A DNA stretch of 48,331 nt from positions 1 to 48,331 of the forward strand of contig CALGYB010000146.1 in the NCBI GenBank assembly GCA_937935075.1, written 5' to 3'. This document shows positions 1 to 48,331 of this stretch, one piece after another. Every line of letters starts with the position of its first letter. Positions within the stretch are counted from its first letter, which is position 1. Origin of the DNA: an uncultured Roseiflexus sp. (GTDB lineage: Bacteria > Chloroflexota > Chloroflexia > Chloroflexales > Roseiflexaceae). The notes below the pieces were generated by a model, which had not been told where the DNA came from, searched no databases, and saw only the letters and a list, made by a program, of their open reading frames with translations. A program made the position numbers and the translations under genes.

Positions 1-240
1 GGCGGTGGCGGCAGTGGCGGGTTGCCGCTCATACACCCCGATGTCGGGAACCAGCGCGCGGCGCGGCGCCGCAATCTCGATCTGCTCCAGCGCGACGTAG
101 GGCGCAATCTGCGCGATGTACCCCGGCGCAATCTGCGCCTGCAAGTAGTCGCGCATCGCCGTAATCAGCCCGGTGTGCACATCGGGCCAGAGGGTCGAGC
201 GCTCCAGATAGGGGTCCATGCCGGGAAATGGCGGTTCCAT
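1..240 (-). CDS. DUF4058 family protein, N-terminal part (runs off the window)
   Basis: The reverse strand reads from an ATG at 240 to the window edge without a stop, giving 80 residues that begin MEPPFPGMDPYLE and continue with LWPDVHTGLI and a segment ending in VPDIGVYE. This opening is typical of DUF4058 proteins, which are common in cyanobacteria and Chloroflexota and have no firmly established function. An AGGAGG ribosome binding site lies just upstream (reverse complement of about 247-252). The gene is divergent from infC, and the two share about 150 bases of spacer. Only the N-terminus is present, so nothing can be said about the rest of the protein. Confidence 0.8.
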   Translation of the reverse strand, partial: MEPPFPGMDPYLERSTLWPDVHTGLITAMRDYLQAQIAPGYIAQIAPYVALEQIEIAAPRRALVPDIGVYERQPATAATA

Positions 241-291
241 AGGCGCCTCCTGACACAGGCATGATAGCATAGAATGCGGCAATTCACTTCA

Positions 292-320
292 TTGACGAAA
301 TGGCGCAGCAATGCTATACT
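292..320 (+). promoter_or_regulatory. Sigma-70 type promoter for the infC operon
   Basis: TTGACG (292-297) and TATACT (315-320) are separated by exactly 17 bases, a near-consensus housekeeping promoter. Transcription would start near 327 and leave a leader of roughly 64 bases before the infC start at 391. Because the promoter lies downstream of an in-frame ATG at 274, it argues strongly against that ATG being the infC start. Confidence 0.75.
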
Positions 321-390
321 TACGTTTACATCGCGTCATTCCGGCGCGGTTTGTTGTTCTGTACCGTCGTGTATCGAAAGGAGCGCTGCA

Positions 391-1026
391 ATTAGAGACC
401 GGCTTCGTATCAACAATCGCATTCGCGCCCGCGAAGTGCGCTTGATTGACGAGAATGGCGCACAGGTCGGCATTGTCCCGATCCGCGAAGCCTTGCTGAT
501 GGCGGAAGAGCGCGGGCTTGATCTGGTTGAAGTCGCGCCGAACGCCGTCCCGCCCGTCTGTCGCATTCTGGACTACGGCAAGTTCCGCTACGAGCAGTCG
601 AAGAAAGAGCGCGAGGCGCGGAAGAACCAGAAGCAGGTGGATGTCAAGCAGATCCGGCTGGAACCGAAAACCGACGAACACGATCTGGATGTCAAAGCCA
701 AGCAGGCGCGGCGCTTTTTGCTGGACGGCGACAAGGTCAAGTTCAATCTGCGGTTCCGCGGTCGTGAGATCTTCCATCAGGAAATCGGGCTGGAAATGCT
801 GGAACGCATGGCAGAGGAACTGCGCGACATATCGGTTGTCGAGCAACGGCCGACGATGGAAGGGCGGGTTTTGACGTTGTTGCTGGCGCCGAACCAGAAA
901 GCCAGAACGCAGGCGCAGCGTGAACGGCAACAGCAGGCTCCTCGCCCCGCAACCCAACCGGCGCCAAAGGTCAGTGTGCCCGCGTCCGATGCAGCGCCTA
1001 CCGATCAGGCTGACGAAGAGGAATAA
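391..1026 (+). CDS. infC: Translation initiation factor IF-3, ATT start
   Basis: IF-3 binds the 30S subunit, blocks premature 50S joining and checks the start codon and initiator tRNA. The 211-residue product has the N-domain opening RINNRIRAREVRLIDENG, the basic linker (about residues 60-90) and the C-domain with GDKVKFNLRFRGRE. A tail of about 35 residues rich in Gln, Ala and Pro, ending in acidic residues, follows the conserved domain. The start is placed at ATT 391: AAGGAG lies at 378-383, seven bases upstream, and homology begins a few residues later. The frame is open back to an ATG at 274, but the promoter sits inside that extension. An AUU start is the classic device by which IF-3 represses its own translation in enterobacteria; the same control here is inferred. 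It heads infC-rpmI-rplT. Confidence 0.93.
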   Translation: MRDRLRINNRIRAREVRLIDENGAQVGIVPIREALLMAEERGLDLVEVAPNAVPPVCRILDYGKFRYEQSKKEREARKNQKQVDVKQIRLEPKTDEHDLDVKAKQARRFLLDGDKVKFNLRFRGREIFHQEIGLEMLERMAEELRDISVVEQRPTMEGRVLTLLLAPNQKARTQAQRERQQQAPRPATQPAPKVSVPASDAAPTDQADEEE

Positions 1027-1030
1027 ACGC

Positions 1031-1243
1031 ATGCCCAAGATGAAGACGCATAAAGGAGCGGCAAAACGGTTCACCCTGACGGGGACCGGGAAAATGGTGC
1101 GCTCCCCCGGTCGTCGCGGACACTTCCGCCGCCGGATGGCGCTGCGTATTTTGCAGCATCTCGATCGGACGTTTGAAGTGCATAAGACGGTTCAGCGCCG
1201 CCTGCGCCGTGCATTGCCGTATATCGCAAAGCATAGCCGTTAG
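1031..1243 (+). CDS. rpmI: 50S ribosomal protein L35
   Basis: A 70-residue, strongly basic protein beginning MPKMKTHKGAAKRF, the signature opening of L35, with GKMVRSPGRRGH in the middle. It is a late-assembly component of the 50S subunit. It starts 4 bases after the infC stop, with GAGGA of the infC tail serving as ribosome binding site, so translation is probably coupled. An ATG at 920 in the same frame is only an out-of-frame overlap within infC. The order infC-rpmI-rplT is the widely conserved one. Confidence 0.96.
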   Translation: MPKMKTHKGAAKRFTLTGTGKMVRSPGRRGHFRRRMALRILQHLDRTFEVHKTVQRRLRRALPYIAKHSR

Positions 1244-1278
1244 AAGTGCGTTTGTAGATTAAGGATCAGGTGTTTGGT

Positions 1279-1632
1279 ATGGCCCGCGTTAAACGTGGCG
1301 TGATGGTGCGTAAGCGCCATAAGAAATTGCTCGAGCAGGCGAAAGGGTATCGCGGCAGCCGCAGCCGTCGCATCAAAGTGGCGCGCGAAACGGTGATGAA
1401 GGCGCTCTGGTATGCTTACCGCGACCGGCGCAACCGCAAACGCGATTTTCGCCGTCTCTGGATTGTACGTATCAATGCCGCTGCTCGCATGCACGGCTTG
1501 TCGTACAGTCGCCTGATGAACGGTCTCAAGCGCGCCGGTATCGCACTGGATCGCAAGGTGCTCGCCGATATGGCCGTGCGCGACCCGGCGGCTTTCGGGC
1601 GCGTCGTCGAACAGGCGCAGCAGGCGATGTGA
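1279..1632 (+). CDS. rplT: 50S ribosomal protein L20
   Basis: A 117-residue basic protein starting [16 protein letters not shown], with the conserved [10 protein letters not shown] and [15 protein letters not shown] segments; it binds 23S rRNA early in 50S assembly and in several bacteria represses its own operon. The ATG at 1279 is preferred over a GTG at 1270 because AAGGATCAGG (1261-1270) is then well spaced and family homology begins at MARVKRG. It overlaps the next gene by 4 bases (GTGA at 1629-1632). Confidence 0.97.
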
Positions 1633-2417
1633 TTACCAGCCCGGCGAATCAGCATGTTAAACGGATCCGCTCGCTGGCTGCCGACCGTCAGGAACGTCGC
1701 CGCGAGCGGATGTTCGTGCTTGAAGGGGTTCGCCTGATCGCCGATGCGCTGGAGAGCGGCGCAACACTGACGCTCGTGCTGTATGCGCCGGAACAGTTGC
1801 AGCAGACATCAGCCGGATCGGATCTGCTGCAACGGCTCCAACGCCTGCCTGCCAGTTATGAGGCGACGCCACAGGTGATTGCGGCTGCTGCCGACACCGT
1901 CCATCCGCAAGGGGTGGTGGCGCTTGCGCGATGGCCCCATATTCCGCCGGAAAAACCAGGGCTGGTGCTGGTGATCGATGCCGTGCAGGACCCCGGCAAC
2001 CTGGGGACGCTCTTGCGCAGCGCCGAGGCGGTGGGAGTGGCGCAGACGCTCTGCAGCGCCGGTACGGTCGATGTGTATGCGCCCAAGGTGGTGCGCAGCG
2101 CGATGGGAGCGCACTTCCGCCTGTCAATCGAGCAGGATGTGCGCTGGGACGAGATCGGCGAGCGCCTGGCGCAGGTCGATCATGTCTACGCCGCCGAACC
2201 AGATGCTCGCATGCCGTACTACGCCGCCGATTGGCGCCAGCCGTCGGCGCTGCTGGTCGGGAACGAAGCGCACGGGTTGAGCGATGCTGCACGTCGGCTT
2301 GCCACCAAACAGATTACCATTCCCATGCGCGGCAAAGCCGAGTCGCTCAATGTTGCAGTGGCGGCGAGCGTGATCCTCTTCGAGGCGCTGCGGCAACGCA
2401 CGCTGGGACGCAGTTAG
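1629..2417 (+). CDS. SpoU/TrmH family 23S rRNA (guanosine-2'-O-) methyltransferase
   Basis: A 262-residue SPOUT-class RNA methyltransferase transferring methyl from S-adenosylmethionine to a ribose 2'-hydroxyl. The substrate-binding N-domain (about 1-95, with [14 protein letters not shown]) precedes the catalytic domain. Motif 1 is [16 protein letters not shown], motif 2 is LVGNEAHGL and motif 3 is [17 protein letters not shown], which forms the trefoil knot. The GTG start overlaps the rplT stop by 4 bases, indicating translational coupling with the ribosomal-protein operon; this neighbour is common beside rplT. TsnR/RlmB-like is the best description, and the target nucleotide cannot be read from sequence. 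Confidence 0.9.
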
Positions 2418-2424
2418 ATTTCTT

Positions 2425-2668
2425 TCAACAGGCTGTGACGAAGCGAGTAGGCGGGAGACGACGAACAGAGAGCGATGGTCGAAGGGTGTGAGCCGTCGCC
2501 GTGACGCCCCGCTGAAGTTCCCTTCCGAGCCGCGACGGGGAAAGGAAGCGCAGACCGCAATCGTCGTCTGCGCAGGCGCCGAGTAGTCGTCGCCGGTCGC
2601 CCTCCGCTATCGGGGCTATGAGGGCGGGGTCGCCATGGGCGATTCCGCCGAAACAGGGTGGTACCACG
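2425..2668 (+). promoter_or_regulatory. T-box riboswitch specific for tRNA-Phe
   Basis: The leader of pheS carries the hallmarks of a T-box. The distal Stem I region reads AGAGAGCGATGG followed by GGGTGTGAG (2467-2492), matching the usual AGAGAG and GGTGNGAG elements, and an AGTA lies at about 2450. A specifier loop follows with GAAG before the triplet TTC at 2518-2520, a phenylalanine codon. The T-box proper, AGGGTGGTACCACG, is at 2655-2668; its TGGT (2659-2662) can pair with the ACCA end of an uncharged tRNA with discriminator A, as tRNA-Phe has. Uncharged tRNA-Phe would stabilise the antiterminator and allow pheS expression. Confidence 0.9.
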
Positions 2669-2670
2669 GG

Positions 2671-2710
2671 CCACGCCTCGTCCCTGGCGAGTGCGTGGTT
2701 TTGTTGTTGA
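2671..2710 (+). terminator. Intrinsic terminator of the pheS T-box leader
   Basis: CCACGCCTCG (2671-2680) can pair with CGAGTGCGTGG (about 2688-2698), with one bulged T, followed by TTTTGTTGTT. The hairpin begins immediately after the T-box sequence, so antiterminator and terminator compete for overlapping bases. This marks the switch as transcriptional attenuation rather than control of ribosome access. Confidence 0.85.
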
Positions 2711-2726
2711 ATGGAGGCAGAAGAGC

Positions 2727-3770
2727 ATGTCGCTGATCGATCAGTTGAATCAACTCGAGCACGAGGCGCTGGCGGCGCTGGCGCAGATCACCGATCTGAC
2801 GGCGCTCACCGAGTGGAAGAACTCCTACCTGGGTAAGCAAGGGGCGCTTTCGCGTCTGAGTCGGGGGCTTGGCGCCCTGCCCGCAGACGCACGTCCGGCT
2901 GCCGGGGCGCGCTTCAACACTGCGCGCGCCACACTCGAACAGGCGCTTGAACGCGCCGAAGCGCAGTTGAAACGCATGGCGCGGCAACACGCCTTTGAAG
3001 CCGACCAGGTCGATGTCACCCTCCCCGGACGCGCGCCTGCCGTCGGACGGTTGCACCCCACGACTCAAATGCTGCGCCAGATTTATGCCATATTGGGAGA
3101 GATGGGGTTTCAGGTCTGGGAAAGCCCGGAAGTCGAAACTGACGAGTTCAACTTCCAGTTGCTCAACATGCCGCCAGACCATCCGGCGCGCGATATGTGG
3201 GATACGTTCTACGTCGAGACAACGCCTGGCGACGCGACGCTTCTGTTGCGCACCCATACGTCGCCGGGGCAGATCTATGCGATGCGCGCCAATGCACCCA
3301 AACCGGTGCGCGCCATTCTCCCCGGCAAGTGCTATCGCTACGAACAGGTCACTGCCCGTCACGAGATGCAGTTCTATCAGGTTGAAGGGATTGCGGTCGG
3401 GGAGCAGATTTCGTTTGCCGATCTGAAAGGGACGCTGGTGGCGTTCGCCGAACGGTTGTACGGCAAAGGGGTCAAGACCCGTTTCCGTCCCAGTTACTTC
3501 CCCTTCACCGAGCCAAGCGTCGAGTTTGATATCGAATGCTTCCTCTGCGGCGGTACGGGATGTCGGGTGTGCAAGCATTCGGGATGGCTCGAAATCCTGG
3601 GCGCGGGCATGATCCATCCGACGGTGCTGCGCAATGGCGGGTACGACCCGGAGAAGGTCAGCGGGTTTGCGTTTGGGATGGGTCCGGAGCGGATGGCAAT
3701 GCTGCGCTACGGGATCGATGACATTCGCTGGTTCTTTAGCGGCGATGAGCGCTTCCTGCAACAGTTCTGA
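2727..3770 (+). CDS. pheS: Phenylalanyl-tRNA synthetase alpha subunit
   Basis: A 347-residue class II catalytic subunit that activates phenylalanine and charges tRNA-Phe as an alpha2-beta2 enzyme. The N-terminal coiled-coil tRNA-binding arm spans about residues 1-90. The catalytic core includes RTHTSPGQIYAM, the motif 2 region CYRYEQVTARHEMQFYQVEG and motif 3 FGMGPERMAML. A CFLCGGTGCRVC segment at about residue 271 puts four cysteines in two CxxC pairs, suggesting a bound metal. The start at 2727 has GGAGG at 2713-2717 and lies downstream of the attenuator. Its stop overlaps the next start (TGATG), so the following membrane-protein gene is tightly coupled to it. Confidence 0.95.
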   Translation: MSLIDQLNQLEHEALAALAQITDLTALTEWKNSYLGKQGALSRLSRGLGALPADARPAAGARFNTARATLEQALERAEAQLKRMARQHAFEADQVDVTLPGRAPAVGRLHPTTQMLRQIYAILGEMGFQVWESPEVETDEFNFQLLNMPPDHPARDMWDTFYVETTPGDATLLLRTHTSPGQIYAMRANAPKPVRAILPGKCYRYEQVTARHEMQFYQVEGIAVGEQISFADLKGTLVAFAERLYGKGVKTRFRPSYFPFTEPSVEFDIECFLCGGTGCRVCKHSGWLEILGAGMIHPTVLRNGGYDPEKVSGFAFGMGPERMAMLRYGIDDIRWFFSGDERFLQQF

Positions 3771-5596
3771 TGAAAACGCACTCACCGCTCATCGTGCTGG
3801 TTGCGCTCTTTCTGGCGCTCTGCGTCCTGTACAATCTGGCGACGCCGCCTGGTGAGGGACCGGACGAACCGGGGCACGCGGCATATGTGTTCTTCCTGGC
3901 GCGCGAAGGAAGACTGCCGGTGCAGTGTCTGCCGCCATGTGTTAGTGACGTGCCGGGATCGGGGCATCATCCGCCGCTCGCCTATCTGCTGGCGACTCCG
4001 GCAGTGCTCTGGCTGCCGCAGTCGTTGCGCACGTTCGACCTGCCCGGCAACTCGCGTTTCACCTGGGCAGGCGGCGATCAGGTGAATGCTGCTGCGCACG
4101 GGAGTCGTGAGCAGTGGCCCTGGGACGCGCAGGTGTGGGCATGGCGCCTGGCGCGTGGCGCGTCGAGCCTGGCGGGTGCGGCAACGGTCATCTTGACATA
4201 CCTGACGGTGCGCGTGTTGCACCGTCACACCGATAGCGCGGCGAACCGCGACGCAACAGCGCTACTGGCGGCGGCGCTGGTCGCGTTCAACCCGCAGTTC
4301 ATTTTCATCTCGTCGCTGATCAGCAACGACGCGCTGCTGGCGGCGCTCGGGGCAGCGCTGCTCTGGCTGGTCGTCAGCAGTCCGCGGTCGCTGCTGCGCG
4401 CCATGCTGATCGGAGTGGTGCTGGGGCTGGCGTTGATCACCAAACAGAGCGCGTTGATTTTTGTGCCGTTCGTGTTCACATGGGGTGTGACGGGGGGGGT
4501 GGGCGCGGCGACGGATCGCGGGGCAACCGCAGGTCGGGGCAACCCGGCGGGTCGCCCGCAGGTGATGATCGCGGTTCTGGTGTTTGGCGCGGCGCTCGTC
4601 GGTGGCTGGTGGTACCTGCGGAATTGGCAATTATATGGCGATCCGCTCGGTTTGCAGGCGTTTCAGGCGGAATTTACCACGCAGGCGTTTGAATGGACAA
4701 ACCCGGCAGCCTGGATGGGCGCATTGACGACCCTGTACGAATCGTTTTGGGCGCGCTTTGGCTGGATGAATCTTCCGGCGCCGCCATGGACGATGGTGGT
4801 GTACGCTGCGTTGCTGGCGGCAGCGGTCGTCGGATGGGTGTGGACCCTGGTTCGCTCGAATGCAGTGGCGTGTCGGTGGACCTGGCAACTGGCGGCGCCG
4901 CCCCTTCTGGCGCTGGCATGGGTCATAAGTTTCGCCTTTACCGCCGGATTGGTCGCCTGGCAGGGGCGTCTCCTGTTCCCGTCAATCGCGGCGATTGCGG
5001 CGCTCCTGGCGCGCGGGTTGAGCGTCTGGCTCCGCCAGCGTGTGTCGGTGAGGCTCTTCATCGTTGGGATGGCAGGCATTGCAGCCTGGCTGCCGGTTAG
5101 CGTCATTCAGCCGGCGTATCCGCCTCAGACCCTCGCTGCATCGGCGGCGCACGCCTGGGAGGGGAATGAGACGTATGCGCGTTTCGCGCGTTCTACCGAA
5201 CCCGGCGCGGTGATCCGTCGCTGGCGACTCGAGGGAACGCCGCGTCCTGGCGCAACAATTGAACTCACGCTGCTCTGGCACGCATTGTCGCGCCAGGACC
5301 GCGACTGGTGGACGTTCGTGCACCTGGTCGATGCCGACCGACGGATTGTGACGGAGGACAACCGTGAGCCGCGCGATGGCGCGTATCCCATGTCGCAGTG
5401 GGTCGCAGGAGATTGGGTCGAGGCGCGTTATACGCTCGCCATTCCTGCCAATCTTCCGCCTGGCGAATATGCGCTGTGGGTGGGGCTGTGGGACCCGGCG
5501 ACTGGACGGCGCGCGGCGTTCTTCGATGATGACGATGTGTCTGATCCTGAGAGCGATCATGTCGTGCTGACCACCCTGATGATAACCGGACCATAA
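3770..5596 (+). CDS. DUF2142-like polytopic membrane protein, putative glycosyltransferase, between pheS and pheT
   Basis: A 608-residue integral membrane protein. The N-terminus is one hydrophobic helix followed by PPGEGPDEPGHAAY, the acidic loop motif seen in DUF2142 and related GT-C glycosyltransferases that use polyprenyl-phosphate sugars. About ten further hydrophobic segments run to about residue 450. A soluble domain of about 140 residues follows, with LTLLWHALSRQDRDWWTFVHL and PPGEYALWVGLWDP, a beta-rich module often attached to Chloroflexota GT-C proteins. It overlaps the pheS stop by one base and ends 9 bases before pheT, so it is translated within the phe operon. Bases 4516-4560 carry a dispersed repeat in frame, giving a Gly/Arg-rich loop. 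Its substrate is unknown. Confidence 0.75.
   Translation: MKTHSPLIVLVALFLALCVLYNLATPPGEGPDEPGHAAYVFFLAREGRLPVQCLPPCVSDVPGSGHHPPLAYLLATPAVLWLPQSLRTFDLPGNSRFTWAGGDQVNAAAHGSREQWPWDAQVWAWRLARGASSLAGAATVILTYLTVRVLHRHTDSAANRDATALLAAALVAFNPQFIFISSLISNDALLAALGAALLWLVVSSPRSLLRAMLIGVVLGLALITKQSALIFVPFVFTWGVTGGVGAATDRGATAGRGNPAGRPQVMIAVLVFGAALVGGWWYLRNWQLYGDPLGLQAFQAEFTTQAFEWTNPAAWMGALTTLYESFWARFGWMNLPAPPWTMVVYAALLAAAVVGWVWTLVRSNAVACRWTWQLAAPPLLALAWVISFAFTAGLVAWQGRLLFPSIAAIAALLARGLSVWLRQRVSVRLFIVGMAGIAAWLPVSVIQPAYPPQTLAASAAHAWEGNETYARFARSTEPGAVIRRWRLEGTPRPGATIELTLLWHALSRQDRDWWTFVHLVDADRRIVTEDNREPRDGAYPMSQWVAGDWVEARYTLAIPANLPPGEYALWVGLWDPATGRRAAFFDDDDVSDPESDHVVLTTLMITGP
4530..4560 (+). repeat. Dispersed palindromic repeat read in frame inside a coding sequence
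   Basis: GGGGCAACCCGGCGGGTCGCC within this stretch is one base different from GGGGCAACCCGGCGGGTTGCC at about 20777-20797, which is intergenic. Related GTAGGGGC...GCCCC units occur at 8334-8365, 8564-8611 and 17746-17775. Here the unit is translated as part of a Gly/Arg-rich stretch in a loop between membrane segments. Confidence 0.6.
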
Positions 5597-5605
5597 GGAG
5601 TTCAT

Positions 5606-8107
5606 ATGCGCGTTCCTCTATCCTGGCTGAAAGAGTTCGTTGACATCACCCTGTCGGTCGAAGAACTTGCCGAGCGACTGACCCGCGCAGGGCTGGAGTG
5701 TGAGGGGATCGAGCGGATTGGCGTCGAAGGCGCCGATCTGCCGTGGGATCCGGAGAAGATCGTGATCGGCAGCATCCTGGAAGTGCGGCAGCATCCGAAT
5801 GCCGACCGTCTGGTGCTCGCGGACGTGGACTACGGCGCCGGCGCGCCGCACACGGTCGTCACCGGCGCGCCCAATCTCTTCCCCTACAAAGACAAAGGGC
5901 GATTGCCGCAGCCGCTCAAGGGGGTCTTTGCGCGCGAAGGCGCAGAATTGTACGACGGTCACGCCGAGGGTTGGGTGAAAATGCGGCTGAAGGGGCGACC
6001 GGTGCGCGGCATCATGTCCGACGCCATGCTCTGCTCGGAAAAGGAACTCGGTCTGTCTGAGGACCACGAAGGCATTCTGATCCTGCCGGATGATGCGCCG
6101 GTCGGGGCGCCGTTGCGCGACTACCTTGGCGATGTGGTGCTGAAGTTCGATGTATTGCCGAATATGGCGCGCTGCCTGTCGATCCTCGGTGTGGCGCGCG
6201 AAATCGCGGCGCTGACCGGCTCACCGCTGCGCATGCCGGAGATGACCGTCGTTGAGGATGGTCCGCCGGTCGAAGGGCGCGTCCGGGTGACAATCGAGGA
6301 ACCGGACCTCTGCCCGCGTTTCACGGCCACCTTGATCGAAGGGGTCACAATCGGACCGTCGCCGCTCTGGATGCAGCGCCGCCTGACGATGGCGGGCATG
6401 CGCCCGATTAACAACATCGTGGACATCAGCAACTATGTGATGCTCGAACTTGGCGGACCCAACCACATGTTCGATGCCGACCAGGTGGCGGATCAGCACC
6501 TGATCATTCGCCTGGCGCGCCCTGGCGAGCGTCTGGTGACGCTCGACAACAAAGAGCACAATCTGGATGCTTCGCTTGGCGGCGGGATGCTGCCGCTGCT
6601 GGTGTGCGATCCGCACGGACCGCTCAGCCTGGCGGGGGTCATGGGCGGAGCATCGAGCGAAGTAAGCGCTACAACGACCCGCGTGTTACTGGAAGTCGCG
6701 GTATGGGATCCGACAATCATCCGACGAATGGGGACCGCGCTGCGGGCGCGTTCGGAGGCGTCGAAGCGCTTTGAGCGCGGCGTGGATTATGAACTGCCGC
6801 CGCTGGTGCAGCGCCGCGCTCTGTCGCTGTTGCAACGGATCGCGGGCGGCAGTGTGGCGCAGGGTATGGTGGACAACTATCCGCGCCCATGGCAACCGGT
6901 GATCCTCGATCTGACGCCGCGCGAGGTGCGCCGGATCGTCGGCATTTCGCTCAGCGCTGCCGAGATCGCCGATCTGCTGCGTCCGCTGGGGTTCGCCTGC
7001 GATCTGATCGACAACGGTGCAGCGGTGCGGGTCACGGCGCCGAGTGTGCGGCGCGATATAACGATGCTTGCCGATCTGTGCGAAGAAGTGGCGCGCATAT
7101 ACGGGTATGACCGCATTCCTCTGTCATTGATGGCGGACGCGCTGCCCGAACCGCGCAACAACCCATCGCTGGAACTGGAACTACGGGTGCGCGATCTGCT
7201 GGCAGGCGCGGGATTGGACGAAGCAATCACCTACTCGCTGACCAGCATGGCAGCAGTTGCAGCGGTCAATCCGGCGGATGCCGACGCTTCGCTCTACCTG
7301 CGGCTGGCAAACCCGCTGACCCCGGAGCGCGAGTACCTGCGCCGGTCGCTGCTGCCGACGCTGCTGGATGCGCTGGCGCAGAACCTGCGCGAACGCGAGC
7401 GGGTGCTGTTGTTCGAGATCGGTCGCGTCTACCTGAAACGCGCCCCCGGTAGCGACGATCCACGTCCCGCAGAGCCGCAGCGGCTGGCGCTGGCGCTGGC
7501 AGGACGGCGTTATGAGCGCTCGTGGCATACGCCGGACGAGACGGTGATGGATTTCTTCGATCTGAAAGGGATTGTGGAGGTGTTGCTGACACGCCTGAAC
7601 ATCGCTGGTGTGCAATATGTCCCACTCACCGACGACCCGCGTTTCCATCCTGGGCGCGCGGCGCGGCTCGAACGGGATGGAAGCGTGCTCGGCGTCATCG
7701 GCGAACTGCATCCCGATGTCTGCGAGCGCCTGGCAATTGCCGCGCCGCGCGCGATGGCTGCCGAACTCGATCTCGAACTGATCGGTGCGCTGGTTGAGTC
7801 GGCACGCTACCGCGCCATCTCGCGCTATCCGGCAACCACGCAGGACCTGTCGCTGGTGGCGGCGGTCGAGGTTCCGGCGGAACGGGTTGCAGCGACTATT
7901 CGCAAATACGCTGGCGCGCTGCTCGAGTCGCTCACCCTTTTCGATGTGTACGAAGGCGAGCAGGTCGGCGCCGGCAAACGCAGCCTCACCTATCGCCTAG
8001 TGTTCCGTGCGCCGGACCGCACCCTTAACGATGCCGAGATCGCCAAAATCCGCCAGAAGATCGTGCGCGGCCTGGAGTACGACATCGGCGCAACAATCCG
8101 GGGGTAG
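5606..8107 (+). CDS. pheT: Phenylalanyl-tRNA synthetase beta subunit
   Basis: An 833-residue subunit of the usual long bacterial type. Domains in order: the opening MRVPLSWLKEFVDI; an EMAP/OB tRNA-binding domain (about 45-165) with HPNADRLVLADVDYG; the B3/B4 editing domains (about 220-400) that hydrolyse mischarged Tyr-tRNA-Phe, with NNIVDISNYVMLELG; the B5 domain; a catalytic-like B6/B7 module; and the C-terminal anticodon-binding FDX-ACB domain, with YPATTQDLSLV and a DVYEGEQVGAGKRSLTYRL stretch. AAGGAG precedes the ATG by 6-7 bases. It lies in the same operon as pheS but separated by the membrane-protein gene, so it should share T-box control. Confidence 0.95.
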   Translation: MRVPLSWLKEFVDITLSVEELAERLTRAGLECEGIERIGVEGADLPWDPEKIVIGSILEVRQHPNADRLVLADVDYGAGAPHTVVTGAPNLFPYKDKGRLPQPLKGVFAREGAELYDGHAEGWVKMRLKGRPVRGIMSDAMLCSEKELGLSEDHEGILILPDDAPVGAPLRDYLGDVVLKFDVLPNMARCLSILGVAREIAALTGSPLRMPEMTVVEDGPPVEGRVRVTIEEPDLCPRFTATLIEGVTIGPSPLWMQRRLTMAGMRPINNIVDISNYVMLELGGPNHMFDADQVADQHLIIRLARPGERLVTLDNKEHNLDASLGGGMLPLLVCDPHGPLSLAGVMGGASSEVSATTTRVLLEVAVWDPTIIRRMGTALRARSEASKRFERGVDYELPPLVQRRALSLLQRIAGGSVAQGMVDNYPRPWQPVILDLTPREVRRIVGISLSAAEIADLLRPLGFACDLIDNGAAVRVTAPSVRRDITMLADLCEEVARIYGYDRIPLSLMADALPEPRNNPSLELELRVRDLLAGAGLDEAITYSLTSMAAVAAVNPADADASLYLRLANPLTPEREYLRRSLLPTLLDALAQNLRERERVLLFEIGRVYLKRAPGSDDPRPAEPQRLALALAGRRYERSWHTPDETVMDFFDLKGIVEVLLTRLNIAGVQYVPLTDDPRFHPGRAARLERDGSVLGVIGELHPDVCERLAIAAPRAMAAELDLELIGALVESARYRAISRYPATTQDLSLVAAVEVPAERVAATIRKYAGALLESLTLFDVYEGEQVGAGKRSLTYRLVFRAPDRTLNDAEIAKIRQKIVRGLEYDIGATIRG

Positions 8108-8700
8108 AAGAAGGTTGCAGGTGAGGAAGGTTGCAGGTGAGGAAGGTGCGAGGGTTAAGGGTGAGGAGGCAGGAGAGACAGTGCACCGCACCGTCGCCGA
8201 ATCGTTGCATTTGAACATAGGAATGTTGACGCCGTTATAGGACGACGCAGCGGTCGCCGGTACCAGTGGTCGTCCCGCACCCGGAGAACCGCGCCACCGT
8301 CGGGGCGACCCGGCGACACGCAGGATCGCCAACGTAGGGGCAACCACAGGGGGTTGCCCCATCCGTCCCTGCCCGCCGGCGGCGCGTGGCGGGGCAGGCA
8401 CGGGGGACCTGCCTCGACGAATGCGGGTGCGGTGGCGGTAGGGGCGCCCCTTGGGGGCGCCCGTCGTGGGCAGGCACGGGGACCTGCCCCGACGAATGCG
8501 GGTGCGGTGGCGGTAGGGGCGCCCAACTGTGTCCCATCATTGCATCCCGTCGTTGTCCTGCCCGTAGGGGCGACCCGCGCCGTCATCGGGGCGACGCGGC
8601 GGGTCGCCCCTACCTGTGATTACTCCACGATTGCAGGGCATTGCCATCGTCGGCGCGCCCTTCGTGATCGCCCGGCCCTGTCATCGCCCCGCAACCCTCT
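8108..8700. repeat. Gene-free stretch made largely of GC-rich repeats
   Basis: No convincing gene is present. A 16-base unit AAGGTTGCAGGTGAGG is repeated in tandem at 8111-8126 and 8127-8142. A unit of about 56 bases that begins GCAGGCACGGG and runs through GACGAATGCGGGTGCGGTGG occurs at about 8394-8451 and again at 8470-8524. Palindromic GTAGGGGC...GCCCC units occur at 8334-8365, 8443-8471 and 8564-8611. These look like the small dispersed repeats seen elsewhere in the window (17746, 20774). Confidence 0.8.
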
Positions 8701-8730
8701 CACTTCTTGCCTCGCACAAGTGTGCGGATG

Positions 8731-8739
8731 TGGTACAAT
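8731..8739 (+). promoter_or_regulatory. Extended -10 promoter for the Uma2 family gene
   Basis: TGGTACAAT gives an extended -10 (TGn followed by TACAAT at 8734-8739). There is no good -35 at the right distance. The start codon is about 70 bases downstream. Confidence 0.45.
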
Positions 8740-8808
8740 AACGCCAGGCAGAGTCGCACAACCGCCGCGCCCCGCCCGGCAACTGAACGTACCAGGGAGG
8801 ACCTGTAT

Positions 8809-9765
8809 ATGACACAAACGACTATCCCCGCAGCGCCGCCGGACGCTGCGCCAGCCGACGACCCCTTCCGCTACGGCTGGCGCTACGTGCCGCGTCCGAC
8901 CCCCGACGATCCCCATCACTTCGAACAGGTTCCGCTGACGCTGGAGGATGTCCTGCACCCGGAAGTGGGAGATTTCATCGTGCACAGCGACCGCCACGAG
9001 ACCGACCGGATGTACCTCACCGAAGTGCTGCGCGCCCGCCTGGAGCAATCCGGCGCAGCGATTGTGTTGACCGATGTGCGCATTGCGTGGGATATTCCCG
9101 ACCTGCGTCCGCACGGACCGGATGTGACGGTCATTCCCGGAGTAGGGGAACGGCAGAACTGGAGCACGTTCGACGTGTCGGTCGAGGGCGTGCGTCCGGC
9201 GCTGATCATCGAAATTACTTCGCCGGAGACGCGCGTGAATGACCTGGAGCGCAAGGTGGAGCATTACGCGCGCGCGGGGGTGGCGCAGTACGTGATTGTG
9301 GACGATCTGAGTCGCGGTCGTCGGGAGCGACGCTTGCGCCTGCTCGACTACCGGCTGGAGGGAGGGGCATACCGGTTGCATCCGCCAGATGCTGCGGGGC
9401 GGGTGCATCTGGCAATCGCCAACCTGTGGCTGGGCATCGAGCGGGATCACGTTGTCTGCTACGACGAACACGGCGTACCGTTCGGTAACTACGCGACCGT
9501 CGTGTGGCAGGCGGCGCAGGAAGCGGAGCGGGCGCAGCGCGAAGCGGAGCGGGCGCAACGCGAAGCGGAGCGGGCGCAGCGCGAGGCGGAAGCGCGTGAA
9601 GCCGAAGCACGCGCGCGCCTCAAAGCCGAGGAACGGGCGCAGCGCGAGGCGGAACGGGCGCAACGCGAAGCGGAAGCGCGCGAAGCCGAAGCGCGGGCGC
9701 GCGCCGCAGCCGAAGAGCGGCTGCGCGCCCTCGAAGAGGAACTGCGCCGTCTGCGCGGCAGATGA
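8809..9765 (+). CDS. Uma2 family (DUF820) putative endonuclease with coiled-coil tail
   Basis: A 318-residue protein. Residues of about 30-200 match the Uma2/DUF820 PD-(D/E)xK-like fold: PDVTVIPGVG, PALIIEITSPETRVNDLERKVEHYARAGV and QYVIVDDL, containing the Asp, Glu and Lys expected in the nuclease core. From about residue 235 the chain becomes a highly charged Ala/Arg/Glu repeat (AQREAER units, 7 residues) that should form a long coiled coil. AGGGAGG at 8794-8800 sets the start at 8809. Uma2 genes are strongly expanded in cyanobacteria and Chloroflexota; the cellular role is unknown. The tail suggests oligomerisation or a scaffold role, which is inference. Confidence 0.8.
   Translation: MTQTTIPAAPPDAAPADDPFRYGWRYVPRPTPDDPHHFEQVPLTLEDVLHPEVGDFIVHSDRHETDRMYLTEVLRARLEQSGAAIVLTDVRIAWDIPDLRPHGPDVTVIPGVGERQNWSTFDVSVEGVRPALIIEITSPETRVNDLERKVEHYARAGVAQYVIVDDLSRGRRERRLRLLDYRLEGGAYRLHPPDAAGRVHLAIANLWLGIERDHVVCYDEHGVPFGNYATVVWQAAQEAERAQREAERAQREAERAQREAEAREAEARARLKAEERAQREAERAQREAEAREAEARARAAAEERLRALEEELRRLRGR
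9510..9710 (+). repeat. Coding 21-base tandem repeat specifying a heptad coiled coil
   Basis: Near-perfect copies of a 21-base unit that includes GAAGCGGAGCGGGCGCAGCG encode successive AEREAQR-like heptads in the C-terminus of the Uma2 family protein. Copies differ at a few third positions and include GARE/AEARARL variants. Confidence 0.75.
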
Positions 9766-9768
9766 CCG

Positions 9769-11340
9769 TTACCTGCGCTCACGCAGCGCCGCTAGCAGTT
9801 GCTCGACAGGCGCCAGCGCTGCAATTAGGCGGTCGCGCTCGTCGAGCGGAAGAAATGCCACCTGACTGGTTGGAAGCGCTTCGATCAACTGGATCGCGCG
9901 TTCGCGCACAATATCGGCAGAGAGTGGGGTCTGTGGGGATACGGTACGCCGCGCCAGGCGCTGGAGGAACTCCTGTACTGTTGACTGATCTCCTGGCAGC
10001 GGGGGCCAGCGGTCGGCATCCGCCCAGAGTGGCAGGTCGCGCCCGGCGAGCGCCAGGCGAATCTCGCGCTGCTCATATGCCGCCGTCAGCACATCGAGCG
10101 CTTGCGCTGCGTCGCTGTCGGTTAGCCAATGGGTATTTGCCGCCACCACCGCCCAGCGTCTCCCGCCGATCGTGTTCGCCAGCAGGTCGAGGTGCCAGAC
10201 CAGTGGAACGGCATCAGGCGACGCCAGGTGTCGCCACAGTTCATCGTCGCCTTCGGCGGCGAGCGCAGCAGCGAGTGTTTGCAGCAGACGCAGACCTGGT
10301 CGCGGTTCGATGTCGGGCGGTGCGGCGGCATGCCAGATGACCTTCTGTCCGCGGGTGTGGAGGTGCGCGGCAAGCGCGGCGGCCAGCGTGAACGATGCTT
10401 CGGGGTCGCCCCAAATGAGCGCCAGACCATCGCGCCGTAGCGATGACACGTACAGGTCGAGTTCGGCTTCGTAGCCGGTGGTTGATGCAGATGGCGGCGC
10501 ATACAGCTGCGCCGGCGGCGCCGGCGGCGGCAAGGCTTCGATAGCGGCAGGCAACAGAGATGCAAGGCGCTCCAATGCCTCGCGTTTGGCGCGGCTGTAG
10601 GTGCTCGCGCTGAGCGCCAGCGCTTCCTGGAGATCGGTGCGCGCCTCGCCCGCCTCGTATTCGCCCGCGATGATCAGGTAGTGCCGCCAGCGCGGGTCGT
10701 TCAACACCGGACCAGCATCGTCCGACGGACGCAGTTGTTCAATGGCGGTGCGCAGCGCCATTTGCAGGCGACGTCCGCGCTGTTGAACATCAGTTTCATC
10801 GGTCAGGAGCAGTTTTGCCAGATCGCTGCGCCCCAGCGTGAGCGGCGGATCTTCAGGAAGTGCGCCAAGCGCCTCGCGCAACAGACGCACCGTGGCGTTG
10901 TGGGATCCTGCACTGCTCTCCTCGTCGCGCAGTCGTGCGAGCAAGCGGTAGAAGGTGCTGCGCGGCACATCGAGAACCCCTTCGTCCCGCAATCGCGCCT
11001 GCACCCTGCGCCAGAGTACATGTGCGGACAAACCCGGTTCAGCGGCAAGTTCTTGACGAAGAATACGCGCCAGGGGGCTGTTGCGCGCAAAGTGCCCTCC
11101 GCCGCGCTTGCGACTTTTGAGCGCTGCCAGACCGCCGCGCCGAAAGGCTTCGCGCAGCCGCCGGAGACTCTCGCGGCTGACTCCAAATGTGCGCGCCACT
11201 TCCCCCGGCGAGCGCCCTTCGCGCAGCAGGGCAACCAGCATGCGGTATCGCCGTAGCGCCGCTTCGTCGTTGCCAAACCGTTCTGTCAGGTCAGCGCTGG
11301 TGAGGCGCGGGAGTTCGAGTTCGGATGTCGCCCCCTTCAC
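9769..11340 (-). CDS. HTH protein with STAND-like region lacking a P-loop
   Basis: A 523-residue protein not assignable to a named gene. Residues about 25-75 form a helix-turn-helix of the transposase/homeodomain-like type (RSPGEVARTFGVSRESLRRLREAF); a second follows at about 90-140 (STFYRLLARLR). A middle segment with LALSASTYSRAKREALERLA resembles the linker before NTPase domains in Chloroflexota STAND proteins. Residues about 285-480 look like an NTPase core (LALIWGDPEASFTLAAALAAHL, then WAVVAANTHWL), but the Walker A glycine-lysine is absent, so it is probably inactive or only structural. The start is GTG 11340, with AAGGAG seven bases upstream; an ATG at 11403 would run through a repeat element. 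It lies downstream of the CHAT gene on the same strand. Confidence 0.65.
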   Translation of the reverse strand: MKGATSELELPRLTSADLTERFGNDEAALRRYRMLVALLREGRSPGEVARTFGVSRESLRRLREAFRRGGLAALKSRKRGGGHFARNSPLARILRQELAAEPGLSAHVLWRRVQARLRDEGVLDVPRSTFYRLLARLRDEESSAGSHNATVRLLREALGALPEDPPLTLGRSDLAKLLLTDETDVQQRGRRLQMALRTAIEQLRPSDDAGPVLNDPRWRHYLIIAGEYEAGEARTDLQEALALSASTYSRAKREALERLASLLPAAIEALPPPAPPAQLYAPPSASTTGYEAELDLYVSSLRRDGLALIWGDPEASFTLAAALAAHLHTRGQKVIWHAAAPPDIEPRPGLRLLQTLAAALAAEGDDELWRHLASPDAVPLVWHLDLLANTIGGRRWAVVAANTHWLTDSDAAQALDVLTAAYEQREIRLALAGRDLPLWADADRWPPLPGDQSTVQEFLQRLARRTVSPQTPLSADIVRERAIQLIEALPTSQVAFLPLDERDRLIAALAPVEQLLAALRERR

Positions 11341-11354
11341 GTGATAACTCCTTG

Positions 11355-11614
11355 TGCTCACACAAAGGCACAAAGGCTCTGCTTTATTCAACCGTTGATT
11401 CACTACAAAAAGCGGTAACCACGAAGGTCACCAAGGGACACAAAAGAAACGCTCTTCATCTTTTTTATCCACCTTCGTGCGCTTTGTGTCCTTGGTGGTT
11501 ACCTTTGTGCAGTGGACTCACCGTTGCTTATTGCTCGTCCATACCTGAAAGGTTTATCATAACGGTTGCTGCTCCATTTTGCTCACACAAAGGCGCAAAG
11601 GCGCGAAGGCTCTA
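11355..11614. repeat. Direct repeats flanking the first MITE-like element
   Basis: TGCTCACACAAAGGCACAAAGG with a trailing CTCT (11355-11380) recurs as a longer variant with CGCAAAGGCGCGAAGG (11580-11614). The two copies bracket the inverted-repeat element at 11397-11519. Similar AAAGG-rich strings are at 19005-19075 and 14114-14138. The 306-base gap between the CHAT and HTH genes holds only these repeats and the element. Confidence 0.55.
11397..11519. mobile_element. MITE-like inverted-repeat element, copy 1
   Basis: A 123-base element whose ends are imperfect inverted repeats (GATTCACTACAAAAAG at the left, and at the right the reverse complement of GAGTCCACTGCACAAAGG). The interior is also largely palindromic, with GGTAACCAC and CACCAAGGGACAC pairing with GTGTCCTTGGTG and GGTTACC. 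It is flanked by a direct repeat ACCGTT at 11391-11396 and 11520-11525, consistent with target-site duplication. It has no coding capacity. A second copy is at 21179-21313. Confidence 0.8.
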
Positions 11615-11646
11615 CATTGTTATGATTCGCAGACGAGCCAAGGCGT

Positions 11647-14082
<2,436 letters not shown>

Positions 14083-14232
14083 ACGGCGGCAGTCCTTCCG
14101 GTCGGTAAAATCTAACCACAGAGGGCACAGAGGGCAACCTTTGCACCTACAACTCAGCGACGCCCACGCGCTGGTCGCCTGCGGAAATGCTTCAACCGTC
14201 CCATTTCAACCTTCGTACCTGCAACGCTGCTC

Positions 14233-14392
14233 CCCGCCTCTCGCCTCTCCCGCCTCTCGCCTCTCGCCTCTCCCGCCTCTCCCGCCTCTCGCCTCTCGCC
14301 TCTCGCCTCTCCCGCCTCTCGCCTCTCGCCTCTCGCCTCTCGCCTCTCCCGCCTCTCGCCTCTCCCGCCTCTCCCGCCTCTCGCCTCACCCC
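14233..14392. repeat. Purine/pyrimidine-asymmetric minisatellite
   Basis: About 160 bases of interrupted tandem CGCCTCTC and CGCCTCTCCC units with almost complete strand asymmetry. On the minus strand, which is the transcribed sense of the flanking genes, it reads GAGAGGCG-type polypurine with many GGAGAGG strings. It abuts the stop codon of the amidase gene (14386-14388) and lies upstream of the CHAT gene start (14082). Confidence 0.9.
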
Positions 14393-16287
14393 TCCCGATA
14401 CCAATTCCCCGGCAGATCGGCGAGATCGCCGGCGGCGTCGGGTGAGAGGTCGCCCCAGCGCACGACGGCAGACGCCGGGATGCCGTAGCGAGTGCGCAGG
14501 CGAGCCAGCAGCCAGGACAGAGCGCGGCGTGATGCTTCGGTGTAGCCGGTCTGAGGACGTTCCAGCATGATGCCGATGCTGCTGCGGTTGATATTGCGCT
14601 GTGCGCCGTTCCAATGCGCCATACCGCTATGGAAAGCGGCGAATTCATCGTCGATCAACTGGTAGATCGCGCCATCGGCGGCGACGTAGTAGTGTGGCAT
14701 GCGGAGCGCACCGGGCATGGCCATGCGTTCGAGCGACTGGAGCGCGGGTCCCTCGTCACCGTGCAGGACGATCATGCGGATTTTCGAGCCGCTGCGACTG
14801 CCATACGCACTCGGCGCACGCCCGGCGATGGCAAAGCGCTGAATATGGAAGGCGTCCCACTCCGGCGCCAGCACGGCGCCTGGCGACAGGAGCCTGGCGA
14901 CCGGCGCAGGAGCGGCAAGCAGCGCCTGTTGTGGTCCAAAAAGTGCGCTGAGGCGTTTCACGTCGCTCCAGTTCGGCACAATGTTGTAGATTGTGTCGGT
15001 TGCATAGACCTGGAAGTTGTATTGTTTACCGCCGACGGTGATCGGGTCGGTTTTTCCCAGCGGCGCGCCGAGATTCCATTGTCGGGCAAGCTGATGGAAT
15101 GCCCAGTCGGGGCGGTACTGTTGCCCGGCAGCGGCGTAGGTGGCTTTCAACAACTCGTCGCGCACCTTTGCCTGCGCCGGGTTGGTGGTGTTGGCAAGGG
15201 CGCTGAGACGCTGGATGTTCTGCCATTCTGTGCCACGATTGAAAATCGTGTCGGTGGCAAAGACCTGGTAACTGTAGGGAACGCCGTCTACCACCAGTTT
15301 TCTGCTCGGCTCCAGCGGCGGACCGAGGGTCTGACCGGCGACGGCGTACTGGTGGAATGCCCAATCGGGGCGGAACGGCGATCCGCCGGTGGCGTAGGTG
15401 GCGTCGAGCAGGGCGCGCCCAAGCGTCCCCAGCGCCGGAATGGAACCGGCAAGCAATTGCGACAGGCGTTGCACATCGCCCCAGTTCGGCACTTCACAGA
15501 AGAGGGTGTCGCGTGCGAATGGCTGATAGTTGTACGTCTTTCCGCCGTGCTGCAACCGCTGGCTCTTCGCCGTCGGAAAGCCCAGATTGTTCTCGACGGC
15601 GAACTGGTGGAACGCCCAGCTGCTGTTGTACCCCTCGGCGCGCCGGGCGTAACTCTGGTCGAGCAGCGCTTCGGCAAGTTCTTCGATCTCCGGCGGGATG
15701 GCGCCGATGGGACCAGGCGGCGGCGGTGGCGGCGGCGCGACGTTGTTGAGCCAGGCATTGACCTCGCCGAGCACCCATTCTTTGGTGACAGCCCATCCCG
15801 GGCAGCTTTTCTTGCTGTAGTCACGGTGGAAGGCGAGCAGAGTTGCAGGTGGAATGCTTAACCGCCGCGATAAGCCGCCGAGCACCGCTTTCGTCCCCTC
15901 CCACACCGCGCCCGACGGTCGTTCGCGGTCGTAGTCGCCAACCATCTCGACCCCTATCGAGTACCAGCCGGCCTTCAGGCTACCGTTGCCCGGTCCGGCA
16001 TGGATACCGATATCTTTCATTGGCGTAAACAGCCAGATGCCGTCGGGAGCGACATAAATGTGGGGGGCGGACGACCATCCTTTACTGGCGTAGTACCGTT
16101 GCATGCCCTGCATCGAAGCCAGGCCGCGCCATTGCTGCACTGTTGGGCGCCAGGTGTGGTGCAACACCACTCTTGACGGGGTCAGCTGCCCGAACCGGTA
16201 GCGGGCGACATATTCGAGCCATTGTGGAATGGTCAGACAGCGCCCAATCATGGGCGGCACGCCAGTGGTAACGTCTTGTGTGGTCAA
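14386..16287 (-). CDS. Double N-acetylmuramoyl-L-alanine amidase domain protein with three internal repeats
   Basis: About 633 residues. The N-terminal amidase_2/PGRP domain (about 15-180) has VVLHHTW, the GIHAG and SIGVEMVG strands and HRDYSKKSCPG, supplying the histidine and cysteine zinc ligands that cleave the MurNAc-L-Ala bond. After a proline run come three repeats of about 95 residues, each with a (F/Y)xxxWAFHQ motif, a G(K/V)xYxYQxFAxDT(I/L) strand and NW/EWxxxQRLSxL. A second amidase-like domain ends the protein (IRMIVLHGDEG, SIGIMLERPQ), but where the second zinc histidine is expected it has VVRWGDLSP, so it is probably inactive. TTG 16287 is chosen because GGAGAGG precedes it and a promoter at 16340-16369 overlaps the longer frame from ATG 16356. 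No clear signal peptide is visible. Confidence 0.75.
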   Translation of the reverse strand: MTTQDVTTGVPPMIGRCLTIPQWLEYVARYRFGQLTPSRVVLHHTWRPTVQQWRGLASMQGMQRYYASKGWSSAPHIYVAPDGIWLFTPMKDIGIHAGPGNGSLKAGWYSIGVEMVGDYDRERPSGAVWEGTKAVLGGLSRRLSIPPATLLAFHRDYSKKSCPGWAVTKEWVLGEVNAWLNNVAPPPPPPPGPIGAIPPEIEELAEALLDQSYARRAEGYNSSWAFHQFAVENNLGFPTAKSQRLQHGGKTYNYQPFARDTLFCEVPNWGDVQRLSQLLAGSIPALGTLGRALLDATYATGGSPFRPDWAFHQYAVAGQTLGPPLEPSRKLVVDGVPYSYQVFATDTIFNRGTEWQNIQRLSALANTTNPAQAKVRDELLKATYAAAGQQYRPDWAFHQLARQWNLGAPLGKTDPITVGGKQYNFQVYATDTIYNIVPNWSDVKRLSALFGPQQALLAAPAPVARLLSPGAVLAPEWDAFHIQRFAIAGRAPSAYGSRSGSKIRMIVLHGDEGPALQSLERMAMPGALRMPHYYVAADGAIYQLIDDEFAAFHSGMAHWNGAQRNINRSSIGIMLERPQTGYTEASRRALSWLLARLRTRYGIPASAVVRWGDLSPDAAGDLADLPGNWYREG

Positions 16288-16339
16288 CGGACACCTCTCC
16301 GGCGGAGCGAGAACGATAACCGGATTCGGAACAGATTGC

Positions 16340-16369
16340 ATCGTAGCACAGAGCAAACCCGCGAGTCAA
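16340..16369 (-). promoter_or_regulatory. Promoter for the amidase gene
   Basis: On the minus strand TTGACT (16364-16369) and TACGAT (16340-16345) are separated by 18 bases. Transcription from about 16333 leaves a leader of about 46 bases before TTG 16287. The -35 box lies two bases from the -35 box of the divergent tRNA promoter. Confidence 0.6.
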
Positions 16370-16371
16370 GT

Positions 16372-16400
16372 TTGACAGACCGTTTCCGAAAGTGTATAAT
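16372..16400 (+). promoter_or_regulatory. Perfect consensus sigma-70 promoter for tRNA-Asn
   Basis: TTGACA (16372-16377) and TATAAT (16395-16400) with a 17-base spacer: all twelve positions match consensus. The tRNA begins 20 bases after the -10 box. Confidence 0.85.
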
Positions 16401-16419
16401 CCCCTATTGGAAATAGCGA

Positions 16420-16494
16420 TCCCCGATAGCTCAACGGTAGAGCGGCTGACTGTTAATCAGTAGGTTCCAGGTTCGAATCCTGGTCGGGGAGCCA
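16420..16494 (+). tRNA. tRNA-Asn (GTT)
   Basis: A complete cloverleaf: acceptor TCCCCGA pairs with TCGGGGA, the D arm is GCTC-AACGGTA-GAGC, the anticodon stem GCTGA/TCAGT encloses CTGTTAA with anticodon GTT at 16452-16454, and the T arm CCAGG-TTCGAAT-CCTGG follows. The discriminator is G (16491) and CCA is encoded in the genome. It has its own promoter and terminator and is the only plus-strand gene in the CHAT/amidase block. Confidence 0.97.
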
Positions 16495-16496
16495 GT

Positions 16497-16534
16497 ACAC
16501 ACCCGGTAAAAATATCGGGTGTGTTTCTTTTTCT
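16497..16534 (+). terminator. Intrinsic terminator after tRNA-Asn
   Basis: ACACACCCG pairs with CGGGTGTGT around a 9-base loop and is followed by TTTCTTTTTCT. Confidence 0.85.
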
Positions 16535-16559
16535 CACGACACTCGACCCTGGCAGTGAA

Positions 16560-16651
16560 CGTTGGCTGAGCCTGTCGAAGCCAAGCCCGCTGCAAACTGA
16601 TCGCGCCGCCAGCGCAGGCGCTGCGTTGGCTGAGCCTGTCGAAGCCAACGC
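16560..16651. repeat. Two copies of a palindromic GTTGGCTGAGCCTGTCGAAG repeat
   Basis: GTTGGCTGAGCCTGTCGAAG occurs at 16561-16580 and again within the perfect hairpin at 16623-16651 (arms GCGTTGGCT and AGCCAACGC). A third copy is at 30101-30127. The TTCGACAGGCTCAG core is a widely seen dispersed bacterial repeat. Confidence 0.8.
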
Positions 16652-16702
16652 CCACCGCATCTCCGGCAACTCTTCAGGACCAGGCTTTGTGAGAAGCCCG
16701 TA

Positions 16703-17587
16703 TTACTCCAGAAATACCGGCACATTGGCGTCCCTGGCGCCGGTCAGTCGCATCCGGTCGCACCCGGCGCCCCAGGCGGTGCGCGGGTCGCGCCCGGCAG
16801 CGACGGCGTCGTAGAATCCCTGCGCGAATGCGCGCGCTGCCTCACTGCTGATCGCTGCGCGCATGGCGATCAACGGCGGCATGCCGGGTCCCGGCGCGGT
16901 CAGGCCCGCCGCCGACTCACAGGCGCTCAGGATGACGCAGCGTAGCGCCGGAACACTGGCGAAGGTCTGGAGCAGCGCGGCAAGCGGTACCGGATGCGCA
17001 TCGCCGGACGAGTCCTGAAACAAGAGCGTACCATTGTCGCCGTGGCTGAGGATGTGGAGGTAGGATGGCTGGAGGCGCAGCAGCGCCTGGTGGAGGTTAT
17101 CCGGCGTGGCGCGTGGCAGTGGCTCGAAGCGGAAGCGATCCGGGTAGGGCGCCAGGCAGTCGCGCAGCACCCGCTCCTCGACATCCCAGGCGAGCGTAGG
17201 TGCGCCGCGCGGCGCGGCGTATGCCGCCAGCACCACGAGTGGCGCGGCAGGCGCGGCGCGAACGATCGTTTGTCTTGTGGCAATGTTTGCCTCATCCGCC
17301 TCGATCTCCTCCACCTTTGGTCCGGTGATCTTGGACGCAGCGCCTGCGCCGGGGGCGCTGCCCGCTGCTGCGGGAGCGCCAGCAGCCGGCGCGCCGTGGA
17401 GGATCGTCTGCTCCGTGGCAATATGCGCCGCGCGCGCCGTAATCTTCCCGACGGTCGGACCGCTGACCCTGGGCGCGTGGCTGGCGCCTTTGAGCGCCGC
17501 GAGCTGGCGTTGCATCTCTTCAATGTGCGCGCGCAGCGCCGCTTTCGCCGCTGGCGTGCTGGCGCCCTGTTCCAGCGCCTGTCGCAA
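16703..17587 (-). CDS. CHAT domain protease, small, with coiled-coil N-terminus
   Basis: About 294 residues from TTG 17587. The CHAT domain has its histidine in YLHILSHGDNG (about 182) and cysteine in VILSACESAAG (about 223). The N-terminus is a coiled coil (residues about 1-35) followed by two copies of a linker repeat, GKITARAAHIATEQTI and EEIEADEANIATRQTI, joined by Ala/Gly/Pro-rich stretches. The start is uncertain: the frame is open to 17626 and the upstream codons continue the heptad pattern (DDISRLEQEITRLRQALEQ) but contain no ATG, GTG or TTG, and the next in-frame codon is a stop. Either an unusual start codon is used or the first bases carry a frameshift. It lies in the same minus-strand block as the amidase and large CHAT genes. 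Confidence 0.75.
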   Translation of the reverse strand: MRQALEQGASTPAAKAALRAHIEEMQRQLAALKGASHAPRVSGPTVGKITARAAHIATEQTILHGAPAAGAPAAAGSAPGAGAASKITGPKVEEIEADEANIATRQTIVRAAPAAPLVVLAAYAAPRGAPTLAWDVEERVLRDCLAPYPDRFRFEPLPRATPDNLHQALLRLQPSYLHILSHGDNGTLLFQDSSGDAHPVPLAALLQTFASVPALRCVILSACESAAGLTAPGPGMPPLIAMRAAISSEAARAFAQGFYDAVAAGRDPRTAWGAGCDRMRLTGARDANVPVFLE

Positions 17588-17745
17588 CCTGGTGATTTCC
17601 TGTTCGAGGCGGGAGATGTCATCCGGTCATAGGCGGTTCGGTGGTCGATCGTCTTGGGCGCATTATAGGGCGTGGGGCGGGGTGTGGCAAGGAATGATTT
17701 GCAACCCATCGAATCCGTCGCCATATCATCGTCGTCGTTGCCACC

Positions 17746-17775
17746 GTAGGGGCAGGTCTCAGACCTGCCCCCACC
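17746..17775. repeat. Perfect palindromic GTAGGGGC repeat
   Basis: GGGGCAGGTCT (17749-17759) and AGACCTGCCCC (17761-17771) form an 11-base perfect inverted repeat around one base. It belongs to the family seen at 8334-8611 and 20774. It sits between the convergently placed ends of transcripts for the hydrolase and the start of the small CHAT gene. Confidence 0.7.
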
Positions 17776-17795
17776 GTGGCGATACCGCGCAACGT

Positions 17796-18752
17796 TCAAC
17801 GTTCAATCCCCATCGTCTCCCTGAAAAACGCGATGATCTCGTCCACATGGTCGGTGACATACAGGTACCCGCCATACCGTTCGTTCGACGGCGCCGCAAC
17901 GACCGGGCGCGCGCGCGGGGTGTTTGCCGCCATTGCCTCAACATCCGCCAGCGACCCCCAACGGTCGCCTTTGCCCTGGATGTAGAGCACGTCAGTGTCG
18001 CGCAGGCGGTGCACCCACGCCGCCGGTGCGATCGCGCGAAACGGCGGCGCACCAAATGCCTGGTGGAGCAACCCTCCCATCTGGATCAGCGCCGGACCGG
18101 CGGGACCGAGCACGTCGCGCGCGGTGTTCGGCGCAAACACCTGCGCGCTTGTCGGTTGTACGGCCACAATGCTGCGGATGGGGGCGCAATCAGGAGCGGC
18201 GCGCAACGCAGCGTTCGCTCCCATCGAATACCCGATCAACCCAATCCGCTCGCCGTCCACGTCCTGCCGCGCGCGCAGCATCGCCACCGCGCCGATCACG
18301 TCGCGCGCTTCGTTGACGCCGAACGTCACCGGTATGCTGGCGTCGCTAAGACCATGGTTGCGCAGATCGAAGAGCAGCACGTGAAACCCGGCGCGGCTAA
18401 AGGCGGCTGCCGGTGCGAGAAAATCGACCGTGCGATCAGGGAGTATCGTCGCGCCGGCGCGGTTGCCGCAGCGGTTCCATGGCCAGCCGTGAACGAACAC
18501 GACCGCAGGCGCAGGCGAACCGTCGTCATTTGCCCGGTGGATGAACCATCCCCGCAGCGTCACGCCGTCCTGCGATGGAAAGGAAACATCCCCGGCATGC
18601 AGGTTCAGATCGGCAGGGTAACGCCACAACGGCTGGCGCGCACTGAAGATCATCAGGCGCAGCGCCTCCGTGGCGCGATACGCCGTCGGACCGACCGCCA
18701 CCCCAGCCCCCAACCCGACAAGGAACGGCGCAAGCCGCCAGAAACGTGACAT
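17796..18752 (-). CDS. Alpha/beta hydrolase, membrane-anchored
   Basis: A 318-residue serine hydrolase. One hydrophobic N-terminal helix (about 8-25, with a Gly-rich GLGAGVAVG) suggests membrane anchoring facing outward. The oxyanion region is VVFVHGWPWN, the nucleophile elbow is GYSMG, the acid is in QGKGDRWGS and the catalytic histidine in VTDHVDEI, in the correct order for the fold. It resembles dienelactone-hydrolase and peptidase S9-like enzymes of the DUF1749/YqkD kind; the substrate cannot be read from sequence. AGGAG lies ahead of the ATG. It is on the same strand as the CHAT genes but separated from them by repeats. Confidence 0.82.
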   Translation of the reverse strand: MSRFWRLAPFLVGLGAGVAVGPTAYRATEALRLMIFSARQPLWRYPADLNLHAGDVSFPSQDGVTLRGWFIHRANDDGSPAPAVVFVHGWPWNRCGNRAGATILPDRTVDFLAPAAAFSRAGFHVLLFDLRNHGLSDASIPVTFGVNEARDVIGAVAMLRARQDVDGERIGLIGYSMGANAALRAAPDCAPIRSIVAVQPTSAQVFAPNTARDVLGPAGPALIQMGGLLHQAFGAPPFRAIAPAAWVHRLRDTDVLYIQGKGDRWGSLADVEAMAANTPRARPVVAAPSNERYGGYLYVTDHVDEIIAFFRETMGIER

Positions 18753-19097
18753 GTTCAGTCTCCTGATCGTAAGGACTTCTCATACTCACTTGCGGTCAGT
18801 CAGACAAGAGAGCGCCCGGTTCGCACGGCGTAACGAGCCATAGCGTGCGTTGGCAGTCGTGGACGCATGACTGCGCCCTGGCATCAGCAGCCCCAAGGGG
18901 GCTTGCACTTGCGGTGAGCGCAGTCGAACCGCGTGCAGCGAGGGCGTTCGCCCGCAGCGCCCTGGTAGTAGTGTATGAATGACTGCGCATGAGTGTCAGA
19001 AAGGCCGACCCCAAAGCGCGAAGGAACAAAGAAACGCCTTTGCTGCGCGACTTTCACCTTTGCGTCTGCGCGTCAACCTTTTCGAGAACTGCTGTAG
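18753..19097. other. Intergenic stretch without a supported gene
   Basis: About 345 bases before the gamma-glutamyltransferase promoter. It holds repeat-like pieces: a GC hairpin around 18938-18962 and a CGCGAAGG/CAAAG-rich string at 19005-19075 related to that at 11355. A frame open from 18989 into the next gene shows no homology before residue 55. Confidence 0.5.
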
Positions 19098-19103
19098 TAT
19101 ACT
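19098..19103 (+). promoter_or_regulatory. Candidate -10 box for gamma-glutamyltransferase
   Basis: TATACT lies about 48 bases before the ATG at 19151; no good -35 is visible. It supports 19151 rather than an upstream start. Confidence 0.35.
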
Positions 19104-19150
19104 GTGCTTTGCTATTCTACTCTACTCCGCTGACAACGAAAGAGACTCCG

Positions 19151-20767
19151 ATGTCAGGAATGATTGTAGCGCCAGAACCGATGGCCGTCGAGGCCGGCGC
19201 GCAGGTGCTCATGGAGGGCGGCAACGCCGTTGATGCCGCTGTGACCTGCGCCTTTGTCCAGATGATTGTCAACCCGCAGATGTGTGGATTGGGCGGATAT
19301 GCGCTGGCAGTAGTGCGGCTGGCGGGCGAACCGGCGGCGCGCACGATCCTGCTCGACGCACCCGCGCTCGCCGGTTCGCGGGTGCGCCCCGATATGTGGG
19401 TGGATCGCTTTATTGGCATGAACCCGGACGGCTGGGGGTACTTTCTGACCGGCAAAGTCAACGATGTCGGCTACCACGCGATCTGCACGCCGGGTGTGGT
19501 GAAAGGACTGGCAACCATGCTGGAGCGCTGGGGGAGCATCGGTTGGGCGCAGGCGCTCGAACCGGCGATCCGCGTCGCCGAAGAAGGGTTCATGGTCGAT
19601 ACTGTTCTGGCGAACCGCTGGAAAACCCGCGCGATCTACCCGGAGGCAAGTTCGCTCCTCGACTATATTCTGGCAAACGACGAGGCGCGCCGCATCTACC
19701 TGACCGCCGATGGACGCCCTTACGACGAGGGGATGATCCTGCGCAACCCCGATTACGCCCGTACCCTGCGCCGTCTCGCCGACGCCGGTCCCGACGATTT
19801 CTACCACGGTGAACTGGCGCAGCGCATCGCCGAAGACATTGCCGCCAACGACGGCTTCGTCACTGCCGATGACCTGGCGGAGTATACGCTGCGTGAAGAG
19901 ATGCCGACAATCGGCACATATCGCGGGTACACCATCGTCTCCTCACAGGCGCCACACGGCGGTCCCACCCTGATCGAGGCGCTAAACATTCTCGAAGGGT
20001 GCGATCTGCGCGAACTGGGGCACAACAGCGCTGACTACATCTTCACCGTGGCAATGGCGATGAAAGCTGCGTTTGCGGATCGTAATCGTCATATTGGCGA
20101 TCCGGCGTTCGATGCCGTCCCCATCAACTGGCTCACGAGCAAAGAGCGTGCCGCACAATGGCGCGCACAGATCGACGCTGGACAACCGATTGATGTCGCG
20201 GCGCTGCCCGGCGGTCCTCCCGACACCACCCACGTCAGCGTGGTTGATGCGGCGGGCAACTGCGTCGCGCTGACCCACTCGCTCGGCATGTCGTCCGGTG
20301 TCATTACGCCGGGTCTCGGTTTTATGTACAACAACTCGATGATCAACTTCAACCCGATTCCTGGTCACCGTAACTCGATTGCACCGCGCAAAGGGCGCAC
20401 CACCGGCATGGCGCCGACTATCGTGTATGCCGACAACCGTCCGGTGCTGGTCATCGGCGCGCCAGGGGCGAACCGGATCATCACCGGCGTGCTTCAGGCG
20501 CTGCTAAACATCATCGACTTCGGAATGAGTCCGGCGGAAGCGGTACAGGCGCCACGGTTCGACTGCCAGGGGGAGCGGATTGTCGTGCAGAACCGCATTC
20601 CCGAATACATCTGCGCCGAAGTGCGCAAACGTCACCCGGTGGTGCGCGCGCCGCAGAGTTACGGCGCATTTGGTCTCGTGCAGGTCATCAGCATCGACCC
20701 GGCGCGCGGCGGGTTGCGCGGCGCATCCGACCCCGGCGGCGCGGGGATGGCATTGCACATTGGTTGA
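19151..20767 (+). CDS. Gamma-glutamyltransferase family protein
   Basis: A 538-residue member of the self-cleaving Ntn-hydrolase gamma-glutamyltransferase family, which transfers or hydrolyses gamma-glutamyl groups from glutathione and related compounds. Family marks are EAGAQVLMEGGNAVDAAV at the N-terminus, the GLGGY loop, the DTTHVSVVDAAGN junction where autoproteolysis creates the small subunit with Thr nucleophile, and GRTTGMAPTIV followed by GAPGANRI. No signal peptide is seen, unlike most exported forms, so it may act in the cytoplasm. The ATG at 19151 is chosen on homology; the frame is open further upstream to 18989 through repeat sequence. Confidence 0.88.
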   Translation: MSGMIVAPEPMAVEAGAQVLMEGGNAVDAAVTCAFVQMIVNPQMCGLGGYALAVVRLAGEPAARTILLDAPALAGSRVRPDMWVDRFIGMNPDGWGYFLTGKVNDVGYHAICTPGVVKGLATMLERWGSIGWAQALEPAIRVAEEGFMVDTVLANRWKTRAIYPEASSLLDYILANDEARRIYLTADGRPYDEGMILRNPDYARTLRRLADAGPDDFYHGELAQRIAEDIAANDGFVTADDLAEYTLREEMPTIGTYRGYTIVSSQAPHGGPTLIEALNILEGCDLRELGHNSADYIFTVAMAMKAAFADRNRHIGDPAFDAVPINWLTSKERAAQWRAQIDAGQPIDVAALPGGPPDTTHVSVVDAAGNCVALTHSLGMSSGVITPGLGFMYNNSMINFNPIPGHRNSIAPRKGRTTGMAPTIVYADNRPVLVIGAPGANRIITGVLQALLNIIDFGMSPAEAVQAPRFDCQGERIVVQNRIPEYICAEVRKRHPVVRAPQSYGAFGLVQVISIDPARGGLRGASDPGGAGMALHIG

Positions 20768-20773
20768 ACGTCG

Positions 20774-20805
20774 TAGGGGCAACCCGGCGGGTTGCCTGCG
20801 GCGGA
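20774..20805 (+). repeat. GTAGGGGCAACCCGGCGGG dispersed repeat
   Basis: GTAGGGGCAACCCGGCGGGT, followed by TGCC, immediately follows the gamma-glutamyltransferase stop. It nearly matches the in-frame copy at 4530-4560. Confidence 0.6.
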
Positions 20806-20984
20806 TTGTCGGGAGGGCACGAAATCAGCATCCAGAAACCAAGATTGACCGATCCAGGCATATGAGCGTACAATGTCCGATACATACTATCGTCCTCGAT
20901 CTCACGACGGGCATATCCGGTTTCATTGCAGCCTTGCCTGCTCCACAGCAATCAATCAAGCATCGTGAGGAGGAGGAACAATCC

Positions 20985-21444
20985 ATGGCAAAACGCAGCG
21001 CACGTGATTTGTTCAGCGCCTTTATTGGGTGCATTGGCAGCCTGGCAATGCTGGCCGCTCTGCTGCCTGGCTTACTCTCAAGCGCGATCAGGATAATCCT
21101 GATCGGCGGCGCAATTATGACCGGTATCGTGATCGTGCTGAGCGATCTTCTGAGTGGTCGGAATGCGCTCAAAAGTCTGACTTCACTGCAAAAAGCGGTA
21201 ACCACGAAGGTATCCACGAAGGTCACCAAGGGACACGAAGGACATGCGCTTCATGGTTCTTCCCCTTCGTGCGCTTCGTGTCCTTGGTGGTTAAGCCTTT
21301 TTGCAGTGGACTCAAAGTCTGATTGGCGTTGTTCTGATGGGCATGCTGGTCTTCGCATTCGTCTATGCTCCGCTCTGGTATCTTTCGTCGCTGGCGGCTT
21401 CGGTCGATCTCTTTCGGTTTAACTTGAGTGGTGTAACCCCCTAA
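20985..21444 (+). pseudogene. Small membrane-protein gene split by a MITE-like element
   Basis: GAGGAGGAGG (20967-20976) precedes an ATG encoding MAKRSARDLFSAFIGC and two hydrophobic helices (AMLAALLPGLLS, IILIGGAIMTGIVIVLSDLL). After codon 64 the frame enters the inverted-repeat element at 21179-21313. Removing the element and one target duplication restores a frame that continues SLIGVVLMGMLVFAFVYAP and ends at TAA 21442-21444, giving an ancestral protein of about 105 residues with three helices. As it stands the frame is open through the element and stops in a shifted frame at 21422, so a chimeric 145-residue protein keeping the first two helices could still be made. The family is not recognised. 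Confidence 0.7.
21179..21313. mobile_element. MITE-like inverted-repeat element, copy 2
   Basis: A 135-base element with ends GACTTCACTGCAAAAAG and CTTTTTGCAGTGGACTC, about 80 percent similar to copy 1 by eye, with the same palindromic interior (GGTAACCAC, GGTCACCAAGGGACACGAAG against CTTCGTGTCCTTGGTGG). It is flanked by AAAGTCT at 21172-21178 and 21314-21320, read as a target-site duplication. It has no transposase and would need one in trans. Confidence 0.85.
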
Positions 21445-21694
21445 TGTCTCAGCGACTTGTGGGGCAAACTCATATATCGCAGTGCGACATTGACAGATTT
21501 TATGAACGGGCGCATTCGTTGGGCTTGTGTGCAGACATGCCTTCGCTGATCGCCTGAGTCTCAGATAGCGCAAGGCTGTGTTGGAGGCGTCTGCACACTC
21601 TATCAGTCCCGCTCTCTGAGGAAGGTGGCTGCAACGCGAGATCCGCCCCTACAGCATCCGAACGCAATCATCATCCATTCCAGGGCAGAATCTC

Positions 21695-22216
21695 ATGACC
21701 GAACCGTTCACCTTCCCCGACATTACCGACCGGCTCGACATCCATCCAACCGCGTATATTTCACCATATGCGTATGTGCACGGTACAGTCAGCATTGGCG
21801 CCGATTCGTCGGTGTGGCCCATGGTTGTCATTCGTGGCGACAACGGGTTCATCCGAATTGGCGAGCGGTGCAACATTCAGGACGGCAGCGTGCTCCACGC
21901 CGACCCGGACGCCTGGCTGACGATTGGCAACGGGGTGAGCATCGGGCATGCAGCGGTCGTTCACGGTTGCACGGTCGAAGATGATGTGCTGATCGGCATT
22001 GGTGCAGTGGTGCTGAACCACGCGCAGATCGGCGCCGGCAGCCTGATTGCAGCGCGCGCGCTGGTGACCGAAGGGATGGTCGTTCCGCCAGGGTCGCTGG
22101 TGATGGGTATTCCCGGCGTCATTCGCCCGCTCGGCGAAGGGCGGCTCGAACGGATCCGCCGCACGGCGCAGCGCTATGTGGCGCTGAAAGAGCGTTACCG
22201 TTCCTCCGGCGGCTGA
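21695..22216 (+). CDS. Gamma-carbonic anhydrase-like hexapeptide-repeat protein
   Basis: A 173-residue left-handed beta-helix protein of the gamma-CA/YrdA/PaaY group. Hexapeptide turns run through about residues 15-130. The three expected zinc histidines are visible in SVLHADPD and in IGHAAVVHGC. A C-terminal helix follows (RLERIRRTAQRYVALKERY). Such proteins form trimers; many are true carbonic anhydrases, others are not, and activity cannot be decided from sequence. Its 3' end overlaps the convergent DUF4870-like gene by 22 bases. Confidence 0.88.
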   Translation: MTEPFTFPDITDRLDIHPTAYISPYAYVHGTVSIGADSSVWPMVVIRGDNGFIRIGERCNIQDGSVLHADPDAWLTIGNGVSIGHAAVVHGCTVEDDVLIGIGAVVLNHAQIGAGSLIAARALVTEGMVVPPGSLVMGIPGVIRPLGEGRLERIRRTAQRYVALKERYRSSGG

Positions 22217-23124
22217 TTGGTCGATGCGGCATTGGCAGGCAACACCACGCCTCTGTCGATGGACCGGGACCCCTGGTCGAGCGCGTCCTGCACCGGCACA
22301 ACCTCTGCCACATCACTCGCAGAAGGAATGGGCGGCGTGCCGCCTGCGAGAGGTGGTGCGCTCTCGTCGCTCGCGGCTGCTGGCGGTTCGGCTTCGCTCG
22401 CCGCCAGCGGCGTTTCTGGAAGGGCAGGCGGTACAGCAACCGACGCTGTACCCGGTGACGGCGCTGATGGCGCAGATGTGCTCTCTTCTCCGGCTGCGCG
22501 AGCCTGTGGCGCAACCGGAGGCGCAGAAGGAGGCGTCGAACGCTCGACCGACGCGAGTGGCTGCGCAGCAACCACAGGTGGAGGCGACGACGGCGCAGGC
22601 GTGGTTTTCGGCAGGAGCGTCGGGGCATGGTTGGACTGTCCATCGGGCAGAGGCTCGGCTGCGGCGGCAGCGCCGGATCGCGCCTCCTCCAGATCGCGTG
22701 CTACCAGGCGCCCGGCGAGCGGGTAAGTGAACCGGTTGCCACGGTAGACCTGGTAGGCGCCGTAGAGAGCGTACAGCGTTGCGGCAATCCCATACCCGAT
22801 CGGCAGAATCAGACCGAACAACGCCACCCAGAAGGTATCCGGCAGTGTGCCGTCACGGTAGAGATCCGGTCGCAGCGCGGCAGGCAAGAGCGAGAGCAGC
22901 ACGCATCCAGACCACAGGAGCATCAGCAGCACCACACCCAGCAGCGTGCCTGCCTGGTAGACCAGCGCCTGCACGATGTGTGCGCGCACAAAACGCGACC
23001 TGCGGCGCTGCGTCGCCCAGAGAATGACTGTCAGCACCAGACCGGTCAAACCTGCGGCATTCGCTACCATGCTGGCGTGCGCCATTGCAGCCGTCAGGCG
23101 CTCATCTTCGTCGGTTTGAGCCAT
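22195..23124 (-). CDS. DUF4870-like membrane protein with long disordered C-terminus
   Basis: A 309-residue protein. The first 150 residues resemble DUF4870: ERLTAAMAHASMVAN, a helix, RSRFVRAHIVQALVYQAG, then hydrophobic segments and GIAATLYALYGAYQVYRGNRFTYPLAG. The remaining half is low-complexity Ala/Pro/Ser/Glu and should be disordered. Function unknown. It converges on the carbonic-anhydrase-like gene with overlapping 3' ends. Confidence 0.75.
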   Translation of the reverse strand: MAQTDEDERLTAAMAHASMVANAAGLTGLVLTVILWATQRRRSRFVRAHIVQALVYQAGTLLGVVLLMLLWSGCVLLSLLPAALRPDLYRDGTLPDTFWVALFGLILPIGYGIAATLYALYGAYQVYRGNRFTYPLAGRLVARDLEEARSGAAAAAEPLPDGQSNHAPTLLPKTTPAPSSPPPVVAAQPLASVERSTPPSAPPVAPQARAAGEESTSAPSAPSPGTASVAVPPALPETPLAASEAEPPAAASDESAPPLAGGTPPIPSASDVAEVVPVQDALDQGSRSIDRGVVLPANAASTNQPPEER

Positions 23125-23158
23125 AAGTGGTTACTCACGCAAATGCATCGCACCGGCG

Positions 23159-23186
23159 ATTATAGCATAGACCTTCCATGCTACAA
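23159..23186 (-). promoter_or_regulatory. Promoter for the DUF4870-like gene
   Basis: On the minus strand TTGTAG (23181-23186) and TATAAT (23159-23164) with a 16-base spacer. An inverted repeat TAGCAT/ATGCTA (23163-23168 and 23178-23183) occupies the spacer and could be an operator. Confidence 0.6.
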
Positions 23187-23311
23187 TTATTCTATCCGTT
23201 TCTCTCACGCAACGGCAAGGAGCAGGAGAAAAGTTGTGCGGGTCCTCCCGTTGCGCACCCTGCTGCATTATTCCGATGCACTATCACGCTGACGACAGGA
23301 ATCAACCGCCA

Positions 23312-24202
23312 ATGAATTTCGCAACAATCGACGAGTTACAGCAGGCGCTTGCTGCGCACGATTACATTGCCGACCGACCGCTGGCGACTGCGATTTTTCT
23401 GGCGCTGAAATTGCAAAAACCGCTGCTGCTGGAAGGAGAAGCGGGTGTCGGCAAGACCGAGATCGCCAAGACGCTGGCACGGATGCAGGACCGCCACCTG
23501 ATCCGCCTCCAGTGCTACGAAGGTCTCGACGTCAACACAACGATCTATGAATGGAACTATACGCGGCAGATGGTGCAGATCCGCCTGATCGAGGCGCTTG
23601 GCGCCGCCGATATGCACACGGCGCTCAATGAAATCTTCAGCCCCGAGTTTCTGATCAAGCGCCCGTTGCTACAGGCTATCGAAGAGAGTTGGGATCGCCC
23701 GCCAGTGCTGCTGATCGACGAGATCGACCGCGCCGACGAAGAGTTTGAGGCGTTCCTGCTCGAACTTCTCTCCGACTGGCAGATCAGCATTCCGGAAATC
23801 GGCACCATCCGCGCCAGTCAACCGCCAACGGTCATCATCACCAGCAACCGCACCCGCGAGATTCATGATGCGTTGAAGCGGCGCTGCCTCTTTTACTGGA
23901 TCGATTATCCGTCGCTCGACAAAGAATTGCAGATCGTCAATGCCAGAGTGCCCGGCGCCTCTGAGCGCCTGTCGCGTCAGGTGGTGGCGTTCGTTCACGA
24001 ACTGCGCAAACTCGATCTCTTCAAACTCCCCGGCGTCGCCGAAACGCTCGACTGGACGTCGGCGCTCATCGCGCTCGATGCGCGCGAACTCACCGCCGAT
24101 CTCGTCGAGGATACGCTTGGCGCCATTCTGAAATACCAGGACGACATCACACAGGTGCGCGGGCAGGGGGTGCGCTCGCTGCTGGAGAAAGTGGGCGTGT
24201 AG
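23312..24202 (+). CDS. MoxR-family AAA+ ATPase (CoxD-like)
   Basis: A 296-residue AAA+ ATPase. Walker A is LLEGEAGVGKTEIAKTLA (about 41-55), Walker B is PVLLIDEIDRAD, and sensor 1 is TVIITSNRTREI. A pre-sensor insert typical of MoxR proteins is present. MoxR ATPases work with VWA proteins as chaperones that insert metals or mature enzyme complexes; this subfamily is the CoxD/CoxE type. The start at 23312 has AGGA upstream. The VWA partner follows 16 bases later. No CO dehydrogenase genes are in the window, so the client is unknown. Confidence 0.87.
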   Translation: MNFATIDELQQALAAHDYIADRPLATAIFLALKLQKPLLLEGEAGVGKTEIAKTLARMQDRHLIRLQCYEGLDVNTTIYEWNYTRQMVQIRLIEALGAADMHTALNEIFSPEFLIKRPLLQAIEESWDRPPVLLIDEIDRADEEFEAFLLELLSDWQISIPEIGTIRASQPPTVIITSNRTREIHDALKRRCLFYWIDYPSLDKELQIVNARVPGASERLSRQVVAFVHELRKLDLFKLPGVAETLDWTSALIALDARELTADLVEDTLGAILKYQDDITQVRGQGVRSLLEKVGV

Positions 24203-24218
24203 AGCCAATACCTTTGCT

Positions 24219-25442
24219 ATGGACGAATCCGAACCGCTTATCCCTCAGGGCAACCTGATGACGCACGTGGTGGCATTCGTCCACCTGCTGCGTAACACCG
24301 GCATGAAGGTCAGCGTCGAGCAGACGATTGACCTGGTGCGGGCGCTGGAACACGTTCCGATGGTGTCGCGCAACGATTTTCGCGCCGCCGCCAGGTGCAC
24401 GCTGGTCTGTCGGCGTGAGGACCTGCCGGTGTTCGATGCCGCTTTCGACTTCTACTGGCGCACGCAGTCGGGGTTCGATCCGCTCATGCTGGCGATCCCG
24501 GTGGTCAAGACGCCGCCAAAACCGCTGCGCCTGCCGCGCCGTCCGCAGCGCCAGGGCGATGGGCGCAACGATTCGGACCGTCACGAAGAACAGCAGGAAG
24601 AGAAGGTCGGCTTCACCCTCACATTTACCGCTTCTGAAACGCTCCGAACCAAAGATTTCGGCAGTTTCACTTACGAAGAAGTGCAGGCGTGCAAAGAATT
24701 GCTGCGCACGCTGGAATGGCGTATCGAGCCGCGCCGCACGCGCCGCCGCCGTCCGGCGAATCGCCCCGGTGTGATCGATATGCGCCGTCTCCTGCGTCGA
24801 AACCTGCGTCATGGCGGCGATCCGATTGAACTGACCTTCCGTGAGCCGCGCTGTCGACAGCGCCCGCTGGTGGTGCTGTGCGACATCAGCGGCTCGATGG
24901 ATCGCTATAGCCGCATTCTGCTTCAGTTCGTCCACACCATCTCGAACGGCCTGCGCGATGTCGAGGCGTTCGTGTTCGGTACGCGCCTGACCCGCATCAC
25001 GCGCCTGCTGCGCGAACGCGACATCGACGAAGCTATCGCCGCTGTCAGTAAGCAGGTGGTTGACTGGTCGGGCGGGACGCGCATCGGCGATGCGGTGCGC
25101 CACTTCAACTATGTGTGGTCGCGGCGGGTGTTGGGGCGCGGACCGGTGGTGCTGCTGATCAGCGACGGCTGGGACCGCGGCGACCCGCAGGTGCTCGCGC
25201 GCGAAATGGCGCGTCTGCAACGCTCGTGCCACCGCCTGATCTGGTTGAACCCATTGCTCGGCAACCCGCGCTACCAGCCGCTTACCCAGGGAATGCAGGC
25301 GGCGCTCCCGTTCATCGACGATTTCCTGCCGGTGCACAACCTGGTCAGCCTCGAACAACTCGGCGCAAAACTGGCGACGCTCGGCGCGCGTCGGCCAGAG
25401 CGCCGCCAAAATGCCGGTGGGAGAGTGATCGCACAAGTGTAG
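24219..25442 (+). CDS. VWA domain protein (CoxE-like)
   Basis: A 407-residue partner of the MoxR ATPase. The N-terminal half is helical and charged (about 1-200). The C-terminal von Willebrand A domain has the MIDAS motif in LCDISGSMDRYS (DxSxS), a conserved threonine in WSGGTRIGDAV, and LLISDGWDRGD. It belongs to the CoxE family that binds the MoxR ring and recruits a substrate through MIDAS metal coordination. It is in the same operon as the ATPase. Confidence 0.87.
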   Translation: MDESEPLIPQGNLMTHVVAFVHLLRNTGMKVSVEQTIDLVRALEHVPMVSRNDFRAAARCTLVCRREDLPVFDAAFDFYWRTQSGFDPLMLAIPVVKTPPKPLRLPRRPQRQGDGRNDSDRHEEQQEEKVGFTLTFTASETLRTKDFGSFTYEEVQACKELLRTLEWRIEPRRTRRRRPANRPGVIDMRRLLRRNLRHGGDPIELTFREPRCRQRPLVVLCDISGSMDRYSRILLQFVHTISNGLRDVEAFVFGTRLTRITRLLRERDIDEAIAAVSKQVVDWSGGTRIGDAVRHFNYVWSRRVLGRGPVVLLISDGWDRGDPQVLAREMARLQRSCHRLIWLNPLLGNPRYQPLTQGMQAALPFIDDFLPVHNLVSLEQLGAKLATLGARRPERRQNAGGRVIAQV

Positions 25443-25628
25443 CTTTCGGGCAAGCCCTTCGATTATATCGCCCGCTTTCAGGCATGAAGACGCCAGTACC
25501 TTCACCGCACAGCGCCTCGCCTCAACATCCCCCCGCTCCTGAAAAACACTACACGAGAGAGAAGAGTGAGAGATGAAGATGGGAAGGTTCTCAGTTCGCG
25601 GCTCTCAGTTCTTGCACGCAAAAGTTGG

Positions 25629-25636
25629 TATATAAT
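25629..25636 (+). promoter_or_regulatory. Candidate -10 region for the amino-acid ABC transporter operon
   Basis: TGGTATATAAT runs into TATAAT at 25631-25636, about 45 bases upstream of the substrate-binding protein start. The -35 is weak: TTGCAC at 25612 is only 13 bases away. Confidence 0.4.
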
Positions 25637-25680
25637 ACGCAAATCATCGTACAGACTCCCCATAAGAAAGGAAGTGCGCT

Positions 25681-26853
25681 ATGAAACGTGCGCTCGGATG
25701 GCTGATCGCTATTCCGCTTCTTCTGGCGGCATGCGGCGGTCAGCAGGCCGCTCAGACAGGACAACCGGTGGAAGTGACCCGCATTGTCGAGGTAACCCGC
25801 ATCGTTGAGGCGACGCCTGCCGACGGTTCTGCGCCTGCTCAACCGGCAGCGACCCCCGCGCCAGCGCCGGCGCCCGCTGCTCCTGCCGGTTTCGGTGAGA
25901 CGCTGAAGGCGATCCAGGCGCGCGGTAAACTGATCTGCGGCGTCAACAGCCAGGTGCCTGGCTTCGGGTTCGTTGACCCGGCAGGCGCGTTCAGCGGTTT
26001 CGACGTTGATTACTGCAAAGCGCTGGCAGCAGCGATCTTCAATGATGTCAACAAAGTCGAGTATCGGCCGCTGACCGCCGAGCAGCGCTTTGCCGCGTTG
26101 CAGAGCGGCGAGATTGATGTGCTCATCCGCAATACGACGTGGACGCTCACCCGCGACACTGACAACGGCGCCAATTTTGTTGCGACCACGTTCTACGACG
26201 GTCAGGGCATCATGGCGCCGAAAGCCTCGAATATCACGAAGCTCGAAGACCTGAACGGCGCAACGATCTGTGTGCAAAAGGGCACGACGACCGAGCTGAA
26301 CCTGGCGGATCAGATGGCAGCCCGCAATCTGGCGTACACCCCTGCCGTGTTCGAGGATGCCAACAGCACCTTCGCCGCCTACGCCGAAGAGCGCTGTGAT
26401 GCGGTGACCACCGACAAGTCCGGTCTTGTGTCGCGCCGGTCGGTGCTGCCCAACCCCGATGATCACGTCATTCTTGATGTAACGCTGTCGAAGGAGCCGC
26501 TTGGTCCGATGGTGCGCCAGGGTGATGATCAGTGGTTCGACATCGTGCAGTGGACGGTGTTCGCCACCTTTGCCGCTGAGGAGTTTGGCATTACCTCGCA
26601 AAATGTGGATCAGCTCAAGGAAACCGACACCCGCCCCGAGGTGCGCCGCCTGCTCGGCGCTGATCCGAATGTGGACCTCGGCGCTAAACTTGGGTTGAGC
26701 AAGGATTGGGCTGCCAACATTATCAAAGCGGTCGGCAATTATGCCGAAATCTATGATCGCAACCTTGGACCGAATACAAAGACGGCTATTCCACGCGGTC
26801 CCAATAGTCTCTACACCCAGGGCGGGTTGCTCTACGCGCCGCCGTTCCGGTAA
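25681..26853 (+). CDS. aapJ: General amino-acid ABC transporter substrate-binding lipoprotein (AapJ type)
   Basis: A 390-residue family 3 solute-binding protein. The signal peptide ends in LLLAAC with Cys 18 as lipidation site, followed by VEVTRIVEVTRIVEAT, a short repeat linker characteristic of Chloroflexota binding proteins, then a Pro/Ala tether. The mature domain starts about residue 67 with LKAIQARGKLICGVN and carries GFGFVDPAGAFSGFDVDYCKALAAAIF and the TTWTLTRD strand. It closely follows the AapJ pattern of a binding protein for polar amino acids. It heads a four-gene operon with two permeases and an ATPase. Confidence 0.9.
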   Translation: MKRALGWLIAIPLLLAACGGQQAAQTGQPVEVTRIVEVTRIVEATPADGSAPAQPAATPAPAPAPAAPAGFGETLKAIQARGKLICGVNSQVPGFGFVDPAGAFSGFDVDYCKALAAAIFNDVNKVEYRPLTAEQRFAALQSGEIDVLIRNTTWTLTRDTDNGANFVATTFYDGQGIMAPKASNITKLEDLNGATICVQKGTTTELNLADQMAARNLAYTPAVFEDANSTFAAYAEERCDAVTTDKSGLVSRRSVLPNPDDHVILDVTLSKEPLGPMVRQGDDQWFDIVQWTVFATFAAEEFGITSQNVDQLKETDTRPEVRRLLGADPNVDLGAKLGLSKDWAANIIKAVGNYAEIYDRNLGPNTKTAIPRGPNSLYTQGGLLYAPPFR

Positions 26854-26879
26854 GCAGTCGGGCAGATTGAGGGTCAGCC

Positions 26880-28070
26880 ATGGAAGCGCCCCCGCGCCCA
26901 ACATCGCCGCTGCGACTGAGCCGCGCCTTCTGGCGCGACGAACGGTTCATCCAGATCGCCGTCCAGGTTCTCTTTCTGGCACTGGTGATCTGGATTGGCT
27001 CCGTGGCGCTGCGCAATATGTTTACATCCCTCCAGCAGCAGGGGTTGGCGCTGGGGTTCGATTTCCTCCGCAGCGGCGCCGGGTTCGATATTAGCGACGC
27101 GCTGATCGCGTATAGCAGCAGTGACACGTTTGCGCGCGCACTACAGGTCGGCTTGATCAATACGATCCTCGTCAGCTTCCTTGGTATTGTGCTCTCCACA
27201 CTGCTCGGCATCGTGGTGGGAGTGGCGCGCCTCTCGAGTAACTGGCTCGTCAATCGCATGGCGTGGGTGTTTGTGGAGATCATGCGCAATGTGCCGCTGC
27301 TGGTGCTCCTCGTTTTCATCTATACCGCCTTTTTCCTGAAACTGCCGCGCGCGCGGCAGGCGGTGAGCATCGGTCCGGTCTATTTGAGCAATCGCGGTGT
27401 GGCAGCGCCCTGGGGCGAACCGACCGATACCTGGTCGCTCTACCTCTCCGTCCTCGCCGGTGCGCTGATCGCGGGTGTGCTGGCGGGGTTCGCCATGCGC
27501 TGGTGGCAGGAGCGTAGCGGCCGTCCGCGCCCGCTGGTCTGGCCCCCGCTGCTGACCATGGCAGTCATTGCGATAGCCGGATGGGTCGTGCTGCCGCAAC
27601 CGCCGTTGACCATCTCGTATCCCGAAATCGCCGGGTTTAACTTTCAGGGTGGGAAGGTATTGTCGCCGGAATTCATGGCGCTGCTGATTGGACTCGTCAT
27701 CTACACCGCCGGGTTCATTGGCGAAGTGGTGCGCGCCGGTATTCAGGCCGTTCCCAAAGGGCAGGTCGAAGCGGCGCGCGCCCTGGGGCTGACGCCGTTG
27801 CGCACGCTGCGGCTGGTCGTCTTTCCGCAGGCGCTGCGCCTGATCATTCCGCCAATGACCAATCAGTATCTGAACCTGACCAAAAACTCGACGCTCGCCG
27901 TCGCCATCGGGTATCCCGACCTGTTCGCCATCTCCGGGACGATTATCAATCAGACCGGGCGCGCGGTTGAGATGATTGCTGTGGTGATGGGGGTGTACCT
28001 GATCTTGAGCCTGCTTACGTCGTTGATCATGAACTGGTACAACCGCCGCGTCCGTCTGGTGGAGCGCTGA
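26880..28070 (+). CDS. aapQ: Amino-acid ABC transporter permease (AapQ type)
   Basis: A 396-residue HisM-like permease. It has the long periplasmic/cytoplasmic insert (about 150-240) typical of AapQ and the coupling EAA loop [24 protein letters not shown] near the C-terminus. It is the first of two permeases and its stop is 2 bases before the next start, indicating coupling. GAGGG lies ahead of the ATG. Confidence 0.92.
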   Translation: MEAPPRPTSPLRLSRAFWRDERFIQIAVQVLFLALVIWIGSVALRNMFTSLQQQGLALGFDFLRSGAGFDISDALIAYSSSDTFARALQVGLINTILVSFLGIVLSTLLGIVVGVARLSSNWLVNRMAWVFVEIMRNVPLLVLLVFIYTAFFLKLPRARQAVSIGPVYLSNRGVAAPWGEPTDTWSLYLSVLAGALIAGVLAGFAMRWWQERSGRPRPLVWPPLLTMAVIAIAGWVVLPQPPLTISYPEIAGFNFQGGKVLSPEFMALLIGLVIYTAGFIGEVVRAGIQAVPKGQVEAARALGLTPLRTLRLVVFPQALRLIIPPMTNQYLNLTKNSTLAVAIGYPDLFAISGTIINQTGRAVEMIAVVMGVYLILSLLTSLIMNWYNRRVRLVER

Positions 28071-28072
28071 CG

Positions 28073-29284
28073 ATGAGCGCCAATACGCCGACCGTCTCCA
28101 AAACCGCAGAGCCGCTGCCGCCGCCGACCGAACGGTATAGCGTGGTGCGCTGGCTCCATAAGAACCTGTTCAGCACCTGGTACAACGCGCTCCTCACGGT
28201 TGTCATGCTGGCGCTGGCGGCGCTGCTGGTGCGCGGCGTGCTGGAATGGGCGCTCACACAGGCGCGCTGGGAGGTCATCAGCGCCAACCTGCGCCTGTTT
28301 ATGGTTGGGCAGTACCCGGTGACGGCGCTCTGGCGCATCTGGGCATGCGTGGCGCTCCTGGCGTTCCTGATCGGTATGTCGTGGGGCATCTGGGGCAGGA
28401 TGCAACGCGGCGGAGCAGTGGCGTTCGGCGCGCTTCCCTTCATCCTGGCGATCATCACATCCGACGAACCATCGCGTGTTGCGCTGGTGATCACCGGCAT
28501 CGCCGGCATTGTCGGGTATGCGTTGAGCTGGCGCTGGGGCGCGGTGGTGCAACGGGTCAGCATCATTGGCTGGATTCTCTACTTCCCAATCCTGTTTGTG
28601 CTGGTCAGCGGGTTGGACGCCGCTGATAGCGTGCTGCCGCCTGTGCCGACCAACCTGTGGGGCGGGTTGCTGCTCACGCTGCTTTTGACGGTGGTGGGCA
28701 TCGTGTTTTCCTTCCCGCTCGGCGTCTTGCTGGCGCTGGGGCGGCAGTCGAAATTGCCGGTGATTAACTGGCTCTGTGTGATCTACATTGAGCTGATCCG
28801 CGGCGTGCCGTTCATCAGTGTGCTGTTTATGGCGCAACTGATGCTGCCGCTGTTCCTGCCGGGCATCACCATTGATCGGGTGGTGCGCGCGATGGCAGGG
28901 GTGATTATTTTCAGCGCCGCCTACCTCGCCGAAAATGTGCGCGGCGGGTTGCAGTCGATCCCGCGTGGTCAGCACGAAGCAGCACGCGCCCTCGGTCTGA
29001 GTCCCTGGCAGACGACGCTGCTCATCGTCCTGCCGCAGGCGCTCAGAGCCGTGATTCCGATTCTGGTCGGGCAGTTCATCGCCTTGTTCAAAGATACTTC
29101 GCTTGTGGTGATCGTCGGCTTGCTCGACCTCATGGGCATCGCCAGAACCGTTCTCGCGCAGCCGGACTTTCTGGGGTTGCAGGCGGAGGTCTATACCTTC
29201 GTCGCATTTGTCTACGGCGTCTTTTGCTATCTGATGTCGGCATTCAGCCAGCGATTGGAAGCGCACCTGCATATAGGACGTTAA
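28073..29284 (+). CDS. aapM: Amino-acid ABC transporter permease (AapM type)
   Basis: A 403-residue HisM-like permease with the EAA loop [24 protein letters not shown]. As in AapM, there is an N-terminal extension with about four helices (residues about 40-180) before the core domain that starts at [17 protein letters not shown]. It should pair with the preceding permease as a heterodimer. Confidence 0.92.
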
Positions 29285-29291
29285 TCCGGGT

Positions 29292-30053
29292 ATGAGCGCC
29301 AATATACCGTCAACCACCGATCCGATCATTATCTGCCGTGACGTGCATAAGTGGTACGGCAATTACCACGCGCTGCGCGGCATCACTATGGAAGTGCGCC
29401 GGGGCGAAGTCGTGGTGGTCTTTGGTCCGTCCGGATCGGGCAAATCGACCTTCATCCGCACGATTAACCGCCTGGAAGAGCATCAGCGTGGCCAGATCAT
29501 CGTGGATGGCATCGAACTGACCCACGACGTGCGCAATATCGAGCGCATCCGCATGGAAACCGGCATGGTCTTCCAGCAGTTCAACCTCTTTCCCCACCTG
29601 ACCGTGATCGACAATATCACGCTGGCGCCGATCTGGGTGCGGCGATGGACTAAAGCACAGGCGGAAGAGATCGCCATGCAACTGCTGAAGCGGGTCGGCA
29701 TTCCCGAACAGGCGCGCAAATATCCGGGGCAGTTGAGCGGCGGTCAGCAGCAGCGGGTTGCGATTGCGCGCGCCCTGGCAATGCAACCGAAGATTATGCT
29801 CTTCGATGAGCCAACATCGGCGCTCGACCCGGAAATGATCAAAGAAGTGCTTGATGTCATGGTCGAACTGGCGGAGAGCGGCATGACCATGATCGTCGTG
29901 ACGCACGAAATGGGGTTTGCCCGCGCTGTTGCCGATACGATGTACTTCTTCGATCAGGGGCGGATTGTGGAGAGCGGCACACCCGATCAGATGTTTAGCG
30001 ATCCGCGTGAAGCGCGCACGAAACTGTTCCTCTCCCAGATTCTATCGCACTGA
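29292..30053 (+). CDS. aapP: Amino-acid ABC transporter ATP-binding protein (AapP type)
   Basis: A 253-residue ABC ATPase. Walker A is GPSGSGKST, the Q-loop is in [14 protein letters not shown], the signature is LSGGQQQR, Walker B is IMLFDEP followed by TSALDPE, and the H-switch is in VVTHEMGFA. It is the usual GlnQ/AapP size and ends the four-gene operon; no T-rich terminator follows. Confidence 0.94.
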
Positions 30054-30100
30054 CCAAACATCCTGGAGGGCGAACGATTCTGCACTATGCCCGCCCTGAG

Positions 30101-30127
30101 CGTTGGCTGAGCCTGTCGAAGCCAGCG
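30101..30127. repeat. GTTGGCTGAGCCTGTCGAAG repeat, third copy
   Basis: CGTTGGCTGAGCCTGTCGAA followed by GCCAGCG, matching the copies at 16561 and 16623. It lies between aapP and the convergent small gene. Confidence 0.75.
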
Positions 30128-30132
30128 CCGAT

Positions 30133-30513
30133 CTAACGAGACGATGCCAGCACATTGCACGCTGACGACTCCTCAACGGTTGAGGGTGCAGCCGGCGGCA
30201 ACGATGTGCAGAGGTGCAACCGCCGATCGCGCAGTTCGGCGCATGTGTGATGTGCGGCAGGGGTGAAACTGCCGTCGAGCGCCAGAAGGATGCCGGTTGC
30301 CGGATTGCGCAGCCGCACCAGTTCCCACAGGTCCTGAACATCGGCGGAGCCGATCAGCGACCGCGCCTGCGCCAGCACGAGAACTGTGTGTTGATCGCTG
30401 TCGCTCAATGTTATCAGCCAGCGATTGCTGCGCAGCTGCTCGATGCCAATGATACGATAGCCAGCCTCACGCGCCATCCGCTCGAAATCAGGAACCTTGG
30501 AGCGCTTGACCAC
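30133..30513 (-). CDS. Small protein resembling a degenerate Mrr-type nuclease domain
   Basis: About 126 residues from GTG 30513, with AGAGGAGG just upstream. The segment WLITLSDSDQHTVLVLAQARSL followed by a helix and GILLALDGSFTPAAHHTCAELRDRRLHLCT follows the pattern of the Mrr/restriction-endonuclease core (strand, QxK strand, helix, strand with GxFT, helix, strand). The lysine of QxK is replaced (AQAR), so catalysis is doubtful. Assignment rests on pattern only; it may be an unrelated conserved protein. Confidence 0.45.
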   Translation of the reverse strand: MVKRSKVPDFERMAREAGYRIIGIEQLRSNRWLITLSDSDQHTVLVLAQARSLIGSADVQDLWELVRLRNPATGILLALDGSFTPAAHHTCAELRDRRLHLCTSLPPAAPSTVEESSACNVLASSR

Positions 30514-30537
30514 AGGCGGTCCTCCTCTCAATAGCAC

Positions 30538-30914
30538 TACGCCAGGGGCAAATGCTGACCCTGAACGAGCAATGCGCGCACGGCAACGGCTGTGTTAATG
30601 CGTATGGGAGGAATGCCTGCCTTAGTATACCATGAATCAGGAAGATCAACAATCGGCAAAAATAGCCAGGTTTGAGTACAATGTTGCCGGCTCGCGCTGG
30701 CGTTGATCATTGTTTCCCCTCCCCCTCGATACACTGGAAAAGCTCGTCGGGGAGGCGAAGGCATTGCCTTCGCCTCCCCGCCAAAACCAGTTAACGGGAT
30801 AGTTTCGGCAAGCCACAACCACGTCGCACTGCCGACGGAGCGCTCGCGGGCGCAACGCCCGCGCTCCCAGGAGGAGCGTGACACAGTGGCAAAAAGTGAG
30901 AGGCGCATACGATG
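30538..30914. other. Intergenic stretch with two GC-rich hairpins
   Basis: No supported gene. CGGGGAGGCGAAGGC (30748-30762) and its exact complement (30766-30780) form a 15-base perfect hairpin with a 3-base loop. A second hairpin at about 30838-30867 pairs CGCGGGCG with CGCCCGCG. Neither has a T-tract, so they are more like REP elements than terminators. Confidence 0.7.
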
Positions 30915-30915
30915 C

Positions 30916-30945
30916 TTGACCATTCGCCAGACTCAGGTATACAAT
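30916..30945 (+). promoter_or_regulatory. Promoter for heme A synthase
   Basis: TTGACC (30916-30921) and TACAAT (30940-30945) with an 18-base spacer; the start codon is 50 bases downstream. Confidence 0.6.
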
Positions 30946-30994
30946 GCACGGCACGACATGATGCGCCTCCAGAGCGCCTGGGAAGGAAGTACCG

Positions 30995-31957
30995 ATGCTG
31001 ACGCGCAATCGCTTCGCGGTGTATACGTGGGGAGTGCTGGTCTACAACCTGCTGGTCATCCTGTGGGGCGCCTTCGTCCGGGCGACCGGTTCAGGCGCAG
31101 GGTGTGGCAGTCATTGGCCGCTCTGCAATGGTGAAGTCATCCCGCGTGCGCCAGCCGTCGAAACCATGGTCGAGTTTACCCACCGACTAACGAGCGGCGT
31201 AGCGCTGTTGATGGTTGCAGGAATGCTGGTATGGGCATACCGCGCGTACCCCCGCGGTCACATTGTGCGGCGTGGCGCCGTGCTCTCGATGGTATTCATC
31301 ATCACCGAGGCGCTGCTGGGCGCCGGGTTGGTGCTGTTTGAATTGGTGGCGCACAATGCGTCGCTGACCCGTGCTGTTTCTATGGCGGCGCATTTGCTGA
31401 ACACCTTCATTCTGCTTGCCTGCATCACCCTGACCGGATGGTGGGCGTCGGGCGGCGAGTCGATCCGTCTGCGTGGTCAGGGCGCCGTGGCCTCCTGGCT
31501 CATCACCGGCATGGTCGGATTGATCCTGGTCGGGATGTCCGGCGCGGTCATCGCACTCGGCGATACCCTCTTCTTTGCCCATACGCGCGCGGGCGGGAGT
31601 GAGGAAGACCTTGCGCCGCTCGTGTCGGCGATTGTCTCGATCCGCATGATGCATCCCACCCTGGCGATCGGCATCGGCGCGTTCGTGGTCATCGCGGCGT
31701 GGTATGCGAGTGCCGCGCGTCCAGGCGCCACGACACGCTGGCTGGCGATTGCGCTGACTGCGCTGTATGCCGTGCAACTCGTCGCCGGGTACGTCAACGT
31801 CGCGCTTCAAGCGCCGGTGTGGATGCAACTGGTGCACCTGTTCCTGGCGGACGCCGTCTGGATTGCGCTGATCCTGCTGGCGGCGTCAGCGCTGCGGGTA
31901 AGCGCGATTGCCGCCGAAACGCGCCCCACGGCGTCGGTGGCGCAGGTCAGGGGTTAG
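30995..31957 (+). CDS. ctaA: Heme A synthase, CtaA/COX15 family
   Basis: A 320-residue integral membrane protein with eight hydrophobic segments that oxidises the C8 methyl of heme O to make heme A for cytochrome oxidase. The four expected histidines are seen in VEFTHRLTS, MAAHLLNTF, RMMHPTLA and LVHLFLAD. The first loop has the cysteine pair C-GSHWPL-C typical of CtaA. AAGGAAG precedes the ATG. It converges with the ABA4-like gene, overlapping by about 11 bases. Its presence points to an aa3-type oxidase encoded elsewhere. Confidence 0.9.
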   Translation: MLTRNRFAVYTWGVLVYNLLVILWGAFVRATGSGAGCGSHWPLCNGEVIPRAPAVETMVEFTHRLTSGVALLMVAGMLVWAYRAYPRGHIVRRGAVLSMVFIITEALLGAGLVLFELVAHNASLTRAVSMAAHLLNTFILLACITLTGWWASGGESIRLRGQGAVASWLITGMVGLILVGMSGAVIALGDTLFFAHTRAGGSEEDLAPLVSAIVSIRMMHPTLAIGIGAFVVIAAWYASAARPGATTRWLAIALTALYAVQLVAGYVNVALQAPVWMQLVHLFLADAVWIALILLAASALRVSAIAAETRPTASVAQVRG

Positions 31958-32381
31958 GGTTTTCGTTCTTCCACAAACGCCAGAGCAGAAACCCCATCAA
32001 CCCGGCAGGACCCGCCATCAATGTGGCGAAGAGCGCGGGGATACGCACCTGCCATGGAGCGTTCAGGCGGCGGCACTCACGATAGATCCACGCGCCGCTG
32101 AACAGATCGAGGGCCAGCATGTGCGCCCACGCGGCAGCGGCTCCTTCTGGCGAACTCAGCCCCTTGCGAATTCCCTCCAGTGAGGTAAAATCTATTGCCG
32201 CGCCATCGCGTTGCCCGCGCCGTACTGCCAGCGCCAGAGCGATACTATAGTTGAGACCGGCAATGATAAAGATCGGTCCTGGACGGCTCGCTCGCTCGGT
32301 GAGCGGATGCCCGGGCGCGAACATCATCGCCAGCCAGAGCGGCATCGGGAAGACGTTCAGATACTGAAAGAAGCGTTCCAT
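31947..32381 (-). CDS. ABA4-like (DUF4281) membrane protein
   Basis: A 144-residue protein with four hydrophobic segments. AWAHMLALDLFSGAWIY and LMAGPAGLMGFLLW match the DUF4281 family, whose plant member ABA4 is needed for neoxanthin formation; in phototrophic bacteria the family is thought to be carotenoid-related. GAGGAGG lies ahead of the ATG at 32381. The arginase start is only 20 bases away on the other strand. Confidence 0.8.
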   Translation of the reverse strand: MERFFQYLNVFPMPLWLAMMFAPGHPLTERASRPGPIFIIAGLNYSIALALAVRRGQRDGAAIDFTSLEGIRKGLSSPEGAAAAWAHMLALDLFSGAWIYRECRRLNAPWQVRIPALFATLMAGPAGLMGFLLWRLWKNENPNP

Positions 32382-32401
32382 TGCTCTCCTCCTCGAACAT
32401 A

Positions 32402-33301
32402 ATGCGCAATGTGGTCATCATCGGAGCGCCGCTCGATCTCGGCGCCGGGCGGCGCGGCGTCGATATGGGCCCGAGCGCGATCCGGTATGCCGGGTTGCGC
32501 GAGCGGATTGCAGAACTGGGCTGCCAGGTGCGCGACCTCGGCAATATCAGCGTGCCGCTGATGGAACAGATCGAACCGCCGGCGCCGCATGAACCGCTGC
32601 GCTACCTCCAACCAATCGCCGCTGTCGTCCGCGACCTGGCAGAACGTGTGCGCGATGTCGTCGTTACCGGCGCGCTGCCGCTCGTCCTTGGCGGCGACCA
32701 CAGTCTGTCGATCGGCTCGGTTGCGGGTGTGGCGCACAACCGGCGTATCGGCGTGATCTGGCTCGACGCGCACGGCGATTATAATACACCTGAGACGACG
32801 CCATCGGGGAATATTCACGGCATGGGTTTGGCAGCGCTCACCGGGCGCGGTCATCCCATGCTGACCGGGGTTCTCGGACAGACGCCGGCGGTGCGTCCGG
32901 GGGATGTCGCGCTGGTTGGCGTGCGCAGCCTCGATGACGGCGAGCGTGAGTTGTTGCGCACCTCCGGGGTGCACGTCTTCACGATGCACGACATTGACCG
33001 GCGCGGGATGGCGTCGGTGATGGAAGAAGCGATTCTGCACGTCAGCGTCAACACCGTCGGGTTTCACCTGAGTTTCGATCTCGACGCCCTCGACCCAAAC
33101 GAAGCGCCAGGGGTCGGGACGCCGGCGCTGGGGGGCATTACCTATCGTGAGGCGCATCTGGCGATGGAACTGGTGGCGGCGTCGGGGCGCCTGATCGGAC
33201 TCGATCTCGTTGAGGTCAACCCCATTTTCGATCAACGCAATGCAACGGCGCTCCTGGCGGTCGAGTTTGCGCTTTCGGCATTGGGAAAACGGATTTATTG
33301 A
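32402..33301 (+). CDS. rocF: Arginase
   Basis: A 299-residue ureohydrolase that splits arginine to ornithine and urea. The dinuclear manganese ligands are in GGDHSLSIGS, LDAHGDYNTPE and SFDLDALDPNEAPG. The length and the SLSIG and TPETTPSGNIHGM segments favour arginase over agmatinase. ATG 32402 is preferred over an in-frame TTG at 32381 because homology begins at MRNVVIIGAPLDLG. No strong ribosome binding site is visible. It is divergent from the ABA4-like gene. Confidence 0.92.
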   Translation: MRNVVIIGAPLDLGAGRRGVDMGPSAIRYAGLRERIAELGCQVRDLGNISVPLMEQIEPPAPHEPLRYLQPIAAVVRDLAERVRDVVVTGALPLVLGGDHSLSIGSVAGVAHNRRIGVIWLDAHGDYNTPETTPSGNIHGMGLAALTGRGHPMLTGVLGQTPAVRPGDVALVGVRSLDDGERELLRTSGVHVFTMHDIDRRGMASVMEEAILHVSVNTVGFHLSFDLDALDPNEAPGVGTPALGGITYREAHLAMELVAASGRLIGLDLVEVNPIFDQRNATALLAVEFALSALGKRIY

Positions 33302-33337
33302 GCGGTGTTCACGACATTTTTGTGTAAAAAATGCACT

Positions 33338-33365
33338 TTGATCGGTTGTGTAACTTTTGTATATT
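33338..33365 (+). promoter_or_regulatory. Candidate upstream promoter of the alternative complex III operon
   Basis: TTGATC (33338-33343) and TATATT (33360-33365) with a 16-base spacer, in an AT-rich patch that stands out from the GC-rich surroundings. Confidence 0.45.
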
Positions 33366-33422
33366 GAATGTAGAGAATCTTTGTTTCGGTTAAGATTCCT
33401 TCACCGTTTTACCGGAGCATGT

Positions 33423-33452
33423 TTGACTGTGGTTGTAACCATCTGTGATATT
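33423..33452 (+). promoter_or_regulatory. Candidate promoter of the alternative complex III operon with internal palindrome
   Basis: TTGACT (33423-33428) and GATATT (33447-33452), spacer 18 bases, with a TGT extended -10. TGGTTGTAACCA (33430-33441), with arms TGGTT/AACCA, sits between the boxes where a repressor or activator could bind. The leader to actA would be about 420 bases; 33302-33881 otherwise shows no supported gene. Confidence 0.5.
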
Positions 33453-33881
33453 ATTAACCAAGGTTGCAAGATGCTGTTCAGATTTACCGACAACGTGTCC
33501 GGCGCGCTCATGGAAGCCGTCACGCTGCTGCATCTCACGGATCCGGAATCGCACTGCGAGAACTAGAGAGGGTGCAACCAGACGATCTCGCTCCTCCCGG
33601 AAACCCGTGTCATGTATGCCGTCGCTTATGGCGGCATGCTCTGGTTGGTTCACACCATCCGGTCGTCTCTTCAACACAGGTCCGTGGCGACCGTATGCCG
33701 TGTGTTGTGCACGGAATCTTCGACATGCCCGCGTCTCACAGTGACCGGAGTGTGGTGAGATGATCGTGTGATGGACAGGAGATGAACGGCGCCTGGAGTA
33801 ATCCGTGCCGGTAAGGTTCCGCTGATACGCACCATGCGCTTCCATTCGTCAACGACCTGCTAGATGCTAGAAAGGCGCCAC

Positions 33882-34544
33882 ATGGCTCAAGTATTTGATC
33901 GGAGAGCCAATACGATCGCCAGGGTAAGTATTTTTGCTGGTATCCCACTGGTGCTGGCGATCCTCGGCGGAGTCTGGTGGCTGTTCGGCTGGTCAGACTG
34001 GCACCGTGACGTAGGTGTTCCGATTGAGCAGCCTGGCGGCGGGTTCAACCATCAACTGCACGTCGCGCTTGGAATGGACTGTCGCTACTGCCATACGGCA
34101 GTCGAGGTTTCAGCCCACGCCAACATCCCGCCGACCGAGACGTGTATGGGATGTCATTCGCAGATTATCAGTCGCAGCGAAAAAGTCGCCTTCGTCTGGC
34201 AAAGCTGGGAAACCGGAACCTCGATCCAGTGGAATAAAGTCCACGATCTCCCCAAATTCGTCTATTTCAACCATAGCATCCATGTCGCCAAAGGCGTCGG
34301 CTGCTCGACGTGCCACGGGCGCATCGATCAGATGCGCGTCGTGTACAAGACGCAGCCGTTGTTTATGTCGTGGTGTCTGGATTGCCACCGCAACCCGGAG
34401 AAGTATGTCCGTCCGCGCGAAGAAGTCTTCAACATGGCGTGGACGCCGCCCCCCAACCAGCTCGAGGTCGGGCGACGTCTGGTTCAGGAATACGAAATTC
34501 GCTCGTCGTGGGAATTGACGAATTGCGCCATCTGCCACCGCTAG
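33882..34544 (+). CDS. actA: Alternative complex III pentaheme cytochrome c subunit
   Basis: A 220-residue multiheme cytochrome. One N-terminal membrane helix (about 13-37) anchors it, followed by five CxxCH heme sites at about 67-71, 88-92, 141-145, 165-169 and 215-219, the last at the extreme C-terminus. It carries electrons from the quinol-oxidising membrane core to periplasmic acceptors. ATG 33882 is chosen over an upstream frame start at 33864 because of a GAAAGG ribosome binding site. First gene of actABCDEF. Confidence 0.93.
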   Translation: MAQVFDRRANTIARVSIFAGIPLVLAILGGVWWLFGWSDWHRDVGVPIEQPGGGFNHQLHVALGMDCRYCHTAVEVSAHANIPPTETCMGCHSQIISRSEKVAFVWQSWETGTSIQWNKVHDLPKFVYFNHSIHVAKGVGCSTCHGRIDQMRVVYKTQPLFMSWCLDCHRNPEKYVRPREEVFNMAWTPPPNQLEVGRRLVQEYEIRSSWELTNCAICHR

Positions 34545-34559
34545 GAATTGAGCGTGACT

Positions 34560-37500
34560 ATGAGCACCACTTCCCAGGATTTGAACGCGCTGCGTGCGCG
34601 TCTTGCAAATGCCGAAGGGCGTGAATTCTGGCGTAGCCTCGATGAACTGGCTGACACGCCGGAGTTCAACGAACTGCTGAAGCGCGAATTTCCGCGCGGC
34701 GCCGCTGAATGGCGCGACCCGGTAAGCCGGCGCAATTTCCTGAAACTCATGGGCGCGTCGCTGGCGCTTGCCGGTCTGTCGGGTTGTCAGTTCGCGCTTA
34801 AGCAACCGCAGGAGAAAATCGTTCCCTATGTACGCCAACCGGAGGAGATTATCCATGGTCGGCCCCTCTTTTTCGCCACAGCCGTCACGTTCGCCGGCTT
34901 CGGCACGGGTCTGCTCGTCGAAAGCCACGAGGGCCGCCCGACGAAAATCGAGGGGAACCCGGATCATCCGGCGTCGCTCGGTTCGACCGATCTGCTCACC
35001 CAGGCGATGATCCTGACGATGTACGACCCGGATCGCTCGCAGGCGCCGACTAACGCGGGTCAGGAATCGACGTGGGAGGCGTTCGTCGCTGCGGCGACGG
35101 CGGCGGTGCAGGCGCAGGCTGCCAAACAGGGCGCCGGGTTGCGCATTCTCTCCGGCGCGATCACATCGCCGACGCTGATGGCGCAGATGCAACAACTGCT
35201 CGCGCAGTTCCCGCAGGCGAAGTGGTATCAGTATGAGCCGGTCGGACGGGAGAATACCAACGCCGGTGCACGGCTGGCGTTCGGCGAGGATGTGCATACG
35301 ATCTATCGCCTCGATACGGCGAAAGTGATTGTCGGGTTCGATGCCGATTTCACCGCTCCGTCGCCGACCGGGGTGCGTATGGCGCGCCAACTCGCCGACG
35401 GGCGTCGCATTCGCAAAGGAACAAAAGAGGTCAACCGGCTGTACCTCGCCGAAAGCACGCCGTCGATCACTGGTCTGCTCGCCGATCATCGTCTGCCGGT
35501 GCGCTCGTCGCAGATCGAGCATCTGGTGCGCGCCCTGGCGATCCTCGTCGGCGTGCCCGATGTTGCGGCAGGCGCATCCCTCGCTGACGCCGAGCAGAAA
35601 TGGGTCGAGACGCTTGCGAAGGATCTGCAGGCGAACCGCGGTGCGTGCGTCGTGCTCGTCGGCGAAAGTCAACCGCCAATCGTCCACGCCCTCGGTCATG
35701 CGATCAACGCGCAACTCGGCAATGTCGGCAGTACAGTGGTGTACACCGAACCAATCGAGAGTGACCCGAACAGCGGCATCGCAGCACTCAGCGCGCTGAC
35801 CCAGGAAATGAACGCCGGGACGGTCGAGATGCTGCTGATGCTCGATAGCAACCCGGTGTACAATGCGCCCGCCGATATTCCGTTCGCGGAGGCGCTGGCG
35901 AAAGTGCCGCTCAGCATCCACGTCGGTCTCTACCGCGATGAAACGGCGCAACAGAGCACGTGGCATGTCAACGGGACGCACTTCCTGGAAGCGTGGGGTG
36001 ATGTGCGCGCTTTCGACGGCACAACGACGATCGTGCAGCCGCTGATTGCGCCGCTGTACAACGGCAAGTCGGCAATCGAAGTGCTCAATGTGCTCCTTGG
36101 CAAGCCCGATGAGACCGGGTATCAGACGTTGACCGCCTACTGGCAGACGCGGGATGCGAGCGGCAATTTCCGTGTCTTCTGGAATACGGCGCTGCACGAT
36201 GGCGTGATTGCCGCCACGCAGGCGAGCGCTCGCCAGCCGACGCTCCAGCAAGGGTTCGCCAGCAGTGCGCCGCCGGCGCCCGCCCAGGGGCTGGAAATCG
36301 TGTTCCGCCCCGATCCGTCGCTATGGGACGGGACGTTTGCCAATAACGCCTGGTTGCAGGAAATTCCCAAACCATTCACCAAACTGACGTGGGATAACGT
36401 CGCCCTTATGAGCGTGCGCACCGCCAATGCGCTGGGCGTTAAGAAAGGCGATGTGGTACGGCTGACCTACCAGGGGCGCTCGGTGGATGCGCCGGTCTGG
36501 GTGCAGCCAGGGCACGCCGATGACTCGGTGACGGTGCATCTTGGCTTTGGGCGCACGGCTGCCGGGAGGGTCGGCAATAATGTCGGGTTCAACGCCTATC
36601 GCCTGCGCACCAGTACGACGCCGTGGTTCGGTGTTGGGCTGGAGGTGGCGAAGGTGGGTGAGAACTATAAACTGGCAAGTACTCAGGGGCACTTCCTGAT
36701 GGAAGGACGCAAAAAGGACCTGGTGCGCTATGGGACGCTCGCTGAGTATGTGGAAGACGAGAAGTTCCTTCAGGTCGAAAAGGAAGAGCCGATCTCGCTG
36801 ATCGGCGAGTATGAGTACAACGGCTATAAGTGGGGCATGTCGATCGACCTGAATGTGTGCAACTCATGCAACGCCTGTGTGGTCGCATGTCAGGCGGAGA
36901 ACAACATCCCGGTGGTCGGCAAGGATGAGGTCTGGATCGGACGCGAGATGCACTGGATCCGCATCGACCAGTACTACGTCGGCGATGAGCACACCCCGAA
37001 TGTGTACAACATGGTGATGCTCTGCCAGCAGTGCGAACACGCGCCATGCGAGATCGTCTGCCCGGTCGCTGCCACGGTGCACGACGCAGAAGGGTTGAAC
37101 AATATGGTGTACAACCGCTGCGTTGGAACGAAGTACTGCTCGAACAACTGCCCGTACAAAGTGCGCCGGTTCAACTTCCTGCAGTATCAGGACGTGCCGT
37201 ACCGCTCGCCGATCGATGCCTCGACCGAGAACGACAGCATTCCGGTGCTCAAGATGATGCGCAACCCGGATGTGACGGTGCGCGCGCGCGGCGTGATGGA
37301 AAAGTGCACGTTCTGTGTTCAGCGCATCAACGAAGCGCGTATTCAGGCGCGCACGGAAAACCGGCGCATCGCCGACGGCGAGATTGTGACGGCATGCCAG
37401 CAGGTCTGCCCGACGCAGGCGATTGTGTTCGGCGATCTGAACGATCCGCAGGCGCGGGTTGTGGCGCTGAAAGAGCAGCCGCTGAAGTATACTTCGCTCG

Positions 37501-37586
37501 ATAAGTTGAACACCAAACCACGGGTGAGCTATCTGGCGAAGATCAAGAACCTGAATCCTGACCTGGCGGAAGCGAAAAAGGCGTAA
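34560..37586 (+). CDS. actB: Alternative complex III iron-sulfur and molybdopterin-like subunit
   Basis: About 1008 residues. A twin-arginine motif SRRNFLKLMGASLALAGLSGC lies at about residues 55-75 and ends in a lipobox cysteine. The B1 region (about 80-740) has the fold of molybdopterin oxidoreductases without the cofactor. The B2 region carries ferredoxin cysteines: CNSCNACVVAC (about 767-777), CQQCEHAPCEIVCP, CVGTKYCSNNCP and CTFC...CQQVCP, giving four clusters, three [4Fe-4S] and one [3Fe-4S] by family knowledge. In the frame TTG 34548 and GTG 34554 are alternatives to ATG 34560. It should receive electrons from quinol and pass them to ActA. Confidence 0.93.
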   Translation: MSTTSQDLNALRARLANAEGREFWRSLDELADTPEFNELLKREFPRGAAEWRDPVSRRNFLKLMGASLALAGLSGCQFALKQPQEKIVPYVRQPEEIIHGRPLFFATAVTFAGFGTGLLVESHEGRPTKIEGNPDHPASLGSTDLLTQAMILTMYDPDRSQAPTNAGQESTWEAFVAAATAAVQAQAAKQGAGLRILSGAITSPTLMAQMQQLLAQFPQAKWYQYEPVGRENTNAGARLAFGEDVHTIYRLDTAKVIVGFDADFTAPSPTGVRMARQLADGRRIRKGTKEVNRLYLAESTPSITGLLADHRLPVRSSQIEHLVRALAILVGVPDVAAGASLADAEQKWVETLAKDLQANRGACVVLVGESQPPIVHALGHAINAQLGNVGSTVVYTEPIESDPNSGIAALSALTQEMNAGTVEMLLMLDSNPVYNAPADIPFAEALAKVPLSIHVGLYRDETAQQSTWHVNGTHFLEAWGDVRAFDGTTTIVQPLIAPLYNGKSAIEVLNVLLGKPDETGYQTLTAYWQTRDASGNFRVFWNTALHDGVIAATQASARQPTLQQGFASSAPPAPAQGLEIVFRPDPSLWDGTFANNAWLQEIPKPFTKLTWDNVALMSVRTANALGVKKGDVVRLTYQGRSVDAPVWVQPGHADDSVTVHLGFGRTAAGRVGNNVGFNAYRLRTSTTPWFGVGLEVAKVGENYKLASTQGHFLMEGRKKDLVRYGTLAEYVEDEKFLQVEKEEPISLIGEYEYNGYKWGMSIDLNVCNSCNACVVACQAENNIPVVGKDEVWIGREMHWIRIDQYYVGDEHTPNVYNMVMLCQQCEHAPCEIVCPVAATVHDAEGLNNMVYNRCVGTKYCSNNCPYKVRRFNFLQYQDVPYRSPIDASTENDSIPVLKMMRNPDVTVRARGVMEKCTFCVQRINEARIQARTENRRIADGEIVTACQQVCPTQAIVFGDLNDPQARVVALKEQPLKYTSLDKLNTKPRVSYLAKIKNLNPDLAEAKKA

Positions 37587-37655
37587 TCACGGCGAATAGC
37601 CAACGGCGGGAAACAGAAGCGTCTGTTCTCTCGTCCTGGATACACGGAGTAGCAC

Positions 37656-39086
37656 ATGGCTTCACAACCCGCGCAAAAATCGTCGTATGGCAAGATGCTC
37701 GAAGAACTCCTGGGACCGAAGCAGACGTATGAGTCGGTGACCCGGACTATCGGCGACATCGTGCTGACGCCGATCAGGAAGACTCCCTGGGGCTGGCCCG
37801 TTGGGTTCGTCGTGGCCGCCCTGGGATTGTTCGTGTATCTCTTCTCGCTGGCGGTACTGTTCACCGTTGGCGTCGGCGTGTGGGGCATCAACATCCCGGT
37901 CGCCTGGGGGTTCGACATTATCAACTTTGTGTGGTGGATCGGCATCGGGCACGCCGGAACGCTTATTTCCGCCATTCTGCTCCTCTTCCGGCAGGACTGG
38001 CGCACATCGATCAACCGCGCCGCCGAGGCGATGACGATCTTTGCGGTGGCGTGCGCCGGCATCTATCCGCTGGTGCATACCGGTCGCCCCTGGCTCGACT
38101 ACTGGATGCTCCCCTACCCCGGCACACTGGGGATGTGGCCACAGTTCCGCAGCGCGCTCGAATGGGACGTGTTCGCCATCTCGACCTATGCGACCGTTTC
38201 GATCCTGTTCTGGTACCTCGGTCTGATTCCAGACCTGGCATCGCTGCGCGACCGGGCGACGAATAAGTGGGTGAAGCTGTTCTACGGTTTCCTGGCGCTT
38301 GGCTGGCGCGGCGGCGCGCGCGACTGGAACCGCTACGAGGTTGCATCCCTCATTCTTGCCGGTCTTTCGACGCCACTGGTGCTGTCGGTGCATAGCATCA
38401 TCAGTCTCGACTTTGCAATTTCGCAGTTGCCGGGCTGGCATGTGACGGTCTTCCCGCCCTACTTCGTGGCCGGCGCCGTCTACTGTGGCTTTGCGATGGT
38501 GATCCTGCTGCTGGTTCCGCTGCGCCGGTGGTATAAACTGCATGATCTGATCACGATGAAGCACTTCGACCTGATGGGCAAGGTGATGCTGGCATCGGGC
38601 CTTGTGGTGGCATACGGCTATTTCGCCGAAATATTCTATGCCTGGTATAGCGCGAATATCTATGAGTACTTTCTCATCACGAACCGCACCATGGGACCAT
38701 ATGCCTGGAGCTACTGGTCGCTGATCGTGCTGAATGTCGCCATTCCGCAACTGTTGTGGTTCAAGCGTTTCCGCACCAGCCTGCCGTGGCTGTTCTTCAT
38801 CTCGATCTGTATCAACATCGGCATGTGGTTCGAGCGCTGGGTGATCATCGTGCTCAGCCTGCACCGCGATTTTATGCCGTCATCGTGGGGATACTACACG
38901 CCGAGCGTCTGGGATATTTCGCTCTATGCCGGCTCCTTCGGCTGGTTCTTCTTCCTGTTCTTCCTGTTCATCCGGTTGTTGCCGGCGATCTCGATCTTTG
39001 AGGTGCGTGACCTGGTGCATAAGACGGAAACCGAAAAAGCGCTGGCTCATGGCGGCAGCGCCGCCCATGCCGGGGAGGCGTCGTGA
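37656..39086 (+). CDS. actC: Alternative complex III quinol-binding NrfD-like subunit
   Basis: A 476-residue NrfD/PsrC-type membrane protein with ten hydrophobic helices and an amphipathic start. The quinol site is formed by a helix bundle with conserved residues in GIGHAGTLISAIL and SVHSIISLDF. GGAG lies before the ATG. The gap from actB is 69 bases. Its stop overlaps the actD start. Confidence 0.92.
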   Translation: MASQPAQKSSYGKMLEELLGPKQTYESVTRTIGDIVLTPIRKTPWGWPVGFVVAALGLFVYLFSLAVLFTVGVGVWGINIPVAWGFDIINFVWWIGIGHAGTLISAILLLFRQDWRTSINRAAEAMTIFAVACAGIYPLVHTGRPWLDYWMLPYPGTLGMWPQFRSALEWDVFAISTYATVSILFWYLGLIPDLASLRDRATNKWVKLFYGFLALGWRGGARDWNRYEVASLILAGLSTPLVLSVHSIISLDFAISQLPGWHVTVFPPYFVAGAVYCGFAMVILLLVPLRRWYKLHDLITMKHFDLMGKVMLASGLVVAYGYFAEIFYAWYSANIYEYFLITNRTMGPYAWSYWSLIVLNVAIPQLLWFKRFRTSLPWLFFISICINIGMWFERWVIIVLSLHRDFMPSSWGYYTPSVWDISLYAGSFGWFFFLFFLFIRLLPAISIFEVRDLVHKTETEKALAHGGSAAHAGEAS

Positions 39087-39664
39087 TGTTGAAGCGAAAT
39101 GCAACACGGGCAAAAGTGCCGAAGGTTTCGACCGAACCAACCCTGTATGGGTTGATGGCGGAGTTCGATGATGCCGATGCGCTGCTGGCAGCGGCGGAGA
39201 AGACGCGCGACGCCGGGTACCAGAAGTTCGAGGCGTATACGCCAATGCCGATCCACGGTCTGGATGAAGCCGTCGGGTATCGCGGCACGCGCCTGCCATG
39301 GGCGATCCTTGTCGCCGGACTGACCGGCGCCATCGGGATGTTTTCCTTTCAGACATGGGTCAACCTGGCAGCGTATCCGCTGAACATTGGCGGTCGTCCG
39401 CTCTTTAGCTGGCCTGCGTTCATTCCGGCAACGTTCGAGGGTATGGTGTTGCTGTCGGCGTTTGCCGCCGTTTTTGGCATGATCGCCGCGTGTGGTCTGC
39501 CACGACCGTACCACCCGGTCTTTAATGCGCCCAACTTTGAGCGCGCGTCGGTCGACCGCTTCTTCCTGTGCATCGAAGCCGCCGATCCCAAGTTCGAACT
39601 GAAGCGGACGCGCCAGTTCCTGGAGAGCCTGGAGCCGCTGGCGGTTTCTACCGTAGATAACTAG
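39086..39664 (+). CDS. actD: Alternative complex III subunit ActD (DUF3341)
   Basis: A 192-residue protein with a soluble domain (about 15-70, LYGLMAEFDDADALLAAAEKTRDAGY), two membrane helices (about 75-150) and a cytoplasmic tail. ATG 39086 overlaps the actC stop by one base (TGATG) and has GGGGAGG at 39072-39078; the GTG at 39083 is less well spaced. ActD helps link the two membrane cores. Confidence 0.92.
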   Translation: MLKRNATRAKVPKVSTEPTLYGLMAEFDDADALLAAAEKTRDAGYQKFEAYTPMPIHGLDEAVGYRGTRLPWAILVAGLTGAIGMFSFQTWVNLAAYPLNIGGRPLFSWPAFIPATFEGMVLLSAFAAVFGMIAACGLPRPYHPVFNAPNFERASVDRFFLCIEAADPKFELKRTRQFLESLEPLAVSTVDN

Positions 39665-39674
39665 GGGAGCGACA

Positions 39675-40256
39675 ATGCTGAACCTGCGACAACGCCGCCG
39701 TCCAGGATCGCTGCGTGGACGGGTTCTTCGGGCAGGGTGGCTGATTGCCGTCGCACTGCTGATGACTGCGTGCCACCTGGAGATGTACGATCAGGCGAAA
39801 TACAAGCCGCAGCAGGCGAGTGAGATCTTCGCCGATGGCGCATCGGCGCGCCCGCTGGTGGAGAACACCGTGGCGCGCGGTCGGTTGCGGATTGATGCCG
39901 TCAGTGTCGGGCGCGTCGATGGCGATCCGAATGGCGCCTATGTCACGACGATCCCGATCCAGATCTCGCCGGAGTTGCTGGAGCGCGGCGCACAACGCTA
40001 CCGCATCTATTGTGCGGTATGTCACGGCGCCAATGGCAACGGTCGCGGTCAGGTTGGTCTGCTGCTCAATCCGCGCCCGCCGTCGTTCTACGACCAGCGC
40101 CTGCTCGATATGCCCGACGGTCAGTACTACGAGACCATCGTGTACGGCAAGGGTACGATGTATGCCTATGGCTATCGCATCCAGAATATCAGCGACCGCT
40201 GGGCGATTGTGGCGCACATCCGTGAGTTGCAGAAGAACCCGCCGCCGCAGAACTGA
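39675..40256 (+). CDS. actE: Alternative complex III monoheme cytochrome c lipoprotein
   Basis: A 193-residue lipoprotein: the signal peptide ends in LLMTAC (Cys 33), and the mature part has one heme site CAVCH (113-117). A methionine in MYAYGYRI is a likely axial ligand. It presents an electron exit to soluble carriers such as auracyanin. AGGGGAG precedes the ATG. Confidence 0.93.
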   Translation: MLNLRQRRRPGSLRGRVLRAGWLIAVALLMTACHLEMYDQAKYKPQQASEIFADGASARPLVENTVARGRLRIDAVSVGRVDGDPNGAYVTTIPIQISPELLERGAQRYRIYCAVCHGANGNGRGQVGLLLNPRPPSFYDQRLLDMPDGQYYETIVYGKGTMYAYGYRIQNISDRWAIVAHIRELQKNPPPQN

Positions 40257-40319
40257 GGGGTTGGGAGATTGGACCCTGGCCCGCTGTCGGGAATGTTCTC
40301 TCGTCCGAAAGGGATGACT

Positions 40320-41564
40320 ATGATTGCACAAGAGCCTGCTGCGCTTCGTCCGGCGCTGGGGCGCCTTCAGCAAGTGGCACTGATCGTTGGCGGCGTCGCG
40401 ATGCTGCTGGCAGTTGCCGGGGCGTTTTTGGGAGCGGCGCAGTTCTTTCATTCCTACATCTTTGCTTACTTCTTCTGGATCGCTCTGTCACTCGGCGGAC
40501 TGCTGGTGCTGATGATTAATCACATCACGCAGGGGGTGTGGGGATTGATGCTGCGGCGCCTGCTGGAGGCGGCGGCGCTTACCCTGCCGCTGATGGCGAT
40601 CCTGTTTTTGCCGATTGCGGCAGAAACAATGATGGGAACGCACTACCTCTTTCCCTGGACGAACCCGGAAGTGGTGGCGAACGATGAGGTGGTGGCGCTG
40701 AAGACGCCTTACCTGAATGTGCCCTTCTTCCTGGTGCGCGCAGTGATCTATTTTGCGCTGTTCATTGGCATGGCCTACCTGCTGCGGCAGTGGTCGCTCG
40801 AAGAAGATGCAAAGGGGTTCAGTGACAGTCTGCGCGGTCGCTTCCAGCGCCTGAGCGGTCCTGGCATTGTTGTGCTGGTGATGGCGTGGACGTTCGCCGC
40901 CACCGACTGGGGCATGTCACTGGAGCCGGAGTGGTTCTCCTCGATGTATCCGGTGACCTACATCGCCAGTATGCTGATCCTGACCTTCGGCGGCGGCATC
41001 ATCGCGCTGGCGGCGCTCAAGTCGCGCAATCTGCTGCCGTTTGGCATTCCCGTCGACCGGCTGCACGACCTGGGCAAGTTCCTGTTCGCATTCGTGGCAG
41101 TCTGGGCATATGTCAATTTCTCCGAGTACCTGATCATCTGGTCGGGGAATGTGCCGGAATTGACGCCGTGGCACGGGCATCGCTCGGCGGGCGGCTGGGA
41201 GATTCTCGGGATTGTGATGATCTTCGGGCATTTCCTCCTGCCGTTCATGCTGTTGCTGAGCCGCTTCGCCAAGCGCCGGCTGGCAAATCTGACGGCGATT
41301 GCGATCTATCTGTACATTGTCGAGATCGTCTGGTACTTCTGGAAGATTATGCCGGCGTTCCATCCAGATGGGTTCCACATTCACTGGCTCGATCTGGTGA
41401 CGCTGATCGCCATCGGCGGGTTGTGGCTGGGGGTGTTCGCCTGGAACCTGCAGCGCGCGCCGTTGCTTGCGCCGAACGATTATCGCCTGCCGTTGCTGCG
41501 CCGCCAGGAGGCCGGCGGCCATGGGCATGGGCATCATGGCAAGGCGACCGCAGAACATCATTGA
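40320..41564 (+). CDS. actF: Alternative complex III NrfD-like subunit ActF
   Basis: A 414-residue second NrfD-type membrane protein with about ten helices, paralogous to ActC. Start ATG 40320 has AAAGGGA just upstream; ATGs at 40293 and 40314 in the same frame are less well placed. The C-terminus is His/Gly-rich (GHGHGHHGK). It ends the operon; no actG or cytochrome oxidase gene follows here, unlike arrangements in which oxidase genes adjoin. Confidence 0.92.
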   Translation: MIAQEPAALRPALGRLQQVALIVGGVAMLLAVAGAFLGAAQFFHSYIFAYFFWIALSLGGLLVLMINHITQGVWGLMLRRLLEAAALTLPLMAILFLPIAAETMMGTHYLFPWTNPEVVANDEVVALKTPYLNVPFFLVRAVIYFALFIGMAYLLRQWSLEEDAKGFSDSLRGRFQRLSGPGIVVLVMAWTFAATDWGMSLEPEWFSSMYPVTYIASMLILTFGGGIIALAALKSRNLLPFGIPVDRLHDLGKFLFAFVAVWAYVNFSEYLIIWSGNVPELTPWHGHRSAGGWEILGIVMIFGHFLLPFMLLLSRFAKRRLANLTAIAIYLYIVEIVWYFWKIMPAFHPDGFHIHWLDLVTLIAIGGLWLGVFAWNLQRAPLLAPNDYRLPLLRRQEAGGHGHGHHGKATAEHH

Positions 41565-41901
41565 TCCGCGTGGCATGTTCAATATTCTGATAGAGGGGCG
41601 TCCTGATGAGGGCGCCTCTTATCTTGCCCCACCTCGTTGCGTGCCCAACCCGACTGATGAATATGGTCAGACGGCATCCTGGCACTGCGGGCTGAAGCCC
41701 TTGCTCAGGTCGGTCACGCCCTGGTGGGGCTGCTACGTGCTCAGGATTGTGCGGCGGTGTGGTGAGATGACAAGAATTAATCCACAATCGCGCTATTTGC
41801 CCCGGTGACTGACGCTATGCCCGGTCTGTGGGCACGACCGGAATGCACCGGTGGAGATTGTGCGAGATGCGCTTCGCATTGCGACGCTCGTTTTTGCCCT
41901 C
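41565..41901. other. Intergenic stretch without a supported gene
   Basis: A weak hairpin at 41593-41620 (GAGGGGCGTCC against GGGCGCCTC) has no clear T-tract. A stretch with GCGGGCTGAAGCCCTTGC at 41686-41703 looks like another dispersed repeat. Frames here have no recognisable protein. Confidence 0.5.
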
Positions 41902-44313
41902 TTACTCCCCCACCAGCACCAGCCGCTCACCCTCGATTGCGCCGCTCGACCGCATGGGTGCGTCTTCCACCCGTTGCCAACGCTCAAGATAGTCGCTGTA
42001 GCGGCTGCTCAGCACATTGCCCGATTGCCCGGTGGTGTGCATGAACCGCGATGCATTCAGGTCGCCAAGGTCGATAATCTGGCGATATGACGGCGCATTG
42101 TACTGAAGGTATGGTTCGGTGATGCGCACCGGCGCGACGTTGACCGTAAAATTGTCGCCGCCGTTGGGAATGCGCCGCTCGAAGACGCCGCGCAGCGCCC
42201 CAACCTGGCTGAACGGAGTGTGCGGAAAGACCGCCTGATGGACGCGATCCCAGCGCCAGCGTGCCGGATTGCTTTCCCCCTGCGCATCCGCCATCGCCTC
42301 CAGCCCGCGTGTCAGCGCCTTTGCCAGTATGGTTCCACAATCTTCCATGACCGTCGGCGTTGTGACATCATCGCACCACTCACTCCGCCCGTCGAGCAAC
42401 ACCGTGCGCAGCGCCATCGCTGGAAAATCGCGCTCGCCCTGGTACTGACCCGCGAAGAGGTCGCGCAATTCATCGGCGAAAATCGTCTCGATGACAGCAT
42501 AATAGTATGCCTGATAAACCGCTGCAGCGGCGCTGTCGCCACGCATGGCGCCGTCCCAGCCGCGCAACAACTCGAGAGCGGCGGTTTCGCGCGGTCCGGC
42601 GGGTTGAACGTCGAGCAGCGCGGGCAAAAGTTCGCGCGCCTGCACCGAGACTACATCACCCAGCATCGCGCGCATGTCAGCAACGGTCAGCCGGTTTCCC
42701 TGCTCGATCATCTCGACAATGCGCTGCGCCCGGTACGGCGCTGCCCATGATGTTCCCAGCAGGTAGGGGTACTCATCACCGACTACCCGGTTATTCGCGG
42801 TGGCGATATACCCCTGCGGAGGGTTGTAGCTATGAGGCAGGTCTTCGAACGGCACATACCCGACCCATTCATACTCATCGGTCCACCCCGGCACAGGCAG
42901 CGTCCCGTCGCCGTTGCGACGGATCGGGAGCGCGCCTGGTGCGTAGTAGCCGATATTGCCCTCGACATCGGCGTAGACGAAGTTCTGCATCGGCGCCTTG
43001 TAATCGCGCAGCGCTGCGGTAAACTCCTCCCAATTGCGCGCCTGGTTGATGTTGAGAAAAGCGCGGATCGTTGCGTCCTCCTCATCGAGCGCCGTCCAGC
43101 GGAATGCCAGCGTCTCGCCAGTGCCAGATGTCACATCGCTGATGATCGGACCATGGCGGGTGATGCGCACCGTCAACGTCACCGGCTCGGCATCCTTGAC
43201 GTTGATCGTCTCGCTGATCAGTGTGACCGGTTCGCGCCTGCCGTTATACTCGACATAATTCTGGGCGTCGATCCGTTCGATATAGAGGTCCTGCACATCA
43301 GGACCGGTATTGGTCACGCCCCAGGCGATGCGCTCATTATGGCCGATGACGACCGCCGGCAGGCCCGGAAAGGTGGCGCCAATGGAATTGATCGCACCGC
43401 CCTGTATATGTGCCAGATACCAGATTGAGGGAATGCGGTTGCCGAGGTGCGGATCGTTGACCAGCAACGGCTTGCCGCTCGCGGTGCGCGCCCCGCCGAT
43501 CACCCAATTGTTCGAGCCGGCCAGCCGGTTGCCCAATCCGGTCGTCAGATGCGCCGTCTCCCAGAGTTCGAGCATCGCGTGCGCCGTGGTGGATTGGATC
43601 GTAACGTTTGGCCTGGCTGCCGACGTCGCAGGCTGGCTCAGCGCGCCTTCAGGCAGGATCAGCGGACCGTCGGCGGTATAGGCTGGCATGAGAAAATCGG
43701 CGTCTTCCGCGCCAATCCGGGCAATCAGCAGCGAACGCATCATCTCGTCGTTCCAGTTGCCGCCGAGGTCCCACGCCATCATCTTCGCCCAGACGAGTGA
43801 GTCGATTGGCTGCCATGGTTCGGGCTGCACGCCAAGGATGAGGAACTCCGGCGGCAGGACCGGGTTGGTGGCAAGAAAGGCATTCACACCCGCTGCATAG
43901 GCTTCGAGCATGGCGACAGTATCGGCGTCGAGTCGCTCATAGGCGCTGCGCGCGGCGCGGGTCACGCCGAGTGTGCGCAGGAAGCGGTCGGTATTGAGCG
44001 TGGTTGCGCCGAAGATCTCGGAGAGTCGGCCATGGCCGATGCGACGCTGTACTTCCATCTGCCAGAGCCGTTCCTGCGCATGGACGAACCCCAGCCCGAA
44101 GGCGACGTCCGTTTCGGTTGCGCCGGTGATATGCGCCACGCCATCGCTATCGCGCACAATTGTTACCGGACCGCTAATCCCGCTCACCCGGATTTCGCCG
44201 CTTGTCTGCGGCAGCGAGCGACGCAGCCAGAGGTAGCCGCCGCCGGCGCCGAGCGCCAGCACAATGACCAGGACCGACGCCACCCAGAGGAGAATGCGTT
44301 TCAGCAACCGCAT
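41902..44313 (-). CDS. Penicillin acylase family Ntn-hydrolase
   Basis: An 803-residue precursor. A membrane-anchoring N-terminal helix (about 8-30) is followed by the alpha chain, a spacer, and the beta chain that starts at the catalytic serine in LAGSNNWVIGG (Ser about 267), exposed by autoproteolysis. Further family marks are DPHLGNRIPSIWY, GIPAVVIGHNERIAWG-like FPGLPAVVIGHNERIAWG and PNFVYAD-like QNFVYADVEGNIGYY. Substrates of the family include beta-lactams and acyl-homoserine lactones; the true one is unknown. GAGG precedes the ATG. Confidence 0.9.
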   Translation of the reverse strand: MRLLKRILLWVASVLVIVLALGAGGGYLWLRRSLPQTSGEIRVSGISGPVTIVRDSDGVAHITGATETDVAFGLGFVHAQERLWQMEVQRRIGHGRLSEIFGATTLNTDRFLRTLGVTRAARSAYERLDADTVAMLEAYAAGVNAFLATNPVLPPEFLILGVQPEPWQPIDSLVWAKMMAWDLGGNWNDEMMRSLLIARIGAEDADFLMPAYTADGPLILPEGALSQPATSAARPNVTIQSTTAHAMLELWETAHLTTGLGNRLAGSNNWVIGGARTASGKPLLVNDPHLGNRIPSIWYLAHIQGGAINSIGATFPGLPAVVIGHNERIAWGVTNTGPDVQDLYIERIDAQNYVEYNGRREPVTLISETINVKDAEPVTLTVRITRHGPIISDVTSGTGETLAFRWTALDEEDATIRAFLNINQARNWEEFTAALRDYKAPMQNFVYADVEGNIGYYAPGALPIRRNGDGTLPVPGWTDEYEWVGYVPFEDLPHSYNPPQGYIATANNRVVGDEYPYLLGTSWAAPYRAQRIVEMIEQGNRLTVADMRAMLGDVVSVQARELLPALLDVQPAGPRETAALELLRGWDGAMRGDSAAAAVYQAYYYAVIETIFADELRDLFAGQYQGERDFPAMALRTVLLDGRSEWCDDVTTPTVMEDCGTILAKALTRGLEAMADAQGESNPARWRWDRVHQAVFPHTPFSQVGALRGVFERRIPNGGDNFTVNVAPVRITEPYLQYNAPSYRQIIDLGDLNASRFMHTTGQSGNVLSSRYSDYLERWQRVEDAPMRSSGAIEGERLVLVGE

Positions 44314-44355
44314 TGTTGCCTCGCAAACAGTTCAACATCGACGGGGATGGAGGTC

Positions 44356-44385
44356 ATTATACCACAGATGTACTGCATTTATTAA
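44356..44385 (-). promoter_or_regulatory. Promoter for the penicillin acylase family gene
   Basis: On the minus strand TTAATA (44380-44385), 18-base spacer and TATAAT (44356-44361), with a TGG extended -10. Confidence 0.55.
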
Positions 44386-44422
44386 GATTTCACCTTATCA
44401 CCCCATAAATGATTATTCCGTT

Positions 44423-44431
44423 TGCTATACT
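44423..44431 (+). promoter_or_regulatory. Extended -10 promoter for the toxin-antitoxin pair
   Basis: TGCTATACT gives TGn plus TATACT (44426-44431); the reconstructed toxin start is 36 bases downstream. It lies in an AT-rich patch shared with the divergent acylase promoter. Confidence 0.5.
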
Positions 44432-44466
44432 CAAGTGCCGATCTGCACGCCGCTCAGGGCTGCTCT

Positions 44467-44764
44467 ATGCGCTTCCGTTTCGCCGATAGAAAGCTCCAGG
44501 CGCTCTCCACTGATAGGACGGGGTGCTGAGCAGTACGAGCAGAGCGTGGTTAAGGGCTTCTTTCGCGTCATGGCTGTTATCCGGAATGCACCCGATACAC
44601 GCGATTTTTACAGCTTAAAGTCGCCGCACTACGAAAAACTGAGTGGCGATCGCGCTGGTCAGCATTCGTTTCGGCTCAACAGGCAATGGCGCCTGATCGT
44701 TCGGATCGAGCACAGTAACGAAGATCCGGAAGTTGTCATCGTCGAGATAGTAGATTACCATTAG
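44467..44764 (+). pseudogene. higB: HigB-type toxin gene with a +1 frameshift
   Basis: Frame one reads MRFRFADRKLQALSTDRTG from ATG 44467 and stops at TGA 44527. In the next frame, from GGT 44522, the protein continues GAEQYEQSVVKGFFRVM...NAPDTRDFYSLKSPHYEKLSGDRAGQHSFRLNRQWRLIV...EIVDYH, which matches the RelE/HigB toxin core and C-terminus. One extra G in the GGGG run at 44520-44523 explains the break; without it the toxin is about 98 residues. Internal starts (GTG about 44549, ATG 44570) could yield a truncated protein lacking the first strand. It may be a mutation, a sequencing error or programmed frameshifting. The antitoxin follows 20 bases later. Confidence 0.75.
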
Positions 44765-44784
44765 AACACGGGAAGAGGCGCTGC

Positions 44785-45879
44785 ATGGATAACGTATATC
44801 CAGCCTGTGCAGTAGCGCCAGGCGAGATCATCAAAATGGAGCTTGAGGAGCGGGGTTGGTCGCAGCGCGACCTCGCCGAGATCATGGGTCGTCCGCCTCA
44901 GGCGATCAGCGAGATTATCCGCGGTGTTAAACAGATTACCCCGGAAACGGCGCTGGAACTGGCGCAGGCATTCGGCGCCTCAGCCGAGATCTGGACGAAC
45001 CTGGAAGCGAGCTACCGCCTTGATCTCGCCCGCCAGCGTGGTGGAAATGGCGGTTCCGAGATTGCAACGCGCAGCAGGCTCTACAGCATGCTCCCGATCG
45101 CTGACATGATCCGCCGGGGCTGGCTGTGCGCGACCGGTGTCGCTGAGGATCTGGAGCGCGATGTTTGCCGCCTGCTGGGTGGCAACCCGGAAGCGATGAT
45201 TGAGGCGGTCAGCCTGCGTCATAGCGTTGCACGTGGTCCTGAGCGCGGCGCTCAGGTCGCCTGGGTATGCCGGGTGCGCCAGCTCGCACTTGAACAGAAG
45301 GTTCCACCTTTCAGTCGCGCAGACCTGATCAAGGCGATTCCGGAGATCCGCCAGCTTGCGACAACACCAGAGCAGGTGGAGGAGGTTCCGCCGCTGCTCC
45401 AGTCGCTTGGCGTGCGCTTCATCATTGTGCCGCCGCTGCCAAAGACTTACATCGATGGCGTGCTCTGCGACGCCGACAGTACGCCGATCATCGGGTTGAC
45501 CCTGCGCTATGACCGGATTGACTCGTTCTGGTTTACCCTGATGCACGAGCTGGCTCATCTGGTGATGGGGCATTGCGCGCTGCATCTCGATAACTTTGAG
45601 GATGAGGAACAGCGCCGCGATGAGCAAGAGCAGGAAGCGAACCGGCAGGCGCGAGCATGGTTGATTGACCAGAATGCGTTCGAGTCCTGGGTTGCCCGCA
45701 CCAGGCCCTACTTCTCACGCAGGGCGATCGAGCGCTTCGCTGCTGACCAGCAGATCCATCCGGGCATCCTTCTTGGGCAGTTGATGTTTGACGGGACTGT
45801 GAGTTACAAGCATCTGCGCACCTTACTGCGTAAGGTCAGCCCATATCTGCGGAAATGGACCGATTCGAGCGGGCGTTGA
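44785..45879 (+). CDS. HigA-like antitoxin fused to an ImmA/IrrE metallopeptidase
   Basis: A 364-residue protein. Residues about 10-75 are an XRE-type helix-turn-helix of the HigA family (GEIIKMELEERGWSQRDLAEIMG, AISEIIRG). The C-terminal half (about 190-310) has the zinc peptidase motif HELAHLVMGH (HExxH at about 254-258), the COG2856/ImmA-IrrE signature, with EQEANRQAR downstream supplying a further glutamate. In ImmA systems the peptidase cleaves a repressor; here it is fused to the DNA-binding antitoxin. It follows the broken toxin gene in the same operon. Confidence 0.88.
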   Translation: MDNVYPACAVAPGEIIKMELEERGWSQRDLAEIMGRPPQAISEIIRGVKQITPETALELAQAFGASAEIWTNLEASYRLDLARQRGGNGGSEIATRSRLYSMLPIADMIRRGWLCATGVAEDLERDVCRLLGGNPEAMIEAVSLRHSVARGPERGAQVAWVCRVRQLALEQKVPPFSRADLIKAIPEIRQLATTPEQVEEVPPLLQSLGVRFIIVPPLPKTYIDGVLCDADSTPIIGLTLRYDRIDSFWFTLMHELAHLVMGHCALHLDNFEDEEQRRDEQEQEANRQARAWLIDQNAFESWVARTRPYFSRRAIERFAADQQIHPGILLGQLMFDGTVSYKHLRTLLRKVSPYLRKWTDSSGR

Positions 45880-45897
45880 CCTGCGAAGGAAACACGA

Positions 45898-45937
45898 AGC
45901 CCGCCCTGACGTTGGCGGCGGCAGACAGGACGGGCTT
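45898..45937. terminator. Bidirectional hairpin between the antitoxin-peptidase gene and tmRNA
   Basis: AGCCCGCCCTG (45898-45908) pairs with CAGGACGGGCT (45926-45936). It lies 3' of both convergent genes. T-tracts are weak on both sides (TTTCG in plus, TTCGTGTTTCC in minus). Confidence 0.6.
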
Positions 45938-45943
45938 TCGTAG

Positions 45944-46311
45944 TGGTGGAGATGGGGGGAGTCGAACCCCCGTCCAGAAAAGTTAGACTCAGGCGTCTAC
46001 AAGCTTAGTCCGTCGTTTGCTGTCGCTCGCAGTCGCACGACGAACAGAGCGACTTTTGAGCCATCCCGCTTATCTTAGCCCGGCGCCGCAGGCGTTCGCC
46101 GGGAGCGCCCCGACTTGCTGACGCTCGAACTTACTCCATCGGGGTGAGAGCAAGGGAGCGGGCTGCTGTTTTGTTAGGCAGCCAGAGCCATCGCCGGCTT
46201 GAAGGCGACGACTTTGTTGTTGTTGGCAGTTATGCCGTTGCCCCTTTAACGAGACTGGGCGGCTCGGCTTGCAACCTGAGACATCCTTCCCTGTCGAGAC
46301 CAGTCATCCCC
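45944..46311 (-). ncRNA. ssrA: tmRNA
   Basis: A 368-base transfer-messenger RNA that rescues stalled ribosomes and tags their products. The 5' end GGGGATGACTGGTCTCGACAG and the 3' end, with GGGGGTTCGACTCCCCCCAT then CTCCACCA, form the tRNA-like domain; 5' GGGGATG pairs with CATCTCC near the 3' end, and CCA is encoded. The tag frame runs from the resume codon GCC (46225-46227) to TAA (46174-46176) and encodes ANNNKVVAFKPAMALAA, ending in the ALAA-type degron recognised by ClpXP. The genes for the flanking proteins end or lie clear of it. Confidence 0.96.
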
Positions 46312-46323
46312 AAGCGCATCCAT

Positions 46324-46352
46324 ATTATAACAAATGGGGAGAGGAGTGTAAA
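46324..46352 (-). promoter_or_regulatory. Promoter of tmRNA
   Basis: On the minus strand TTTACA (46347-46352), 17-base spacer, TATAAT (46324-46329). The RNA 5' end at 46311 is 12 bases beyond the -10 box, which is close to ideal. Confidence 0.8.
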
Positions 46353-46382
46353 GAGGCTCAGAAGGCATCACCATCAAGCCAG

Positions 46383-48320
46383 CTACTGTGCGTCGAGCAC
46401 AAAAGCAAGAAGTTCAGCGGAGGGTGATGGGACGAAATGGAAACGCACCTGCAGATCTGCCTGGGCTTTCACCAGATCACCAATCTCGTCCGGTGGTAGT
46501 GTGTCCTCATCGACCACATCAACCTCGCCTCTACGCAAGGCTTCAACCGCCTGCTTCGGGGCGAGAAATCGCACAATGATCCTGGGGGTCGCAGGAAATC
46601 CCTTGAAATAGTATGGATTAGCAGTAAACACAATCTCCCTGCCAGGCTCCCAAGAACTGACGACATATGGACCAATGCCGAGGGGTTGCTGATGCACTTC
46701 CGGAAGCCAGTTCCAGTACGGAAGCGGCACATCAGCCAGTCGTTGTCCATTGCTGAGAGTCTGATGGGATGGCTGACGCCCAATCGGTGGGAGGAAATAC
46801 GGATGTTCCGTAGAGTCAGGTTTTGTTTGCCCAAGATAGCCCGGTTTCCAGGTTACCACATACGCGGTATCGCTCGCAAAGTCCACGTCGTGCATCTTCT
46901 CGCAGGGCAGCCGCAAAGTCTCAGCAACAGTGTCCAGACTGCACTGGATTCGATAGGAGAGTGCATAGTCAGATCGAGACACTGGGGCGCCATCCGACCA
47001 CCTCAGCCCTTCCACAAATTCATACCTTACAATCAGTTGGCTCATATCCACGATACCGCCACGATATGTGATCTCATTTCCCTGAGCATCAATGATGCGA
47101 ACACCCGCCTGGAGTTCAACCGCATTGCCGTTCGCGTCCACAATGTGTTCCCCCTCGCCGACTCGTACCACATTGATCTGGATCATGCCATTCTCAATGG
47201 AGGGAATCTGTTTGAGCGTGATTGGCTGGGTATCGTAGCCCAGGCTGGTGGTATCGACCCCGAACGCCAGCGCGCCAATCAGCCGGGTGATATACGAGTC
47301 GTCTGTCAATACGGAAAGGGAAGTCGGCTCCGACCGCTGGGCGATCACGATAGTATCCTTTCCAGGAATGACCCACTGGGCTATGTTCCATGTATACAAC
47401 ATCTCATTTGGAGATGGATTAAAGTTCTGCAGCGCAGTGTTACTGGCATACACAAGGACATGGCTGAAAAGCGGCAGGCTTGGGAGATCGCGGGTGTATT
47501 CTTTCTGCATGATGCGATAGGCGGTTCGCCGGGTTTCCCGTCTGCTGCGGACGCCGGTGACAAGGCGGATGGCCTCATTGACCCGCAGGTTGCACCAGCC
47601 TGTGAAGTTGTCGCCCTGCCAGTTATTTTCTGGCGAAGGGATCTGGTCGCACTCGAAGAATGTGAGCCTGTTGGAATCGGTTGGACTGAGCCAGGTATGC
47701 GCAACCAACTCGAAATCACGGCGCTTGAGAGCCTCCTCAGAGCGCCAGTCGCCTGGAATGTGCCGGTGCTCTATGAGCAGCCCGCAGTTCTTCATTTGCT
47801 CCTTGAAGATGGCGATCCAGGCTGTGCGAAAATCGGCTTCGCTGGCGGTTAGGGTGAGGCGCATTGTTTGGCCCTTCGCGTTGGTGCGATAGGCAGCGCC
47901 CGCAATGAGCCTCCAACCAGCCTCTTCGAACAAAGCCCTGCCCCTTACCGGGTCGAAGGTGTAACTTGTCAGACCTGAGGCATCGTGGGGATAGGCCCGG
48001 TACCCCACAGGAACAAACGACGTCATCTCAAAGGGACTTGTGTCTTCGAGCCAGGGATACACCGCATGGATCAACTCTGCTCGATTGAGGCAGTGAGCGA
48101 TCCCTTGCCGGACGCGCAGGTCGCCTGTAATGGGATGAGGCGCAGCTGAGGCGGAAGAAGGGTGCGGTACAGGCAGACTCTCTGTTGGCGATAGCGATGA
48201 TCTGCTCAACAGGACGATTGTTGCAACGACTATCAGACCGATGAGAAGCGAACCCGTCAGTCTGACTGTTCTTTGCTGACGAGATTTGTTCCTGAACGGG
48301 CTTCGACTCTGATTGGCCAT
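46383..48320 (-). CDS. Family 5 solute-binding protein with swapped halves (apparent circular permutation)
   Basis: A 645-residue protein with one N-terminal membrane helix (about 21-38) and a Ser/Pro tether. Residues about 67-318 start with DLRVRQGIAHCLNRAEL, which in SBP_bac_5 proteins normally lies mid-chain, and run to the usual C-terminal part. Residues about 319-645 start with DTIVIAQRSEPTSL, the normal N-terminal strand, and continue through VRYEFVEGLRWSDGAPVSRSDYALSY and GPYVVSSWEPGREIVFTANPYY to SPSAELLAFVLDAQ, exactly where DLRVRQ would normally follow. The fold would be complete but permuted. Family 5 proteins bind peptides or nickel for ABC import; no transporter genes are next to it here. 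Confidence 0.8.
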   Translation of the reverse strand: MANQSRSPFRNKSRQQRTVRLTGSLLIGLIVVATIVLLSRSSLSPTESLPVPHPSSASAAPHPITGDLRVRQGIAHCLNRAELIHAVYPWLEDTSPFEMTSFVPVGYRAYPHDASGLTSYTFDPVRGRALFEEAGWRLIAGAAYRTNAKGQTMRLTLTASEADFRTAWIAIFKEQMKNCGLLIEHRHIPGDWRSEEALKRRDFELVAHTWLSPTDSNRLTFFECDQIPSPENNWQGDNFTGWCNLRVNEAIRLVTGVRSRRETRRTAYRIMQKEYTRDLPSLPLFSHVLVYASNTALQNFNPSPNEMLYTWNIAQWVIPGKDTIVIAQRSEPTSLSVLTDDSYITRLIGALAFGVDTTSLGYDTQPITLKQIPSIENGMIQINVVRVGEGEHIVDANGNAVELQAGVRIIDAQGNEITYRGGIVDMSQLIVRYEFVEGLRWSDGAPVSRSDYALSYRIQCSLDTVAETLRLPCEKMHDVDFASDTAYVVTWKPGYLGQTKPDSTEHPYFLPPIGRQPSHQTLSNGQRLADVPLPYWNWLPEVHQQPLGIGPYVVSSWEPGREIVFTANPYYFKGFPATPRIIVRFLAPKQAVEALRRGEVDVVDEDTLPPDEIGDLVKAQADLQVRFHFVPSPSAELLAFVLDAQ

Positions 48321-48331
48321 ACCGTCACTCA

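Follow-up and report, generated by a model that had tools for sequence, protein, structure and literature searches.

A circularly permuted SBP_bac_5 solute-binding protein and its family in the Chloroflexota

The permuted gene and its predicted fold

The window, that is, the whole stretch of DNA analysed here (48,331 nucleotides from an uncultured Roseiflexus sp.), is an entire contig (G000:C146), one end of which lies 11 bp upstream of the start codon of a gene for a 645-residue solute-binding protein (SBP). The features of the locus are collected in Table 1. The half in first place runs from PHPITGDLRVRQ... to ...TWNIAQWVIPG, and the half in second place from KDTIVIAQRSEPTSL... to ...LLAFVLDAQ. 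The protein has no lipobox cysteine, which most of its relatives carry; instead there is a hydrophobic helix, which in the predicted model probably serves as an uncleaved anchor.

Table 1. Features of the permuted SBP gene and its downstream neighbour (positions in the window)
Feature	Position	Strand	Basis or remark
Whole gene, circularly permuted SBP_bac_5 protein	46383..48320	-	ATG start, 645 aa + stop
Predicted N-terminal transmembrane helix, residues 12-38	48207..48287	-	Helix in AlphaFold model; lipobox scan
Linker from anchor to first lobe, residues 39-59	48144..48206	-	pLDDT <50 at 38-58
C-terminal half in first place, residues 60-318, lobe 2 (domain III)	47367..48143	-	Match to profile 210-350; alignment to NikA 255-499, Z 19.0
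N-terminal half in second place, residues 319-645, lobe 1 (domains I+II)	46386..47366	-	Match to profile 24-206; alignment to AppA 18-264, Z 20.1
Cys77, putative disulfide partner, just past the new N-terminus	48090..48092	-	C in 45/45 permuted sequences
Cys179, putative partner of Cys77	47784..47786	-	C in 45/45 permuted sequences
ssrA (tmRNA), directly downstream of the SBP gene	45944..46311	-	

Pfam finds one family in the protein, SBP_bac_5 (PF00496), as two stretches in swapped order: residues 62-214 correspond to positions 210-350 of the profile, and residues 436-640 to positions 24-206. By sequence the protein belongs to this family, the two stretches scoring 106 bits as encoded against a cut-off (gathering score) of 32.4; when the halves are rejoined in the usual order (residue 320 onward, then 57-319), a single stretch covers profile positions 24-350 at 120.1 bits. 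Because the collinear N-to-C order of the family is absent, in the profile match as in the structural halves, the protein is filed as a permuted variant of SBP_bac_5. A comparison in reversed order with a normal-order protein, L094, gave scores of 226 for the N-terminal and 404 for the C-terminal half, the best of 200 shuffled controls reaching 61 and 66, respectively.

The AlphaFold model, made with an alignment of 36 sequences (pLDDT 82.8, pTM 0.79), has the two-lobed fold of cluster C binding proteins, and each half aligns with the complementary half of solved SBPs with Z scores of 19-20. Model residues 318-633 superimpose on N-terminal halves (AppA 18-264, Z 20.1, rmsd 2.4 over 242 residues) and residues 60-318 on C-terminal halves (NikA 255-499, Z 19.0, rmsd 3.1 over 230 residues); the model of the normal-order control, L094, aligns end to end (NikZ 1-494, Z 34.7, 486 residues). 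The matches listed are cluster C proteins, and whole halves are exchanged, so that the protein does not fall under the permuted cluster B type, a type I fold in which strands of the N-lobe have been transferred to the C-terminus; none of the PDB matches listed has the permuted order over its whole length. A preliminary description of this DNA, made from the letters alone, had proposed a circular permutation of SBP_bac_5 with residues 67-318 as the C-terminal and 319-645 as the N-terminal half. Both the permutation and the placement of the halves are borne out, by the order of the profile matches and the gain in score on rejoining, by the predicted structure with its control, and by the conserved breakpoint and the trees of the separate halves described below; residues 67-318 do not match the N-terminal half of the family. 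The 645-residue open reading frame is a circularly permuted SBP_bac_5 protein.

The cut falls at what we take to be the crossover that leads from domain I into domain III in cluster C proteins, so that the anchor would be attached to the other lobe. A single hinge crossover, that between the strand ...WEHIDFNL and the helix PHPILGDVRVRQ..., would be the place where the chain was opened; hardly any linker would then connect the former C-terminus to what was once the first strand. The fold of the protein is probably still that of a Venus flytrap with two lobes. As for the mechanical consequence, we infer that one covalent hinge strand joins the lobes in place of two and that the anchor leads into lobe 2 in place of lobe 1.

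Spread of the permuted family and changes that accompany it

A second permuted protein is encoded in the same genome (on C147); it is collinear with the window protein over residues 50-640 (40% identity), is a lipoprotein (LAAC), and its gene is directly followed by oppB, oppC, oppD, and oppF. Matches that are collinear over the full length, at 35-42% identity, are frequent among 60 relatives. With a 34-member profile (A1) run against Chloroflexota, permuted proteins were found in 58 of the 158 genomes of the class, a count of listed rows which takes in a few fragmented or frameshifted copies, and, beyond the class but within the same phylum, in another 13 genomes belonging to four families. 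The closest ortholog (L025, from the Chloroflexus MAG DR5_57_13) shares 66% identity over residues 1-645, and a relative from an Anaerolineales MAG (L026) 46%; a contig scan for relatives, which reaches close ones only, returned three loci, all from Chloroflexota. The same breakpoint is conserved across about 70 genomes, and both ends of the permuted proteins are near uniform, with PHPIL.D.RVRQ following a variable linker at the N-terminus and ...WEHIDxNLFxR before the stop codon. All assemblies examined show the permuted order at these loci; the permuted proteins are an old, conserved family in Chloroflexus-type bacteria.

Several members depart from the common form. L099 (3035-5401, minus strand) and L100 (2104-4686, plus strand) encode permuted SBPs with a C-terminal extension of about 150 residues ending in YLPIINR and YLPLLHR, respectively; they have no lipobox, and no permease is encoded in the stretch examined. 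In L102 (G054), L104 (G388), and L118 (G068) a frameshift interrupts the permuted gene, owing to sequencing error or decay. The indel of L104 falls at the joint of both halves and leaves two open reading frames, but the case was rejected as a protein split at the joint, the difference from L110 being a small indel. Three plasmid matches from other phyla, a part of all such matches, were examined and rejected as permuted SBPs: that from Deinococcus is a gene of ordinary size, that from Agrobacterium is a tandem pair read across its junction, and that from Nonomuraea is an unannotated stretch.

Two further features accompany the permuted order. Cys77 and Cys179 are both present in 45/45 permuted sequences and absent from 32/34 normal-order ones; as they are present or absent jointly, they suggest a disulfide near the new N-terminus. 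The only normal-order proteins with both cysteines are L106n and L107n, tandem neighbours of permuted genes, which the C-half tree places elsewhere than the permuted family; the pair is therefore not strictly tied to the permutation. In the permease, the periplasmic segment between TM1 and TM2 of OppB measures 142-148 residues and has two cysteines in all 27 permuted operons compared, versus 77-102 residues and no cysteine in all 14 normal-order operons, that of L094 included. An insertion of about 45 residues with the two cysteines was seen in OppB of L008, L027, L101, L106-L117, and other permuted operons. The TM1-TM2 stretch of E. coli DppB contains a scoop motif, which reaches into the DppA cleft (PMC12136057). 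Insertion and permutation lie on the same branch and correlate through one event, so that the link between them rests on that single event.

Origin of the permutation and standing of the window copy

For phylogenetic analysis 45 permuted and 34 normal-order proteins were split into their halves. The permuted sequences come together as one clade in each of the two trees (support 100/100 for the C-half, 99/95 for the N-half). In the C-half tree the sister of this clade is the normal-order L094 from G048 (100/89). Resolution is poor at the base of the N-half tree, which gives the permuted clade no firm place among the normal-order groups; when L094 was held with the permuted clade, the likelihood rose above that of the free search. 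Compared in reversed order, a permuted homologue (from G045) and L094 show 42% identity for the N-half and 55% for the C-half. L094 has the position at the head of an oppBCDF operon in common with the permuted operonic proteins, and it shares the cysteine pairs 224/243 and 460/473 with the permuted family; the OppB encoded with L094 is sister to all OppB from permuted operons (SH-aLRT 92). L094 differs in its normal N-C order, in a lipoprotein signal that precedes lobe 1, and in the absence of Cys77 and Cys179, and its OppB is without the two-cysteine insertion. As the nearest relative is a normal-order SBP heading an equivalent operon, a single permutation, probably in that operon, is indicated; that the SBP gene of an oppBCDF operon was permuted once is the simplest reading.

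Two standard models account for circular permutation, permutation by duplication and fission-fusion (PMC3320104). By the former, which is the most likely route, the leading SBP gene of an oppBCDF operon would have been duplicated in tandem, the C-half of the first copy fused to the N-half of the second, and the outer halves lost, the family arising once. In two genomes a normal-order SBP gene lies directly upstream of the permuted one (L106, 6953-8953, minus strand; L107, 7128-9347, minus strand), so tandem SBP genes do occur in these operons; on the Agrobacterium plasmid, a gap of 36 bp separates two SBP genes, and a single alignment of the permuted query runs over their junction. No double-length or one-sided intermediate was found among the loci examined, which is why we infer the duplication route, and L025 has no tandem copy within 5 kb upstream. 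Of the earlier suggestion of tandem duplication with loss of outer halves, then, the occurrence of tandem genes could be documented, the double-length stage could not; as an origin it is plausible. The normal-order neighbours L106n and L107n are disfavoured as direct parents, such a C-half tree being 36 log units lower (p-AU 0.068, not formally rejected).

According to the fission-fusion model, the halves would once have been separate polypeptides, or have come from two different SBP genes, and been fused in the new order. The loose placement of the permuted clade in the N-half tree leaves room for this, as does a grouping there with L106n and L107n, which is not rejected (p-AU 0.26), and a protein consisting of little more than a permuted C-half (L096) is encoded in the single-contig genome G003. 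However, both halves are compatible with one normal-order relative, L094, which is sister in the C-half tree (100/89) and raises the likelihood of the N-half tree; the two-reading-frame case, L104, is a small indel; and L096, because it retains the last N-half residues after the C-half, looks like a deletion product rather than a free half. Fission-fusion is accordingly rather improbable. L096 itself (3431-4675, minus strand) comprises the permuted C-half, the last few N-half residues, and a C-terminal extension like those of L099 and L100; its make-up suggests that lobe 1 was lost by an in-frame deletion within the gene. A chance fusion or an assembly artefact joining two unrelated SBP fragments might be suspected from the proximity of the contig end to the start codon, but the permuted order recurs in dozens of independent assemblies, among them the single-contig G003, G045, G047, G162, and G452, and also in the other permuted protein of this genome. 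The conserved family refutes this explanation, the probability of which is negligible; nor does the gene look like a fusion that yields no folded product, given the ortholog at 66% identity, a dN/dS of about 0.30, and the confidently predicted fold.

The window copy, L025, and L026 group together in a small clade. The operonic permuted copies head oppBCDF, and no permease is seen beside any of these three genes, the window copy being readable on its downstream side. At L026 the orphan permuted SBP is accompanied by a gene (7079-9940, plus strand) for a 954-residue fusion of a phosphonate-binding domain (PF12974) with a normal-order SBP_bac_5 domain, which is also found at L105. The ssrA locus can be read in four sister species, and none of them has the SBP gene at that place; similarity to them at the DNA level stops no more than about 40 bp upstream of ssrA, and the gene is therefore not at a conserved site. 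At 55%, its GC content is below the 62% found in the remainder of the window, and its GC3 of 61% is below the 81% of the operonic copy; the window copy was probably acquired laterally. Just past the 3′ end of ssrA lies a pair of genes for a HigB-like toxin and a HigA/M78 antitoxin (44264-45879); the sister species G005 has matches to penicillin amidase and ssrA but none to this stretch, which means that genome-specific material is present on both ssrA flanks.

Relative to L025, the window gene has a dN of 0.21 and a dS of 0.70 (dN/dS about 0.30, similar in both halves), while dN/dS of the operonic copy is 0.06; the window protein is thus constrained, if less strongly than the operonic one, and is under purifying selection. 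The orphan position at a non-conserved site by ssrA, the lower GC content, the dN/dS value, and the permease genes missing from the surroundings of L025 and L026 as well would also fit a permuted SBP gene that was acquired laterally and is now a decaying relic without function, in an otherwise functional family. Such decay is unlikely, though it deserves some weight, for the frame is open at full length with 66% identity to an independent assembly across 645 residues, both halves are equally constrained, the cysteines are conserved, and the fold is predicted with confidence. In the preferred reading, permuted SBPs would probably deliver an oligopeptide-like solute to an OppB/OppC permease, and the window copy would be an orphan paralogue that has kept its solute binding and may either use the OppBCDF encoded with the operonic copy (C147) or act as a receptor. 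Taken as a whole, the explanation we consider highly probable is that of a functional, anchored, permuted cluster C SBP of single origin, likely by duplication, with an orphan copy in the window.

Significance and comparison with known binding proteins

It is an evenly balanced proposition that a single permutation founded a stable cluster C lineage in the Chloroflexota, in which the anchor on the opposite lobe and the one remaining hinge are compensated by a new disulfide and a remodelled OppB scoop. If true, nature has run an experiment on the control that hinge topology and tethering exert over the mechanics of a binding protein and its docking to the permease; as the permuted and the closest normal-order forms share their operon position, hinge topology, tether point, and partner change are directly testable. 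The breakpoint is a natural opening site for permuted sensors of the OppA type. Sequence tools see permuted SBPs as two partial hits, and annotation can therefore misjudge them.

Compared to cluster C SBPs (PF00496: AppA, OppA, DppA, NikA, and the Thermus protein 2d5w), both halves match in sequence and predicted fold, and the operonic permuted copies likewise head oppBCDF operons; they differ in that the halves are swapped, the cut lies at the hinge crossover between domains I and III, and the anchor precedes lobe 2. The transporter architecture is comparable to that of E. coli DppABCDF, with the OppB insertion located where DppB has its scoop, but the order of DppA is canonical (PMC12136057).

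There are few descriptions of ABC binding proteins that are circularly permuted in nature. For cluster C no description was found in the open literature searched, so that natural permutation is apparently undescribed there; the earlier remark that it is not commonly described thus holds for cluster C and has to be qualified for cluster B, from which the one precedent found comes. This is Tp0684/MglB-2 of Treponema pallidum, for which a “cluster Bc” was proposed, a sugar-binding cluster B protein in which the first three strands of the N-lobe now come last and there is an additional, fourth crossover (PMC4990184). Like the family described here, MglB-2 is a naturally permuted, tethered ABC binding protein whose permutation occurs in a family and goes with an altered hinge; in the Chloroflexota, by contrast, the protein is of cluster C, whole halves have been swapped, and a crossover has been cut.
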